A stretch of 64,000 nucleotides of DNA from Lysobacterales bacterium (GTDB lineage: Bacteria; Pseudomonadota; Gammaproteobacteria; Xanthomonadales; BPKI01), in the NCBI GenBank assembly GCA_026005055.1, contig BPKI01000001.1, positions 496,001-560,000 on the forward strand, given 5' to 3'. The notes beneath the pieces are model-generated. The model did no database searches and was not told the DNA's origin. It worked only from the letters and a program-made list of their open reading frames with translations. Position 1 is the stretch's first letter. Each line of letters opens with the position of its first letter. Shown piece by piece: positions 1-64,000 of this stretch. A program made the position numbers and the translations under genes.

Positions 1-110
1 GCGAAGAAATCGCCGGCCTCGACCGCCAGCGACACCCCTTTCAGGGCTTCGACGCCGTTCTTGTAGGTCTTGCGAAGATCGCGGACGCGGAGGGCGGGAA
101 CAGCGCTCAT
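1..110 (-). CDS. ABC transporter ATP-binding protein, N-terminal fragment (YadG-like)
   Basis: Only the first 36 or so codons are in the window; the gene continues past the left edge. The peptide begins MSAVPALRVRDLRKTY and goes on through NGVEALKGVSL to EAGDFFA. This is the A-loop aromatic and first beta strands of an ABC ATPase, just before the Walker A motif. The EAGDF wording resembles the YadG/CcmA-like ATPases of ABC-2 exporters. The ATG is at 108-110, and the gene is divergent from the ferredoxin reductase. Family membership is reasonably safe; the substrate cannot be told. Confidence 0.75.
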   Translation of the reverse strand, partial: MSAVPALRVRDLRKTYKNGVEALKGVSLAVEAGDFF

Positions 111-137
111 GGCGTACCGATGCGGCCGAAGCCGCGT

Positions 138-145
138 AGTATAGC
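138..145. promoter_or_regulatory. Overlapping divergent -10 elements
   Basis: In the 61-base gap between the ABC gene and the reductase, TATACT on the minus strand (138-143) and TATAGC on the plus strand (140-145) overlap. They lie 27 and 26 bases from the two start codons. No good -35 is obvious, so this is suggestive only. Confidence 0.35.
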
Positions 146-171
146 CCCCCGTTCCTCAGCCACCTCCCTCC

Positions 172-918
172 ATGCCCGAGCATTTTCCGTTGCGGCTTGC
201 GGCGAGCCGAATGCTCGCTCCCACCGTACGCCACCTCGAGTTCGAGCGCGAGGACGGCAAGCCGTTCCGCTTCGTCCCAGGCCAGTTCATCCAAGTGCAC
301 TTCCGCTACCCGGACGGCACCCCGACCAAGCGCAGCTATTCCATCGCCACCATCGCCAAACCGCAGGAGCCCGTCGCTCGGATCGAAATTGCCGTCTCCT
401 ACGTTCAGGGCGGCGCCGCGACTGCGCTTTTCTCCGCGCTGCGCGAGGGCGAAACGGTGGAGGCGAGCGGTCCTTACGGGCGCTTCTGCCTGCTCGAAAA
501 AGACCAGAACGAGCGTTATCTGCTGATCGCCACCGGTACCGGTGTGACCCCTTACCGCAGCATGCTGCCGCAGCTACAGGCCCTCTTCGCCCGCCGCCCC
601 CTCGAGGTCGTGTTGCTCTTCGGCGCCCGCAACGAGCAGGAACTGCTCTACGCGGAGGACTTCGAGACCTTCGCCGCGAAGCATGATCGTTTCCTCTTCG
701 TGCCCTGCCTGTCGCGAAGCCCTCGCGCCCGCCCTGGCCCCCACGATCGGCGAGGCTATGTGCAGCATGCCTTGCCCGACTACCGCCCCGACCCAGCCCG
801 CGACATCGCCTACCTCTGCGGCAACCCGAACATGGTCGATGCCTGCTTCGAGCTGCTCAAAGCGGCCGGTTTTCCGCCCGCGCAAGTGCGCCGGGAAAAG
901 TACGTCAGTTCGCGCTAG
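172..918 (+). CDS. fpr: Ferredoxin--NADP(+) reductase
   Basis: This 248-residue flavoprotein moves electrons between NADPH and ferredoxin or flavodoxin in the cytoplasm. The FAD-binding RSYS motif is at residues 54-57. The NADP-domain glycine motif TGTGVTP follows at 121-127, then CGNP near residue 218 and a C-terminal YVSSR tail. The length matches the usual 250-260 residues of bacterial FNRs. It stands alone, divergent from an ABC gene and upstream of a secreted peptidase. In related bacteria such enzymes support oxidative-stress and Fe-S metabolism; nothing in this sequence specifies the partner. Confidence 0.88.
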   Translation: MPEHFPLRLAASRMLAPTVRHLEFEREDGKPFRFVPGQFIQVHFRYPDGTPTKRSYSIATIAKPQEPVARIEIAVSYVQGGAATALFSALREGETVEASGPYGRFCLLEKDQNERYLLIATGTGVTPYRSMLPQLQALFARRPLEVVLLFGARNEQELLYAEDFETFAAKHDRFLFVPCLSRSPRARPGPHDRRGYVQHALPDYRPDPARDIAYLCGNPNMVDACFELLKAAGFPPAQVRREKYVSSR

Positions 919-1067
919 GTCGAAGCGGGATGGCCCCTCGGCGGCCGCGCTCGCACTCGCCGACATCCCTCCTCGGCAAGGCGCGAAGCCATCGCGCAGC
1001 GCTCGCAAGCGAAAAGCCCCCCGCTTCGCGGACGGATGGCGGTCACCGACGCTTCCGGCCTCTGTGC

Positions 1068-1073
1068 TAGAGT
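1068..1073 (+). promoter_or_regulatory. -10-like TAGAGT directly before a start codon
   Basis: TAGAGT ends 8 bases before the GTG start of the S33 peptidase. If used, transcription would begin at or next to the start codon. No Shine-Dalgarno sequence is visible. It is one of seven similar cases in the window. Confidence 0.45.
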
Positions 1074-1081
1074 CCGGCGCT

Positions 1082-2533
1082 GTGTTCGATCCGCTCTTGC
1101 TGCTGCTTCTCTCCCTCGCCGGCGAAGCCTTTGCTTACGGGGATCTTCGCTTCTCCCCCTGCGTGCTCGGCTCGGGCGGGCTGATTCCGCCTGCGGAAGC
1201 GCGCTGTACTTCGGTCGTGGTCCCCGAGGATCCGGATCGCCCCGAGGGACGGAGCATTGAGCTCGCGCTGGCGTGGGTGCCGGCGCGCGGGCGCGCCGAG
1301 CCGGAGCCGGTGTTTTTTCTCGCGGGTGGACCTGGACAATCCTCCCGCGACGCTTACCCCCTGCTCGCCGCGGCTTTTTCCGAGCTTCGCCGTTCGCGCG
1401 ATCTCTTCTTCCTCGACCAGCGCGGCACCGGCGCCTCGAACCGGCTCGATTGCCCAAGCGAGGAGGCGCCGCTCGCGGCATGGGAATCCGCGGACACGGA
1501 ACAAGCGCGCGCCTATGCCATCCGTTGCCGGGATGCGCTCAGTGAACGCGCCGATCTTCGCTTCTACGGCACCCGCGAAGCCGTGGCCGACCTCGAGCGG
1601 GTGCGCGAGCGGCTCAAGGCGGCGAAGATCTGGCTGATCGGCGTGTCCTACGGCACCCGTTTGGCACAGGATTACGCCCGCCGCCACCCCGATCGCATCG
1701 CCGGGCTCGTGCTCGACGGCGTGGTCGCGCCGCAGCGACCTTTCGCCCCCGAGGTGGCGCGAAACCTTGATGAGGCGCTCGCGCGGCAGTTTGCCCGCTG
1801 CGCCGAGGATGAAGCCTGCCGCCAGCAGTTCGGCGATCCAAAGGCGCTTTTGGCCAAGGCCAAAGCGAGGCTGCGCGCGGGCGAGACCCTGCCGATGCGC
1901 TATCGCGATCCGCAAAGCGGCGAGTGGCGGGAGGAGGCCCTGAGCTACCCCGCCTTCGCCGGTGTGCTGCGCATGTACAGCTATCAGCCGATCGGCGCCG
2001 CGCTTCTGCCGCGGCTGATCCAGGAGGTGGCCGAGGGCGAGGATCACAACGCCCTCGCCCTCGCGCGGCTGCTCGAACGCGATGTGGCCGGCCAGATGGC
2101 GCTCGGCATGCAGCTTTCGGTGCTGTGCAGCGAGGATGCCGACACCCTCTCCCCGCAGCCAGGCGACGAGGAGACGCTGCTCGGACCGATGTTCGTGAAC
2201 ATGCTCGCCGCCTTTTGCCGCGAGTGGCCGAAAGGAATGCCCGACCCCGATCGGCGCCAGCCGCTCAGAGGAGACTATCCGGTGCTGCTGCTTTCCGGGG
2301 AGTTCGACCCGGTCACACCGCCTTCTTACGCCGAAGAGGCCGCGCGGGAACTGCCGCGCGCGCGTCACTTGCTGCTCAAAGGCCAGGGCCACCACGTCCT
2401 CGCCGCCGGCTGCATGCCCAAGCTCCTGGCGCAGTTCCTCGAACGCGGCGAAGCGGAATCGCTCGATACGAGCTGCCTCGAGCGGCTTGCAGCGCTGCCT
2501 TTCGTCACCGGACCCTATGGGTGGGAGCCGTGA
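1082..2533 (+). CDS. Secreted alpha/beta hydrolase, S33 (tripeptidyl/prolyl aminopeptidase-like)
   Basis: The product (483 residues) is a serine peptidase-type hydrolase, probably periplasmic. The GTG at 1082 was chosen because it gives a clean signal peptide (hydrophobic LLLLLLSLAG, then EAFA). The reading frame stays open further upstream, but that part has no protein-like character. Visible landmarks are FFLAGGPGQ (oxyanion region), DQRGTG, the nucleophile elbow GVSYG with Ser near 188, an aspartate in SGEFDPVTPP and a histidine in GQGHH. The last two lie in a TAP-like C-terminal domain. The stop overlaps the GTG of natA (GTGA). Substrate specificity is unknown. Confidence 0.82.
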   Translation: MFDPLLLLLLSLAGEAFAYGDLRFSPCVLGSGGLIPPAEARCTSVVVPEDPDRPEGRSIELALAWVPARGRAEPEPVFFLAGGPGQSSRDAYPLLAAAFSELRRSRDLFFLDQRGTGASNRLDCPSEEAPLAAWESADTEQARAYAIRCRDALSERADLRFYGTREAVADLERVRERLKAAKIWLIGVSYGTRLAQDYARRHPDRIAGLVLDGVVAPQRPFAPEVARNLDEALARQFARCAEDEACRQQFGDPKALLAKAKARLRAGETLPMRYRDPQSGEWREEALSYPAFAGVLRMYSYQPIGAALLPRLIQEVAEGEDHNALALARLLERDVAGQMALGMQLSVLCSEDADTLSPQPGDEETLLGPMFVNMLAAFCREWPKGMPDPDRRQPLRGDYPVLLLSGEFDPVTPPSYAEEAARELPRARHLLLKGQGHHVLAAGCMPKLLAQFLERGEAESLDTSCLERLAALPFVTGPYGWEP

Positions 2534-3276
2534 TCGAAGCCCGCGGCTTGGTCAAGACCTTCAAGAGCCGCAAAGGGGTGGTGCGGGCGGTCGATGGGGT
2601 GAGTTTCCGCGCCGAACAGGGCCAAATCACCGGTCTGCTCGGGCCGAATGGCGCAGGCAAGACCACGACCCTTCGCATGCTCTACACCCTGATGCGCCCG
2701 GAGGCGGGCAGCATCCTGGTCGATGGCCTCGATCCTGCCCGGGAACCCGAGAAGGTGCGCGCCCGCCTGGGGGTGCTGCCGGATGCGCGCGGCATTTACA
2801 AACGTCTGACCGCACGCGAAAACATCGCCTACTTCGGGCGCCTTCACGGGCTCGATGAGGGCACCATCGCCAAGCGCATCGCCATCCTCGTCGAGAAGCT
2901 CGGCATGGAGGATTTCATCGACCGGCTGGGCGAGGGCTATTCGCAGGGCCAGCGCACCAAGACCGCGATCGCCCGCGCCCTGATCCACGACCCGCCCAAC
3001 GTCATCCTCGATGAACCGACCAACGGCCTCGACGTGATGACCACTCGCAGTCTGCGGGACTTCCTCAGGAGTCTGCGCGCGGAAGGCCGCTGCGTGATCC
3101 TCTCCACCCACATCATGCAGGAGGTCGCGCTCCTCTGCGATCACATCGTGATCATCGCCAAGGGGCAAGTGGTGGCCGAGGGCTCGGCCGAGGAGCTGCG
3201 GGCCCAGGCGGGCTGCGAGAACCTCGAGGATGCCTTCGTGCGGCTGATCGGCTCGGCGGAGGGGCTTTCCGCATGA
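2530..3276 (+). CDS. natA: ABC-2 exporter ATP-binding subunit, NatA family
   Basis: A complete 248-residue ABC ATPase: Walker A GPNGAGKT near residue 38, signature YSQGQ near 138, Walker B VILDEPT near 158, and an H-loop histidine in LSTHIMQE. The GTG start overlaps the preceding stop codon as GTGA. The gene overlaps natB by ATGA, so the two are translationally coupled. Together they form a classic two-gene ABC-2 exporter. NatAB proteins export sodium in Bacillus, but this family also includes drug and lipid exporters, so the substrate is inferred only by family. Confidence 0.85.
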   Translation: MIEARGLVKTFKSRKGVVRAVDGVSFRAEQGQITGLLGPNGAGKTTTLRMLYTLMRPEAGSILVDGLDPAREPEKVRARLGVLPDARGIYKRLTARENIAYFGRLHGLDEGTIAKRIAILVEKLGMEDFIDRLGEGYSQGQRTKTAIARALIHDPPNVILDEPTNGLDVMTTRSLRDFLRSLRAEGRCVILSTHIMQEVALLCDHIVIIAKGQVVAEGSAEELRAQAGCENLEDAFVRLIGSAEGLSA

Positions 3277-4454
3277 ACACTGTGTGGGTGGTGGCGCAGA
3301 AGGAACTGCTCGACCTGTTCCGCGACCGACGCACGCTCCTCCTCGGGCTCTTGCTCGGACCCTTGCTCTTTCCGGTGTTCATCCTCGGTGTGGGCGGACT
3401 GGCCGCGCAGAAGGCGAGAACGCAGCTCGAGAAGACCCTCGAGCTGCCGGTGGTCCACGGCGAGCGCGCCCCCAATCTGCTCGCCTTCCTACGGAGCCAG
3501 AACATCGAGCCCAAGCCGCCGCCGCCCGATCCCGAGCGCGCGATCCGCGAGCAAGATCACGATGTCATTTTGGTCATTCCCGAGGACTACGCCGAGCAAT
3601 GGCGGGCGAGCCGGCCGGCCCGGGTGGAGCTTTGGCACGACGCCTCCCGCCAGGATTCGCAGATTCCGGTGGAGCGGGTCGCCAAGGCGGTGGAGAGCTA
3701 TGCGCGACAGGTCGGTGCCCTGCGCCTCTTGCTGCGCGGCCTCGATCCCGCGGTGGCGCAACCGGTCTTCGCCGTGCCTCGGGATCTCTCCACGCCCGAG
3801 GCGCGGCGCGGCATGATCCTCGCCTTCCTGCCCTACCTGCTCATCCTCTCGGCCTTCCTCGGCGGCGCTTATCTCGTGATCGATGTCACCGCGGGCGAGC
3901 GCGAGCGGCAGTCGCTCGAGCCGCTGCTCGCCACGCCGGCGAGCCGCGAGGCGATCATGAGCGGCAAGATCGCTGCGGCCTGCGCCTTCGGCATGCTCAG
4001 CCTGCTTTTGATCCTGGGGAGCTTCAAGGCGAGCTTCTGGATCGCGCGCTCGCTCGATGCCGGGCCCTTCGGCGCAGTCGATGTGTCTTGGCTTGCCATC
4101 GCCAAGCTGTTGCTGATCCTCTTTCCGATGGTGCTGATCGGCACCACCCTGCTCACCCTGATCTCAGCCAGCGTGAAATCGGTGAAAGAGGCGCAGAGCT
4201 ATATGTCGGTGCTGATGCTGCTGCCGATCATTCCCACCATCGTCTTGCTGATCCATCCGGTCAAGAACCAGCTGTGGATGTTCGCGGTGCCCTTCCTCGC
4301 GCAGAACCAGGCGATCATGAACGTGCTGCGCGGCGAGCCGCTCTCGCTCGCCGAGTGGGGCGTCTGCCTGGGCAGCGGCCTCGCCCTCGGGGCGCTTTTC
4401 TGGCTGCTCGCCGCCCGCCTTTATCACCGCGAGCAGCTCGCGATCAGCGCCTGA
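3273..4454 (+). CDS. natB: ABC-2 type permease, NatB family
   Basis: The 393-residue membrane partner of the upstream ATPase. An N-terminal helix (about residues 20-45) anchors a large periplasmic domain rich in proline and charge (about 50-165). Five or six further membrane helices follow, from about residue 175 to the end. The ERERQSLEPLLATP coupling segment is typical of ABC-2 and NatB permeases. The ATG overlaps the natA stop. The C-terminus HREQLAIS is cytosolic. It is probably cotranscribed with the S33 peptidase and natA. Confidence 0.85.
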   Translation: MNTVWVVAQKELLDLFRDRRTLLLGLLLGPLLFPVFILGVGGLAAQKARTQLEKTLELPVVHGERAPNLLAFLRSQNIEPKPPPPDPERAIREQDHDVILVIPEDYAEQWRASRPARVELWHDASRQDSQIPVERVAKAVESYARQVGALRLLLRGLDPAVAQPVFAVPRDLSTPEARRGMILAFLPYLLILSAFLGGAYLVIDVTAGERERQSLEPLLATPASREAIMSGKIAAACAFGMLSLLLILGSFKASFWIARSLDAGPFGAVDVSWLAIAKLLLILFPMVLIGTTLLTLISASVKSVKEAQSYMSVLMLLPIIPTIVLLIHPVKNQLWMFAVPFLAQNQAIMNVLRGEPLSLAEWGVCLGSGLALGALFWLLAARLYHREQLAISA

Positions 4455-4520
4455 GCGCCCTTGCATCGGCCGGGGCCCTTCGCGCACATTGTCCGGCTCG
4501 CCGGAAGCCCTCAAAGCGCG

Positions 4521-5792
4521 ATGCCATTCCTCGACGAACTCGCTTGGCGCGGACTCATCCAGGATTCGACCGACCGGCAGGCCCTGGCCGAGCGCCTTTC
4601 CGCCGGTCCGATCACGCTCTACTGCGGCTTCGACCCCACCGCCGATTCGCTGCACGTCGGGCATCTTCTTGGCATCATCACGCTCGCCCGCTTTCAGCGC
4701 GCGGGGCATCGGCCGATCGCCCTCGCCGGCGGCGCGACCGGCATGATCGGCGACCCCTCGGGTAAGAGCGCCGAACGCAAGCTCCTCAGCCGCGAAGAAC
4801 TCGCCCACAACACCCAGGCGATCAAGGCGCAGCTTGCGCGTTTCCTCGATTTCGAGGCTGGCGCTTCGCTCCTCGACAACGCCGATTGGCTGGCGCCGAT
4901 GCGGCTGATCGAGTTCCTGCGCGAGGTCGGCAAGCATTTTTCGCTCTCGGCGATGCTCGCGAAGGAATCGGTCAAACAGCGGCTCGCCTCCGAGAGCGGG
5001 ATCAGCTACACCGAGTTCAGCTACCAGCTCCTTCAGGCCTACGATTTCCTGTACCTGCGCCGCCACCATGGATGCGAACTGCAGATCGGCGGCTCGGATC
5101 AGTGGGGCAATATCACCGCCGGTTGTGAGCTCATTCGCCGTACCCTCGGTGTTCCCGTGCATGGCCTCACTTTTCCCCTGCTCACCAAGGCCGATGGCAG
5201 CAAGTTCGGCAAGACCGAGCAGGGGGCGGTGTGGCTCGATCCCCGCCGCACCAGCCCATACCGCTTCTACCAGTTCTTCCTCAACGTCGAGGATGCGATG
5301 GTGGGGACGCTGCTCCGCCGCCTGAGCTTTCGTTCGCCGGAGGAGATCGCCGCGCTCGAAGCCGATCAGCAGGCCACACCCGAGCGCCGCCCGGCGCAGC
5401 GCGCCTTGGCCCAGGAACTCACCCGCCTCGTCCATGGGGAGCAAGCCCTCGCCGAGGCGGAAAAGGCGGCTGCCGCCCTCTTCGGCGGCAAGCTCGAAGA
5501 GCTCTCGGAAGCGCTGCTGGCCGAGGTGGTGGCCGAAATCCCCGCGAGCCGCATACCGCGCGCGCGCTTTGCCGGCGAAGGACTGCCCATCGTCGAGCTT
5601 CTGACCCTCACGGGGCTGAGCGGCTCCAAAGCCCAAGCCCGGCGCGACATCGAAGGCGGCGGCATCAGCCTCAACAACATCCGGGTCAGCGACCCTTTCC
5701 GACGAGTGGACTCCGCCGCGCTTTTGTGCGGGCGCTATCTGCTGCTGCGCAAGGGGCGCAAGCAATACGCCGCCGTGATCGTCGAGGACTGA
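4521..5792 (+). CDS. tyrS: Tyrosyl-tRNA synthetase
   Basis: A class I aminoacyl-tRNA synthetase of 423 residues that charges tRNA-Tyr. The HIGH-type signature is HVGH near residue 43, and the KMSKS-type loop is KFGKT near residue 230. A C-terminal S4 RNA-binding domain ([15 protein letters not shown]) ends the protein. KFGKT and the S4 domain place it with the E. coli-type TyrS. The ATG at 4521 fits the family N-terminus MPFLDEL. An earlier in-frame start would add a proline-rich stretch unlike the family. Confidence 0.95.
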
Positions 5793-5810
5793 ACCGCGGC
5801 GAAGCCCAGG

Positions 5811-5843
5811 GCGGAAAAAAGAGGGCCGGCGCGAGGCCGGCCC
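5811..5843 (-). terminator. Intrinsic terminator of the amidase gene
   Basis: An 8-bp GC stem (5823-5830 with 5836-5843, loop GCGAG) is followed on the minus strand by a T-rich run (TCTTTTTTCC, 5822-5813). It lies 20 bases past the amidase stop and separates it from the convergent tyrS. Confidence 0.8.
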
Positions 5844-5862
5844 TTGCTGAGGATGAAGCGCC

Positions 5863-7482
5863 TCACTGGCGGCGGTATTGCACGTCGTCCACGTAGATGT
5901 ACACGTCCCAACTGGTCTGCGCTCGCTCGAAGACGATGGCATCGAGCGTCACTTCGCTGGCAGTGATGATGCCATTGCCCCCTGCCCAGGCGTTCCACTG
6001 CGCCGAATCATCCAAGCGCACTTCGTAGTAGAACCACTGGTTCTGCGGCAACGTGACCGCGTTGGAGATCTCGGTTCCATCGGAGTCATCCACCAGGAAG
6101 CGCACCTTGACCGCGGATGCGCCGGTGTAGAACCAGGCCCCGATGCGACCGCCGGCCTTGGGCAGGCGCACGTTGTTGGCCGGATTGCCATCGCCGGAGA
6201 GCAAACGCACGAACCAATCCTCTCCGCTGTTCGGATCATCCCTCAGCATCACCTGCATGCTCCACTGGCCATTCTTGGCCTGGAGGTTCGAGCGCTGGGC
6301 GAAGCTCTGCGCGGAGATGCCGCGGGTGGAGCCGGACCAGGTGGGGGCACGGGTGAAGCGGCCCACGCCCTGTTCGAAGCTTTCGAGGATGGTCGTCTGC
6401 GGCGGCGGGGGCGGCGGAGGCTGGCTCTGGTTGAGCCGCTGCACCAAGGTCGGCAGATAGTTGAGGATCAGGCCGGGGCAGGAATTGCTCTCGTGACCGG
6501 GCCATTCCTTGTGACCGAGAATGGCGCTGCGATTCTTGGGGATCCCGTAGCGATCCACCAGCCAGCGGGCGATGTCGGTGAGCCCGTCGAGCTGCGACTG
6601 GCGCGGCTGGAAACCGACGAAAGTGCCCACCACCGAGACGCCGACGTTGTTGGTGTTCCAGTTGCCGACGTGGGCACCGGTGCGGGCATGAGGCCGCCCT
6701 TCGTAGACCTTGCCGTCGATGCCGACGACGAAGTGATAGCCGAGGTCGCACCAGCCGAGGGCGTCGATGTGATAGGCCTGCATCTGGCGCATCCGTGCCG
6801 CAGGGCTCAGCGAGTCGTTGTTGGGAGTGGCGGTGTGGTGCACCGTGAGGTAACGGGGCGAATGGCTGCTACCGCAGCTGCCGGTCGCACGCGCCCCCCA
6901 TTGCGCGCGCGTGACTACGTAGGAGGGCACGGCGTTCTTGAGCATCGGCTCCTCCTTCTCCAGGGGCAGCTCGCGGGTCAAAACCCGCCGCGCCGGCCGC
7001 GGCTCGGTGATCGGCTCGATGCGGGCGTAGCGAATCATCGCCTCGCCGGCATCGAGGGCGATCCGCGCCGCCGGCCGAGACAGGCGGATGTCGCCGACAT
7101 GGGCGATCCCTTCGCTCCAGGTGATCTCGACGAGACCCGCCTCGATCAGCCGGCCGCGGACGTCGTAGGCGCGGTAGGCAAGCATCTCCACCTGCTCGCC
7201 GTCGATGAGCAAGGCGGCGCCATAAAGCCGCTTGCCGGCAGGGGCCTCGATCCAGCCCCCCGCCGCGAAGAAGGCATCGACGCCAAGCCCTTGGATGGCG
7301 ATCTCAGTTCCATCCTCGAGGTAGGGCTGCTCCGGAGCGAGGCCCGTGGCGAGGGCCTCGGTGCTGAGCCAGGAAGGCGTCCACGGCGAAGCCCCATCGG
7401 GCAAGGCCGCGAAGGCCGGTACGGTGGCGAACATGGTGGCGAACAACAGCGCCGCGCGGCGCCGATGGACGCGGTTTTTCAT
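5863..7482 (-). CDS. Exported PGRP-type N-acetylmuramoyl-L-alanine amidase with C-terminal accessory domain
   Basis: A 539-residue exported peptidoglycan amidase. A signal peptide ends at about residue 25 (VPAFA). An unassigned beta-rich region spans 30-170, and the peptidoglycan-recognition/Amidase_2 domain spans about 189-350. Zinc ligands are visible as HHTA (215-216), GHKEW (H324) and SCPG (C335). A run of seven prolines (355-361) links to a C-terminal 175-residue region with a jelly-roll, carbohydrate-binding look (DDSDGTEIS, FYYEVRLDDS). The start was chosen for the signal peptide and the upstream GGGAGAGG ribosome site. It probably cleaves peptide from glycan outside the cytoplasm, either remodelling the wall or attacking other bacteria. 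Confidence 0.88.
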   Translation of the reverse strand: MKNRVHRRRAALLFATMFATVPAFAALPDGASPWTPSWLSTEALATGLAPEQPYLEDGTEIAIQGLGVDAFFAAGGWIEAPAGKRLYGAALLIDGEQVEMLAYRAYDVRGRLIEAGLVEITWSEGIAHVGDIRLSRPAARIALDAGEAMIRYARIEPITEPRPARRVLTRELPLEKEEPMLKNAVPSYVVTRAQWGARATGSCGSSHSPRYLTVHHTATPNNDSLSPAARMRQMQAYHIDALGWCDLGYHFVVGIDGKVYEGRPHARTGAHVGNWNTNNVGVSVVGTFVGFQPRQSQLDGLTDIARWLVDRYGIPKNRSAILGHKEWPGHESNSCPGLILNYLPTLVQRLNQSQPPPPPPPQTTILESFEQGVGRFTRAPTWSGSTRGISAQSFAQRSNLQAKNGQWSMQVMLRDDPNSGEDWFVRLLSGDGNPANNVRLPKAGGRIGAWFYTGASAVKVRFLVDDSDGTEISNAVTLPQNQWFYYEVRLDDSAQWNAWAGGNGIITASEVTLDAIVFERAQTSWDVYIYVDDVQYRRQ

Positions 7483-7922
7483 CACACCCCTCTCCCGAAA
7501 CGATGTTGCAGCGGTCAGCCGGCCTTGACCGGCATGTGATCGGATACACGTTTTTGCCACTTCTTGCAAGCGCGATGGCCGGCCTGCCCGTCGGCGTGCG
7601 TATTCATTGTGTTTGGGCAAGATGGAGACCCGATGACAGGGTGGCCCTGCCCGGCGACGCAGGGCCCCATCGCGGTGGATGAGATGCGCGGCGGAGCGGC
7701 GTTCCGACCGCACCCTCGCTCGTCCTCTCACGGAGCGCGAGGAAGATCACCATCGAAAGCAGCGCGAAGCCGCCCCATGTCCATGGGCTCGCCGGTCACG
7801 GGCCGAAGCCGAAAAGCTTCCGTCGCCGAGTTTCCGTGCGGCAGCCATCCTTGGCCGAGCCTGAGCGCGAGTCGATGGAAAGAAGGGCATCCTGGGCGGC
7901 GCAGGCTCGCGTCGAAGACGCC
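7483..7922. other. 440-base gap without a supportable gene
   Basis: Between the amidase start and the end of xthA. Short open frames exist on both strands, but their translations are arginine/alanine/proline-rich and protein-unlike. A minus-strand stretch reading FALLSMVIFLALRER (about 7735-7785) looks like a membrane helix, yet a stop codon lies just upstream and there is no start or ribosome site. It could be a gene remnant. The amidase promoter should lie in the right-hand part of the amidase-proximal segment, about 7490-7560. Confidence 0.5.
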
Positions 7923-8699
7923 TCAAGCGCTCTCTGCGGAGAGCTCGATCCACACCGGCGCATGATCGGAGGGCTTCTCCCAAGCGCGCACCTCGCGCGC
8001 AATGCCGGCGGCGACAAGGCGCGGGAGCAGCGCCTCGGACAAGAGCACGAGGTCGATGCGAAGCCCCATGTCGCGGCGGAAGGCCCCTTGCCGGTAATCC
8101 CACCAGGAGAAGGCGCGCGCCTCGGGGTGGAGTCGGCGGAAAGCATCGATGAGGCCGATCGCCATGATCGCGCGCAGCGCCGCGCGTTCCGGTTCCGAGC
8201 AGTGGATCTGGCCTTGCCACAGCGCCGGGTCGTGCACGTCCCGGTCATCGGGCGCGACGTTGAAATCGCCCAGGACGATGAGGCGGGGATGGAGGGCAAG
8301 CTCCGCCTCGAGCTGGCGCTTGAGCGCTTCGAGCCAGCGAAGTTTATAGGCGTACTTGTCGCTGCCCACCTCCTGACCGTTGACCACATAGACGTTGATC
8401 AGACGCAGGTCTCCGAAGGTGACGGCGAGGAAGCGGCGCTGGGGGTCGGGAAAGTCGGCGAGCGCGAGGCAGGGGTCTGCAAGCGGCCCGCGGGCGAGCA
8501 AGGCCACGCCGTTGTAGGCGCGCTGGCCGTTGAGCACAAGCTCGTAGCCGAGGGCGCGGAAGGGCTCGGCCGGGAAGTCGGCGTCCTCGACCTTGGTCTC
8601 CTGCAAGGCGAGCACGTCGGGTTGCTGTTCGCTGCAGAACCGCAACACCTGCTCGAGCCTCGCTCGGATCGAGTTGACGTTCCAGGAAACGATGCGCAT
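7923..8699 (-). CDS. xthA: Exodeoxyribonuclease III (AP endonuclease)
   Basis: A 258-residue member of the exonuclease-endonuclease-phosphatase family that repairs abasic sites. The ATG gives the conserved MRIVSWNVNS start. Metal and catalytic residues follow: LQETK (Glu near 34), GDFNVAP (Asp/Asn), GLRIDLVL (Asp) and the terminal SDHAPV histidine. The length matches bacterial ExoIII. It is transcribed alone from a promoter-like hexamer immediately upstream. Confidence 0.93.
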   Translation of the reverse strand: MRIVSWNVNSIRARLEQVLRFCSEQQPDVLALQETKVEDADFPAEPFRALGYELVLNGQRAYNGVALLARGPLADPCLALADFPDPQRRFLAVTFGDLRLINVYVVNGQEVGSDKYAYKLRWLEALKRQLEAELALHPRLIVLGDFNVAPDDRDVHDPALWQGQIHCSEPERAALRAIMAIGLIDAFRRLHPEARAFSWWDYRQGAFRRDMGLRIDLVLLSEALLPRLVAAGIAREVRAWEKPSDHAPVWIELSAESA

Positions 8700-8707
8700 C
8701 GGCGCCG

Positions 8708-8713
8708 AGCATA
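8708..8713 (-). promoter_or_regulatory. -10-like TATGCT directly before xthA
   Basis: TATGCT on the minus strand ends 8 bases before the xthA ATG, and there is no Shine-Dalgarno sequence. This suggests a leaderless transcript. Confidence 0.5.
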
Positions 8714-8786
8714 GCGCCAGCAAGACCCGGGCGCGCCGCCGCCAGCGGGGGGGTCGAGGACCGCCGACAGCGGCGCCCCAGCAGCT

Positions 8787-10079
8787 TCAGGCGTGCGCTG
8801 ACTCGAACTGCTCGGCCTCGGTCGAGCCCGCCAGGGCGGCAAGCGAGCTTTGGCCGCCGGTGATGACCTCGTTGATCAGGTCGAAGTAGCCGGTGCCGAC
8901 CTCGCGCTGGTGCTTGGCCGCGGTGTAGCCCTCGGCCTCGGCGGCGAACTCGGCTTCCTGCAACTCGATATAAGCCGCCATCTGCCGTTCCTTGTAGCCC
9001 TTGGCGAGCTTGAACATCGAATAGTTGAGAGCGTGGAAGCCTGCGAGGGTGATGAACTGGAACTTGTAGCCCATCGCCGCGAGCTCGCGCTGGAAGCGCG
9101 CGATGGTGCCTTCGTCCAAATGGCGCTTCCAGTTGAAGCTCGGCGAGCAGTTGTAGGCGAGGAGCTTGCCCGGAAAGCGGGCGTGCACCGCCTCGGCGAA
9201 GCGCCGCGCTTGCTCGAGATCGGGCGTGGAGGTCTCGCACCAGAGCAGATCGGCGTAAGGGGCATAGGCCAAGGCGCGCGCGATCGCCTGCTCGAGCCCG
9301 GCGCGGCTCACGTAGAAGCCCTCGACCGTGCGCTCGCCGGTGAGGAAGGGCCGGTCGCGCTCGTCGATGTCGGAGGTGAGGAGCCCCGCCCCCATGGCGT
9401 CGGTACGGGCGATGATGAGCGTTGGGACATTGCAGACATCGGCCGCGAGCCGCGCCGCGACGAGCTTCTGGATTGCCTCCTGGGTGGGCACCAGCACTTT
9501 GCCCCCCATGTGCCCGCATTTCTTCGCCGAGGCGAGCTGATCCTCGAAATGCACGCCGGCTGCGCCCGCCTCGATCATGTGGCGCATGAGCTCATAAGCG
9601 TTCAGCACGCCGCCGAAGCCGGCCTCGGCATCGGCCACGATCGGGACCAGCCAGTCGATCCCGTTCTTGCCTTCGGCGTGGTGGATTTGATCGGCGCGCA
9701 GCAACGCATTGTTGATCCTCCGCACCACGTTGGGCACGGAATCCACCGGATAGAGCGATTGATCCGGGTACATGGTGCAGGCGGTGTTGGCATCGGCCGC
9801 CACCTGCCAGCCGGAAAGGTAGATCGCCTGAAGACCGGCCTTGACCTGCTGCATCGCCTGGTTGCCCGTCAGCGCCCCGAGGGCATTCACGAAGGGCATC
9901 TCGTGAAGGCTGCGCCACAGCCGCTCGGCACCGCGGCGGGCGAGGGAATACTCGATGGCCACCGTGCCGCGAAGCCGCACGACCTCCTCGGCGGTGTAGG
10001 TTCGCGTGATCCCACGCCAGCGCGGGTTTTGCTGCCAGTCGCGGCGCAGTTCTTCGGCAGTGGGCAGGCGTGCGCTCAT
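8787..10079 (-). CDS. aceA: Isocitrate lyase
   Basis: This enzyme (430 residues) splits isocitrate into glyoxylate and succinate, the first step of the glyoxylate bypass. The catalytic signature KKCGHMGGK is intact with the nucleophilic cysteine near residue 188. Substrate-loop segments such as WCETSTPDL and NCSPSFNW are present. The length matches the proteobacterial short form. It lies 13 bases downstream of aceB on the same strand, so the two form an operon that lets cells grow on acetate or fatty acids. Confidence 0.97.
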
Positions 10080-10092
10080 GGAAGAATCCTCC

Positions 10093-11691
10093 TCAAGGCA
10101 GGCGTTCGTACGCAGGTAGGGTGAGGAAATCGGCGAGCTCCTCCGCCTCGATGAGCTCGGCGAGGAGCGCCTCGGCTTCGGCGAGACGCTCCGCGCCCGG
10201 CCAGGTCGGCTCGGCAGACAATGCGTTGCTCACCTCGGCGAGCGTCTCGCGGAAAAGGCTTGGCGTGATCGGGCTGCCATCGTCGAGGGCGCTTCGGCCG
10301 TGGTGCAGCCATTGCCAGAGCTGGGCGCGGGCGATCTCGGCGGTGGCCGCATCCTCCATCAGATGGTGGATCGGAACACAGCCGAGGCCATCGAGCCAGG
10401 CGGCGAGGTAGCGAAGGGCCACCTCGACGTTGTTGCGAAAACCCGCTGGCGTGATGCTGCCCTCAGCGGGGCGGATGAGATCGTCGCGGCTGACGAGGAC
10501 GTCCTCGCGCAGACGGTGGCGCTGATGCGGCCCTGGCATGTGCTCGTCGAACACCGCCTGCGCCACCGGCACGAGAGCCGGATGCGCCACCCAGGTGCCA
10601 TCGTGCCCCGCCCGCACCTCGCGCAGCTTGTCCGCGCGCACCTTGGCGAGGGCCGCCTCGTTGGCCACCGGATCGCCCTTGATCGGGATCTGCGCCGCCA
10701 TCCCACCCATGGCGTGCACGCCGCGGCGATGGCAGGTGCGAATGAGAAGCTCGGAATAGGCGCGCAGGAACGGCACCTCCATCGTCACCTGCCCGCGCTC
10801 CGGCAGGATGCGCTCGGGATGCCGGCGGAAGGTCTTGATGTAGCTGAAGATGTAATCCCAGCGCCCGCAGTTGAGACCGACGATGCGGCGGCGCAGCGCA
10901 TAGAGGATCTCGTCCATCTCGAAGACCGCGGGCAAGGTTTCGATCAGGACGGTGACTTTGATCGTTCCGACCGACAGACCGAGGCGAAGCTCGAGGGCGG
11001 CGAGGACGTCTTCCCAGAGCTCGGCCTCCTCAGCGGACTGCAGCTTGGGCAGATAGAGAAAAGGACCCTCGCCGCGAGCCGCGAGCGCGCGAGCGTTGTG
11101 AAAGCAAAACAGGGCGGCGTCGAAGATCGAGGCCGAAACCGGCCGGCCGTCCACTTGCAGGTGCTTCTCGGGAAGATGCCAGCCGCGCGGGCGGACCATG
11201 AGCACCGCCCGCTTCTCCCTCAGCCGGTACTCGCGCCCATCCGGCGCCGTGTAGGCGATGGTTCCGGTCACCGCATCGCAGAGGTTCCGATGGCCGGAGA
11301 GGACGTTCTCCCAGGTCGGGGAGAGGCTGTCCTCGAAGTCGGCCATGAACACCTTCGCGCCCGAGTTGAGGGCGTTGATGATCATCTTGCGATCCACGGG
11401 ACCGGTGATCTCCACGCGCCGGTCGAGGAGTAGCGGTGGCGTTTCCGCCACCTGCCAGTCGCTGGCCCGGAGCTCGGCGGTATCAGGGCGGAAATCGGGA
11501 AGCTCTCCGGCATCGAAGGCCGCCTGGCGCTCGGTACGTCGCGCGAGGAGGCGCATCCGAGCGGGACGAAAGAGCCGGTCGAGCTCGAGCACCAGCGCGA
11601 GCGCCGAGGGGTTGAGCGGGGTGCCCACCCCCGGCGGTGGCGGTCGCAGGGTTTCGCCTTCGAGCGCCATCGAACCCGAGCCTCCGGCCAT
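10093..11691 (-). CDS. aceB: Malate synthase A
   Basis: This protein (532 residues) condenses glyoxylate with acetyl-CoA to malate, the second glyoxylate-bypass step. Family segments include the metal-binding region [21 protein letters not shown] and the C-terminal [10 protein letters not shown]. Two starts are possible. The first ATG (11691) follows GAGGTGA at good spacing. The ATG at 11670 follows GGAGG about 10 bases upstream and would remove seven glycine/serine-rich residues. It is the first gene of the aceB-aceA operon and is divergent from a LysR gene, its likely regulator. Confidence 0.95.
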
Positions 11692-11744
11692 CGCTGATCA
11701 CCTCGTCGACATCACGAGCGCGAACTTAGATCGGCCTTGAGTCT

Positions 11745-11782
11745 TTGAAAAGAAAAATGTTTCAATGCAGCATATTGAAAAG
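11745..11782. promoter_or_regulatory. Probable LysR operator: three phased TTGAAA half-sites
   Basis: In the aceB-LysR gap, TTGAAA (11745), TTTCAA (11760) and TTGAAA (11775) are spaced exactly 15 bases apart in alternating orientation. The outer copies extend to TTGAAAAG. The first two form a T-N11-A-like inverted repeat TTGAAA-N9-TTTCAA. The AT-rich patch is striking against the GC-rich surroundings and is the natural binding site for the adjacent LysR protein. Confidence 0.7.
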
Positions 11783-11799
11783 ACCAATCTTTAGGTGAC

Positions 11800-12762
11800 A
11801 TGAACCGCGACGATGCGAGCGCGCGTCGCGCCTACTACAAGGGAGCGAGGCTCAAGCAGCTTCGCGCCTTCTGCACGGTGGTGAGGCTTGGCAGCGTCTC
11901 GCGCGCGGCGGAAGCGATGTTCCTCAGTCAGCCTTCGGTGAGCCTGCTTCTGGCCGCCTTGGAGCGGGAGCTCGGTGCCAAGCTGCTCACCCGGGTCGGG
12001 CGACGGATGCAGCCCACCGAAGAGGGGCAGGTGCTCTACGAGCTCGCCCGCCCGATCGTGGAAGGGGTTGAGAATCTCGATGCAGAGTTCCGCAAAAGGC
12101 TTTCCGGGCAGCGCATCCAAAGCCTCGACATCGCGGCTGGCACCTCCACCATCCAGTACCTGCTCCCGCCTCTGGTCAAGCGCTTCCGCGAGCGCCATCC
12201 CGACATCCCGCTCAGACTGCACAACGTGACCGGTCGCGATGGGCTGGCGCTCCTGCGCTCCGGCGAGGTCGATCTGGCGGTGGGCTCGATGCTCGAGGTG
12301 CCGGCCGACCTCGACTATGCGCCGGTTTATTTCTTCGACCCGGTGCTGATCATGCCGCGCGGTCATCCCCTCGCCGAGCGCACCGAGATCCGGATCGAGG
12401 ACCTCTCGCCCCATGGCCTGATCCTGCCGCCCAAACGGCTCACGACTTATCGACTGGTCGATGCCGTGTTCCGCGCCCGCGGCGTGCCTTACACCGTGGC
12501 CATGGAAGTGGGCGGTTGGGAGCTCATCAAGCAGTACGTCGCGATGGGGCTCGGCATCTCGATCGTGACCAGCATTTGCCTCACCGGCCGCGAGGAGCTC
12601 GCCACCCACAATCTGCGCCGCTATTTCCCGCAGCGTAGCTACGGGGTGGTGATCCGCAAGGGAGCCTACCTGCCTCCGCCGGCGCGCGAGTTCATCGCTC
12701 TGATCAAGCCCGGTCTGTTCGAGCGCCGCGGCTACGACGATACCGGGCACTCCGAGCGCTGA
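11800..12762 (+). CDS. LysR-family transcriptional regulator, CysB-like, likely regulator of aceBA
   Basis: A 320-residue regulator. The N-terminal winged helix-turn-helix spans about residues 16-75 (FCTVVRLGSVSRAAEAMFLSQ). The periplasmic-binding-protein-like effector domain follows from about 105 to 305 (AAGTSTIQYLLPP, DLAVGSM, GLGISIVTS). The gene is divergent from aceB with phased half-sites between them. This arrangement is typical of autoregulated LysR control, so regulation of the glyoxylate shunt is a good inference. The effector is unknown. The start was chosen so that the helix-turn-helix is preceded by a short basic tail. Confidence 0.88.
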   Translation: MNRDDASARRAYYKGARLKQLRAFCTVVRLGSVSRAAEAMFLSQPSVSLLLAALERELGAKLLTRVGRRMQPTEEGQVLYELARPIVEGVENLDAEFRKRLSGQRIQSLDIAAGTSTIQYLLPPLVKRFRERHPDIPLRLHNVTGRDGLALLRSGEVDLAVGSMLEVPADLDYAPVYFFDPVLIMPRGHPLAERTEIRIEDLSPHGLILPPKRLTTYRLVDAVFRARGVPYTVAMEVGGWELIKQYVAMGLGISIVTSICLTGREELATHNLRRYFPQRSYGVVIRKGAYLPPPAREFIALIKPGLFERRGYDDTGHSER

Positions 12763-12787
12763 GCGAAGCCCCTGCGCCGAAGGCCGC

Positions 12788-12793
12788 TAGACT
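12788..12793 (+). promoter_or_regulatory. -10-like TAGACT directly before the export operon
   Basis: TAGACT ends 8 bases before the ATG of the FtsX-like permease. The intervening bases are pure pyrimidine (CCTCCTCC), so no ribosome-binding site is possible. This points to a leaderless mRNA. Confidence 0.5.
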
Positions 12794-12801
12794 CCTCCTC
12801 C

Positions 12802-13944
12802 ATGCTCAGGCCGGCTCCCGGCATCGTCCTCCTCGCTTGGCGCAATCTCGCCTCCGAGCGGCTGCGTTTCGCCGCCACCCTCACCGGCGTCGCCTTCGCG
12901 GTGGTCCTGATGGGTGCTCAGCTCGGACTGCTGCTCGCCTTCGCTCGTGCCGCGAGCACCCTGATCGACCACGCCGATGCCGATCTCTGGGTGACCCAGG
13001 CCGGCACGCGCAGCGTGGACATCGCCGCCGCGCTTGACCTCGGCCGCCGCCACCTGGCCTTGGCGGTGCCCGGGGTCGTCGCCGCCGACCCTTACATGGT
13101 CCAGTTCGCCTTCTGGCGCCGCCCCGACGGCGGCACCGAGAGCGTCATCATCACCGGCTTCGATCCGGCGAGCGGCCGCGGCGGCCCGTGGAATCTCATC
13201 GCCGGCGAGCTCGGCCAGCTCCTGCATCCGGATTCGGTGATCGTGGATCGGCTTTTCCTCGACAAGCTCGGCGTCGATGGCCTCGGTGCCGTCGCCGAGA
13301 TCAACAACCGCCGCGCCCGCATCGTCGGCATCACCTCCGGCATCCGCACCTTCACCCAAAGCCCCTATGTCTTCACCACCCACGCCCAGGCACAGAACTA
13401 CACGCTGTTCTCCCCGGAGCAGACCACTTATCTCCTGATCAAGCTCGCCCCCGAGGCCGAACGCGAGGCGGTGCGGCAGGCACTCGCCGCGCGCCTCGCG
13501 CCGGCGCGGGTTTGGACACGCGAGGAGTTCGCCCGCCAGAGTCAGCGCTATTGGCTGCTCACCACCGGCGCCGGCTCGGCGCTGCTGCTCGCCACCCTCC
13601 TCGGCATGGTGGTGGGTGTCGTCATCGTCGGCCAAACGCTGTTCGCGATCACGGTGGACCGGCTCAAGGAATACGCCACCTGGCGGGCCCTCGGTGCGAG
13701 CCGCGGAGAGCTGATGCGGGTGATCCTCACCCAGGCGCTCATCGCCGCCGGCGGCGGCTATCTGTTGGGCGCGCTCGCAGTCCTCGCCCTGGCTTGGATC
13801 CAGCGCGAGGCCACCGCCGCGATCGCCGTCTCCCCCGCCATGATGGGGCTGCTCTTCCTGCTCACCCTCGCGATGTGCTTCGCGGGGGCCCTGATCGCCC
13901 TCGGCCGGCTGATTCGCCTCGATGTCTGCGAGGTGTTCCGGTGA
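12802..13944 (+). CDS. FtsX/MacB-like ABC transporter permease (DevC-like)
   Basis: The 380-residue permease of a three-gene export system. One membrane helix (about residues 22-50) precedes a large extracytoplasmic domain. Three more helices lie at about 250-280, 312-335 and 345-370, the FtsX topology. The LKEYATWRALGASRGEL coupling segment is typical of this superfamily. The stop overlaps the GTG of the ATPase (GTGA). Order and content (permease, ATPase, membrane fusion protein) match the cyanobacterial DevBCA glycolipid exporter and its proteobacterial relatives. Confidence 0.85.
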   Translation: MLRPAPGIVLLAWRNLASERLRFAATLTGVAFAVVLMGAQLGLLLAFARAASTLIDHADADLWVTQAGTRSVDIAAALDLGRRHLALAVPGVVAADPYMVQFAFWRRPDGGTESVIITGFDPASGRGGPWNLIAGELGQLLHPDSVIVDRLFLDKLGVDGLGAVAEINNRRARIVGITSGIRTFTQSPYVFTTHAQAQNYTLFSPEQTTYLLIKLAPEAEREAVRQALAARLAPARVWTREEFARQSQRYWLLTTGAGSALLLATLLGMVVGVVIVGQTLFAITVDRLKEYATWRALGASRGELMRVILTQALIAAGGGYLLGALAVLALAWIQREATAAIAVSPAMMGLLFLLTLAMCFAGALIALGRLIRLDVCEVFR

Positions 13945-14612
13945 GCCTGGCGCTGCGCGAAGTCTCCCTGGTCTACGGCAGCGGCGAGACCGCGGTGCGG
14001 GCTCTCGATGGGGTCAGCCTCGCCTTCCATCCCGGCGAACTCACGCTGCTGGTCGGGCCCTCCGGCAGCGGCAAAAGCAGCCTGCTCATGGTCGCCGGCT
14101 GCCTGCTCCGCCCCAGCGCCGGAGAGGTCGAGGTGCTCGGCGAACGGGTTCAGCGCTGGGAGCAGGAGGCCTTGGCGCGACTTCGGCGCCGTGCTTTCGG
14201 CTTCGTCTTCCAGCACTACCATCTCTTTCCCGCCCTCTCCGCCTGGGAAAACGTCGCGATGGCCCTCTGGCTCAAGGGGTTGCGCGGGGAGAAGCTCTAT
14301 CGCGAGGCTCTGGCCCTGCTCGAGCAAGTAGGCCTTGGCGATCGCGCCCGGCACCGCCCGGATGAGCTCTCCGGTGGGCAGAAGCAGCGGGTGGCCGTGG
14401 CACGGGCGCTCGCCGGCAATGCCCCGATCCTCCTCGCCGACGAACCGACCGCGGCCCTGGACGGCGCCACCGGCCACGGCATCGCGGAGCTTCTGGCCCG
14501 ACTCGCGCATCAGGGTCGAGTCGTCTTGGTGGTCACGCACGACCCGCGGATGCTCGACGTCGCCGATCGTATCCTCCGGCTCGAAGACGGTCGCCTCAAG
14601 GAGTCCGGATGA
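13941..14612 (+). CDS. ABC transporter ATP-binding protein (DevA/LolD-like)
   Basis: A 223-residue ATPase with Walker A GPSGSGKS near residue 40, signature LSGGQKQR near 142, Walker B ILLADEPT near 162 and the H-loop VVTHDPR. The GTG start overlaps the permease stop, and its own stop overlaps the next ATG, so the three genes are translationally coupled. Similarity is to the LolD/MacB/DevA subfamily that powers transport of lipids or hydrophobic molecules to the cell surface. Confidence 0.88.
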   Translation: MSLALREVSLVYGSGETAVRALDGVSLAFHPGELTLLVGPSGSGKSSLLMVAGCLLRPSAGEVEVLGERVQRWEQEALARLRRRAFGFVFQHYHLFPALSAWENVAMALWLKGLRGEKLYREALALLEQVGLGDRARHRPDELSGGQKQRVAVARALAGNAPILLADEPTAALDGATGHGIAELLARLAHQGRVVLVVTHDPRMLDVADRILRLEDGRLKESG

Positions 14613-15562
14613 AGGTCCTCGCATCGCTCCTGCTGCTCGTGGCGGAGGCCTCACCAGTGATCCACGCCGGCGGAACGGTGGAGCCGGTCGGAGAGGAACG
14701 TCTGATCGTGGCCGAGAGCGCGGGGCGTATCGCTCGCATCCACGTCGTCGAAGGGGAACGGGTGGCGAAGGGTCAGCTCATCGCCGAGATCGCCGCCGAG
14801 GAGGCGGCGGCGCGCGTGGCCGTGGCGGAGCGGCAAATCGAGGTGCTGAAAGCCGAGCGCGCCTTGCTGCTCGCGGGCCAACGTCCGGAGGAACGACGCC
14901 TCGCCCGGGCGCGCTGGGAGGCGGCCGAAGCGGCGCGAGCACGCGCCGAAGGCGCCCTCGCCCGTGCCGAGGCGCTGGCCGCCCGCGGCCTGCTCGCCGA
15001 GGACGCCCGCGAGGAGCGCCTTCGCCAGGCCGAGGTGGCGCAGGCCGAGGCCCGTGCCGCCGAGGCGGCGTATGCGCTTGCCGAAGCCGGGCCGCGCGCC
15101 GAGGAGCTCGCCTTGCTCGAGGCCCGGATCGGTCTCGCCGAGGCGGAGCTCGCCGCGGCTCAGGCCGCCCTCGCCAAGACCCGCATCCGAAGCCCGCTCG
15201 ATGGCACGATCCTCAAGCTGCTCTTGCGCGAGGGCGAGTTGGTCGCCCCCCTCGATCCCAAGCCGGTGGCCAGTCTCGGCGATCTCTCCTCGCGCTACGT
15301 GCGCGCCGAGGTGGACGAGCTCGACATCGCCAGACTCCGTCCCGGGCTCCGGGTCGAGGTGCGAAGCGATGCCTTCCCCGAGCAGCGCTTTTCCGGCGTG
15401 GTGGAACGCGTCGGCCTGCGCATGGGACGGCGCTTGCTGCGCTCGGACGACCCGGTCGAACGACGGGACGCACGCGTGCTCGAGACCCTGATCCGGCTCG
15501 AAGACGGGCGGGAACTGCCCATCGGCCTGCGCGTGGACGTGCGCATCTACCCCGAGCCCTGA
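14609..15562 (+). CDS. HlyD-family membrane fusion protein (DevB-like)
   Basis: The 317-residue periplasmic adaptor of the export operon. A short hydrophobic N-terminus (signal or anchor, about 1-20) is followed by a lipoyl-like half (GRIARIHVVEGERVAKGQLI). A very alanine/glutamate/arginine-rich coiled-coil hairpin spans about 70-190. The second lipoyl half (TRIRSPLDGTILK) and a beta-barrel domain complete it. The 3' end overlaps the convergent acyltransferase gene by 16 bases. No outer-membrane channel gene is linked, so TolC is presumably shared. Confidence 0.85.
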   Translation: MKVLASLLLLVAEASPVIHAGGTVEPVGEERLIVAESAGRIARIHVVEGERVAKGQLIAEIAAEEAAARVAVAERQIEVLKAERALLLAGQRPEERRLARARWEAAEAARARAEGALARAEALAARGLLAEDAREERLRQAEVAQAEARAAEAAYALAEAGPRAEELALLEARIGLAEAELAAAQAALAKTRIRSPLDGTILKLLLREGELVAPLDPKPVASLGDLSSRYVRAEVDELDIARLRPGLRVEVRSDAFPEQRFSGVVERVGLRMGRRLLRSDDPVERRDARVLETLIRLEDGRELPIGLRVDVRIYPEP

Positions 15563-16164
15563 GGAGCCAGCGCGGACTTCCCGCGGCGCCCGCGCCAGGG
15601 CGCATAGAAACGTTGGATCCGGCGCAAGTCCTCCTCGAGGTCCTCGCCGACGTGATAGAGCGGCCCCACCACGATCCGCTTCTCGGGATAGTGGAAGGCG
15701 ACGAGCAACAGCGGCACTTCGGCGGCGCGGGCGATGTGCCAGAAACCCGTCTTCCACCGCGTCACCGGCTTGCGCGTGCCCTCCGGGGCGATGGCCAGCC
15801 AAAGCGCCTCGCGCTCCCTGAACTCGCGCACCACTTGCGCCACCGCCCCATGCGCCCGGCTGCGATCCACCGGGATCCCACCCGCCGCGAGCAGCGGACG
15901 ACGCAAGGGTCCGCGAAACAGGCTGTGCTTGCCGAGCCAATGCGCCTTCACCCCGAGCGCGATGGCCGCGCCGATCCCGCCGATTCCGTCCCAGAGGGAG
16001 CTGTGGGGAGCCGCGAGGACGATGAGCTTGGGCAGATTCGGCAGGAGCCCCGTCACCCGCCATCGCGACAGCCGAAGCAGCGCGCGCGCCATCGGCGCAA
16101 GGCCCGCTCCGCGTTTCAGGCGCGGCACCCGAGGACCGACCTCTGGCAGCACAAACCCATCCAT
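15547..16164 (-). CDS. 1-acylglycerol-3-phosphate O-acyltransferase-like protein (PlsC family)
   Basis: This product (205 residues) is a small membrane-associated acyltransferase. The HX4D catalytic motif reads HSSLWD near residue 48, and the substrate-binding motif is APEGTRK near 118. WKTGFWHIA and VPLLLVAFHY follow, as in the small YihG/PlsC-like acyltransferases of this lineage. The ATG at 16164 (MDGFVLPE) was chosen because the frame further upstream passes through a terminator hairpin. A downstream methionine (MARALL) is an alternative start. The acceptor lipid is not determined. Confidence 0.75.
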   Translation of the reverse strand: MDGFVLPEVGPRVPRLKRGAGLAPMARALLRLSRWRVTGLLPNLPKLIVLAAPHSSLWDGIGGIGAAIALGVKAHWLGKHSLFRGPLRRPLLAAGGIPVDRSRAHGAVAQVVREFREREALWLAIAPEGTRKPVTRWKTGFWHIARAAEVPLLLVAFHYPEKRIVVGPLYHVGEDLEEDLRRIQRFYAPWRGRRGKSALAPQGSG

Positions 16165-16174
16165 CGCGGGAAGG

Positions 16175-16208
16175 AAAAAACGACCCGCCCGATGCATCGG
16201 GCGGGTCG
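16175..16208 (-). terminator. Perfect-palindrome terminator after the small lipoprotein gene
   Basis: A 28-base perfect palindrome (16181-16208, 14-bp arms beginning CGACCCGCCC) is followed on the minus strand by TTTTTT (16180-16175). It ends the lipoprotein transcript 25 bases after its stop codon and sits just before the acyltransferase start. Confidence 0.85.
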
Positions 16209-16232
16209 CAAGGATAGCCGATCCACCCGCCT

Positions 16233-16643
16233 TCAGCGGCGGCGGCAGCCGGGACCGTTCTCGGGCTCGAGCCGCACCACGAGCGGATTCGGCTTCAGCT
16301 CCTTGGTCGCGCCGCTCGCGGCATCGACCCCGGCACCGATGATGCCCCCGACGATGACGTTCCCGGCCATCCCCGCGGCGCCGGCGCCGGCCACCTGACT
16401 CACCACCTGGGTCTGCACCGGGCGGTAGCATTCCTTGCGGATGGTGACCATGAAGGTCTCCTTGCGCTTCTTCTGCAGGGTACAGGGCGATAGGCAGCGC
16501 TCGCCGCTCGAGAGTTCGACCTCGGCGTTCGGGGGATCGGTCTCGACGGTCCATGCCTCGGTGGTGCCGCGCGTGATGGTCGCGCAGCCGCCGAGGGCAG
16601 CAATGCCGAGGAGCAGGAAAGGATGCACGATTCGAAGCTTCAT
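16233..16643 (-). CDS. Small lipoprotein with PEGA-like region
   Basis: A 136-residue lipoprotein. The signal sequence ends in a lipobox LGGC (Cys near residue 20) followed by ATITRG. A PEGA-like stretch with cysteine pairs (SSGERCLSPC, TIRKECYRP) comes next. A glycine/alanine-rich hydrophobic segment (GAGAAGMAGNVIVGGIIGAGV) then gives a glycine-zipper look. The terminus GPGCRRR is basic. It is transcribed alone with its own terminator. The type is widespread in gammaproteobacteria without an assigned function; a role in the envelope is inferred from the lipobox only. Confidence 0.75.
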   Translation of the reverse strand: MKLRIVHPFLLLGIAALGGCATITRGTTEAWTVETDPPNAEVELSSGERCLSPCTLQKKRKETFMVTIRKECYRPVQTQVVSQVAGAGAAGMAGNVIVGGIIGAGVDAASGATKELKPNPLVVRLEPENGPGCRRR

Positions 16644-16876
16644 GATGTGGTTCTCCCCATCGGAGTTTTCGGAAGGTTTCGCGTCCGCATCACGCCCTTG
16701 AGCGCGGCAAACGCGGCGCGCAGTGTTAGGGTCGGGACACGTCTGCAAGCTGAACCACGCTGCCCGGGAGAGCTCCCTCACGCGGCCCTTCAGCCGGATT
16801 TCATCTCGTCTTCAGCGTCCCTTCACACGCCCGGGCATGCCCGGCTCCCCGAGCGATACACTCGCGCCTTTCCCCG

Positions 16877-18055
16877 ATGGCCTCGTCCATGTCTCCCTGG
16901 TTTCTCGAGCCCCAGCCGAGTGATCGAGCCGTCATGGCTTGGATGCTTCGCATCGAAGCGCCTGTCCTATTCGAGGTCGGCGGCAATCTCGTCCTGCTGG
17001 ATCGCGAGGGAGAGGAAATTGCCCGCCACGGCCTCGCCGAGCTGGGCGCTTGGCTGCACTGGCTGCCGCGCGGGCAGTACCGGCTCGTCTTGCGCGGCCT
17101 CGCCGGCCACGCCGCCAAGGTCCGCCTGGAACTCAGCGCACGCGACGGCCGCGCATGGATCGGCACGAGCAGCACCCTGCATGCGCTGCCCGAGGCCGAA
17201 GCCGCTCAGCCGCTGTCCCTGGCGTGGAGCGGTCAGCCCGATCCTGCCGCGCTCCCCTACCGGCGAGGGCTTCAGGACTGGTTCCACCGCCACTTCGACC
17301 ACGCGGCCTTGGTCATCGGCGAATATCTGCTCAAGGACTCGCCCCTGCTTTCGGGGCGGATTCTCGATCTCGGCTGCGGCGATGGGATCACCGACCTCGG
17401 TCTGTTCTGGCGCTGGCGGCCGGAACTGCTGGTCGGCATCGACCCCTTCGCGGGCTTCGAGCGCCTGCCGGCGATCCTCGCCGAGCGCGGGCTTCCCGCC
17501 TCGCTCCTCGCCCCCGGGCTCGTCTTCCTGCGCGCCGACGGCAACTTTCTACCCTTTCGCGAGGACAGCTTCGACGTCGTCGTCTCCTGGGGTTCGCTCG
17601 AGCACATCGCCGGCGGGCATCACCAGGCGATGGTGGAAATTCGTCGGGTGTTGAAGCCCGATGGCCTGCTTTTCGCCCACCCCGGGCTCTACTACTCCAA
17701 TCTCGGCCACCACTTGGGCGAGTTCAGCGACGAACCCTTCGTGCATCTCAAACGAAGCCGCGAGGCTTTGCGCGAGCTCGTGCTCTCGACCACGCCGCGC
17801 TACATCGATCGCGCCGGCGAGTTCGCGAGCCCCGCCCAATACTGGCAGTGGTTCGAGGAACTCAATCCGATCACCGTGGCGAGCTTCGAGCAGGAGCTTC
17901 GAGCCTTGGACTTCGAGCCCTGGCGCGTGGCGCTTCGCACCGAACCGGTCATCGAATACACCCCGGAGCTTTTGCGCTACTCGATGCAGGACCTCGCCAC
18001 CGCCGAGCTCTACGTCGCCTGCTTCAATCGCAAGCGCCGGCCCCCGGGACGATGA
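16877..18055 (+). CDS. SAM-dependent methyltransferase, class I
   Basis: A 392-residue protein. The first 130 residues form an unassigned beta-rich domain. A Rossmann methyltransferase core follows: motif I ILDLGCGDGITDL near residue 163, acidic GIDPF, then FDVVVSWGSLEHI and IRRVLKPDGLLFAHPG. The C-terminal 100 residues are helical (PAQYWQWFEELNPITV). The substrate is unknown. Proteins of this shape often modify sugars or lipids in surface-polysaccharide loci, but no glycosyltransferases are nearby. The 3' end overlaps the next convergent methyltransferase gene by 32 bases. Confidence 0.72.
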   Translation: MASSMSPWFLEPQPSDRAVMAWMLRIEAPVLFEVGGNLVLLDREGEEIARHGLAELGAWLHWLPRGQYRLVLRGLAGHAAKVRLELSARDGRAWIGTSSTLHALPEAEAAQPLSLAWSGQPDPAALPYRRGLQDWFHRHFDHAALVIGEYLLKDSPLLSGRILDLGCGDGITDLGLFWRWRPELLVGIDPFAGFERLPAILAERGLPASLLAPGLVFLRADGNFLPFREDSFDVVVSWGSLEHIAGGHHQAMVEIRRVLKPDGLLFAHPGLYYSNLGHHLGEFSDEPFVHLKRSREALRELVLSTTPRYIDRAGEFASPAQYWQWFEELNPITVASFEQELRALDFEPWRVALRTEPVIEYTPELLRYSMQDLATAELYVACFNRKRRPPGR

Positions 18056-18905
18056 GCCAGGCGTCCTGCGCCAGCCAGAAGGCGCGCGGCGCGTGCTCGA
18101 TCCGCGCTCCCGGGAAAAGCTCGCTCAGCAAGCGGGCGATGGCCCGATCGCGCAGGAAGGTCGTGCCGTAGTCCTCGCCGGCAAGCGCGCGCGATTCGCT
18201 ATCGGCGAGGAAGAAGTCATCGGCCGCGAGCTCGACCTCGTATTCGGCGATGGCGGCATCGCCATGCGTGCTGATCAGAAGCCACCCGCCTGGTGCCAAA
18301 AGCTTCGCGAAGCGCAAGAGCCAAGCCCGCCAGCGCGCTGGAGGCAGATGGGTGAAGAAGGAGAGGGCGAAGAGGAGCTCAGGGGCTTCTTCCAGGACGA
18401 AGCGCTCGGGGTCGTGATCGGAGGGGACCGCCCGCACGCCGAGCCGTTCGCGCAGGAAATGGACGGCTTCCGGGACGATTTCGGCGGCGCTCAGCCGCTC
18501 TCCGAGAAGCGGCGCGAGGTGGCGGGTGAAGCGGCCGAAGCCGGCGGCGAACTCATGAACCTTGGCGAAGGACAGCAACGGTCGCCCCCAGCGTTCGAGC
18601 AGCACCATGAGTTCGGCCAGGCTGCGCCAGCCATCGCTGAGGTAGGCGCGAATCGGATCGCGGCAGCCCGGATACTGCGCGAAGAATCGAAAAATGTCGT
18701 CATCCGGATGGATCGTGCATTCCACCCGCATCCAGCGGCGGAAGCTCGAAGGAAAATCGATCCGCTCGCGCAGGTTGTGGGCCCGCACGTGAGCGGGCTC
18801 GGCCTCCAGAACCCGGGCGAGCAGCCGCGCCGCCGCCGCGGGATCGCTCGCGGCGAGCGCCTCGGCTTCGGCGTACAGCGCCTCGTACTCCGCTGATGCA
18901 CTCAT
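18024..18905 (-). CDS. Class I SAM-dependent methyltransferase
   Basis: A 293-residue protein. An N-terminal 50-residue alanine-rich helical hairpin (TPR-like, EALYAEAEALAASDP) precedes a methyltransferase fold. Its core contains VHEFAAGFGRFTRHLAP (motif I), AAEIVPEAV, LLFALSFFTHLP and FAKLLAPGGWLLISTHG. It resembles methyltransferases found near glycosyltransferases and O-antigen genes, though none are linked here. A promoter-like hexamer lies 8 bases before the ATG, inside the end of the BLUF gene. Function beyond methyl transfer is unknown. Confidence 0.72.
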   Translation of the reverse strand: MSASAEYEALYAEAEALAASDPAAAARLLARVLEAEPAHVRAHNLRERIDFPSSFRRWMRVECTIHPDDDIFRFFAQYPGCRDPIRAYLSDGWRSLAELMVLLERWGRPLLSFAKVHEFAAGFGRFTRHLAPLLGERLSAAEIVPEAVHFLRERLGVRAVPSDHDPERFVLEEAPELLFALSFFTHLPPARWRAWLLRFAKLLAPGGWLLISTHGDAAIAEYEVELAADDFFLADSESRALAGEDYGTTFLRDRAIARLLSELFPGARIEHAPRAFWLAQDAWLIVPGAGACD

Positions 18906-18913
18906 CGGCGGCC

Positions 18914-18919
18914 ATTCTA
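18914..18919 (-). promoter_or_regulatory. -10-like TAGAAT directly before the methyltransferase gene
   Basis: TAGAAT on the minus strand ends 8 bases before the ATG at 18905 and touches the stop codon of the upstream BLUF gene. There is no ribosome-binding site, so a leaderless transcript is likely. Confidence 0.5.
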
Positions 18920-19360
18920 GGCCGCTTGGCCAAGCCGCCGCGCCTGGTCGCCGAGGGCGAGCAACAGCTTGACCACCGCGGCACCGGAAAGCTCGCGTAG
19001 CTCATCGAGGCGGCTGATGCCGAAACGGAACAAGGTGGCGCTGGCGAGCACGCCTTCGCCCACGTAGCCCATCGACCAGTCGGCGAAGACGCGCTCATGG
19101 GCGTCCTCGAGCCACAGCAGCACGGGATCGCGGTGACGAGGATCGGAGGCGATCCGATGATAGAGGCGATTCACCGCATCGCGCCGACCTTCCAGCCACT
19201 GCAGGAAGACGCCGCTTGAGAAGCACAACAGCCCGGTGACCCCGAGGGCTGCATTGTTGCGGCGTGAGACATCCAGAATCGCTCGCACCTGCGAGGAGCC
19301 CACGCCTTCGCAAACCGCGCTCGCGTAGATCAAGCGATAGAGGCTAATCGGTCGCTGCAT
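18917..19360 (-). CDS. BLUF-domain blue-light sensor
   Basis: A 147-residue, single-domain flavin photoreceptor. By alignment with AppA every key photochemical residue is present. Tyr12 (LIYAS), Asn36 (RRNNAALG) and Gln54 (FLQWLEG) surround the flavin, and the Trp95/Met97 pair (DWSMGY) follows. The start at 19360 gives the canonical short N-terminus. The C-terminal 45 residues are helical, as in short BLUF proteins that act through protein partners. It follows truC by 47 bases. No EAL or adenylate-cyclase output domain is attached, so the partner is unknown. Confidence 0.88.
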   Translation of the reverse strand: MQRPISLYRLIYASAVCEGVGSSQVRAILDVSRRNNAALGVTGLLCFSSGVFLQWLEGRRDAVNRLYHRIASDPRHRDPVLLWLEDAHERVFADWSMGYVGEGVLASATLFRFGISRLDELRELSGAAVVKLLLALGDQARRLGQAA

Positions 19361-19407
19361 CGCGCCAAAGACGATGGGATCATGCAGTCGCCGATGTCGC
19401 TCCTCGG

Positions 19408-20109
19408 TCAAGGGAGGCGCAAACCGAGTCGTTCGGCCAAGGCGAACCAAGATTCATCGAGCGGCGCGTCCAGGCGGAGAGGCTCCCCCGTCGCCGGATG
19501 GACGAAATCGAGCGAGAGGGCGTGCAGCATCAGGCGCTGGATGCCAAAGCTGCGCAGCAGGCGGTTGTGGCGGGCATCGCCATGCGTGGTATCGCCGAGC
19601 ACTGGATGATTCGCGTGCTTGAAATGCCGGCGGATCTGGTGATAACGCCCCGTTTCCGGACGGGCCTCGACCAGGGACCAGCGGGTCGTCGGGTGCGGTG
19701 GCGTGGGTATGGGGAGCTCGGCCTGCGCCAGGGTGCGGTAATGGGTGAGGGCGGGTCTGAGCCCCCGCCCGGGCACCTCGAGGGGACGATCGATCGCGCC
19801 CTCGGGCGGCTCGAACCAGCCGCGGACGAAGGCGAGGTAGCGCTTCTCGACGCGGCGCTCGGCGAAGTCCCGTCCCAGCGCCCTCGCCATTTCCTCGCCA
19901 AAGGCGACGAGGACCACGCCCGAGGTGGCGCGGTCGAGGCGATGGGGCAAGAACACTCGCCGCCCGAACTGCGCGCGCAGGCGGGTGAGCAGGACGTCGT
20001 TCTCTCCCGGGGCGATGAGGCTGCGATGCGCGAGCAGTCCGCATGGCTTGGCCACCGCCGCCAGCCACTCATCGGCATAGAGCACGGGAAGCTCGGCTTC
20101 CCTCAACAT
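19408..20109 (-). CDS. truC: tRNA pseudouridine(65) synthase TruC-like
   Basis: A 233-residue RluA-family pseudouridine synthase without an S4 domain. The catalytic motif is HRLDRATSG. The segments GRYHQIRRHFKHANHPVLGDTTHGD match TruC better than other RluA members. The start at 20109 overlaps the end of the LamG gene (ATG-TTGA arrangement), so translation is coupled to it. A longer reading from 20142 would lie inside the LamG gene and adds unlike sequence. It is the last gene of the ubiJ-ubiB-LamG-truC operon. Confidence 0.85.
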   Translation of the reverse strand: MLREAELPVLYADEWLAAVAKPCGLLAHRSLIAPGENDVLLTRLRAQFGRRVFLPHRLDRATSGVVLVAFGEEMARALGRDFAERRVEKRYLAFVRGWFEPPEGAIDRPLEVPGRGLRPALTHYRTLAQAELPIPTPPHPTTRWSLVEARPETGRYHQIRRHFKHANHPVLGDTTHGDARHNRLLRSFGIQRLMLHALSLDFVHPATGEPLRLDAPLDESWFALAERLGLRLP

Positions 20110-20918
20110 TCGAAGCCATCGTCGAAGAGCATCGGCCGCCAAGGCGCATCCCGCTTGGGCCGCGGCAGACAGGCGGCATTGACGCGCCGCTCACCATCCT
20201 GCACCCCGGCACGGTCCCGCACCAAGATGCCGCTTAAGTCCTCGAACCCGAAAAGGCCCGCGGTCGCGCCATCCGGCGCGAAAGGCCCCGCCGGCGGCGA
20301 AAAAGGGACGCTATAGCGGGCGATGGTCGAGAGCCTGAGCTCCGCGATCCGTCCGGCGAAGGAAGGATAGCTCGGACCTGCATCATGCTTCTCGGCACCG
20401 ACCACCAGATAGGGGTCCCAAGGCCAAGGAGTGGCCCGCCCGAGACGGTAGGAGACATCGCCATTCGGAGCCATGACGCTGCCCTGAAGCGCCCCGTCGA
20501 CGAACAGGCGGAGCATCCCCGAGGATTCGCGCACGAGCGCCACGTGGTGCCAGAGACCATCGCGCAAGTCGCTGCTTCCACAGAGCGTGAGACCGATGGT
20601 CCCCTGGGCGAGACCGAAGGCGATACGACCCTGCATCAGACTCACGCCGAAGTCGCCGTAGTCCCCGGGACCATAGACATCGCGATCCAGGACGATGTGT
20701 CCCTCGATCCAGGCGTCGGCGCCCGGCGAGCAGGCAGGACCGAGCGGATTGCTGCCCGGGGGCGCTTTGAGGAAAAACTCGATCGTGAAGGCCCCGGATC
20801 CGAGGTTGTTGGCCGGGACCAGGGGGATCGCCACCCGGTCGAGAGTGGGCGTGGCCACACCGCTTCCACCGAACTCGAACGCCGAAGAGAAGACGAGCCC
20901 GAGGAGAAAGCTGCGCAT
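20103..20918 (-). CDS. Exported LamG/concanavalin A-like domain protein with DGFE C-terminus
   Basis: A 271-residue secreted protein of unknown role. A hydrophobic signal segment (MRSFLLGLVFSSAF) is followed by a LamG/laminin-G jelly-roll. Its core reads FTIEFFLKA, WHHVALVRESSGMLRLFVDG and GRIAELRLS. The last residues are LFDDGFEC, a C-terminal motif shared with the large propeller protein at 39476-41800. It starts 8 bases after ubiB and its stop overlaps the truC start, so an exported protein sits inside a housekeeping operon. Ligand and location are unknown. Confidence 0.78.
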   Translation of the reverse strand: MRSFLLGLVFSSAFEFGGSGVATPTLDRVAIPLVPANNLGSGAFTIEFFLKAPPGSNPLGPACSPGADAWIEGHIVLDRDVYGPGDYGDFGVSLMQGRIAFGLAQGTIGLTLCGSSDLRDGLWHHVALVRESSGMLRLFVDGALQGSVMAPNGDVSYRLGRATPWPWDPYLVVGAEKHDAGPSYPSFAGRIAELRLSTIARYSVPFSPPAGPFAPDGATAGLFGFEDLSGILVRDRAGVQDGERRVNAACLPRPKRDAPWRPMLFDDGFEC

Positions 20919-20926
20919 GGAGGTCC

Positions 20927-22537
20927 TCAAGAATGCCGCCAGGCCAAGAGCAGCAAGAGGGATGCCAGTCCGAGGGCGAGCCAAGCCATCGGCCCTGGGG
21001 ACCAAGCGAGGAGGGAAGCCGCAGCGATGAGGCCGGCGAGAAAGCCCAGGGGGGCCGCAGAGCGCCCCGCTCGACGCTCGCTGAGCCGCCGGTGGTCCTC
21101 CTCGCTCAGGCGCACGGTCAGCTCGCCCCCTCGCAAGCGCTTGATGAGCTCCCCCGCCTCGGCGAGCTGACGGGGCAGGCCCCATAGGCTCTGCGGCAAA
21201 CCCAGCTCACGAAGGGCGAAGCCGAGGGGGTGCCGTTCGCGCAGAATGCCTTCGAGGACGGGGCCGGCCACTCCCCAGATGTCGATCTTCGGATCGAGCA
21301 AACGCCCGAGGCCCTCGATGTTGAGCAGCGTCTTCTGGAGCAGAATGAGCTGCGGCTGCAGCACCAACTCGAAGCGTTGTGCCGTGCGGAACAGCTTGGC
21401 CACCACCTCGGCCACCGAGATCTGCGAGAGCGGGCGCGTGAAGTAGGGTTCGCAGACCGTGCGGACCGCGGCCTCGAGTTCGTCCTCGCGCACATGGGGC
21501 GGGATCCACCCCGCCTCGAGGTGGAGGGTGGCGATACGCTTCCAGTCGCGGCGGAACAGAGCGAGGAAGTTCTCGGCCAGATAATGGCGATCGATTTCCG
21601 AAAGCGAGCCCATGATCCCGAAGTCGAGCGCGATGAAGCGGGGCTCGCTGCCGGAGTCCGGATCCACCCAGATGTTTCCGGGGTGGGCATCGGCGTGGAA
21701 GAAGTTGTCCCGGAAGACTTGGGTGTAGAACAGCTTCACGCCTTTCGCCGCCAGCTTCTTGCGATCGATCCCTGCGGCATCGAGCGCGGCGATGTCATCC
21801 ACCGGGATGCCGCGCACCCGCTCCAGGGTCAACACTCGCTCGCCGGAAAGCTCCCAGTACACCCTCGGCACGTAGAGGTCGGCCGAGCCCTCGAAGTGCC
21901 GGCGCAGCGCGCTGGCGTTGGCGCCCTCCCGGCCGAGGTCGAGCTCGTTCTCGAGGGTGGTCGCGATCTCTCGCCAAATCTCGAGCGGACGGATCCGCTC
22001 GGCGCGCGGATGACGGCGCGAGACGATTCCCGCGAGCCAGCGCAGAAGTCCGAGGTCACGTGCGATCTCGGCCTCCACGCCGGGCCGGAGCACCTTCACC
22101 ACCACCTCCTCGCCACCGCGCAAGGTCGCGGCATGGACCTGGGCGATCGAGGCGGAGGCCAGCGGCTCGCGCTCGAAGCGGGCGAAGCATTCGCCGATCG
22201 GCCGACCGAGCGCGCGCTCGACCTCGCGCTCGGCGACTTCGCCCGGGAAAGGGCGCACCTGATCACGCAGCCGGGCGAGCGCATCGGCGAGCTCGGGGGA
22301 GAGCAGATCGCGGCGGGTGGAGAGGATTTGTCCGGCTTTGACGAAAATGGGCCCCGCCGCCTCCAGCGCCAGGCGAAGACGCTCAGGGAAGGGCTTGTCG
22401 GCGATGTCACGCCGCCCCCGCGGCCACAGCCTGAGCAGGAGCCGCACGGCGAAAGGCAAGTGGGGGATGAAGGGCTCGTCCAGGCGATGGGCGAGCAGGA
22501 TCCGACAGAGCCTGAGCAGTGCGAAGGAGGGCCGCAT
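20927..22537 (-). CDS. ubiB: Ubiquinone biosynthesis kinase-like protein UbiB
   Basis: A 536-residue member of the UbiB/ABC1/ADCK atypical kinase family needed for ubiquinone synthesis. The diagnostic KxGQ motif is [11 protein letters not shown] near residue 67. ATP-binding and catalytic elements follow ([28 protein letters not shown]). Two C-terminal membrane helices (about residues 497-535) anchor it in the inner membrane. The ATG overlaps the ubiJ stop (TGATG), so the pair is coupled. UbiE, the usual third partner, is not in the window. Confidence 0.92.
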
Positions 22538-23181
22538 CAGGCGCGCGAGCCGCCCTCGGCCATCGCGGCGAGCGTCGCCGCGATCCGATCGAGCCGCTTC
22601 TCGGCACGCTCGACCGCATCGCGAAGCTCCTCGATCTCGGCGTAGAAGGCCTCAGCCTCGGGTCGCGAGACCGCAACCCCCTCCCGTTCGAGCGCCCAGT
22701 CGCGGAAATCCTCGGCGAAGGCGCGGGCTTGGCCGGCGATTCCGGCGATCATGGCACGAGCGATGCCCGCGATCCTCGGACCCAAGAGCTCCCCGAAGAG
22801 CATCACGAAGGGGCGTTCGAGCTCGGGCTCGTAGCCGGAGAGTAGGCGATCGAGGGCACGCGCGAGCTCGACATCCCCCGACATGCGCAGCGTCCCCGGC
22901 GCGACCGGCGCTCCCAGCCATCGCGAGACGAGAACGGCGGGGCTCGCCGACAGACTGAGCTCGGCCTCCTCGGCGCGCGGCGAGACCCTGATCCCGCCTT
23001 CGCCGTCCACGCTCAACAGCAGGCTCAATCCCGGCGGCTCGATGCACAGAGCCAAGCGTCGTCCCGTGAGCGCACGCAAGCCCTCGCGCGTCCCTGGATC
23101 GAGGGCCAGAGCCGCCTGAAGGGCGCGTTCGAGAACGGCCCCCACGAGAGCGCTGAGCGGGGAGGACGCGGGCGAGGACAC
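22537..23181 (-). CDS. ubiJ: Ubiquinone biosynthesis accessory factor UbiJ (SCP2 domain)
   Basis: A 214-residue, probably lipid-binding factor that organises the soluble Ubi complex. An SCP2-like fold covers about residues 15-115 ([18 protein letters not shown] and [14 protein letters not shown]). A C-terminal coiled coil ([25 protein letters not shown]) matches UbiJ architecture. It starts with GTG, preceded by a -10-like hexamer only 6 bases away, so the operon mRNA may be leaderless. Position directly before ubiB supports the call. Confidence 0.88.
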
Positions 23182-23187
23182 CGAGCG

Positions 23188-23193
23188 ATTCTA
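23188..23193 (-). promoter_or_regulatory. -10-like TAGAAT directly before ubiJ
   Basis: TAGAAT on the minus strand ends 6 bases before the ubiJ GTG. There is no Shine-Dalgarno sequence. It is the probable promoter of ubiJ-ubiB-LamG-truC with a leaderless start. Confidence 0.5.
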
Positions 23194-23209
23194 ACCCCTG
23201 CGGTTCGGG

Positions 23210-24205
23210 TCATTGCGGATGGTAGAGCAGCCAGCGGCTGAGCTGCTCGAGCCCTTCCTTGGTGCGGATCTCCGGCTCGTAGCCGAGATCGCGCCGCGCC
23301 GCCTCGATGGCGAACCAGTGCGCGCTGGCGAGCTGAGAGACGATGAAACGGGTCAGGGGCGGCTCCCCCTTGAGACGCAACAGGCTCCAAAGCAGCTCGG
23401 ATCCCGCCGCGAAGGCGTAGGCGATGCTCAACGGCCAGCGCTTTTCGACCGTCGGAGCTCGGGCGGCCTGGAGCAACGCGTTGAGGAATTCCCCGATCTC
23501 GAGCGGCTCGCCCTGGGTGATGAAGTACACCCGTCCCGCGATCGGCGAGCCGGGCTCGAGCCGATCGAGGGCGAGCAGGTGGGCGAGCGCAGCATTTTCG
23601 ACGTGCACGTGGTCCACGCGCTTGCCGGGCTTGCCGACCAGCCTCAGCCGCCCCTTCCGCGAGCGCTCCACCAAGCGCGGCAGCAGATTGGGATCGCCGG
23701 GACCCCAGACGAGATGAGGTCTGAGCGCCACGGTGGCGAGCTCAGGACCATTGGCGCGGAGCACCCGGCGTTCGGCGATCGCCTTGGTCGCCGGATAGTG
23801 GGCGCGGAAGTGGGTGGCATAGGGCAGCGTCTCGCGTCCCGCGTTGATGTCCTGCCCGTCGTGCACCACGGTGGAGGTCGAGGTGAAGACCAACCGGCGA
23901 ATCCCGTGCACGGTACAGCCGGCGAGCACGTGATCGGTCCCGAGCACGTTGACCTGGTAAAACTCCGAAAGCCGTCCCCAGGGCCCGACCTTGGCCGCAC
24001 AGTGGATCACGGCATCGAAACCCTCCATCGCATCCACCACCGCATCGTAGGAGGTGATGTCGGCCTCGATCTGCGCGATGCCGAGCTTGTCCAATGCGTC
24101 GTTTCGCGCGCGGGCGAGGCTGACGACCTCATCGCCGCGCGCATGCAGGCGCCGGCAGATCGCCTGCCCGAGGAAGCCGCTGCCGCCGGTGACGAGGACG
24201 CGCAT
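23210..24205 (-). CDS. NAD(P)-dependent epimerase/3-beta-HSD-family reductase, OleD-like
   Basis: A 331-residue extended short-chain dehydrogenase. The N-terminal Rossmann motif is TGGSGFLG (residues 6-13). The catalytic set is TSTSTV and YPATK (Tyr near 137). VDHVHVENAALAHLLAL and FITQGEPLEIGEF follow the 3-beta-hydroxysteroid dehydrogenase/OleD subfamily. OleD reduces 2-alkyl-3-ketoalkanoates in head-to-head olefin synthesis, but oleA, oleB and oleC are not linked here. The subfamily call is therefore moderate and the substrate open. Confidence 0.75.
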   Translation of the reverse strand: MRVLVTGGSGFLGQAICRRLHARGDEVVSLARARNDALDKLGIAQIEADITSYDAVVDAMEGFDAVIHCAAKVGPWGRLSEFYQVNVLGTDHVLAGCTVHGIRRLVFTSTSTVVHDGQDINAGRETLPYATHFRAHYPATKAIAERRVLRANGPELATVALRPHLVWGPGDPNLLPRLVERSRKGRLRLVGKPGKRVDHVHVENAALAHLLALDRLEPGSPIAGRVYFITQGEPLEIGEFLNALLQAARAPTVEKRWPLSIAYAFAAGSELLWSLLRLKGEPPLTRFIVSQLASAHWFAIEAARRDLGYEPEIRTKEGLEQLSRWLLYHPQ

Positions 24206-24296
24206 CGCCTATGAACTACTCGTCGAAGCCCCCCACGGCGTGCCAATGTACCACCAGCTCGAGCCAGGCTGGCACGGGCTGTGCGAGGATGCTCGG

Positions 24297-25232
24297 ATGG
24301 AGCCCCTTCCTGCCCTCCCGTGCCTCGCGCTCTTCCGAAGCCATCGCGAGTACCGCGATGCCCGCTCGTGGCTCGCTCGCTACTGGGAGCGCGATCGGCT
24401 GCTTCGCGCGCGCCTGTTCGGGAAAAAGAGCATCGAGGGGCTTTGCGCGCTCTGCCGCAAGCGCTGCGAGTTCAGCCTGCCTGCGGAGGAGGGCGCGGAT
24501 GCCCTACGCGAGAGCCTGCACTGTCGCGGCTGCGGCCTGAACAATCGCCTCCGCGCCGCGATCGCGCTCTGGCTCGCCTACGGCGGGCCCAAGGCCCACG
24601 CCCGCATCTACCTGAGCGAGCAGACCACGCCGCTCTACGCCTGGCTGAAATGCCGCTTCCCCGACGCGATCGGGAGCGAATACCTGGGCGCCGAACGCAT
24701 GCCCGGCGAATGCGTGCCCGACCCCGCGCTCGGTGCGCTTCGCCACGAGGACCTCACCCGCCTTTCCTTTGCCAGCGAAAGCATCGAGCACCTTCTCTGC
24801 TTCGACGTGCTCGAACATCTGCCGCAACATCTGCCGGCGCTTCGTGAGTTCGCGCGGGTGCTCGTCCCAGGCGGTGTTTTGGTGCTGAGCGCGCCCTTCG
24901 ACTGCGAGCGCGAGGACCATGAGGAGCGGGCGCGGGTCGCTGAAGACGGCCGCATCGAACACCTCTTACCGCCCATCTATCATGGCGATCCGCTGAGCCC
25001 GGAAAGGGGAATCCTCTGCTACCGGACCTACGGCTGGAAGCTCCTCGAGGAGCTTCGCGAGCATGGCTTCAGCGAAAGCGTCCTGGCGCTCGTCTGGTCC
25101 CCCGGGCACGGGCACCTCGGCTGGCCCAACCTCGTGCTCCTCGCCCGCCGAGACGGCTCACCAGCCCTCGAGCAGCCCTCCATCGGCGAAATCCCAGGCG
25201 AGCATGAGATGCCAGCGCCGCTCATCGCGTAG
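24297..25232 (+). CDS. SAM-dependent methyltransferase with N-terminal Cys-pair (zinc-like) motif
   Basis: A 311-residue protein. Near the N-terminus CALCRKRC and, about 25 residues later, CRGCG make two CxxC pairs that look like a structural zinc site. The methyltransferase core follows, with EDLTRLSFASESIEHLLCFDVLEHLP and FARVLVPGGVLVLSAPF. The C-terminal part contains YRTYGWKLLEELREHGF. The ATG at 24297 was chosen over 24246 because GAGG lies 10 bases upstream. The 3' end overlaps the convergent cytochrome gene by 75 bases. It probably methylates a sugar, lipid or aglycone; the target is unknown. Confidence 0.72.
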   Translation: MEPLPALPCLALFRSHREYRDARSWLARYWERDRLLRARLFGKKSIEGLCALCRKRCEFSLPAEEGADALRESLHCRGCGLNNRLRAAIALWLAYGGPKAHARIYLSEQTTPLYAWLKCRFPDAIGSEYLGAERMPGECVPDPALGALRHEDLTRLSFASESIEHLLCFDVLEHLPQHLPALREFARVLVPGGVLVLSAPFDCEREDHEERARVAEDGRIEHLLPPIYHGDPLSPERGILCYRTYGWKLLEELREHGFSESVLALVWSPGHGHLGWPNLVLLARRDGSPALEQPSIGEIPGEHEMPAPLIA

Positions 25233-26197
25233 AGCCCGCGCGTTGAGCGGATACTCATAGCTCACCGTCGCCATCACATGACCGCGGCGATTGAGGCCGA
25301 AGCGAAGCTGCGGGATGGCCGAGTAGCGCCAGCGCCCTCCCGAGAGCGGTTTCTTTTCGGCGAAGAGCTCAATGGCTGGAATCGGCTGGCGCGGCCAGTC
25401 GCTCCAGAGCCAATGGAGCACCGAGCCCAGCTCGATCCCACCGCGATCAAGCCCGCTCTCCGGGAGGATGAGGCGCAGGCTCCCCTGCCAACTCGCCGAG
25501 GAGAGGGCTTTGGCGACCGCGAGGAAGGGGCGTAGCTCGAACTGGCACGAGCCGACCAGCGGCGCGCGCAGCCCGATTCCGGCTGCGGCCAGGAACTCGG
25601 CCTCGAGGTTCTCAGCGAAGACGTGCTTCACTCCGAGCTCGAGCGTCTCCGCCCTCCGACCGCGCGCGCCCTCCGCCCAAAGCCCCTCGGCGAAGAACTG
25701 CGAGCGCTCGCCGAAGCGGCGCTCGAATTTGAGCACCGTCTCGTCGCGGACGATCCCCGCACGGCGGGTGCGCCGGTGCTTGATCACCCATTCATCCTCG
25801 GGAAAGGCTTTCTTCGTCCGGGTGCCGACGAAGAGGTTGAGATCCCCGTCGGGATAACGATGGGGTTGTGGGATGCTCTTGAGGTAAGCGAGCAGGTCCT
25901 CGATGTCCGATCGGAGAGAATGCTGCCAAAGGCGGGCATGGCCGATGAGAAGCCGAGCGCGGACCCCCCATGCCGGATCACGATCGCCCAGTCCGCCCGC
26001 GGCTCGCGGCTGTTGAACAGCGGATCAGAGAAATCCTTCGGGGTGGCCGGCAAGGCCTTCACCACCGGGCCTTCCGGATCGAGTTTTCCTCCGACACCGT
26101 GGCATTGTCGGCAGTGGCTCGCGAACAAGGCGGCCCCGTGCTCGAGGTCGGCCGCGGGCGAGGCAAGCGCAGCAAAGAGGAGCGAACTTGCAAGCAT
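25158..26197 (-). pseudogene. Exported cytochrome c fused to a barrel-like domain, disrupted by one frameshift
   Basis: The start at 26197 gives a signal peptide (LLFAALASPA) and a class I cytochrome c domain with heme site CRQCH and distal methionine in AMPAFG. After SILSDR the frame breaks near 25903-25913. One frame over, the protein resumes as DIEDLLAYLKSIPQPHRYPD, the expected last cytochrome helix. It then runs another 200 residues to the stop. That C-terminal part has the alternating pattern of beta strands and ends in tryptophan, as outer-membrane barrels often do. Restored, the product would be about 346 residues. The break could be a real mutation, a sequencing error or recoding. 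Confidence 0.72.
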
Positions 26198-26259
26198 TTC
26201 GCGCCTCCACGTCGGCTGCCCTGAAGCCTCGCCGGAACGAGGTCGGAGCGATGTCGGAA

Positions 26260-27579
26260 TCACTTGCCGATGCAGAAGCTCGAGAAGATCGCGCCGAGCA
26301 GCTCCTCGCTCGAGACCTCGCCCGTGATCTCCGCAAGCGCCCGATGGGCAAGCCTCAGTTCCTCGGCGAGCAGCTCCTCTTCCCCGGGCCGCATTCGCCC
26401 ACTGGCGGCCTCGAGGTGTCCCCGACATCGGGCCAGCGCTTCGAGGTGGCGTTGCCGCGCGCTGAAGCTGCCCTCGGCGGCCAGCGCTCCGCCCCGCTCG
26501 GCCAAACACGCCCGCAGGCGATCCAGGCCCTGACCGGTCTTGGCGCTCACCGCAAGCGCTCCCGGCGGGGGATGGAACTCGGGGAGGAGGTCGATCTTGG
26601 TATAGACCGTCAAGATGTCGCCATCCACCGGCAGCTTCTCGAGGAGCGGCTCGGGGGTCTCGGCGGCAGCCGCATCGAGCACGAGCAGCATGAGGTCGGC
26701 GCGGCTCGCCTCGGCGAGCGCCCGGCGAATCCCCTCCGCCTCCACGGCTTCCTCGGTCTCGCGCAGGCCCGCGGTATCGACCAGGGTGAGCGCCAAACCG
26801 CCGAAATCGAGGCACTCCCGCAATAAATCGCGGGTGGTGCCAGGAACCGGCGTGACGATGGCCCGATCCTCGCCGATGAGGGCATTGAGCAGGCTCGATT
26901 TGCCGGCATTGGGACGGCCGAGGAGCACGACGTGAAAACCCTCGCGCAGCCGAAAGCCGCGCTCGGCCTCGGCGCGAAGGGCATCGATGGCGGCGGAAAG
27001 CGAGGCGATACGGGCGGCGAGGGCCTCGCGGCCTGAAAGATCGAGCGCCTCCTCGGGAAAGTCGATCGCGGCCTCCACTTCGACGCGAAGCGCAAGCATC
27101 GCCTCGGCGAGGCTCTGCACGCGCGCGGAGAAGACCCCGCTGAGGCTGCGCAAGGCGGCGCGCGCCGCGGCGCGGCTTCCTGCGGCGATGAGATCGGCGA
27201 TCGCCTCGGCCTGGATGAGGTCGATCTTGCCGTTGAGGAAGGCGCGCTCGGAGAACTCGCCCGGGCGCGCGCGGCGGGCGCCGAGCTCGACCAGGCGCTC
27301 TTCGAGCATGGCCAGGACCACCGGCGCGCCATGGGCGTGAAACTCCACGCAATCCTCGCCGGTGAAGGAGCGGGGTCCGCGAAAACCGATCTGCAGGCCC
27401 TCATCGATGGGCTCGCCGGCGGCGTCGCGGAAAGTGACCCGTTGCACTCGGCGATGTCGCGGCGCCACCCCCGTGAGCGCCAAGGCCAGGGGAAAGGCGC
27501 GGGTGCCGGAAAGCCTCACGATGCCGATCGCACCGCGGCCCGGCGGCGTGGCGCTCGCGGTGATCGTGTCCTCGCTCAT
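26260..27579 (-). CDS. mnmE: tRNA uridine-5-carboxymethylaminomethyl modification GTPase MnmE (TrmE)
   Basis: A 439-residue GTPase that works with MnmG to modify the wobble uridine of several tRNAs. The N-terminal folate-binding domain (about 1-115) includes FTGEDCVEFHAHG. The G domain has G1 GRPNAGKSS, G2 GTTRD, G3 DTAG and G4 TKID. The C-terminal cysteine signature FCIGK is complete. The ATG overlaps the yidC stop (ATGA). It ends the rpmH-rnpA-yidC-mnmE operon next to the origin, the standard gammaproteobacterial order. Confidence 0.96.
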   Translation of the reverse strand: MSEDTITASATPPGRGAIGIVRLSGTRAFPLALALTGVAPRHRRVQRVTFRDAAGEPIDEGLQIGFRGPRSFTGEDCVEFHAHGAPVVLAMLEERLVELGARRARPGEFSERAFLNGKIDLIQAEAIADLIAAGSRAAARAALRSLSGVFSARVQSLAEAMLALRVEVEAAIDFPEEALDLSGREALAARIASLSAAIDALRAEAERGFRLREGFHVVLLGRPNAGKSSLLNALIGEDRAIVTPVPGTTRDLLRECLDFGGLALTLVDTAGLRETEEAVEAEGIRRALAEASRADLMLLVLDAAAAETPEPLLEKLPVDGDILTVYTKIDLLPEFHPPPGALAVSAKTGQGLDRLRACLAERGGALAAEGSFSARQRHLEALARCRGHLEAASGRMRPGEEELLAEELRLAHRALAEITGEVSSEELLGAIFSSFCIGK

Positions 27580-29240
27580 GCCCGGCGAGCCGAGCCCTCG
27601 AACTTGCGCAGGATGTACCACTGCTGGGCGAGGCCGAGCACGCCGTTGACCGTCCAGTAAAGCACCAGTCCAGAGGGGAAGAAGGCGAAGAGAACCGCGA
27701 ACAGGATGGGTAGCGTCTGCATCACCCGCTGCTGCAGGGGATCCATCCCCGGACTCGGGCTCAGACGCTGAGTGAGCCACATGGCGATGCCGTTGAGCAC
27801 GGGAAGCACGTAGTAGGGATCCTTGGCCGACAGGTCACGGATCCAGCCGAAAAAGGGTGCCTGCCGCAACTCCACCGATTCGAGAAGCACCCAGTAGAGG
27901 GCAATGAACACCGGAATCTGGATGAGGATGGGAAGGCAGCCGCCGAGCGGATTGATCTTTTCCTTGCGATAGAGCTCGAGCATCGCTTGATTGAGCTTCT
28001 GGCGATCATCGCCGTAGCGTTCCTTGAGCGCCTCCAGGCGCGGCTGAAGCTTGCGCAGCTTCGCCATCGAGCGGTACTGCGCTTCGCTCAGTTTGTAGAA
28101 CGCGAGCTTGATGAGCACAGTGAGCGCGATGATCGCAAGCCCCCAGTTGCCGAGCAGCCGATGGAAGAACTCGAGCAGCCAGAACAGGGGCTTGGCGAAG
28201 ATGGTGAAGATGCCGTAGTCGACGGTGAGATCGAGTCCCTCGGCCACCTCGGGCAAGAGCTTCTGAAGCTTCGGTCCGACGTAGAGCCGCGCGCGGCTCT
28301 CATGGGAGGCTCCCGGCTCGAGTAGGATGCCGGGCCCGATCGCTCGGATCAGGAAGCGCCCTGGCTCGGAGACCGCGGTCTGAAGCTGGAAGGGATGCTC
28401 GGTGGAGGGGATCCAGGCGGCGACGAAATAGTGTTGGAGCATCGCGATCCAACCGCGTTCCACGGAGCGGGGGCTCGCGATGGGCGAGCGGGCGAAATCC
28501 TCGAAAGCAAGCTTCTCGAATCGGGCCTCGGGACTCCACCAGGCGGCGCCGACGAAACTGTAAAGCTCGGGGTTCGTGAAGCTGAAGGCGCTCGGACGCG
28601 GCGGCGGGGAGCGCAGCAGCTGGTGATACGGATGCAGGCGCCGGGCCGTCTCGCCCGAATGCGTCCAGCGATCGATGAGCTCGAGCACATAGCTCCCGCG
28701 ATGGATCCTCCAAGTACGCTCGAGCCGCAGATGGTGATCGGGATCCTCCCAAACGAAGCGCAGATCCAGCCGCTCTCCTTCCAGGCGCCGCGGACCATCG
28801 AGGGCGGTGAAGCGAGCGAGATGGTCCGGAAGCACGCCATCGGGCCCGATCCAGCCGCTCTGCGCGACGTGGAACAGGGTGGGCGATTCGCCGAGGAGCT
28901 CGACCACGGGCTCGGGGCGGCGGGGATCGATCGGGTAGGCGAGAAGCTCCGCGCCCACGAGGCTCGCGCCACGGGGTGAAAAGCGAAGTCGAAGCAAGTC
29001 GCTCTCGACCTCGACCAGCGCTTCCGCCGGTGGCGGCGAGGCTTGCAATTGCCCCCTCTCCACGTCGATCAGGGGCAGATCACCGGGTACGCTAGGCCGT
29101 TCGGCCGCGGATTCCTCAGGCGAATCCGCCGGCACCGGCGTTGCCGGAGCGCGCCGCGCCTCGAACAAGACCCAGTTCTGCCAGAGCAGGAAGAGGGTGA
29201 ACAGCCACGCGAGGAAGAGCAGGGTTCGAAGAGGATTCAT
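27576..29240 (-). CDS. yidC: Membrane protein insertase YidC
   Basis: A 554-residue inner-membrane insertase. The first membrane helix (about 5-20) is followed by a large periplasmic beta-supersandwich domain (about 60-330). The conserved five-helix insertase core (about 345-540) carries signature stretches such as NPLGGCLPILIQIPVFIALYW. The C-terminus is short and basic. It overlaps both neighbours by ATGA (rnpA before, mnmE after), so all three are coupled. No yidD lies between rnpA and yidC. Confidence 0.96.
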   Translation of the reverse strand: MNPLRTLLFLAWLFTLFLLWQNWVLFEARRAPATPVPADSPEESAAERPSVPGDLPLIDVERGQLQASPPPAEALVEVESDLLRLRFSPRGASLVGAELLAYPIDPRRPEPVVELLGESPTLFHVAQSGWIGPDGVLPDHLARFTALDGPRRLEGERLDLRFVWEDPDHHLRLERTWRIHRGSYVLELIDRWTHSGETARRLHPYHQLLRSPPPRPSAFSFTNPELYSFVGAAWWSPEARFEKLAFEDFARSPIASPRSVERGWIAMLQHYFVAAWIPSTEHPFQLQTAVSEPGRFLIRAIGPGILLEPGASHESRARLYVGPKLQKLLPEVAEGLDLTVDYGIFTIFAKPLFWLLEFFHRLLGNWGLAIIALTVLIKLAFYKLSEAQYRSMAKLRKLQPRLEALKERYGDDRQKLNQAMLELYRKEKINPLGGCLPILIQIPVFIALYWVLLESVELRQAPFFGWIRDLSAKDPYYVLPVLNGIAMWLTQRLSPSPGMDPLQQRVMQTLPILFAVLFAFFPSGLVLYWTVNGVLGLAQQWYILRKFEGSARRA

Positions 29241-29665
29241 GCAGGCGTCTCGGAGCCAGGCTTCGGGGTGGCGTCGGGGGAAGAATGGAGAGCGCCCGGG
29301 TTTCGAGGCGAAGGAAGCGACTCGAGTTCGTGGAGCCGGAGGAACAGCGCGCGGGCCTCCTCGCGCAGAATTCGAAACTCCGGGCAGTCACGCTGGCGCA
29401 GGCTGACCACGATGTCGAGCGGCGGCAGACGGTGACGCGCCTTGCGAAAATCCTCGCGTAACATCCGCTTCAGCCGATTGCGCTCGTGGGCCAAAGGCAG
29501 GGATCGTCGACTGATGGCGAAGCCGAGGCGAGCCCCCTCGGCCCCCGCAGGGGCGAGGTGCATCTTGAGGTAGCGGCCAGCGAGTTGGAGACGAGCGGCG
29601 AAGACGCGATCGAAGTCGGCGCGGCGTCGGATCCGGGCGCTTTTCGGAAACCGCTCGCCCGGCAT
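29237..29665 (-). CDS. rnpA: Ribonuclease P protein component
   Basis: This 142-residue basic protein assists the RNase P RNA in trimming tRNA 5' ends. The family core is FPKSARIRRRADFDRVF and the RNR signature region HERNRLKRMLREDFR, near residue 60. The tail after about residue 120 is a proline/serine-rich extension that makes the protein a little longer than usual. The stop overlaps the yidC ATG; the start is 13 bases after rpmH. Confidence 0.93.
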   Translation of the reverse strand: MPGERFPKSARIRRRADFDRVFAARLQLAGRYLKMHLAPAGAEGARLGFAISRRSLPLAHERNRLKRMLREDFRKARHRLPPLDIVVSLRQRDCPEFRILREEARALFLRLHELESLPSPRNPGALHSSPDATPKPGSETPA

Positions 29666-29678
29666 GGGCCTGGGGCGC

Positions 29679-29816
29679 TCAGACCGGCGTCAGCCGTTTG
29701 CGACCCTTGGCCCGGCGACGCTTGAGGACGAGGCGGCCGCCGCGAGTGGCCATGCGCGCGCGAAAGCCATGGTCGCGCGCTCGCTTGAGCCGGCTCGGTT
29801 GGAAGGTGCGCTTCAT
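29679..29816 (-). CDS. rpmH: Large ribosomal subunit protein bL34
   Basis: A 45-residue, very basic ribosomal protein beginning [18 protein letters not shown] and ending KGRKRLTPV, the canonical bL34 pattern. It is too short for long-ORF searches but unmistakable. It is the first gene of the operon running away from the origin. The GGGAG ribosome site and a consensus-like promoter lie just upstream. Confidence 0.96.
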
Positions 29817-29847
29817 CGCGATCGCTCCCGTTGATCGAAAGCTTCCT

Positions 29848-29877
29848 AGAGTAGCTTCAAGGTTGGCGGCTGGTCAA
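29848..29877 (-). promoter_or_regulatory. Sigma-70-type promoter of rpmH-rnpA-yidC-mnmE
   Basis: On the minus strand TTGACC (29877-29872) and TACTCT (29853-29848) are separated by 18 bases. The -10 lies 31 bases before the rpmH start. Confidence 0.6.
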
Positions 29878-29905
29878 CGGAACCCGCTCGACGGTCGGGC
29901 GTGAT

Positions 29906-29935
29906 TTGGACGTCGAGGCGATCGCTGGCTATAGT
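29906..29935 (+). promoter_or_regulatory. Sigma-70-type promoter of dnaA
   Basis: TTGGAC (29906-29911) and TATAGT (29930-29935) are separated by 18 bases and lie 47 bases before the dnaA start. No DnaA box is seen in this rpmH-dnaA gap. Confidence 0.6.
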
Positions 29936-29982
29936 GATCTTTCCCCCCTCTCGCCAGTCGAGCGGCGCCACCCTGCGCAGCC

Positions 29983-31269
29983 ATGGAACCCGTGTGGGAA
30001 CGTTGTCTAGAACGCTTGCGCAGCGAGACGAGCCTGGAGGATTTCCACACATGGCTCGCCCCGCTGAGGGCGCGTCGCGAGGCCAACGCGATCGTGCTTC
30101 TGGCGCCCAACCCCTTCGTCCTCGAGGAGGTCGAGAAGCGTTTCCGCGCGCGGCTGGAGGAGCTCATCGGAAGCATCGGGGAGGGTTTGCGGGTCCAGCT
30201 GCGTCTCGATGGCGGCGAGCCGCCGCCGGCACGCTCTCGTGCCGAGCCGCTGTGCAACACGGACCCCAACTACACTTTCGAAAGCTTCGTCGAAGGCAAA
30301 TCGAACGAGTTGGCGCGGGCCGCCGCGTGGCGGGTCGCGCACAATCCGGGGCGCGATTACAACCCGCTGCTGCTGTATGGGGGCACGGGTCTTGGAAAGA
30401 CCCATTTGATGCACGCCTGCGGCAATCTGATGCATCGGCTGGACCGGCAGAGGCGGGTGCTTTATCTACGCTCCGAGCAGTTCTTCGCCGCGATGATGAA
30501 GGCGCTCGCCGACAAGTCGATGGATCAGTTCAGGCGCCAGTTCCACACCGTGGATGCCCTGCTCATCGACGACATCCAGTTCTTCGCGGGCAAGGAGCGT
30601 ACCCAGGAGGAGTTTTTCCACACCTTCAACGCGCTCTTCGACGGCAAGCAGCAAATCGTTCTCACCTGCGATCGCTACCCCAAGGAGTACGACAACCTCG
30701 AACCGCGGCTGAAGTCTCGCCTGGGCTGGGGTCTTTCCGTGGCCATCGAACCGCCGGACTTCGAGACTCGTGCTGCCATCTTGCTGAGCAAGGCGCGGGC
30801 GCGGGGGATCGCTCTGCCGGAGGAGGTCGCCTTCCTGATCGCGCGGCGGATGCGTTCGAACGTTCGCGATCTCGAAGGAGCCCTCAACACCCTGAGCGCA
30901 CGGGCCGCTTTCCTTGGCCGACCGATCACGGTGGAGTTTGCCCAGGAGACCCTGCGCGACTTGCTGCACGCCCAGGAGCAGCAGGCGAACATCGCCAATA
31001 TCCAGCGCGTCGTCGCCGAGTATTACCGCATCCGGCTCGCCGACCTTCTTTCGCGGCAGCGCTCTCGCTCCCTGGTGCGCGCGCGGCAGATGGCGATGGC
31101 CTTGGCGAGAGAACTCACCGACCACAGCTTGCCCGAGATCGGGGATGCCTTCGGAGGGCGCGACCACACGACTGTCTTGCACGCCTGCGAGCAGATCGCG
31201 CGCTTGCGGGAAAGCGAGGGAAGGCTGCGCGAGGATTGGGAGCGGCTGCTGCGGATGCTCAGTGGATGA
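29983..31269 (+). CDS. dnaA: Chromosomal replication initiator protein DnaA
   Basis: This protein (428 residues) binds DnaA boxes and melts the origin. Domain I spans about 1-75. Domain II is short (about 75-95), which explains the modest length. The AAA+ domain III has Walker [10 protein letters not shown] (133-141) and Walker [10 protein letters not shown]. Domain IV carries the DNA-binding signature [20 protein letters not shown]. It is transcribed rightwards, divergent from rpmH, and followed by the origin candidate and dnaN. Confidence 0.98.
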
Positions 31270-31443
31270 AGCGCTGTGGATAATCCGTGGGCGAGGCTGG
31301 GGGATCGGGGTGTGCACAATCTCTCCACAGTCCATACCCGCACCGATCCCAACCAAACCATTGGAAAAAAGTTGTTGAAAACAAACGGTTGAATACGTCT
31401 TCCACCGATCCACCGGGTTCATCATCAGCATCGGAGAAAATCC
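31270..31443. other. Candidate chromosomal origin (oriC) in the dnaA-dnaN gap
   Basis: This 174-base gap contains a perfect DnaA box (TGTGGATAA, 31275-31283, the complement of TTATCCACA). Weaker 7-of-9 matches lie at 31311-31319 and 31321-31329. An AT-rich tract at about 31352-31396, unusual in this GC-rich genome, could be the unwinding element. The gene order and this location match origins described in Xanthomonas. The box number is low for a full oriC, so the call is an inference. Confidence 0.6.
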
Positions 31444-32556
31444 ATGCGTGTGAAGATCATGCGAGAAGCGCTCCTGCGTCCCCTGCAGCATGCGGCGGCG
31501 GTGATCGACCGACGTCCTCAGCAGCAGCATCCGATCTATGGGAATCTGAAGCTCGCGGCGTCGGAGGGCGAGCTGCGGTTGGTCGGAAACGATGGTGAGG
31601 CCGAGATGCGGGCGAGGGTGGATGCGGAGGTCATCGAGGAAGGGGAAACGACCGCGAGTGGGGCGAAGCTGGTGGAGATCGTACGAAGCTGTCCGGCGGA
31701 GACGATCATCGAGTTCGTCGTGGAAGAAGGCCGGCTGCGGATCCGGGCAGGCAGGGGAAGCTATCGACTCTCGACGCTGCCGGCGGCGGATTTCCCGAGC
31801 ATCGATGAGTTCCAAGGGGAGCTCGCGATCGCGGTTGAGGCCGGGGTGCTGCGCAGCGCCCTCGAGCGGACGGCCTTCGCGATGGCGCAAAACGACGTCC
31901 GGTATTTTCTGAATGGTCTCTTGTTCGACGTCGAGGGACAGCGTCTGCGCTGTGTGGCGACGGAAGGTCATCGTTTGGCCTTGGCCGAGCGAGCGCTCGC
32001 CGAGACGGTGGGTCGGTCTCGGCAGTTCATCGTGCCGCGCAAGGCAGTGTTGGAAATCCAAAGGATCCTCGCCGAGCTCGAGGACGAGGAAGTGTTGCGG
32101 CTGGAGGTGGGACCGAATCTTTTGAGGCTCCAGGTGAAAGGACTTTGTTTCACCTCGAAGCTGATCGATGCGCGTTATCCGGATTATCAGGCGGTGATTC
32201 CGATCAACGCCGAGCGGACGGCGTTGATCGGACGGGCCGCTTTCCGCGAGGTCCTGCAGCGGGTCGCGATCCTGGCGCACGAGAAGTTGCGCGGGGTGAG
32301 GCTCGAGTTCGGGGACGGGTCGGTGCGCGTCAGTGCCGACAACCCGGAACGGGAGGAGGCGGTCGAAGAGCTGGATGCGGAAGGGAACGCGAGGGGGATC
32401 GCGGTCGGTTTCAACGTGCATTACCTGCTCGATGCGATCGGAGCCGTGAGCGGGGAGCGGGTCGTGCTGCGGATGCGCGATGCGTACTCGAGCGCGTTAC
32501 TGCAGGGGGAGGGGGATGAGAGCGATCGTCACGTGATCATGCCGCTTCGCCTGTGA
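31444..32556 (+). CDS. dnaN: DNA polymerase III sliding clamp (beta subunit)
   Basis: The 370-residue clamp that rings DNA as a dimer and tethers polymerases. Three repeated clamp folds are visible. Conserved pieces are RYFLNGLLFDVEG, TEGHRLALAE and DARYPDYQAVIP. The C-terminus has HVIMPLRL, which forms the partner-binding groove. A GGAG site lies 8 bases before the ATG. It is second in the dnaA-dnaN-recF-gyrB order. Confidence 0.97.
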   Translation: MRVKIMREALLRPLQHAAAVIDRRPQQQHPIYGNLKLAASEGELRLVGNDGEAEMRARVDAEVIEEGETTASGAKLVEIVRSCPAETIIEFVVEEGRLRIRAGRGSYRLSTLPAADFPSIDEFQGELAIAVEAGVLRSALERTAFAMAQNDVRYFLNGLLFDVEGQRLRCVATEGHRLALAERALAETVGRSRQFIVPRKAVLEIQRILAELEDEEVLRLEVGPNLLRLQVKGLCFTSKLIDARYPDYQAVIPINAERTALIGRAAFREVLQRVAILAHEKLRGVRLEFGDGSVRVSADNPEREEAVEELDAEGNARGIAVGFNVHYLLDAIGAVSGERVVLRMRDAYSSALLQGEGDESDRHVIMPLRL

Positions 32557-32578
32557 GAGCGAGGGATCCGGAGCGCGA

Positions 32579-36117
<3,539 letters not shown>

Positions 36118-36246
36118 AAGTCCCCTAAAAACAGAACCTTATCAAGGACGCCGAGGCCCTCCGCGGAGGCTCTGGCAGCGCTCGGTCTTCGCTCCCTCCG
36201 CCGTTTGGGCTACGCTTGGCCTGAGTTCCTGCGCGTGCTGACCGCG

Positions 36247-37455
36247 ATGCTGCTGCGAGCCTCGCTCTGTGCCCTTCTTCTGATCCCCTCGGCCGTCGCC
36301 GCGAGGGGCGGCCCCCCCGATCCTTATCCTGACGACCAGCCCCTGTTCGTCATCGACCAGAACAACCTCGGGCAGTACCGCGAGCGTCTGAGCGAGGGTC
36401 ACGCCGCGATGCTCGAGCGTTATCCCAGCTTCCGCATCCCGGTTTACCCAAGCCGCCCTGCCTTCACCGCCCCGGACTGGTTCCACCAAGCCACCCGCGC
36501 CAACGTCGAACGCGGTGCCCGGCTCACGGCCGATGGCAATGGCGTGATCGACGCCCGCCGTGGTCTGCCCTTTCCCGACCCGAAGTCGGCGCTCGAGGTC
36601 CTTTGGAACCACAAGCTCACCTGGCGCGGCAAGGCCTGGCGGCGCACGTACATGCAGGCCAACGTCACCGCCGGCGGCGCATTCGAGCCGATCCGGGTGA
36701 CCGAGACTGTGCTCGACCGTTACCAAGCCGAGGACTACGCCGGCGAGCCCATCATCCAGTACTTCCTCCAGGAGGTGACCGCGCCGCCGAGGCTTGCCGG
36801 CACGCTCCTGCTCGTGCATGAGACCCTCAACCAGGTCGAGCAGCCGCGCTTGGCCTGGACCTACAACCCCGGCCAGCGGCGGGTGCGTCGTGCCCCCAAT
36901 GTCGCTTACGACAACCCCGCCACCGCCTCGGATGGACTGCGTACCGCCGATCAGCTCTACGGCTTCAATGGCTCGCCCGATCGCTACGACTGGCATCTGA
37001 TCGGCAAAAAGCGCCTGATCGTGCCCTACAACGCCTATCGCCTCCTCGACGGCCGGCTGAGTTCGCGCGACCTGATCCGGCCGGGACACCTCGCGCCCGA
37101 ACACCTCCGCTACGAGGAGCACGAGGTGTACATCATCGAAGGGCGCCTCAAGTCGGGGCAACGCCACATCTACGCCAAGCGACGGCTGTACGTGGATGCC
37201 GCGAGCTTCCAGGTGCTCGCCGCCGATCATTGGGACGGTCTCGGGCAGCTTTGGCGGGTGGCCGAGATCCATACCGTGGTCTTCCCCGAAGCCGGGGCGA
37301 TGCGCCCAGGGGTCGATGTGGTCTATGACCTCAAGAACGGACGCTACGCGGCGCTCGGTCTGATGCACGAGGAAACCCGCGGTTTCGAGGCCTTCGACAC
37401 CCTCCCGCTCGCAGCCTTCGCGCCGGACTCGCTGAGGCGGCAGGGGGTTCGTTGA
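36247..37455 (+). CDS. Exported DUF1329 protein
   Basis: A 402-residue protein with a signal peptide (LLRASLCALLLIPSAVA) and the DUF1329 region (about 90-390). It contains the typical WNHKLTWRG, NPGQRRVRRAPNVAYD, YDWHLIGKKRLIVPYN and RRLYVDAASFQVLAAD. DUF1329 folds like outer-membrane lipoprotein-sorting proteins and often accompanies RND lipid-export genes and DUF1302 porins; neither is present here. The ATG was chosen for the signal peptide. A diguanylate cyclase gene follows 16 bases later and is probably cotranscribed. Confidence 0.82.
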   Translation: MLLRASLCALLLIPSAVAARGGPPDPYPDDQPLFVIDQNNLGQYRERLSEGHAAMLERYPSFRIPVYPSRPAFTAPDWFHQATRANVERGARLTADGNGVIDARRGLPFPDPKSALEVLWNHKLTWRGKAWRRTYMQANVTAGGAFEPIRVTETVLDRYQAEDYAGEPIIQYFLQEVTAPPRLAGTLLLVHETLNQVEQPRLAWTYNPGQRRVRRAPNVAYDNPATASDGLRTADQLYGFNGSPDRYDWHLIGKKRLIVPYNAYRLLDGRLSSRDLIRPGHLAPEHLRYEEHEVYIIEGRLKSGQRHIYAKRRLYVDAASFQVLAADHWDGLGQLWRVAEIHTVVFPEAGAMRPGVDVVYDLKNGRYAALGLMHEETRGFEAFDTLPLAAFAPDSLRRQGVR

Positions 37456-37471
37456 ACGGAAAGCGAGCATC

Positions 37472-38485
37472 ATGGCGGCAGAGGATGAATCGGCCGCAAC
37501 ACGCGCAGGGATGCTCGCCGGAGAATCCTTCGAACGAAGCATCCTGATCGCTTTTTTGCTACTCGGCGCGCTCGCGATCGGCGTTTTCGCCCCCGTGCGG
37601 GCGATCCGTGGGGACTGGTTCGTCGCCATCGCGGATGCGACGGTCGCCCTGTGCTTGGTCCTGCTATCCATCTGGGCCCGTTACGCTCGCCAGGTGCGCG
37701 GCGTAGGCATCGCCGTCGCCAGCTTTTGCATGTTCGCGAATGCCTTCCTCGCCCTGTGGATCGGCATGCACGCCTTTCATTGGGCCTATGTGATCTATTG
37801 GATCGCCTTTCTCGTCGCGCCATTTCCTTTCGCGCTCGTCGCCAACCTGCTTTTGGCCGGGTGTTTGCTCGCGATCGTCGGCGGCGGCATCGAACGCATC
37901 CAGGCTTTCAGCTTCGCGGTCACCTCCTTGTTATCCATCCTCTTCGCCGCCTTGTTCGTCCGGCGCTTCCGTTTGCAGCGCGATACGCTCGCGCAATTGG
38001 CCAGCTATGACACGCTCACTGGGGCCGGAAGCCGCCGCCTCTTCGAGCTGCGTTCAACCCTGCCCCTCCAGAAACTCCCCGCCGTGCTCGCCGTCCTTGA
38101 TCTCGACCGCTTCAAAGAGGCCAACGACACCCTCGGCCACGAAGCCGGCGACCGGCTGCTCGCTGCCATGGGACGAACGATTCGCTCGCGCATCCGCAAG
38201 ACCGATGAATTCTTCCGCTATGGCGGCGATGAGTTCGTGCTCATTCTGCCTGGGCTCACCTTGGGCGACGCCGGTCGCGTGCTCGAGGATCTCCGCGGGC
38301 GGATCAACCGCGCTTTGGCCGAGGCGGGATGGCCGAGCACCGTATCGATCGGCGCGACCGAGCTGGCCCCCGGCGAGACGTTGAACCTGGCTTTCCCCCG
38401 CGCGGATGAGGCCCTGCGCAGGGCGAAGGACTCGGGGCGCGATCGGTTGATGTTGGCCGCGCGCGATACCGGGCCTTCGCGCTGA
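37472..38485 (+). CDS. Membrane-bound diguanylate cyclase (GGDEF)
   Basis: The product (337 residues) makes cyclic di-GMP. About five or six N-terminal membrane helices (residues 25-165) form a sensor of unassigned type. A GGDEF domain follows (about 175-335), with DTLTGAGSRR and the active site GGDEF near residue 250. The inhibitory I-site RKTD sits exactly five residues upstream, so product feedback is expected. No EAL domain is present. It lies 16 bases after the DUF1329 gene, suggesting a linked signal or lipid-envelope role. Confidence 0.88.
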   Translation: MAAEDESAATRAGMLAGESFERSILIAFLLLGALAIGVFAPVRAIRGDWFVAIADATVALCLVLLSIWARYARQVRGVGIAVASFCMFANAFLALWIGMHAFHWAYVIYWIAFLVAPFPFALVANLLLAGCLLAIVGGGIERIQAFSFAVTSLLSILFAALFVRRFRLQRDTLAQLASYDTLTGAGSRRLFELRSTLPLQKLPAVLAVLDLDRFKEANDTLGHEAGDRLLAAMGRTIRSRIRKTDEFFRYGGDEFVLILPGLTLGDAGRVLEDLRGRINRALAEAGWPSTVSIGATELAPGETLNLAFPRADEALRRAKDSGRDRLMLAARDTGPSR

Positions 38486-38490
38486 AGCCG

Positions 38491-38521
38491 GAAAAGCCCC
38501 GCGGGCGCCTCAGGGCGGGGC
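38491..38521 (-). terminator. Terminator overlapping the end of the propeller-protein gene
   Basis: A 7-bp stem GCCCCGC/GCGGGGC (38496-38502 with 38515-38521) is followed on the minus strand by TTTTC. It overlaps the stop codon at 38510-38512 and lies between two convergent genes. Confidence 0.6.
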
Positions 38522-39463
38522 AGGTCCGAAATACGCAAGCTCCGAAACTTCGACCGCCCAACGTTCCGATGCGGTTGCGAGATCCCAAGCGATCAGGCGA
38601 GAGCCTTGTTCGATCAGGCCACCGTTTTCCCCGACCAGGAGAAGGGGATTGCGCCGATAGAGGAGCAGCCCCTCGCGCACCACAAAAGGCGCGCTGCCGT
38701 AGTGACTGAGGAGTTCTCCCAGAAAGCTGCCGTCGCGGCCGAGGATCCGCCAGCGGAATACCGGCCCATGACCGGACGGCGCCCCCGGCTCGGAGATCAT
38801 CACCGTACTGCCGTCGGCGGAAAGCCGCTGCAGAGGGGCCTCCTGTCCCGTCCGCAACGCCTCGGCTGGAATTCGGATGCTGAAAGCGGCGCTGTCCGGC
38901 GGGAGATTCACATTCTCGCCGATGGCCATCATCGCCCCGTCCCAGGACACCGAGAAGGCGCCGGCGCGGGAGAGCACCTCCGCCGCCGCGAACGATTCTT
39001 CGTTCACCGCCGGCGCTCCCCGCACGGACCGACGCTGGTAATGCCAACGGAGCTCGAGCGATGACCCGTTCGGAACGGCGATCATCTCGAAACGATCGGC
39101 GATCCCTGGTCGCGTGCGCGCCCGAATCTCCGTTGGCATCGGGACGTCCCGCTCGGCCCGAAGCGCACCATCCCGCGGATCGAGGGCGAGAAGCCGCATC
39201 CCGCCGAGACCCTTTCTTCCGTCCAGCGCGACCAGCACGTCCCCCAGGAGGCCGAGCGGCATCGCGGCCTCGGAACTCCGCCAGAGGACGCTGCCGGTAC
39301 CGAGCTCGAGCGCTCGGGTTCGTCCCACTCGGTCCATTAGGTAGATGCGACCGCGTGCATCCTCGAGAATGATCCCTGGAGCGATCGTGTGAAAAGGCTC
39401 GCCCTGGGCGAGGGGGGCGATGCTGGCGGCGAGGCACAAGCTCAGAAAAGTCGTGCGTTTCAC
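38510..39463 (-). CDS. Exported PQQ-like beta-propeller protein, function unknown
   Basis: A 317-residue protein with a signal peptide (FLSLCLAASIAPLAQG). Repeating strands in the style of quinoprotein-alcohol-dehydrogenase-like propellers include GRIYLMDRVGRTRALELGTGSVLW, split over about residues 38-62. LLALDPRDGALRAERDV and LIAWDLATASERWAVEV are further repeats. No catalytic residues are evident. It begins 12 bases after the stop of the large BNR protein on the same strand, so the two probably form one operon and may work together outside the cytoplasm. Confidence 0.65.
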   Translation of the reverse strand: MKRTTFLSLCLAASIAPLAQGEPFHTIAPGIILEDARGRIYLMDRVGRTRALELGTGSVLWRSSEAAMPLGLLGDVLVALDGRKGLGGMRLLALDPRDGALRAERDVPMPTEIRARTRPGIADRFEMIAVPNGSSLELRWHYQRRSVRGAPAVNEESFAAAEVLSRAGAFSVSWDGAMMAIGENVNLPPDSAAFSIRIPAEALRTGQEAPLQRLSADGSTVMISEPGAPSGHGPVFRWRILGRDGSFLGELLSHYGSAPFVVREGLLLYRRNPLLLVGENGGLIEQGSRLIAWDLATASERWAVEVSELAYFGPAPP

Positions 39464-39475
39464 GGCGGCGCTCCC

Positions 39476-41800
39476 TCAAGGATTTTCGAAGCCGTCGGCG
39501 AAAATGCCGACCGGCAGGGCCGGCGGTAGGGGGATGGGCCCGAGGATCCAAGCTCCACGCCCGAGCAGTCCGGCGACCAGCACGTCGTCGGCGTTGTCGT
39601 ACTCGAGCTCGAAGACCGGCGCGTTGGCGAGTCCATTGCCGAGGCGGAACCAGTATTGGAAGCCGTGGGCGAGATAGGCGATGTAGACCCCCCGATCGGC
39701 GCCGAGGACGATGGCGCGCCGGTCGGGTTCATCGACGTAGGCCAGGGTGCGCAGCAAACCAGGGTTGTAGGCGCTGACCAGATTGCCGAGGATCGAGCCG
39801 AAGCTCGGCGTGGGCGCTTGGGAATAGAAGACGTCATTCCCGGTGACCGCGAAGAGGCGGTTGGGCGCATCGGGGTCGACCGCTACATCGAAGAGGGTCG
39901 CGGGACTGAAGTCGGCGATCGCGTTGATGGGGGCGCTCCCTGAGCTGCGCCGATAGACTTGGCTACCGGAGCCGAAGAGGAGATAACCCGGCTGGCCCGG
40001 AATTCCGTAGACGAGCGGGTCTCCTCGGAAGGCGTTCACTCTCGCCACGGAGATGCGAGTGATGGTGGAACCCCAATCCGCGCTCTCGTAAAGACCGTTG
40101 TCCGCGCCGAACACCACGGCGCCGTTCTGGAAGTGATTGACCGCGATCGGCGTGTAGAACTGCGGGTCGATGGCCGGGCTGCCGCTCGTCGGCGTGAGGG
40201 CGGGAAAACTCACCGCCAGGAGGGCATTGCTGGCGTCCACCGAGCGCCGTTGGAAGTTGCCGAGAAACTGGATGCTGATCAGCCGCTGCGATGCGCTTGC
40301 CGAGAGCCGGTCCTCCACCGCCACGTCGCCGCCGTCGGCGAGCATGATCACGTCGAACAGCGATCCTGCCAGGTGGCGCTGCTGGTGGGTGCCGTTGTCT
40401 TGGGTACCGCTGACCAGCCGGTTCGAGAGTGCATCCCAGGCGATGCCGTGGATCTCGGAAACGGAAAGATTCGTATTGAGCGTGCTCCATACGCCGGTGG
40501 AGGTTCTCGGCGAGCTGCGTTTGAACACGCCGCCGTCGTCGCACTCGAGAAGATCGCCGTTGGCGTCGAACTCGATGTCCCGGGAGTCGGCGTGCGGAGA
40601 GGAGTTGTTGGCGGTGCCGATGTGGGTCAACGGAGCCCAACGCGAGGCCGGGGGGAGGGAGGCGTTGCCGCGAAAGAGACGCCCTGTGAAGTCGTTGGCT
40701 CCGATGGAGTTGGGAAACACGTTCGGGCTGCTTGGCACACCTTCGCCGAAGTAAGGCTGCCGGTCGCCACCGACGTAGACGATGTTCGTATCCGTCGGGT
40801 CAACCGCGATCGAGAAGTGCAGGGAACCTTGCTGGCCGGGGTGGATCCCAAACTGCACCCCGCCTTCCTCGGTCGTCAGGGGTACGCCGAGCGCGGTCCA
40901 ACCCGTCGTTCCGTCGGGCGAGCGATAGACCTCGAAGAGCCTCCCACTGCGCACGATGCCGACGAATACCTGGCCGGGCGCGCCGACCGCGATCCGGGCG
41001 CGTGTGGCGCCGGCGAGATTCGTGTCCATTGCGCTTGAGGAGACCTTGCTCCAAGTGGCCCCGGCGTCGAGGCTGCGATAGACCCCCGGCGCGCTGCCGG
41101 AAATCACCGTCGTGTAGAGCGTGGCGGGTGCACCGGGACGCCCCACGAGGTCCGAGCTATTCCCCGCCGGCAGGCCGCTACCGGTCGCACCCGAGATGAG
41201 GGTGAAGCTCGAACCGGTGTTGATCGAGCGGTAGATGCCCGCGTTGGTCGCCGCGAGCAGGGTACTGCCACGCGCGATGACGGCGCGGATCGAGCGGGTG
41301 GCCAGCGGTCCCCCAGGATTGAGGACGGACCAGTTGTTGCCGCCGTCGGTGGTGCGCATCATGCCGAGCAGCGTGCCGCACGATCCGTAAGACGAGAAAC
41401 ACCCCGTGCCGGCGACCAGGGTCTGGTGGGTGGCGTCGCTCGGGTCGAATCCGATCGCCCCCATGGCAAGCACCGAGAAGTTCGGCGTCTGATGAGTCCA
41501 GCTCGGTGCGGCGGCGGTGGCGTTGCTGGTGCGCCAGATTCCCCCGCCCACGCTCGCGGCATAGAGGATGTCGGGATTGCTCGGATGCGGCGCGAGCGCC
41601 TCGATGGCCCCGGTGACCGGACGGTTGGGGATGTTTTCCACTTGCCCGTTGTGCGCGGGCCGCGGGCCGTCGTTGAACCAGGTGCCCCCCACCGTCTGGG
41701 CAAGTCCGGCGGGAACGCAAGCGAGGAGCAGCGCGGCGAAGGCGCAGGCAGGAAGGGAGGAGGGCGCGCGTACGCGGCAACGAGGGACACGATCGCTCAC
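39476..41800 (-). CDS. Large exported BNR/sortilin-like beta-propeller protein with DGFE C-terminus
   Basis: A 774-residue secreted protein. The GTG at 41800 follows AAGGGG by 5 bases and gives a signal peptide ending in AGLAQ. Many BNR/Asp-box-like repeats are visible (GGIWRTSN, DGGNNWSV, GVYRSLDAGATWSKV, YRSPDGTTGWTAL, GLYESADWGSTITRI). They are as in glycosidase-like and VPS10/sortilin propellers. The end is IFADGFENP, the same type of tail as the LamG protein. It lacks a sialidase active-site pattern. It is probably cell-surface or secreted, role unknown. Confidence 0.78.
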   Translation of the reverse strand: MSDRVPRCRVRAPSSLPACAFAALLLACVPAGLAQTVGGTWFNDGPRPAHNGQVENIPNRPVTGAIEALAPHPSNPDILYAASVGGGIWRTSNATAAAPSWTHQTPNFSVLAMGAIGFDPSDATHQTLVAGTGCFSSYGSCGTLLGMMRTTDGGNNWSVLNPGGPLATRSIRAVIARGSTLLAATNAGIYRSINTGSSFTLISGATGSGLPAGNSSDLVGRPGAPATLYTTVISGSAPGVYRSLDAGATWSKVSSSAMDTNLAGATRARIAVGAPGQVFVGIVRSGRLFEVYRSPDGTTGWTALGVPLTTEEGGVQFGIHPGQQGSLHFSIAVDPTDTNIVYVGGDRQPYFGEGVPSSPNVFPNSIGANDFTGRLFRGNASLPPASRWAPLTHIGTANNSSPHADSRDIEFDANGDLLECDDGGVFKRSSPRTSTGVWSTLNTNLSVSEIHGIAWDALSNRLVSGTQDNGTHQQRHLAGSLFDVIMLADGGDVAVEDRLSASASQRLISIQFLGNFQRRSVDASNALLAVSFPALTPTSGSPAIDPQFYTPIAVNHFQNGAVVFGADNGLYESADWGSTITRISVARVNAFRGDPLVYGIPGQPGYLLFGSGSQVYRRSSGSAPINAIADFSPATLFDVAVDPDAPNRLFAVTGNDVFYSQAPTPSFGSILGNLVSAYNPGLLRTLAYVDEPDRRAIVLGADRGVYIAYLAHGFQYWFRLGNGLANAPVFELEYDNADDVLVAGLLGRGAWILGPIPLPPALPVGIFADGFENP

Positions 41801-42342
41801 GGGAACCCCTTGGCCGCGCAGGCGGCGATGTTCGTGTTCGTCGAATACGCGGCAGAGCGCGGGAAACGGACTGAGGCTTGGGGCGCTACCGCACCACCCA
41901 GCGCGACGGTCGATCCGCAAGCAGCGTCAAGGGCCTCAAGCCCAAGGCGATGGCGTGAACGAAGAAGACCGCCAGGCGATACGGTTAGAGTGCGCCGATC
42001 CTCCGCTCGCCCCGCTCATGGGCGTCGAGCACCTCGGCGTGAGCGATCATCGCTGCGATCGACGCACCCACCGCTGCCGCCAAGCCCACCCCGAGGTCGG
42101 CAAGATCGCGAGCCGCTGATCTGCCCAAGGACCAGCAAGCCTCTGACGGCGGCGCTGGCGATGCCGGAGAAGCGCTGGAACGGAGAGGTCCACGGCTCGG
42201 CGAGCTCGCCGGTGTCGAAGGAGGCCCCGCGCGCGGCGGCTTGGGATTGGGCGAGGACACCGACAGGCGTGTGCGGGGACCCCGAGCCAACGCTTCGCTG
42301 CTTCGGTGAATCAAGGACGCGGGCCGTCGGCCCGGCTCTCGC
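41801..42342. other. 542-base gap; possible gene remnant on the minus strand
   Basis: No convincing gene. On the minus strand two frames carry protein-like pieces: GELAEPWTSPFQRFSGIAS and VRGLLVLGQI (about 42213-42115), then DLADLGVGLAAAVGASIAAM and IAHAEVLDAHE (about 42105-42010). Joined by one frameshift they would resemble a small membrane protein with two helices. There is no intact start in frame. This may be a decayed gene; the evidence is weak. Confidence 0.3.
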
Positions 42343-42810
42343 TCAGTTCCGATCCCCCTCGATCAGGGCTCGAACCGCCTGTACATGCGCAAGGATCTCA
42401 TCGAGCTCCCGGCGAAGGACGGTGACGTCCTGGACGCCATGTGCCAGCAGGACCAGGACGGTGGCCGGATGAACGATGAGGTCCTTCATGTGGTAGCAAA
42501 GCGCCGGCGCGCCCTTGGGCAGCGCGCCGTCCTGATGGAAATCACGCTCGATGCTCTCTGGGCCCAAAAGAGGCCAGCGCTCCTTGACGGTCAGTGCCGC
42601 TTCGAGGTAGGCCCGGCAGGCTGGCTGGGCTTCGATGAAGGCAGGGGCGATGGCGGATGCGAGCCGAAGCAGCTCGGTGGCGCGTTCCTCGAGCTGCGTC
42701 GGCGGCGCGGCGCGGGCCGCGGCAAGGCTTTCCTGATAGCGGTCGAGCGCGAGGTCGACCTCGGCGGAGGGTCCGGAGAGGAGCAAGACAACGGCGAGGA
42801 TCGCGGACAT
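42343..42810 (-). CDS. Small exported helical protein, function unknown, under a Fur-like box
   Basis: A 155-residue protein. A signal peptide (SAILAVVLLLSGPSA) is followed by an all-helical mature part rich in alanine and leucine with two cysteines (QPACRAYL, PALCYHMKDLIVHP). I do not recognise the family. A perfect 17-base inverted repeat resembling a Fur box lies 15 bases before the ATG. Iron-responsive expression is therefore a reasonable inference. It stands alone between a possible remnant and hrpB. Confidence 0.6.
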   Translation of the reverse strand: MSAILAVVLLLSGPSAEVDLALDRYQESLAAARAAPPTQLEERATELLRLASAIAPAFIEAQPACRAYLEAALTVKERWPLLGPESIERDFHQDGALPKGAPALCYHMKDLIVHPATVLVLLAHGVQDVTVLRRELDEILAHVQAVRALIEGDRN

Positions 42811-42825
42811 GGAGCCCTCTCACGA

Positions 42826-42842
42826 ATGCGAACGATTCGCAT
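42826..42842. promoter_or_regulatory. Fur-like operator
   Basis: ATGCGAA-CGA-TTCGCAT is a perfect 7-bp inverted repeat in an AT-richer patch that reads GATAAGATATGCGAATCG on the minus strand. It resembles gammaproteobacterial Fur boxes and overlaps the expected promoter of the small exported protein gene. Confidence 0.5.
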
Positions 42843-42944
42843 ATCTTATCAACGAGGAACGGGCGGCGATCGATCGGTTCCACGCCCGATGGGCCGCGGA
42901 ATCGCCCCCCCCCTTTCGGAGGTGCATTTCAGACGCACTGTTCT

Positions 42945-45407
42945 TCAGCCGGGGCGATGGGATTTCGCGCTCCCGGTCGGGGGTGCGAGGGGATCCTCAG
43001 GCCATGCGTGCTTGGGGTAGCGCGCCTTGAGCTGGCGGCGAAGCGCCGGATAGTGCTCGCGCCAAAAGCCCCCGAGATCGCGGGTGATCTGAAGCGGCCG
43101 GCCTGCGGGTGAAAGCAAATGCAGCGCAAGAGGCTGCGCGCCGTCGAGGATGCGCGGGGTCTCGGAAAGCCCAAAGAGCTCCTGGATGCGGACGGCGAGA
43201 TAAGGCTCCTGCTCCTCGGGATAGCGAACGGTCGCGAATCGCCCCGAGGGCAGGCGGATGCGCTCAGGCAGCAGCCGGTCGAGCTCGCTCCGCGCCGAAT
43301 GAGGCATCGCCGCGAGCAAGGCCGCCTCGAGCCGGCCCGGGTCGAGCTCGGCAAGCGACGTGACCTCGTGGAGGAGCGGCAGGAGCCATTCATCGGCACG
43401 AGCCAGCAGCGCCTGCTCATCAGGAAGCGCAGCGAGCTCGGGTCGCCGCCGGGCGAGCAAGCGGCTCCGCGCGATCAGGCTGCGCGCGCGCTCGGACAGC
43501 GGCAAGGCCCTAAGGCCCTCGCTGCGAACCCAGGAAAGCAGAGCCAGGGCGCCTTCTCTGCTTGGGCCGACCGGAAGCGAATGCCTCTCGAGCAGAAGCG
43601 CGCCCAGCGAGCGCAGGCGCTCGCCGCTCAGGCGCCCTTCCCGGCACCCGCAGCGGATTTCCTCGCGGAGAAGCGCTTGCGCGAAGGCGAGCGCCTCCTC
43701 TTCGGCGAGCGGAAGCGCGAGGCGGATGCGCGCCTGCCCCGCCTCTCCTTCGAGCGCGAGCGCGAGCAGCCAGCGATGGCCATAAAGCCGGCACTCGCGC
43801 GGGATCTCGGCGCGAAGTCCGCTCGCGAGCTGATAGCGTTCAGGGCGCTCGCGATCGGCGCGGGCGATGCGATCGAGGAATCCGGCGGCGAGCAGCGCCG
43901 CCGCGTCCTCATGATCGGGGGCGTCCCCCTCGGCGCCGAGCCGCTGCCGCCACTGCGCCAGCGATTGGCGAAGAAGCGCGAGGCGACCGGGGTGAACGTC
44001 GCCTGCGTCTCGCGCCGAATGATCGAGCGCCTCGATGCGAAGACGCAGATCCGGATCGCGCCGGCGCTCGCCGGTGAGCGGATCGGGTCCTTCGAGGAGA
44101 GCGATGAGCTTGGCCGCGAGCGCTTTCTGCGCAGGCGACTGGGCGGCGAGGGCGATGGCGGCGAGCCGCGGCGGAAGGCCAGTCGCAAGCATCGCCTTTC
44201 CGCGGCCAGTGATCCGCCCATCGTCGCCGAGCGCGCCGAGAGCGAGGAGGAGTTCGCGCGCCGCCTGAAGATGCGCCCTCGGCGGCGGATCGAGAAAGGG
44301 CAGCCGCTCATCGCCCCAGGCCGCGAGTTCCAGCGCCAGCGCGGAAAGCTCGGCGTGGAGGATTTCCGGCCGGATCTCGGGCTCGAGCCGCTCCTCGCGC
44401 GACCATAAGCGGATGGCCAAGCCTGGGCCCTCGCGCGCGGCGCGGCCGGCGCGCTGCGCGGCCGAGGCCTCGCTGATCCGCACCGTGACCAGGCGGGAGA
44501 GGCCGCTTGCCGGGTCGAAGCGCGGCTCGCGGGCCAGGCCGGTATCCACCACCGCCCGCACCCCCGGCACGGTCAGGCTCGATTCGGCGATGTTCGTGGC
44601 CAGGATCACGCGCCGCGCATCGCCGCTTCGAGCGAGGACGCGCGCCTGCTCGGCGAGGCTCAGTTCGCCGTGCAAGCTGAGACAAGAAACGCCTGGGCGC
44701 GGGAGGCGCTGGCTGAGCAACCGGCCGGCCGCCTCGATTTCACGCCGGCCTGGAAGGAAAACCAAGACATCGCCACCAGCCGACAGCGCTTCCTCGACCG
44801 CTTGCGGCAAGGCGCGCAGCCAATCGCCGCGCGGCGGCGGTGCCCAGCGGATCGTCAGCGGATGTGGGCTTTGCCCGCCGCTCACTCGACTCGCCTTGAG
44901 CAGGCGCTCGAGCCGCTCTCCGCCCAAGGTCGCGGACATGATGAGGATCCTGAGATCCGGCCGGAGGCTTTCTTGCACCTCGAGCGCCAGGGCGAGGCCC
45001 AAGTCGCTGTGCAAGTGCCGTTCGTGGAACTCATCGAAGATGAGCAGGCCCACGCCAGAGAGGGTGGGGTCGTCCTGAATCCTCCGGGTCAGCAAGGCCT
45101 CGGTGAGCACTTCGATCCGCGTGCGCGCGCTCACCCTCGCCTCGAAGCGCACCCGGTAGCCGATGGTCGAACCCACCGCTTCGCCGCGCTCGGCCGCCAT
45201 CCTTTCGGCGGCTGCCCGCGCCGCCAGCCGCCGCGGCTCGAGCATCAGGATGTTCTGTCCGGCCAGCCACGGCGCCGCGAGCAAGCGGGGAGGGACCCGC
45301 GTGGTCTTGCCGCTTCCTGGCGGCGCCTCGAGCAGCACGCGCTGGTTTCGCGCGAGCGCCTCGGCCAAGGCCGGCAGGATCGGCTCGATCGGCAGGGCTT
45401 CGTTCAC
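42945..45407 (-). CDS. hrpB: ATP-dependent helicase HrpB
   Basis: An 820-residue DEAH-box helicase. It has Walker A PPGSGKTT near residue 30 and the DEFH box in IFDEFHERHL near 125. Motif III is SATLGGERL, and the C-terminal helicase motif is QRAGRAAREGPG. HrpB-specific C-terminal segments follow up to the final SAKSHRPG. It starts with GTG overlapping the tatD stop (GTGA), so it is translated from the speA-tatD-hrpB transcript. In Xanthomonas and E. coli the protein is an RNA-helicase-like factor. Confidence 0.93.
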   Translation of the reverse strand: MNEALPIEPILPALAEALARNQRVLLEAPPGSGKTTRVPPRLLAAPWLAGQNILMLEPRRLAARAAAERMAAERGEAVGSTIGYRVRFEARVSARTRIEVLTEALLTRRIQDDPTLSGVGLLIFDEFHERHLHSDLGLALALEVQESLRPDLRILIMSATLGGERLERLLKASRVSGGQSPHPLTIRWAPPPRGDWLRALPQAVEEALSAGGDVLVFLPGRREIEAAGRLLSQRLPRPGVSCLSLHGELSLAEQARVLARSGDARRVILATNIAESSLTVPGVRAVVDTGLAREPRFDPASGLSRLVTVRISEASAAQRAGRAAREGPGLAIRLWSREERLEPEIRPEILHAELSALALELAAWGDERLPFLDPPPRAHLQAARELLLALGALGDDGRITGRGKAMLATGLPPRLAAIALAAQSPAQKALAAKLIALLEGPDPLTGERRRDPDLRLRIEALDHSARDAGDVHPGRLALLRQSLAQWRQRLGAEGDAPDHEDAAALLAAGFLDRIARADRERPERYQLASGLRAEIPRECRLYGHRWLLALALEGEAGQARIRLALPLAEEEALAFAQALLREEIRCGCREGRLSGERLRSLGALLLERHSLPVGPSREGALALLSWVRSEGLRALPLSERARSLIARSRLLARRRPELAALPDEQALLARADEWLLPLLHEVTSLAELDPGRLEAALLAAMPHSARSELDRLLPERIRLPSGRFATVRYPEEQEPYLAVRIQELFGLSETPRILDGAQPLALHLLSPAGRPLQITRDLGGFWREHYPALRRQLKARYPKHAWPEDPLAPPTGSAKSHRPG

Positions 45408-46222
45408 GCCGACGGCGAAGGCAGCCTGAAGAAGGCGCGGGCGTTGGCCGTGGTCCGAGCGGCGAGCTCGGCGTAGGACTCCCCGCGCGCCTCGGCGATC
45501 CGCCGCGCGATGTGCGGCAAGTACATCGGCTCGTTGCGCCGGCTGCGCGGCTTCTCGGGCAAATCGCGAGGCAAGAGGTAGGGCGCGTCGGTCTCGATCA
45601 ACAAGCGATCGGCGGGAATGTGTCGGACCAATTCGAGCAAATGCCGACCTCGGCGCTCGTCGCAGATCCAGCCGGTGATGCCGATGTGGATGTCGAGATC
45701 GAGCGTCTCGAACAGCGCCTTGCGCTCGTCGGTGAAGCAGTGCACCACCAAGGGCCCGAGCCGGTCGCGCACCGGCTTGAGGATGGCGATGAGATCCTCA
45801 TGCGCCTCGCGCTGATGCAAAAACATCGGCTTGCCCGAGGCAAGCGCCAGCTCAAGCTGCCGCTCGAAGGCCAAAAGCTGCGCCGCCCGCGGCGAGTAAT
45901 CGCGGTGGTAGTCGAGACCGGTTTCCCCCACCGCCACCACCTCTGGCTCGCGCAGCAGGGCCTGAATGCGCTTCTCGGTCTCGGTCGAGAAGTCCTTGGC
46001 GTGGTGCGGATGGACGCCGGCGGTGGCGAAGAGGAAGCCGGGATGGCGGCGAGCAAGCGCTACGGCTTGCTCGCTGCTTGCGGCATCGGCGCCGGTCACG
46101 ACGATCTGCGCGAGAGAGGCCGCCTTCGCCCGCTTAAGCACCGCCTCGAGGTCGCGGGCGAAGCTCTCGTGGGTGAGATTGGCCCCGATGTCGATCAGGG
46201 AGGCTTCAGAGCGTTCGCTCAT
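45404..46222 (-). CDS. tatD: TatD-family metal-dependent hydrolase (DNase)
   Basis: A 272-residue TIM-barrel hydrolase. The metal ligands are visible. DIGANLTHESF stands in place of the usual HxH strand, HPHHAKDF follows, the glutamate is in GETGLDYHRDY, histidines are in FLHQREAHED and VVHCFTD, and the aspartate is in LIETDAPYL. The first metal motif (DIGANL rather than HCHLD) fits true TatD rather than YcfH/YjjV. It overlaps speA by 17 bases and hrpB by 4, so it is the middle gene of a coupled operon. Confidence 0.88.
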   Translation of the reverse strand: MSERSEASLIDIGANLTHESFARDLEAVLKRAKAASLAQIVVTGADAASSEQAVALARRHPGFLFATAGVHPHHAKDFSTETEKRIQALLREPEVVAVGETGLDYHRDYSPRAAQLLAFERQLELALASGKPMFLHQREAHEDLIAILKPVRDRLGPLVVHCFTDERKALFETLDLDIHIGITGWICDERRGRHLLELVRHIPADRLLIETDAPYLLPRDLPEKPRSRRNEPMYLPHIARRIAEARGESYAELAARTTANARAFFRLPSPSA

Positions 46223-48092
46223 CGAGGTAGGTGTAGGCGCTCAGTGCCGATTCCAGGGCCGCCTTGATCCGCCGCGCTTCAGCGGGGGAAAGCTGGACGG
46301 CCTGAATGCGCTTGGCGTAAGCAAGCCTCAGCGCCTGCACGTCGTAGCCCACCGCCGCGAGCAGGCGGTCGGCGGTATCGCCCCGGCGCGGCGATTGAAG
46401 GCGCCAGCCCCCGTTCTCGAGCCTTACGTCGACGGCGTCGGTATCGCCGAAGAGGTTGTGGATGTCGCCGAGGGTCTCCTGATAGGCGCCGACCAGGAAG
46501 AACGCGAGGCGGTACGGAAGGCCCGACTCCGGCCGATGAAGCGGCAGGCTCGTGTCCACCCCCTCGGAATCGACGTAGTGATCGATGCGCCCATCGGAGT
46601 CGCAGGTGAGATCGACGATCACCCCGCGCCGGTCGGGGGGACGGTCGAGCCCGCTGATCGGCAGGATGGGAAAGATCTGATCGATCGCCCAGACGTCCGG
46701 CAGCGACTGGAAAACCGAGAAGTTCACGAAGTATTTGTCCACCAGCTTGTCGTCGAGTTCGTCGAGGACGTGACGGTGGCTGCGCTCGTCCGGGCGAAGT
46801 CGTGTGCGCACGTGGTGGAGGATTTGGTAGTAGAGATCGTCGAGCGCGGCCCGTTCGGCGAGCCCCATACCGCCGAGCGCGAAGAGCGCCTGCCCTTCCT
46901 GGTGATGGAACTGCGCCTCGTGATAGAGCTCGAGGGGAGAGCGCTGATCGATTTCGGCGAGCACTTCGCGCAGGTGTTTGAGCGGTGCGGTCTCGCCCGG
47001 AATGGGCGGCACCGCCTCGCCGACCGGAGCGGGCTCGACTTCGCTGACGTTCGCGATCAGCACCGCATGGTGCGCGGTCATCGCGCGTCCGGCCTCGGTC
47101 ACCACGCGCGGCGGCTCGAGACCGTGCGCGGCGCAAGCCTCGGCAAGAGGCTGGACGATGGAATTCGCGTATTGGTCCAGACCGTAGTTGATCGAGCAGA
47201 AGCTGCGCGAGCGCGTGCCTTCGTAATCCACGCCCAGACCGCCGCCGACGTCGATGATCTCAAGCCGCACGCCGAGCTTGCTCAGCTCGACGAAATAGCG
47301 CACCGCTTCCCGCATCCCGGAGGCGATGTCGCGAAGGTTCGAAATCTGCGAGCCCATGTGGAAGTGCAAAAGGCGCAGACTATCGAGGCGGCCTGCCTTG
47401 CGCAGGCGATCGATCAGATCGAGCAGCTGGCGTGGGCTCAGCCCGAATTTGCCCTTGTCGCCGCCGGTGTTTTGCCACTTGCCGTGAGCGATCGAGGACA
47501 GCCGCATCCGCACGCCGAGCAGTGGCTCCACCCCGAGCTCCTCGGCTTCTTCGAGCGCGGCTTCGAGCTCGCTCGGCTTCTCGATGACGATGTAGGCGCG
47601 AAGCCCGAGCCGGAGTCCGATCAAAGCGAGCCTCAAGTACTCGCGATCCTTGTAGCCGTTGCAGATCACGATCCCGCCCGGGGGGGCCATCGCCAGAACC
47701 GCCGTGAGCTCGGGCTTGGACCCCGCCTCGAGACCGATGCGGGATCCTCCGCGCTCGACCAGCTCGGCGACCACGCTCCGTTGCTGGTTGACCTTGATCG
47801 GATAGACCGCCGTGTAGCCGCCCTCGTAGCCGTGCTCTCGCATCGCCGTCGCGAAGGCCTCCTCCAGGCGCGTGAGCCGGTCGCCGAGGATGTCGACGAA
47901 GCGCACCAGGATGGGAAGCTTGAGCCCTTCGCCGATGGCCCGCTCGACGATTTCGCTCAGAGCGATTGCAGGACCATCCCCCCGTCGCGGGCGCACCAGG
48001 AGCTGACCCAGGGCATCGACGTCGAAGTAGCCGCCGCCCCAGTGAGGGATCGAATAGAGCTGACGCGCGCGCTCGGGTGTCCAGGATGACAT
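46206..48092 (-). CDS. speA: Biosynthetic arginine decarboxylase
   Basis: A 628-residue PLP enzyme that makes agmatine from arginine, the first step of the agmatine route to putrescine. The PLP lysine is in YPIKVNQQ near residue 98. The substrate and active-site pieces GGGLGVDYEGTRS and the catalytic-cysteine region (VIVDLTCDSDGRID) are present. A strong AGGAGGTG ribosome site precedes the ATG. It is divergent from speE with a shared promoter region. No speB or aguAB is in the window. Confidence 0.95.
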   Translation of the reverse strand: MSSWTPERARQLYSIPHWGGGYFDVDALGQLLVRPRRGDGPAIALSEIVERAIGEGLKLPILVRFVDILGDRLTRLEEAFATAMREHGYEGGYTAVYPIKVNQQRSVVAELVERGGSRIGLEAGSKPELTAVLAMAPPGGIVICNGYKDREYLRLALIGLRLGLRAYIVIEKPSELEAALEEAEELGVEPLLGVRMRLSSIAHGKWQNTGGDKGKFGLSPRQLLDLIDRLRKAGRLDSLRLLHFHMGSQISNLRDIASGMREAVRYFVELSKLGVRLEIIDVGGGLGVDYEGTRSRSFCSINYGLDQYANSIVQPLAEACAAHGLEPPRVVTEAGRAMTAHHAVLIANVSEVEPAPVGEAVPPIPGETAPLKHLREVLAEIDQRSPLELYHEAQFHHQEGQALFALGGMGLAERAALDDLYYQILHHVRTRLRPDERSHRHVLDELDDKLVDKYFVNFSVFQSLPDVWAIDQIFPILPISGLDRPPDRRGVIVDLTCDSDGRIDHYVDSEGVDTSLPLHRPESGLPYRLAFFLVGAYQETLGDIHNLFGDTDAVDVRLENGGWRLQSPRRGDTADRLLAAVGYDVQALRLAYAKRIQAVQLSPAEARRIKAALESALSAYTYLDERTL

Positions 48093-48118
48093 CGGCTTGG
48101 CACCTCCTAAGGGCGCGC

Positions 48119-48153
48119 ATTGTAAGACCGATGCCGCGAGGGGCCATTACAAT
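48119..48153. promoter_or_regulatory. Symmetric divergent promoter region of speA and speE
   Basis: ATTGTAA (48119-48125) and TTACAAT (48147-48153) are a perfect 7-bp inverted repeat. Each contains TACAAT on the outward-facing strand, 26 and 28 bases before the speA and speE starts. They look like back-to-back -10 elements, so the two promoters would overlap and could interfere. Confidence 0.5.
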
Positions 48154-48181
48154 CCGAGCTTTTCCCGCGAGGAAGAGGACG

Positions 48182-49042
48182 ATGCTCGACCCCCGCGAAT
48201 GGTTCACCGAAATCGACGAGCGCTCCGGCAGCGCGCTCAGTTACCGCATCCTCGACAAGCTGCACGAGGAACAGACGCCGTTTCAGCGCATCGCGATCTA
48301 TGAGACTCGCGATTGGGGACGGCTGATGAGCATCGACGGCTGCGTGATGCTCACCAGCCGCGACAATTTCCTCTATCACGAGGCGATGGCGCATATCCCG
48401 CTGTTCACTCACACCGCGCCGAGGCGGGTCGTCATCATCGGCGGCGGCGACTGCGGGACGCTGCGCGAAGTGCTGAAGCATCCCGAAGTGGAGCGGGTCG
48501 TGCAGGTCGAGATCGATGAACGCGTGACCCGTCTCGCCGAGAAGCATTTCCCCGAGCTCTGCGAGTCCAACGGCGATCCGCGCGCCGAGCTTTTGTTCGC
48601 CGACGGCATCCGTTGGATGGCGGAAGCCAAGGCGGAGAGCGCGGATGTGATCATCGTCGATTCGACCGATCCCGTGGGCCCGGCGGAAGGACTGTTCAAT
48701 GAGGCCTTCTACCGCCAGTGCCTGCGGGTGCTGGCGCCAGGCGGGCTGTTCGTCCAGCAATCCGAATCACCGATCGCTCACACGGGCCTCATCCTCTCGA
48801 TCCATCGCCACTTGCGCGCTGCCGGCTTTCCCCTCACCCGCAGCGCCTGCTTTCCGCAGCCCTGCTATCCGAGCGGCTGGTGGAGTCTGACCATGGCCGC
48901 GCGCGAGGCACAGGATCTCACTCGGTTTCGCGAGGACGCGGCGCGCTCGCGGCCTTTTCCGACCCGCTGGTACAACGCCGAGGTGCATCGCGGCGCGCTG
49001 GCCTTGCCCGAGTTTCTGCGGGAGGCCCTTGCCGCGATCTAG
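48182..49042 (+). CDS. speE: Polyamine aminopropyltransferase (spermidine synthase)
   Basis: This enzyme (286 residues) transfers aminopropyl from decarboxylated SAM to putrescine. The nucleotide-binding signature is VVIIGGGDCGTLREVLKHP near residue 80. The acidic VEIDERV and the catalytic aspartate stretch VDSTDPVGPAEGLF follow. The start was chosen because GAGGA lies about 7 bases upstream and it gives the typical MLDPREWFTE opening. It is divergent from speA, together covering both ends of spermidine synthesis. Its last 4 bases overlap the convergent methyltransferase gene. Confidence 0.95.
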   Translation: MLDPREWFTEIDERSGSALSYRILDKLHEEQTPFQRIAIYETRDWGRLMSIDGCVMLTSRDNFLYHEAMAHIPLFTHTAPRRVVIIGGGDCGTLREVLKHPEVERVVQVEIDERVTRLAEKHFPELCESNGDPRAELLFADGIRWMAEAKAESADVIIVDSTDPVGPAEGLFNEAFYRQCLRVLAPGGLFVQQSESPIAHTGLILSIHRHLRAAGFPLTRSACFPQPCYPSGWWSLTMAAREAQDLTRFREDAARSRPFPTRWYNAEVHRGALALPEFLREALAAI

Positions 49043-50031
49043 TCGCGGGCGAGATGAAGGGCGCAGAGCCTTTCGCACAGCCGGCGGCGTGAGACCGGGC
49101 GCAGACTGGCGAAGAATTCGCCGACGCGGAGGGAGGAGCGCCGAAGCGCCGCCTTCTTGCGAGCGGGGGCATGGGAGGCGGTCGAGGCCAGGCGCTCGAG
49201 CAGCGGCTCCGGCGAAGGGAGGGCCGGCGAGCCTGGCACTTCGGCCGCGACGAGCTCAGCGGCGAGATGCCCGGTATCGGGCTCGATGGTCGAGCGACGG
49301 AGCGTAAAGCCGCTTCGAGCCGCTGCGAGCCTCAAGGTGGCCTCGTCCCACCAGAAGAGATGGGCGCGATGAAAGGCCTGCGGCCAAGGCTTGCGCGGAT
49401 CGGCAAGCGTGGGTACCTCGAGGACGAGCCGTCCGCCGGGCTTGAGTGCCCGGCGCAGAACGGTGAGCGCGAGCAGCGGGTCGCAGAGGTGCTCGAGCAC
49501 GTGATGAAGGGTGATGAGATCGTAAGCCTCGCGCTCATCGAGCTCCTCCACGCGCCCACGGCGTACGGACGAGAGACCGAGCTCCTCACGAGCGAAGCGA
49601 ACGCACGCTGGGTCCGGTTCGATGCCGGAACAGGGGTATCCCGCCATCGCGAGGACGAAGGGGAAGAAACCTGGGCCGCAGCCGACGTCGAGCATGCGGA
49701 TGCCGGGGAAAAGGAGGCACGAGAGCCGCTCGTGACGGCGCAAGGCGTTGAGCGTCTCGCGGATGCAATGGCGCCTCCGCGTCCGGCTGCCGCCCTTGTA
49801 GCGCTCGCGGTAGAGCCCCTCGTAGAAGCGGCGCTCCTCGTCGGGCGAAGGCAAGGGGTCGGTCCGGATGAGGGTGCAGCCGGCGCACAGGATCGTGCGC
49901 AGTGGGCGGCCTTTGCGGTCGCGCTCGCCGATGAGGTAGCCCTCTTCCGCTCCGCAGAGCCGGCACGAGCCTTCGCTTCGAAGCAGCGGGAAAGCGCGGC
50001 GGATGGGAGGGGAAACGGTTAGGGCGATCAT
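49039..50031 (-). CDS. Class I SAM-dependent methyltransferase with N-terminal CxxC pairs
   Basis: A 330-residue protein. N-terminal CRLCG and CAGC form two CxxC pairs, a likely zinc knuckle. The methyltransferase core follows: MLDVGCGPGFFPFVLA near residue 113, GIEPDPACV, LITLHHVLEHL and LRRALKPGGRLVLEVPT. The layout resembles the C-methyltransferase/Methyltransf_23 proteins that modify sugars or lipids. The C-terminal region is basic and helical. No glycan locus is adjacent, so the substrate is unknown. Confidence 0.75.
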   Translation of the reverse strand: MIALTVSPPIRRAFPLLRSEGSCRLCGAEEGYLIGERDRKGRPLRTILCAGCTLIRTDPLPSPDEERRFYEGLYRERYKGGSRTRRRHCIRETLNALRRHERLSCLLFPGIRMLDVGCGPGFFPFVLAMAGYPCSGIEPDPACVRFAREELGLSSVRRGRVEELDEREAYDLITLHHVLEHLCDPLLALTVLRRALKPGGRLVLEVPTLADPRKPWPQAFHRAHLFWWDEATLRLAAARSGFTLRRSTIEPDTGHLAAELVAAEVPGSPALPSPEPLLERLASTASHAPARKKAALRRSSLRVGEFFASLRPVSRRRLCERLCALHLARD

Positions 50032-50082
50032 TCGCAGCGCGCGGCGGTGTTTTCAGGCTCGCGACCGTGCAAGCATAGAAGG

Positions 50083-50700
50083 ATGATGGTCGGCTTGCCT
50101 CTATCCTTTTTGCCGCCGAGAGATGCGATTCGCCTGCGCGAGGGCGAGGTGCATCTTTGGCGCCTCGCGGCCGATACGCCGTGGGAGAGCTGGCTGCCCC
50201 GGCTTTACAACGCTTCGAAGCCGAGCCGCGGGCGCCATGGCAAGCCGCAGGATCCAAGCGGTGCCCTCGCTTGGGCGGTGAGCGACAGCGGTCCTTGGCT
50301 CGCGGTGGCGGTGGCGCGGGGGGGTCCCCTCGGCCTCGATCTCGAGTGCGACAGACCCTTGCGTCAGAGGGCGCGTTTGCTCAAGCGCTGCTTCACGGCC
50401 AGGGAGCAGGCGGCGCTCGGGCCCTGCGGGGACCGGCTCATCCTGCGAGTTTGGACGCTCAAGGAAGCGGTCGTCAAAGCCCATGGCCGCGGCCTGGCCT
50501 ATGGGCTCAAGCGGATCGAGACTCGCCTCGTGGGCGGATGGCCTGTCCTCGATCGCCTCGAGGGCGAGGCCGGCCCCGCCGAGCGCTGGGCGGTCTTCAC
50601 TTTCGAGCTGGCCGAGGGCTGTGATGCGACGCTGCTTACGCCGGTTCCGGCCCCGGTCTTGCGTTGCTTCGCGCCCCTCGGCTGCACGGATCGAGGCTGA
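50083..50700 (+). CDS. 4'-phosphopantetheinyl transferase, Sfp type
   Basis: A 205-residue enzyme that attaches phosphopantetheine to acyl- or peptidyl-carrier proteins. The magnesium-binding motif is GLDLE near residue 86, and the second motif is [15 protein letters not shown] near 130. The length is slightly under the usual Sfp size (about 225). No polyketide, NRPS or fatty-acid gene lies nearby, so the target carrier protein is not shown. The stop overlaps the pdxJ start by one base (TGATG), so it is coupled to pdxJ. Confidence 0.85.
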
Positions 50701-51491
50701 TGACCCGACTCAGCGTCAATGTCAACAAGATCGCGGTGCTGCGCAACAGCCGCGGCGGCCGCTTCCCCGATCCGATCGAAGGCGCGCGGGTCGCCCTCGC
50801 GGCGGGCGCCGATGGCATCACCGTTCATCCTCGCCCGGATCGGCGCCACATCCGCGCCGAGGACGTCCAGCAGATCGCCGAGCTCTTGCGCGCGTGGCCG
50901 GAGGCCGAGCTCAACATCGAGGGCAATCCTTTCGCCCCGCCGCGCCCGGGCTATCCCGGCCTGCTCGCCTTGGTCGAGACGGCAAGGCCGAGGCAGGTGA
51001 CCCTGGTGCCCGATGCCGAGGGGCAGCTCACCTCCGATCATGGCTTCCTCCTGCCGGCGCAGGCCGAGCGCTTGGCCGAAGTCGTGCCCCGCTTCAAGGC
51101 GCTCGGGGCGCGCGTCAGCGTCTTCGTCGATGCCGATCGCTTCGACCGAGAGTCGGCGCGAGCGGCCCGCGCCGCCGGCGTGGATGCGGTGGAGCTCTAC
51201 ACCGGCCCCTATGCCGAGGCCTTCGCCCGCGGCGAAGCCGAGGCGGTGATCGGCCTCTATGTCGAGGCCGCCGCGGCGGCGCTCGGCGAGGGGCTTCGGG
51301 TGCACGCCGGACATGACCTCGATCAAGGCAATCTCGGCCTGCTCCTGGCGCGGATCCCCGCGATCGCCGAGGTCTCGATCGGTCATGCCTTGATCGGCGA
51401 GGCGCTGCTCGGGCCGGGGCTGGCCGAGACCGTGCGCCGCTACCGCGCGATCATCAGGGCGGCGTGCAGTTCGGCCGCTGCCCCGCGCTGA
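50700..51491 (+). CDS. pdxJ: Pyridoxine 5'-phosphate synthase
   Basis: This TIM-barrel enzyme (263 residues) forms the pyridoxine ring from 1-deoxyxylulose 5-phosphate and 3-amino-1-hydroxyacetone phosphate. Family signatures are [44 protein letters not shown] and the C-terminal [11 protein letters not shown] and [10 protein letters not shown]. The ATG overlaps the stop of the upstream transferase. The 3' end overlaps the convergent M48 gene by 38 bases. PdxJ normally sits near acpS in enterobacteria, so pairing with an Sfp-type enzyme is an analogous link. Confidence 0.95.
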
Positions 51492-52257
51492 GCGCCTGCT
51501 GATAGAGCGGCAGGAGCGCTTCGGCGCGGGCGGAAAGTTCGGCCTCGCGCTCGCGCGGGGCGGGATGCGTCGAGAGCCAGGCGGGGGGTCTCGGCCCGCG
51601 CTGCTCGCGGGCGAGTTCGCGCCAGAGCTCGGCGGCTGCTCGCGGATCGAAGCCGGCGCGACTCATCAGCTCCTGACCGTAGCGGTCGGCCTCCTGCTCG
51701 TGCAGGCGCGAGAAGGGCAGCAGTACCCCCACCTGGGCGCCGAGACCGAGCAGGGCGAGGAGCTCGCGCGAGCGCGGATCGCGCCCGCCCTCGCGGGCGA
51801 GGGCGGCGAGTTCGAGGGCGGTGGCGGCGGCGAACTGCTGGCTCACCCGCTCGGCGCCATGGCGGAAGACCACGTGGGCGATCTCGTGCCCGAGCACCGC
51901 GGCGAGGCGATCCTGATCGGGGAAGCGATCGAGCAGCCCACGATAGACGCCGATGCGGCCGCCGGGCAAGGCGAAGGCATTGACTTCGGGCGAGTCGAGG
52001 ATGACGGTCTGCCAGCGCAGGCGCTGCCAGCGCGGAGGGAGCTTCTGGGTGAGCGCCTCGACGACGCAGCCGAGCATCGCCTGGCGGTCGCGGTCCACAA
52101 GTTCCGGATAACGGGCGCGGATCTGCTCGAAGCTCGCCGCCGCCGCGGGCTCGAGCTGTTCGTCGCTGACGATCAAGAGCTGGCGGCGCCCGCTCGGCGC
52201 GACGGCGCAGGCGACGAGGAGGATGAGGAGGAAGGCCAAGAGGAGGCCGCGCTTCAT
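51454..52257 (-). CDS. M48-family metallopeptidase lipoprotein (LoiP/YcaL-like)
   Basis: A 267-residue lipoprotein peptidase. The lipobox LVAC puts the acylated cysteine at residue 17. The zinc motif HEIAH is at 124-128, and the third ligand is in [27 protein letters not shown] and a substrate loop [11 protein letters not shown] complete the M48 pattern seen in LoiP, YcaL and BepA. The ATG overlaps the ATP-grasp gene stop (ATGA), so it is coupled to it. It is probably a periplasmic quality-control protease, perhaps serving the products of this operon. Confidence 0.85.
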
Positions 52258-53207
52258 ACCGTGTGGAAATGCTCGCGGGCGAAGGCGATCCGCGCCTCGG
52301 GCGGGCGCTCCCGGTCGGGCAGCGCCTCGATCGTCTTCAGACGATGCAGCAGACCCGCGCCGTTGGCGATCTGGATCGAGAGCCCCGGGCGGGCATTGAG
52401 CTCGAGCACGAGCGGCCCCTGGTGCTTGTCCAGCACCAAGTCCACGCCCACATAGCCGAGGCCGGTGAGCTCGTAGCAGCGCGCGGCGATGGAAAGCAGC
52501 GTGTCCCAGTGCGGGATGCGCAAGCCCACGATCGAATGCTCGGTGTCGGGATGCTCCTTGATCGGCTCGCTGCCCCATACTCCGCGCTTGGTGATCCCGG
52601 TGGGGATGTCGATGCCCACCCCGATCGCCCCTTGGTGCAGGTTGGCCTTGCCGTCCGAAAGGCGCGTCGGCAAGCGGATCATCGCCATCACCGGATAGCC
52701 GAGAAAGACGATGATGCGGATGTCGGGCACGCCACGGAAGCTCACCCGCTCGAAGAAATCGTCGAACTCGACGCAATACTCGACGAGCAGGTGATCGGGA
52801 TGCCCGCCCAAGCTGAACAAGCCGGAAAGGGCGTTGCTCAGGTGATGCTCGAAGTCCTCCCGGCTCATCAGCAGTCCGCTCGCGCGGCGGTAGCGCTGGC
52901 CGCGGCGGCCATGGATGACGAGGATGCCATCCCCGCCCGAGCCATGCGCCGGCTTGACCACGAACTTCTCGTAGGCGGCGAGCTTGTCATGGAGCTCGCG
53001 GATCTCGTGCTCCTCGCGCACGACGGCGTAGAGCTCGGGGACCGGGATGCCGGCGGCGATGGCCAGTTGCTTGGTGATCAGCTTGTCATCCACCCGCGGA
53101 TAGAACTTGCGCGGGTTGTACTTGAGCACGTAATCGGCGTTGCGGCGGTTGAGCCCGAGCAGGCCGATCCGCTTCAGCCGACTCGCCACCTCGAAGGGGT
53201 TCCACAT
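52254..53207 (-). CDS. Alpha-L-glutamate ligase-like ATP-grasp protein (RimK-related)
   Basis: A 317-residue ATP-grasp enzyme. The nucleotide-binding core includes YEKFVVKPAHGSGGDGILVI, LVEYCVEF and the metal-binding end VLELNARPGLSIQIANG. It belongs to the RimK-related ligase group that is coupled with 7TM inactive-transglutaminase proteins. Such enzymes join an amino acid to a carboxyl group of a peptide or protein. The gene lies 7 bases after the transglutaminase gene and overlaps the M48 gene. The substrate is undetermined. Confidence 0.85.
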   Translation of the reverse strand: MWNPFEVASRLKRIGLLGLNRRNADYVLKYNPRKFYPRVDDKLITKQLAIAAGIPVPELYAVVREEHEIRELHDKLAAYEKFVVKPAHGSGGDGILVIHGRRGQRYRRASGLLMSREDFEHHLSNALSGLFSLGGHPDHLLVEYCVEFDDFFERVSFRGVPDIRIIVFLGYPVMAMIRLPTRLSDGKANLHQGAIGVGIDIPTGITKRGVWGSEPIKEHPDTEHSIVGLRIPHWDTLLSIAARCYELTGLGYVGVDLVLDKHQGPLVLELNARPGLSIQIANGAGLLHRLKTIEALPDRERPPEARIAFAREHFHTV

Positions 53208-53214
53208 GGCCGCT

Positions 53215-54750
53215 TCAGGACTGGGAGGCCTCCGGCCGGGCGAGGGCGCGGAAGCGGAAGAGCTCGGTCAGCCGGTAGCCGGAGTAGCGCCCGATCAGCA
53301 TGGCCAGCGCGAGCACGATCAAGAGCACTTCGGGGAAGACGAACACGAAGTGCACGAGCGGCGGCCAGGTCATCACCAGGTAGGCCACGGCCGCGATCGC
53401 GAGCGACCCGGCGCCTTGGCGGATGGCATGACCTGGGCCGCGTTCCTCCCAGGCGATCGACATGCGCTCGATGGTCATCGCCATGATCACCATCGGAAAG
53501 AGCGCGACCGAAAGGCCGACCTCGATCCCCAGTTTGTGGCTGAGCACGGAGAAGCCGGCCATGAGGATCACGACCACGATGAGCACGCTCGTGAGCCGGG
53601 GCACGAGCAGCAGCTTGAGTCGCTCCATGTAGAAGCGCACGAGCAGCCCCGCCCCGATCAACACGGTGAACATGATCAGACCGGCGAAGAGGCCCGTATC
53701 GCGAAAGGCGATGGCGATCAGGATCGGCATGAAGGTGCCGAAGGTGCTCACCCCCACCACGTTGCGCATGAGCAGCATGATGAAGGCCCCGATCGGGATC
53801 ATCAGCAACACCCGATACACCTGCTGGGTTTCCAGCGGCAGCGCGAAAAGCGAGAACTCGAAGAGCTTGCGGTTTTCGGCCTCGAGGCGCTGTTCGGCGA
53901 GCAGCAAGGCATCGGCGAGATTGCGCTCGATCGCGACCTCCAAGGCCGCACGCGGATGATGCTCGACGGCGAAGGGGACCTCGTGCCCCACTGTCCACAG
54001 CAGGAGATCCTCCGGCCAGCCCTCGGCGGCGGTGTCGAGGTCCACGGTGACCCAGCGCTGTTCGTTGTGCACCTGGAGGAAGGGCCGGATCGTCCGCTGC
54101 GTGCCGGCCTCGAGCTTGAGCCCTTGGACGATGCGCGCCGGGATGTTGCGGAAGGCGAGCAGGCCGGCGAGCAAGCGGGCGCGGGCCAGGGGATCCGGCG
54201 CCAGCTGCTTGAGCAGCGCCACTTCCTGCGAGGGCGGCTGCTCGTTGAAGCGGCGGATGAGCTCGCGCGCGAAGCTCGCGATGTCGGCCGAGCCCTGGCG
54301 GACCTCCTCGAGCAGGGCGTTGGCAGCGGTGAGAAAAGGCTCTTCCAGGCTCGGTTTCTCCGCGAGCTGCGGCCGGCCGTCCTGGTAATCGGCCAAACCG
54401 GCGCGCACCACGGTGGCGCGGTAGTAAAGATGCTGCGGGCCGGAGGCGCGGCGGATGGTCCAGCGGAGGATGCGGCTGCCTTCGTCTTCCTCCGTCAGCA
54501 GCGCATAGCCGGGGGCGATGAAGCGTTCTTCGATAATGGTGAAGCCGGGTGTCAGTTTCGGAATCCGCAGACGCACGCTGTTGGCCTGGCGGCGCGGCTG
54601 GTAGTGGACCCGGGCCTGCACCGTCCACACCTCAGCCTGCTCCTCCGGAGTGAGCGGAAGGCCGAGCACCTGGGCTTTGTAGTAGATCGCTGCCGCTCCG
54701 GTGGCGACGAGCACCGCCGCGAGCAGCAGGAGGTGAAGTTGGCGAAACAT
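53215..54750 (-). CDS. Inactive-transglutaminase fused to 7TM membrane domain
   Basis: A 511-residue inner-membrane protein. One N-terminal helix (about 5-25) is followed by a periplasmic transglutaminase-like domain (about 40-300). In it the catalytic Cys is missing: LLAGLLAFRNIPARIVQGLKLE stands where the cysteine helix should be. About seven helices (from residue 310) follow, with LPLETQQVYRVLLMIPIGAF and a VVGVSTFGTFMPILIA loop. This fusion is known to pair with the downstream RimK-like ligase. The retropepsin-like zinc protease often found with them is not in this locus. Confidence 0.85.
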   Translation of the reverse strand: MFRQLHLLLLAAVLVATGAAAIYYKAQVLGLPLTPEEQAEVWTVQARVHYQPRRQANSVRLRIPKLTPGFTIIEERFIAPGYALLTEEDEGSRILRWTIRRASGPQHLYYRATVVRAGLADYQDGRPQLAEKPSLEEPFLTAANALLEEVRQGSADIASFARELIRRFNEQPPSQEVALLKQLAPDPLARARLLAGLLAFRNIPARIVQGLKLEAGTQRTIRPFLQVHNEQRWVTVDLDTAAEGWPEDLLLWTVGHEVPFAVEHHPRAALEVAIERNLADALLLAEQRLEAENRKLFEFSLFALPLETQQVYRVLLMIPIGAFIMLLMRNVVGVSTFGTFMPILIAIAFRDTGLFAGLIMFTVLIGAGLLVRFYMERLKLLLVPRLTSVLIVVVILMAGFSVLSHKLGIEVGLSVALFPMVIMAMTIERMSIAWEERGPGHAIRQGAGSLAIAAVAYLVMTWPPLVHFVFVFPEVLLIVLALAMLIGRYSGYRLTELFRFRALARPEASQS

Positions 54751-54799
54751 CAGACCCCTGGACCGAGCAGGTCGCGGAAAAGCAAGTATAGCCGCGGGT

Positions 54800-55648
54800 T
54801 TATCGAGCGGCCCGCATCAGCCCGCCATCGAGCAACCGCACCTCCCGCTGCGGGAAGGGGATGGCGATCCCCGAGCGGTCCAGCGTCTCCTTGACCAGGA
54901 TGGCGAGTTCGCTGCGCAGCGCGATGAACTCGCTGGTCGGCACCCACACGCGCAGGGTGAGGTTGATCGAGCTGTCGGCGAACTGCTCGATCAGGACATC
55001 GGGCGGCGGATCGCTCAGGAAACGGCCATCGGCGCGCACCGCTTCGATCAGCACGCGCTGCACCTCGCGCAGATCCGAACCGTAGGCGATGCCCACCGGG
55101 AGATCGATGCGGCGCCGCTCGCGGGCGGTGAAGTTGGTGATGTCGGCGTTGGCCACGTTGCGGTTGGGAACCGCGATCAACCGGTTATCCGGCGTGCGCA
55201 GCCGGGTATGGAAGATGTCCACGGCTTCGACCACGCCGGTGATCCCGCCGGCGGAGACGAAATCGCCCACGCGGAAGGGCCTCAGGGTGACGAGCATCAC
55301 CGCGCCGGCGACGTTGGCCAACGAGTCGCGAAGCGCCAGCCCCACCGCCAAGCCGGCGGCGGCGAGCACGGTGAGCAGGGAGGCGATGGGCACCCCGAGC
55401 AGATCAAGCGCGGGAATGAGCGCGATCGCAGGCAACAGCAAGCGCAGGCCATTGCGCATCAACACCGCGAGCATCGGATCGAGACCGGTGCGCTCGCCGA
55501 ATCGCTGGAAAACCTGAGCGGCCCAGCGGGCGATGCGAAAGCCGAGCCAGATCAGGAACAGGGCGATCAGCAGGCGCAGAGCGAGAGAGACGACCAAGGC
55601 GACACGAGGATCCTCGAGCCATCCGGCGAAGCTTTTGGGATCGAGCAT
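54800..55648 (-). CDS. mscS: Small-conductance mechanosensitive channel, MscS family
   Basis: A 282-residue channel. Three N-terminal membrane helices (about 18-40, 65-90, 95-125) end in the glycine/alanine-rich pore helix LLTVLAAAGLAVGLALRDSLANVAGAV. The beta domain has FRVGDFVSAGGITGVVEAVDIFHTRLRTPDN, and the C-terminal alpha/beta vestibule follows. Length matches E. coli MscS (286). It lies 49 bases upstream of the transglutaminase gene on the same strand and may be cotranscribed with it. Confidence 0.92.
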   Translation of the reverse strand: MLDPKSFAGWLEDPRVALVVSLALRLLIALFLIWLGFRIARWAAQVFQRFGERTGLDPMLAVLMRNGLRLLLPAIALIPALDLLGVPIASLLTVLAAAGLAVGLALRDSLANVAGAVMLVTLRPFRVGDFVSAGGITGVVEAVDIFHTRLRTPDNRLIAVPNRNVANADITNFTARERRRIDLPVGIAYGSDLREVQRVLIEAVRADGRFLSDPPPDVLIEQFADSSINLTLRVWVPTSEFIALRSELAILVKETLDRSGIAIPFPQREVRLLDGGLMRAAR

Positions 55649-55703
55649 GGGAGAGGCTCCGCAAGCGAAGGGAGCCTGAACTTAGCAGAGCGCCGCGCGC
55701 TGC

Positions 55704-55709
55704 TATGCT
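55704..55709 (+). promoter_or_regulatory. -10-like TATGCT directly before the esterase gene
   Basis: TATGCT ends 6 bases before the ATG at 55716. There is no Shine-Dalgarno sequence. It is probably a leaderless start of the esterase-algZ-algR-hemC run. Confidence 0.5.
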
Positions 55710-55715
55710 TCGCCC

Positions 55716-56402
55716 ATGACAACGACTTCCGCGAAGCAGCTTCCGGCGATCGAGATCGAGACCGCTCCTGCGCCTCGCGCCTCGGTCATCTGGCTACATG
55801 GCCTCGGTGCCGACGGCCACGACTTCGAGCCGATCGTGCCTGAGCTCGTGCGGCGGCATTGGCCGCCGCTGCGCTTCATCTTTCCTCATGCGCCGTTCCG
55901 CTCGGTCACGATCAACGGCGGGATGGCGATGCGCGCCTGGTACGACATCCTCGGCCTCGAGCTCGGTGCGCGCGAGGACGAGGCGGGCATTCGCGATAGC
56001 CTCGCCCGGATCGAGGCGTTGATCGAGCGCGAGGAGACGCGGGGCATCGCCCCCGAGCGGCTGTTCCTGGCGGGTTTTTCCCAGGGCGGCGCTGTCGCGC
56101 TGGCAAGTACGATTCGGCGCTCGAGGCCGCTTCGCGGGAGCATCGCGCTGAGCACCTACCTGCCCCTGGCGGCGAGGAGCGCCGCCGAGGCCACGGTCGA
56201 AAGCCGCCTGACGCCGATCTTCATGGCTCATGGCCGCTTCGATCCGGTGTTGCCCGAAGCCCTCGGGGTCTGGAGTCGCGATCGCCTGCGCGACCTTGGC
56301 TATCGGGTGGAGTGGAAGAGCTATCCGATGGCCCACCAAGTCTCGGCTGAGGAGATCGCCGACCTTGGCGACTGGCTCGACGACCGCCTCACCGGGCTCT
56401 GA
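55716..56402 (+). CDS. estB: Carboxylesterase/phospholipase, alpha/beta hydrolase
   Basis: A 228-residue cytoplasmic serine esterase of the EstB/acyl-protein-thioesterase-like group. The oxyanion loop is WLHGLGADGHDF, the nucleophile is in GFSQGG (Ser near 128), the aspartate is in HGRFDPV, and the histidine is in PMAHQVS. There is no signal peptide. The algZ frame probably begins within its last 13 codons, so both may be expressed together. Confidence 0.88.
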   Translation: MTTTSAKQLPAIEIETAPAPRASVIWLHGLGADGHDFEPIVPELVRRHWPPLRFIFPHAPFRSVTINGGMAMRAWYDILGLELGAREDEAGIRDSLARIEALIEREETRGIAPERLFLAGFSQGGAVALASTIRRSRPLRGSIALSTYLPLAARSAAEATVESRLTPIFMAHGRFDPVLPEALGVWSRDRLRDLGYRVEWKSYPMAHQVSAEEIADLGDWLDDRLTGL

Positions 56403-57423
56403 ACGGCCCGCTTGGCTTGCTGATTTCTGTAGCCTGCCGGTGCTGGGCGCGGTCATGGCCTCGGCGCTCGCGCTGGTGTTGGTGATCCTGCTCGCTTCGG
56501 GGGAGGACCCGCGCGATGTCTCGGCCTGGATCCGCTTCGCCGGCATCGCCTTCCTCGCCAGCCTGATCGCGCTCAGCGCCGCGCTCTTGCTCTGCCGTAT
56601 GCGTCCGTTATTCCTGCGGCTTCCGGCGGCGGCCGGCGTGCCTCTCGCTCTCCTGACGGTCGCCTCGCTCGCCTTCGCCGAGACTCTGGCTGCCGCTTGG
56701 GCGGCGCGCGAGCTCATTCCCGAGCTCGGACTCAACGGCCGACCCGTGATACCGCTGGCCTTGCGCGCGGCTCTGCTCGCCCTGCTCGGGGCCGCGGTGG
56801 CCCTACGTTATTTTTTCGTGCTCGAACGCTGGCGCGCCGGGGTCGAGTCGCAGGCGCGGGCCGAGATGGAGGCCCTCCAGGCGCGCATCCACCCGCATTT
56901 CCTGTTCAACACGATGAACAGCATCGCCAGTCTGATCGCCATCGATCCGGAGCGCGCGGAGCGGGCGGTGGAGGATTTCTCGGATCTGATGCGCGCTGCG
57001 CTCGGTCGCCGCGCGAGCCACTCGCTCGGGGAGGAGCTCGAGTTGGTTCGCCGCTACCTGGCGATCGAGCAGATCCGCCTCGGGGAAAGACTCATCGTGC
57101 GAATGAGCGTGGAGGAGGCGCCGCTCGAGCTCGAGATCCCCGCTTTGCTCATCCAGCCGTTGGTCGAAAACGCCGTCTTGCATGGGATTCAGAACCGGGC
57201 CGAGGGCGGCGTGGTGACGATCGAGGCTCGGCGCGAGGGTGAGCGGCTCCGAATCCTGGTGAGCAATCCGCTGCCGGCGAAGGGGAACCTGGTCGCGGGT
57301 TTCGGCATGGCGCACGAGAACGTGCGCCGTCGTCTCGAACTTCGCTACGGCCGTCGGGCCTCTTTGCGGGCGCGGGAAGAGGCTGGCTACTATGCCTGCG
57401 AGCTGAGCGTGCCTCTGACATGA
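56365..57423 (+). CDS. algZ: LytS/AlgZ-type sensor histidine kinase
   Basis: A kinase of about 352 residues. Four membrane helices (about 30-150) precede a HisKA_7TM-independent LytS-type kinase core: HPHFLFNTMNSIASLIA (phosphoacceptor region), LEIPALLIQPLVENAVLHGIQ (N-box) and FGMAHENVRRRLELRYG. The start is uncertain. The conserved LADFC segment at the N-terminus lies before the first ATG (56455), so an upstream non-ATG start is needed. TTG at 56365, preceded by GGAG, gives the family length. It overlaps algR by ATGA and is the kinase partner of AlgR. Confidence 0.82.
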   Translation: MATGSTTASPGSERPAWLADFCSLPVLGAVMASALALVLVILLASGEDPRDVSAWIRFAGIAFLASLIALSAALLLCRMRPLFLRLPAAAGVPLALLTVASLAFAETLAAAWAARELIPELGLNGRPVIPLALRAALLALLGAAVALRYFFVLERWRAGVESQARAEMEALQARIHPHFLFNTMNSIASLIAIDPERAERAVEDFSDLMRAALGRRASHSLGEELELVRRYLAIEQIRLGERLIVRMSVEEAPLELEIPALLIQPLVENAVLHGIQNRAEGGVVTIEARREGERLRILVSNPLPAKGNLVAGFGMAHENVRRRLELRYGRRASLRAREEAGYYACELSVPLT

Positions 57424-58160
57424 AGATTCTGATCGCCGACGACGAGCCGCTGGCCCGCGCCCGCCTGAGAGCCTTTCTCTCGAGCATCGAGGGCGCCGAG
57501 TGCGTGGGCGAGGCGGCGACCGGCCGCGAAGCGGTCGAAAAGAGCCAGACGCTGCAAGCGGAGGTGGTGTTGCTCGACATCCGGATGCCGGAGATGGACG
57601 GGCTCGAGGCGGCGCGATTGCTTTTGCGGCAGCACCCCCGACCGGCCGTGATCTTTTGCACCGCCTACGAGGAGCATGCAGTAGCCGCTTTCGAGGCGGA
57701 GGCCCTCGACTACCTGCTCAAGCCGGTGCGCCGAGAGCGGTTGATCGAGGCGCTCAGGCGAGCTCGGCGAATGCTCGATCGGCGCACCCTCGATCAGCTC
57801 GAGCGCGCGCTCGGAGGCGGGCCGCGCCGCCGCAGCCATCTCTGCGCACGGCTGCGGGGCGAATTGCGGCTGATCCCGATCGAGGAGGTCGCGTATCTTC
57901 ACGCGGAGGACAAGTACGTCGTGGTCTTCCACTCCCGAGGCAGCGACCTCCTCGACGAATCGCTCAAGCAACTCGAGCAGGAGTTCGGCGAGCGCTTCGT
58001 GCGCATCCACCGAAACTGCCTGGTGGCGCGCGATCGCATCCGCGGGCTTCGCCGCCTGCCCGATGGCGGGATGGGCCTGGAGCTCGCGGGTGTGGAGCGC
58101 CTCCTCGAGGTGAGCCGCCGCTGCCTGCCTTCGGTGCGCGAGCTGGTCGAATCCCTGTGA
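57420..58160 (+). CDS. algR: LytTR-family response regulator AlgR-like
   Basis: A 246-residue two-domain regulator. The receiver domain has acidic Asp7/Asp8, phosphoacceptor Asp53 (LLDIRMPEMDG), a threonine in CTAY and a lysine in LLKP. The C-terminal LytTR DNA-binding domain (about 140-245) has IEEVAYLHAEDKYVVVF and FVRIHRNCLVARDRI. AlgR of Pseudomonas controls alginate, type IV pili and cyclic-di-GMP; here the targets are unknown. It overlaps algZ (ATGA) and hemC (GTGA), the same gene order as in Pseudomonas. Confidence 0.9.
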   Translation: MKILIADDEPLARARLRAFLSSIEGAECVGEAATGREAVEKSQTLQAEVVLLDIRMPEMDGLEAARLLLRQHPRPAVIFCTAYEEHAVAAFEAEALDYLLKPVRRERLIEALRRARRMLDRRTLDQLERALGGGPRRRSHLCARLRGELRLIPIEEVAYLHAEDKYVVVFHSRGSDLLDESLKQLEQEFGERFVRIHRNCLVARDRIRGLRRLPDGGMGLELAGVERLLEVSRRCLPSVRELVESL

Positions 58161-59035
58161 GGCTGCGCATCGCCACTCGGCGCAGCCCGCTGGCCTTGTG
58201 GCAGAGCGAGCACGTCGCCGCGCGCCTGCGCGCCCACGATCCCGACTGCGCGATCGAGCTCGTGCCGATCCTCACTGAAGGGGACCGCATCCTCGACCGC
58301 GCGCTCGCCGACTTCGGCGGCAAGGGACTCTTCCTCAAGGAGCTCGAGGAGGCGCTGCTCGATGGCCGCGCCGATCTCGCCGTGCACTCGCTCAAGGACA
58401 TGCCGGCCAAAGAGCCGCCTGGGCTCATGCTCGCCGCCTTCTTGCCGCGCGAGGACGCGCGCGATGCCCTGGTTTCCGCGAACGGTGCGAGCCTTGGCGA
58501 GCTTCCGCCCGGGGCGCGGGTGGGCACGAGTTCGCCGCGGCGGCGCGCGCAGCTTCTGATGCTGCGTCCGGATCTCGAAGTCGTGCTCATGCGCGGCAAC
58601 GTCGGCACCAGGCTCGCCAAACTCGATCGCGGCGAGTGCGATGCCTTGTTGCTCGCCTATGCCGGGCTCAAACGCCTGGGCCTTGGCGAGCGGGCGAGCG
58701 AAATCCTGCCCGTCGAGACCATGGTCCCGGCCGCAGGGCAGGGGATCATCGCCGTCGAGTGCAGGAGCGAAGACCAGTGGCTGCTCGAACGGCTCGCACG
58801 CCTGGATGATCGCGAAAGCCGCCTCGCCGCACGCGCCGAACGCGCCTTCACCGCGGCCCTCGGCGGCCATTGCCACCGCCCGCTCGGCGCCCATGCCCGC
58901 CTGCAAGAGGGGCAGATCGAGCTCATCGCTTTCGCCGCCTCCGATGATGCCCCCGGGCGGCGCGAGCGCCTCCTCGGCCCCTCCTCCGCGCCCGAATCGC
59001 TCGGGCAAAGCCTGGCACGTTTATTGAGGCCCTGA
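58157..59035 (+). CDS. hemC: Hydroxymethylbilane synthase (porphobilinogen deaminase)
   Basis: A 292-residue heme-pathway enzyme that joins four porphobilinogens. Visible pieces are IATRRSPLALWQSEHV, VHSLKDMPAKEPPGL and VGTSSPRRRAQLL. The dipyrromethane-cofactor cysteine is in GGHCHRPLGAH (Cys239). The GTG start overlaps the algR stop. The next heme gene, hemD, is missing from its usual place; an orphan gene follows instead after 124 bases. Confidence 0.95.
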   Translation: MRLRIATRRSPLALWQSEHVAARLRAHDPDCAIELVPILTEGDRILDRALADFGGKGLFLKELEEALLDGRADLAVHSLKDMPAKEPPGLMLAAFLPREDARDALVSANGASLGELPPGARVGTSSPRRRAQLLMLRPDLEVVLMRGNVGTRLAKLDRGECDALLLAYAGLKRLGLGERASEILPVETMVPAAGQGIIAVECRSEDQWLLERLARLDDRESRLAARAERAFTAALGGHCHRPLGAHARLQEGQIELIAFAASDDAPGRRERLLGPSSAPESLGQSLARLLRP

Positions 59036-59068
59036 GCCTGGCATGAGGCGCGAAGCGCCGGGGCTTTT
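59036..59068 (+). terminator. Possible terminator after hemC
   Basis: An inner stem GGCGC/GCGCC (59047-59051 with 59055-59059), possibly lengthened by AGCC/GGCT pairs, is followed by GGGGCTTTTC. The T-run is short, so this is tentative. Confidence 0.4.
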
Positions 59069-59159
59069 CACGAAGCGCGAATGACGCGCGCGCAATTCCG
59101 ATCAGGTTCAGCTTCGGCTGGCTTTACTCTTTCGAGTTTGTGCGATCGCGGAGCGGGTC

Positions 59160-60416
59160 ATGCCGAGGCGCAAGACGAACATCGTCGAGATCAACCAAGA
59201 ACTTGAAGAATTCCTCAAAGTGATACAAGAGCAAGCCGCATTGAAAATCTATGAATACGGCATGTCGCACGCCAGCAACAGACCGGTGGATTTGAATTTT
59301 ATTATTCCTTTGGAAGATTTTGACATCGACTATAGCAAGCTCGATCCTCAATCGGTCAACCAAGCGATTAAAAAGGCCGCTGCCCTGGCGAAATGTGAGT
59401 TTCTGGACGAAATCCTCACTGAGGATCGAAAACGAGCATTTCGTTTTCGGGTGGAGCGCGGTTATATCTCGGAGTTGAGAGCGAAGTGTCAGCGCAAACT
59501 CGATGAATCCCGATGGCTCAAGGCGACCTGCGCCTTCGAGTTCGCGCCAAGCTTATTCCGCCTGAGGGCATCTGCTGAGGGAATGGAAGAGTTCTACTTG
59601 AGCGCTCTGTTGGTCATGCAGCGAGGCTTTCTCGCCGTCAGCAGGCCCACGAGTACGGTGGTGTTGGAGGAGACGAGCGGCGATGCCGCTTCGGCCAAGG
59701 AGACGACGGCCGAGCGCGGGGCGCCTTCGGAATCGGAGCCGATCGTGTTCATCACTCGCGAGGGGGCGGGCCCGGAGAGCGTACTGCCGGTACTGATCGC
59801 CGCTCGTCTGGCGCAGCGCGGCCGTCCGGTGGTGTTCGAGCGGTGGCGCGGGCGCAATCGGAGAAGGCGGTGGCGCGTGAGCGGGTTCGGAGAGCGCGCG
59901 CTGGCTCGCTTCGACGCTTTGCCCGCGCGCTCGGAAGATGCGGAGCCGGAATTCCCCGAGCGCGCTTACCGGATCGTCCACGGCGAGGGAAGCAGTTTGC
60001 TCCGTTCAGCCAAGCTCGCCGAGCACGGCCATCGGATCGTGATCCTTTTGCCGCCGTACTTCGATCCCGGATTCGCCATGAAGATTTGGCGAGCGCGGAA
60101 AAGACTCGCGAAAAGCAAGGTTCTCGCCGCTCCAATCGGGCACTGCGGTTTTCCCTGTCATTGGTGTCATCCGATCAATCCTCTTCGCTCCGTCTTCGAG
60201 CTGTGGGCGGAGCTTTGTTGGAACTGCTCGCTTCGTCTGCTCCCGCGGCTCCCGCCAATGGTCTTTCCGAGGGAGGGGTTATGGTCGTGGTCGCCGCTTC
60301 TCTCACCGCTGTTCGGGGCGGCCGCCGAGCACGTGGAGCTGGAGCTTTCGGAGCGTGAGCTGAATGAGGCGCTCGAATCGGTGCTCCGTGCGCTCGAGAT
60401 TCCTCAGAAGCCGTAG
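59160..60416 (+). CDS. Orphan protein of unknown function with mixed base composition
   Basis: A 418-residue protein I do not recognise. The first 140 residues are lysine/isoleucine-rich ([22 protein letters not shown], split over residues 10-31) and encoded by visibly AT-richer DNA. They are followed by a threonine/glutamate linker (about 163-190). A GC-rich second half opens with a Rossmann-like stretch ([10 protein letters not shown]) and a basic patch ([13 protein letters not shown]). It has a cysteine cluster ([17 protein letters not shown]) near residue 335. No signal peptide or membrane helix is clear. The composition switch suggests a fusion or partial transfer. Confidence 0.6.
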
Positions 60417-61189
60417 GCGGAAAAGCCTCCATCCACGGCGATGATTTGGCCCGTGATGTAACTTGCGGCCGGCAGGCAGAGGAAGGCGACGAGCGAAGCG
60501 ATCTCCTCCGGTTCGGCGATGCGCCCAAGGGGCGTACGGGCGAGGACTTCCTCGCGGTAATCGGGGTCGGAGAGCGCCGAAGCGGTACGGCGGGTGCGCG
60601 TGTACCAAGGGGCCACGGCGTTGACGCGGATGCCATCGCTGGCCCATTCGCAGGCGAGGTTGCGCACGAGTTGATGCAGACCCGCTTTCGCCACCCCGTA
60701 GGGCGCGCCGGTACGCACATGGGTGAGGCCGGCGACCGATCCGATGAACACGATCGCCGAGGCGGGATGACGGGAAAGCCAAGGGTGAAGCAGACGGCTG
60801 AGCTCGAAGCCGGAAAAGAGGTTGATCTCGAAGAGCGAGCGCCACTCGGCCTCGGTGAAGTCGAGCACCGGCCGCGTCAGGTTCGCGCCCACGGCATGAA
60901 CGAAGACGTGGATCGCTTCGCCGAGGTCATTGAGCCAGTCGATGAGCTCGAGCCTCTGTTCGGGCGAGGCCAGATCGGCAGAGAAGCTCAAGACCACGCG
61001 ATCGCGGTCCAGGCTGCGCAACTCCTCGGCCGCCTGCTCGAGTGCGTCGTGCTCGCGGGCCACGAGCAGGAGGTGGGCTCCGAAGGCGAACAGCTCGCGG
61101 GCGCACGCGAGCCCGATACCGTGCGAGGCGCCGGTCAACAACACGGTCTGTCCAGCAAGCGACCAGCGCTCGGCGGGAAGGCTTCGCAT
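60404..61189 (-). CDS. Short-chain dehydrogenase/reductase
   Basis: A 261-residue classical SDR. The cofactor motif is TGASHGIG near residue 19, the catalytic serine is in GSVAGL, and YGVAK holds the Tyr and Lys. [12 protein letters not shown] and [16 protein letters not shown] complete the FabG-like pattern. It resembles tropinone-reductase-like SDRs, but the substrate is unknown. A -10-like hexamer sits 6 bases before the ATG. The 3' end overlaps the convergent orphan gene by 13 bases. Confidence 0.85.
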
Positions 61190-61195
61190 CGCGTT

Positions 61196-61201
61196 AGCAT
61201 A
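61196..61201 (-). promoter_or_regulatory. -10-like TATGCT directly before the SDR gene
   Basis: TATGCT on the minus strand ends 6 bases before the ATG at 61189, with no ribosome-binding site. The hexamer and spacing are the same as before the esterase gene. Confidence 0.5.
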
Positions 61202-61227
61202 GCGGCTCGCCTGGCGCGGTCGAACGG

Positions 61228-61755
61228 ATGGCGATGCGAGCATCTTTACCCTGGCTCTTGGCCTTGTGCCTTGGCGCTTGCGCGAGGAGCGGCTGCCCTG
61301 AGGACCCGCAAGCGCTTGCGCGCGAAGAAGGCCGCGAGGGCCGCCCGCCGAGTTTGCCCAGCGGCGAGTGCCGGCTGAGCGGCGATCGGCTCGTGGCTTA
61401 TCAGCTCGCCTATCGACAGGCCTTGAGCGGCTACTGCAGCGGCAGCCGCGGCTGGATCGAGGGTCAGCGCGGTCGAGAAAACCCCGAGCCATGCCGCGAG
61501 ACGGAGCATCCGGATTTCGTGCAGGCGCTGAGGCTCGGTCGCGAGTACGCGCGCTTCGCCACGGAAGTGGATCAGTTGCGCAAGGAGCTCGCCGGGCTCA
61601 AGGACGAGGAGGCCCAGAACGAAGCGATCCGGCGCATGCAGAAGGCGCTTTCGGAGATGGAGGCCATCCGCGCAGTCGCCGTCGTGCGCGGCTGGACCCT
61701 AAGCGAGGGCGCGATCGAAAGCGCTCCCCGGGAGCAAGATTCGGCTCGCGACTAG
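61228..61755 (+). CDS. DUF2799 lipoprotein
   Basis: A 175-residue lipoprotein. A signal sequence with lipobox LGAC (Cys near residue 18) is followed by the DUF2799 pattern of glycine and cysteine blocks ([34 protein letters not shown]). A C-terminal coiled coil then runs from about 108 to 150 ([20 protein letters not shown]). The function of DUF2799 is unknown. It is divergent from the SDR gene. A second start two codons in (MRASLPW) would also work. Confidence 0.78.
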
Positions 61756-61876
61756 TGCGCCGGCGGGGGAAGTGTCCCCCGGGGAGGGTTCGGGTCTCGC
61801 CGGCACAAAATTCTTGATTATAACCACTCGGACCGCCGAGTTTCGCAATTTATCAAGCTTTCCTTTCAACGATCCT

Positions 61877-61910
61877 GAGGCTCCCGTGGTAACACGAAAC
61901 GAGGAGCCTC
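61877..61910 (+). promoter_or_regulatory. 5' leader hairpin that hides the ribosome-binding site of the AAA+ gene
   Basis: GAGGCTCC (61877-61884) pairs perfectly with GGAGCCTC (61903-61910). A small inner stem CGTG/CACG (61885-61888 with 61893-61896) lies within the loop. The GAGGAG ribosome site (61901-61906) lies in the 3' arm, 6 bases before the ATG. Folding would block initiation, so translation may be conditionally controlled. Confidence 0.6.
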
Positions 61911-61912
61911 TC

Positions 61913-63157
61913 ATGAAAAATCGAAACGAGATCTCCGATGCCGAGTTCGACGCGCTCTGCGACATCCTGCTGCAACGCACTCGCAGGACCGAGGGCGATG
62001 GCAGGGAGGCGGGAGGAGCCGACGAAGCCGCTTGCGCGGCCGCTCAGGAGGCGGCGAGCAAGCGGATGGTGCGGGTCATCGCGCCTGATGATTTCGAGCG
62101 CTTCGACGCGCGCGAGCGCCAGGTCCCGCGGGGCGAGCCATCGCGCAGCATCCTCAGCGAAGAGCCGAGCAATGCGCGCGGCGCCCTGCTCAAGAAACTG
62201 CGCGCTGAACACGGCGAGCGAAAGGATGAGGCCTTCCTGCGCGAGTTCCGCTTGCCTGGGCAAGCCGAGCTCGACAAGCTCGATGCGTACAGGCGCGAAC
62301 TGCCCGATCCCGACGCGGCACGCGTCCTCGAGTTCATCAGCGGCAAGCTCAGGATCATCCGCCACGCCAAAGACATCGGGCCGAAGCTTCGCCTTCCTCC
62401 GATCCTGCTCGTCGGCCCGCCCGGCTGCGGCAAAACGCAGCTCGCCCTTTCCATCGGCCAGATTCTCGCGCTTCCCACGGTGTTCATCTCGGTCGAGCAG
62501 CTGCAGGACGTCGGCGTGCTCGCGGGCACCTCGCAGATCTACAGCAACACGATGCCAGGCCGTGTCTTCAGCGAGCTGGTGCTGGGCGAGGTCGCCAACC
62601 CGCTGTTCATCGTCGATGAGGTCGACAAGCTCCCGGGTAGCTCGACTCGCGGGGATCCGCGCGGCGTCTTGAGCACGCTGCTCGAAGCGCAAACCGCACA
62701 GCGCGCCCAGGACGCCGCCTTCGATGGGTTGCTCTTCGATGCCAGCCACATCTTTTGGATCGGCACCGCGAACGCGCTCGATCCAATTCCCGAGCATCTA
62801 CTGAGCCGCTTCCTCGTCTTCGAGGTAGGCCCGGGGGTGGCTGCCAATCCCGCGGCTCAGCTGAAGCTGTTGCAGAAGGTGATCGCCGAGAAGGAGCGCG
62901 ATTTCCGATACCAGATCGCGGTCGAGTGCGAAGAGAAGATCCATCGAAGCCTCCGCGGCCTCCAGCGCGGCTTGCCCAGGCTCGACTACCGCATCCTGCG
63001 CGCGATTTTCGAGTACGCCTGCGATCTCGCTTTGCTCAGGGCGATCGAGCAAGGTGCGCAAAAGGCCGAGCTCTCGGCCCGCGACCTGCAGAAGGCCGCC
63101 TCCCTGTGGGTAGAGGCCCGCGAAAGCGATTTCGCTGCCTCCACCCTCCTCCACTGA
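61913..63157 (+). CDS. Lon-like AAA+ ATPase lacking a protease domain
   Basis: A 414-residue ATPase. The N-terminal 150 residues are charged and helical. The AAA+ module follows: Walker A GPPGCGKTQ (168-176), Walker B FIVDEVDKLPGSS near 233, and sensor-1 IGTANALDPIPEHLLSRF, split over residues 282-299. The wording is close to the Lon ATPase, yet the Lon N-domain and Ser-Lys protease domain are absent. The helical small domain (about 320-405) ends the protein. It starts after a hairpin-blocked ribosome site. An acidic repeat protein follows 26 bases later, probably as its partner or client. Confidence 0.78.
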   Translation: MKNRNEISDAEFDALCDILLQRTRRTEGDGREAGGADEAACAAAQEAASKRMVRVIAPDDFERFDARERQVPRGEPSRSILSEEPSNARGALLKKLRAEHGERKDEAFLREFRLPGQAELDKLDAYRRELPDPDAARVLEFISGKLRIIRHAKDIGPKLRLPPILLVGPPGCGKTQLALSIGQILALPTVFISVEQLQDVGVLAGTSQIYSNTMPGRVFSELVLGEVANPLFIVDEVDKLPGSSTRGDPRGVLSTLLEAQTAQRAQDAAFDGLLFDASHIFWIGTANALDPIPEHLLSRFLVFEVGPGVAANPAAQLKLLQKVIAEKERDFRYQIAVECEEKIHRSLRGLQRGLPRLDYRILRAIFEYACDLALLRAIEQGAQKAELSARDLQKAASLWVEARESDFAASTLLH

Positions 63158-63183
63158 AACCCTCATCAGCCAGGAGATCACGC

Positions 63184-64000
63184 CATGCGCGATGACACCA
63201 ACCGTTCCCTCGGTCCTACCGGCATTTCCCTCGATTCTGCCAATGGCTCGTGCCATCCCGTGAACCCCCCATCCCTCGCTTCCGAGCAGAAGCAGGAGAT
63301 GCCCTCATTGGCCTCTCCTCCTCCGCTCTCTTTGCCCGCTGAGAAGGCGGCCTCGGCCATAGGAAGGCCGTATGGCGCCTGCGATGAGCGCTTTTCGCAT
63401 GCGGGCGCGCAAGCGGGTCGTATGCCCACACCTCCGCCGGGAAGCGGCGCCATGCAGGAAGGCGAGGATGCTCGCCTCGCTCCGAGGCTCGAGCGAATGA
63501 GCCACGGTGCCGAGATACGCGCCGCTCTACCCACGGGCCAGGGCCCTGAGCAGGGGGACCCGGAGGAGATGGACGTTCGACAGTTCTGGGCCTACGTCCT
63601 GCGGCGGCTCCTGGACGCCAGGATCATCGGTCAGGACGATCGAAGCGAGACCGGGGAGGAGCACTTGCAGGAGGACGAAGCGCCGCTCGCTGATCAGCCT
63701 CATCCGGAAGGCGATCGCGACCATGAGCCGGACCGGGCCCTCGATGACGAGGCGCCTTCGCTGGATGATGAACCGCCGCCCCCTCCTCCCGAAGACCTCG
63801 GTTCGTTCGACGACGAGGTGCCTTGGGAGGCTGTCGAGCCGCCGCCTCCTCCCCCCGAAGATCTTCGCTCGCTCGACGACGAGGGGGATGAGGTCGATGG
63901 CATCGAGGGCGAGTTTTGGCCACTCGACCACGAGGAGGACTTCGAGTCGCGGCCTGGCTCAGCCGATGAGGACGAGGCTTGGCCATCCGGCGGGGGTGGC
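63184..64000 (+). CDS. Acidic proline-repeat protein, 3' end outside the window
   Basis: At least 272 residues; the frame is open to the last base. It starts 26 bases after the AAA+ stop, with AGGAG 8 to 12 bases before the ATG. The first half is proline/serine-rich and low in structure. A short helical segment (VRQFWAYVLRRLLDARII, about residues 130-147) is the only hydrophobic part. The rest is very acidic with two 16-residue repeats (EPPPPPPEDLxSxDDE). No family is recognised. It looks disordered, like a scaffold or substrate of the AAA+ ATPase; that is inference. Confidence 0.65.
63770..63883 (+). repeat. Two 48-base direct repeats encoding an acidic proline-rich unit
   Basis: Units 63770-63817 and 63836-63883 encode EPPPPPPEDLGSFDDE and EPPPPPPEDLRSLDDE with an 18-base spacer, a 66-base period. 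Several codons differ silently, so the repeat is kept at the protein level. Confidence 0.8.

Follow-up and report, generated by a model that had tools for sequence, protein, structure and literature searches.

RloB-RloC systems without a linked RloA retropepsin in Lysobacterales, and an M48 protease gene that occupies the same genomic slot independently

Introduction

The rlo operon (RloA-RloB-RloC) was described in 2025 in Pseudomonas aeruginosa, its third member being the secreted retropepsin RloA (PMC12239564). According to the main text of that report, the P. aeruginosa RloA proteases cleave polyglutamate, the rloA1-3 triple mutant does not grow in low-salt medium or without salt, deletion of rloB or rloC rescues this mutant, and the system acts in hypo-osmotic tolerance (PMC12239564). 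In the part of the literature on related genes that we consulted, Shewanella vesiculosa released more vesicles when a gene for a putative inactive transglutaminase was disrupted (PMC12096838).

How does an RloB-RloC pair operate where no retropepsin accompanies it, and has a neighboring peptidase taken over that role? This question is raised by a locus in the window, by which we mean the whole stretch of 64,000 nucleotides of a Lysobacterales genome that was analyzed. A sequence-only reading had proposed that an M48 lipoprotein, translationally coupled to the ligase gene, may have been exchanged for the missing retropepsin, with a mechanosensitive channel gene preceding the set. A literature search, mostly outside subscription journals, found no paper on rloBC without RloA; the main text of the rlo report contains neither "xanthomon" nor "M48" (PMC12239564).

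Gene content and layout of the locus

Four genes follow one another in the order MscS, RloB, RloC, and M48, 5′ to 3′ on the minus strand, with spacings of 49 bp (MscS-RloB), 7 bp (RloB-RloC), and −4 bp (RloC-M48). The last two share the sequence ATGA, in which the M48 ATG occupies 52257-52255 and the RloC TGA 52256-52254. Pfam and NCBIfam models and the coordinates thus confirm the four genes and the coupling that had been read from the sequence. A consensus scan, which is weak evidence, revealed no sigma-70-type promoter-like or terminator-like site at the MscS-RloB and RloB-RloC junctions, and no retropepsin-like open reading frame (ORF) adjoins the four genes. On the far side, pdxJ converges on the M48 gene with a 38-bp overlap of the two tails (Table 1). 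The mechanically called ORF at 51454-52776 is longer than the M48 gene, whose start lies at 52257.

Table 1. Genes of the rloBC locus and its flanks, in window coordinates
Feature	Position	Strand	Length	Domain matches and remarks
gyrB	33697-36117
pdxJ	50664-51491	plus		PF03740 E 1.2e-74; marker of ancestral slot
M48 zinc metalloprotease	51454-52257	minus	267 aa	PF01435 (Peptidase_M48) E 7.7e-37
RloC, cytoplasmic RimK-related ATP-grasp ligase	52254-53207	minus	317 aa	PF14397 (ATPgrasp_ST) E 1.9e-96, TIGR02291
RloB	53215-54750	minus	511 aa	PF14402 (7TM_transglut) E 2.8e-98, PF14400 (Transglut_i_TM) E 9.4e-48
MscS-type mechanosensitive channel	54800-55648	minus	282 aa	PF00924 E 1.3e-18, PF21082 E 8e-18, also PF21088

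RloB and RloC are members of the rlo families. RloC scores 472.8 bits against TIGR02291, above the cut-off of 314.2, and RloB combines PF14400 with PF14402, the inactive transglutaminase fused to a 7TM region that characterizes RloB of the rlo system; against the narrower NF052267 model, it reaches 447.7 bits, under the cut-off of 900. The protein consists of an N-terminal membrane helix, a periplasmic inactive transglutaminase-like domain, and a C-terminal 7TM bundle. In an AlphaFold2 model (pLDDT 81), residues 37-279 align with the transglutaminase-like protein 3isr (Z 14.6, 222 aligned residues, rmsd 3.8), and the best fold matches of the 7TM part, to AcrB-type and receptor helices, reach only Z ≤ 6.0 and are uninformative. 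Around the expected nucleophile, Cys is not among the commonest RloB residues in an 80-row alignment.

Across the same 80 rows, RloC residues K85, D256, E269, and N271, which we take to be the ATP-grasp catalytic residues, are near-invariant in RloA-less and RloA-linked rows alike. No column of RloC separates the two kinds of rows, so the ligase step is, to judge from the alignment, probably the same in RloA-less lineages. In RloB, a single column (position 201) distinguishes them, and the idea of a sequence signature of RloA-less systems was dropped.

The window therefore resembles the P. aeruginosa operon in its RloB and RloC families and in the order rloB-rloC; unlike that operon, it has no RloA, in the locus or in the genome, and carries the M48 gene after the pair and the MscS gene before it. 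The RimB-RimK system, which polyglutamylates ribosomal S6, has been presented as a cytoplasmic analogue (PMC11957791, in the portion consulted). RloC is, like RimK, an ATP-grasp ligase of this kind, whereas the rim system has no membrane partner.

RloA is missing from the genome

The source genome is a single contig of 2.44 Mb with a completeness of 99.96, and RloA is missing from it. Since RloA of the rlo system is a secreted retropepsin (PF05618 with a signal peptide), we searched the whole genome for PF05618 and found one gene. Its product, of 148 residues beginning MSDREAP, has no signal peptide, and the gene adjoins rimK rather than rloBC, identifying it as RimB; the RimB-RimK pair lies at about 1059792-1061038 of the contig. 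A profile built from eight linked RloA proteins matched this same gene only, and the other retropepsin families TIGR02281 and PF13650 had no match in the genome. The sequence-only reading was correct that the protease is absent at the locus, and the absence extends genome-wide; a retropepsin-like gene elsewhere in the genome, which it had named as a refutation, does exist, but only in a formal sense, since this gene is RimB and not RloA. A hidden retropepsin substitute was likewise considered and rejected, the RloA profile, TIGR02281, and PF13650 having revealed none in this genome.

We surveyed the class with a sample of 274 genomes, 55 of which contain PF14402 (56 loci). RloA lies directly upstream of rloB in 44 of the 47 canonical loci (PF14402 E ≤ 5.3e-94), the exceptions being this genome, G225, and G179, which makes the absence here unusual. 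The description of the pair as known and usually accompanied by a retropepsin-like protease thus agrees both with the rlo operon (PMC12239564, main text) and with this count. Within the fetched stretches, none of the 46 other canonical loci has a strong M48 neighbor; one (L221) has a weak match of 26 bits.

Absence of linked RloA is a lineage trait

We next consider the distribution of RloA among relatives. RloC is present in 28 of 61 related genomes and absent from 33; eight of the 28 have a linked RloA and 20 do not. Among these 20, PF05618 is represented by one gene each in 19 and by none in G044. Besides the gene of this genome, 18 were fetched, and each scores as RimB or lies by RimK, which is adjacent in 16 of the 18; L152 and L153 are RimB-like genes with no RimK in the 4.5 kb fetched.

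The Lysobacterales set comprises 59 loci, including some titled only Gammaproteobacteria or Proteobacteria that were assigned by identity or by the RloB-RloC tree. No RloA occurs within the fetched flank of any of the 58 parsed loci; L074, although its rloC is intact, was left unparsed by the ORF script, and contigs end near L035, L045, L058, L174, L176, L222, and L229. Across 28 Lysobacterales genomes, PF05618 is found once in 27 and twice in Alkalisalibacterium, and of the 27 single genes, the 18 that were fetched are all RimB by score, each with RimK in its locus. Alkalisalibacterium, which lies inside the RloA-less clade, encodes a signal-peptide-bearing RloA unlinked to rloB, as does an Algiphilus metagenome-assembled genome (MAG; L121/L240), so a locus without RloA need not mean a genome without it.

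In the concatenated RloB and RloC tree (80 rows), Lysobacterales form one clade of 29 rows (SH-aLRT 100), all without a linked RloA. On well-supported branches of the whole tree, linked RloA was lost or gained at least four times. A second RloA-less set, which we call Woeseiales-type from the Woeseiaceae named in some of its loci, has rloBC with neither RloA nor M48; the pair there is flanked by genes that, judged from their sequences, are FAD monooxygenase-like on one side and a glycine-cleavage operon on the other. In the 12 Woeseiales-type genomes searched, RimB with RimK in its locus was found in eight, no PF05618 in three, and two untyped fragments in G360. Families f5, f7, f9, and f10, which are assigned to the same taxonomic order as the window, include some members with linked RloA.

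The genome-wide PF05618 search covered 44 of the 80 loci, L102's genome being outside it, and 30 of its 45 matches were fetched and typed; the match in G337, among the other 15, has the same coordinates as that in G002, which was typed as L139. Named loci and loci of relatives partly overlap on the same contigs (e.g., L066 and L043), and the two sets are therefore not summed. Collectively, the absence of linked RloA is a trait of lineages, and the new element here is a large natural group of rloBC systems without it.

M48 and rloBC vary independently in a shared slot

The block in related genomes has the order gyrB-rloB-rloC-[M48]-TPR-tonB-exbB-exbD-exbD and is closed by convergent pdxJ; a literature search on this arrangement in Xanthomonas found nothing. 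The window has no TPR-tonB-exbBD genes beside M48, and pdxJ follows M48 directly. Of the 57 informative rloBC loci of Lysobacterales, 14, from several genera, have M48; the other 43 lack it in 1.2 kb or more of sequence downstream of rloC, and L116, which ends inside rloC, was excluded. Linkage to M48 is thus not confined to this genome; such confinement was what the sequence-only reading had named as a refutation. On the 29-row Lysobacterales clade, M48 was gained or lost at least eight times.

In all eight relatives of family f2, which have no RloC, gyrB and the TPR gene flank the same M48; in the two f2 loci inspected, an Rce1-like membrane protease gene stands in the place of rloBC. Counted over all 61 relatives, seven of 28 genomes with RloC and 16 of 33 without it contain the M48 group (E ≤ 1e-50). 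Gain and loss of M48 in this slot are thus uncoupled from those of rloBC. The window M48 sits on a long branch (1.13) and its placement in the tree is not firm, so its orthology to the M48 of the slot rests on genomic context.

Adjacency in detail varies further. Of 17 M48-linked loci, two have RloC and M48 coupled by ATGA, start sites being first-start estimates; besides the window, this is the case in G003/L047. An MscS gene precedes the set in the window, as had been read, yet this link is not conserved: it adjoins rloBC in none of the 58 parsed Lysobacterales loci and was seen only in this genome. Given the overlap in the window and the 14 loci that keep M48 next to rloC, the two could still be functionally linked in such genomes.

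The M48 protein carries HEIAH at residue 124, EQEAD at 187, and THP at 230, that is, the HEXXH motif, the downstream Glu, and the HP plug, a motif described for M48 proteases (PMC7950410, in part). It scores 63.6 against NCBIfam LoiP NF052399 (cut-off 365) and 100.9 against BepA NF052400 (cut-off 570), below both. With E. coli YcaL, LoiP, and BepA, it shares the M48 domain, HEXXH, and HP motif, and with the lipoproteins YcaL and LoiP also a lipobox (LVAC, recognized by eye); it has no TPR domain, and its genomic neighbors differ from theirs. These features make an outer-membrane lipoprotein of the YcaL/LoiP type probable.

Proposed function and alternative explanations

The reading we favor, and consider likely, is that the RloB-RloC pair of the rlo system runs without RloA in this lineage, flanked by a syntenic M48 gene and, here only, by MscS. 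RloC would be a cytoplasmic ligase that spends ATP to attach an acidic amino acid, most likely L-glutamate, to a carrier or to build a short chain of it. RloB, in the inner membrane and with a catalytically dead periplasmic domain, may bind, export, or present this putative product at the envelope, where it could alter the behavior of the wall or envelope under low osmolarity. The putative product would then be trimmed in the periplasm by RloA in most Gammaproteobacteria; in this lineage, the product may be limited in some other way, or trimming may not be needed.

An exchange of peptidases, with the M48 lipoprotein standing in for RloA and cleaving the periplasmic RloC/RloB product, would explain why M48 adjoins and is ATGA-coupled to rloC in the window and in G003/L047, and why its adjacency, seen in Lysobacterales and without a strong case in the other canonical loci, occurs only where RloA is absent. 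Such a replacement predicts M48 wherever rloBC lacks RloA and its absence where rloBC is lacking, whereas the 43 M48-less loci are RloA-less too, the Woeseiales-type loci have neither protease, and the f2 genomes keep the same-slot M48 without RloC. Moreover, YcaL, LoiP, and BepA, which the protein resembles, act in quality control of outer-membrane proteins and not, in the part of the source consulted, in polyglutamate cleavage (PMC7950410). The exchange is accordingly not borne out; M48 as a functional substitute for RloA was rejected on distribution, and we regard this explanation as extremely unlikely. Quality control at the outer membrane, separate from RloBC, is the probable task of the M48 protease, which would be tied to rloC by position only, and genome annotators should not take an adjoining M48 as part of the rlo system.

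Decay or repurposing of rloBC after the loss of RloA, with the rlo chemistry gone, would fit the long branches of the RloB-RloC tree (0.51 for the stem of the RloA-less clade and 0.55 for the window) and the 33 related genomes without RloC. It is very unlikely given the near-invariant ATP-grasp residues, the single separating column in the two proteins, and the joint retention of rloB and rloC across many genera. Another possibility is an emergency operon for low osmolarity, peculiar to this genome, that expresses MscS, RloBC, and a LoiP-like protease together so that the cell survives hypo-osmotic shock. E. coli LoiP is named for its induction at low osmolarity, and the genes are closely spaced, with no terminator-like site at the junctions scanned. 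The role of rlo in hypo-osmotic tolerance points the same way (PMC12239564, main text), but MscS adjacency is confined to this genome, M48 keeps its slot whether or not rloBC is there, and the protease falls below the LoiP cut-off, leaving this account unlikely.

If the RloB-RloC pair indeed runs without RloA, a further and tentative step, which we put forward as a minority view, is that RloBC is self-sufficient in Lysobacterales and the Woeseiales-type lineages: its product would be stable and useful without a retropepsin, and RloA would be an add-on regulator and not an essential brake. RloA-less bacteria would in that case display the effect of the untrimmed product on the envelope. Lineages with RloBC and without RloA are natural counterparts of the genotype that is conditionally lethal in P. 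aeruginosa (PMC12239564, main text). They also offer a simple route to the RloC product, which, if it exists, should accumulate untrimmed. As for the channel gene, its place just ahead of a system that acts at low osmolarity could carry meaning in this genome.

RloA and RloB outside the linked arrangement

The rloBC loci of Alkalisalibacterium (L114) and of an Algiphilus MAG (L121) lack a linked RloA gene, and both genomes encode a secreted RloA with no RloB gene adjoining it. Other members of the class carry divergent RloB-like 7TM proteins with weaker matches to PF14402 (loci L187-L192), and linked RloA is missing from most of these loci. At L192, an MscS-like gene adjoins the divergent RloB-like gene.

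Coordinates of unlinked RloA and Rce1-like protease genes
Locus	Positions	Product	Context
L236	1321-1917	Secreted RloA	No RloB adjoining; Alkalisalibacterium genome
L240	1414-1962	Secreted RloA	No RloB adjoining; Algiphilus MAG
L160	6977-7813	Rce1-like (CPBP, PF02517) membrane protease	Between gyrB and M48; f2 relative
L161	9045-9893	Rce1-like (CPBP, PF02517) membrane protease	Between gyrB and M48; f2 relative

Gene neighborhoods of rloBC and M48

A TPR-TonB-ExbB-ExbD operon adjoins rloBC at six loci (L043, L046, L051, L054, L049 and L052), lying downstream on the same strand in the f3/f4 arrangement and on the opposite strand in that of f7. RloBC may be tied to TonB-type energised envelope machinery. 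Among the eight f2 genomes, both loci inspected have the gyrB/M48 interval filled by the PF02517 protease, which occupies the position held by rloBC in other families. Within the window, the convergent M48 and pdxJ reading frames share 38 bp (51454-51491).

Contigs of two MAGs titled 'Rhizobium sp.' (L081) and 'Candidatus Dadabacteria' (L122) carry rlo loci of gammaproteobacterial type; these bins are probably mislabelled or contaminated.
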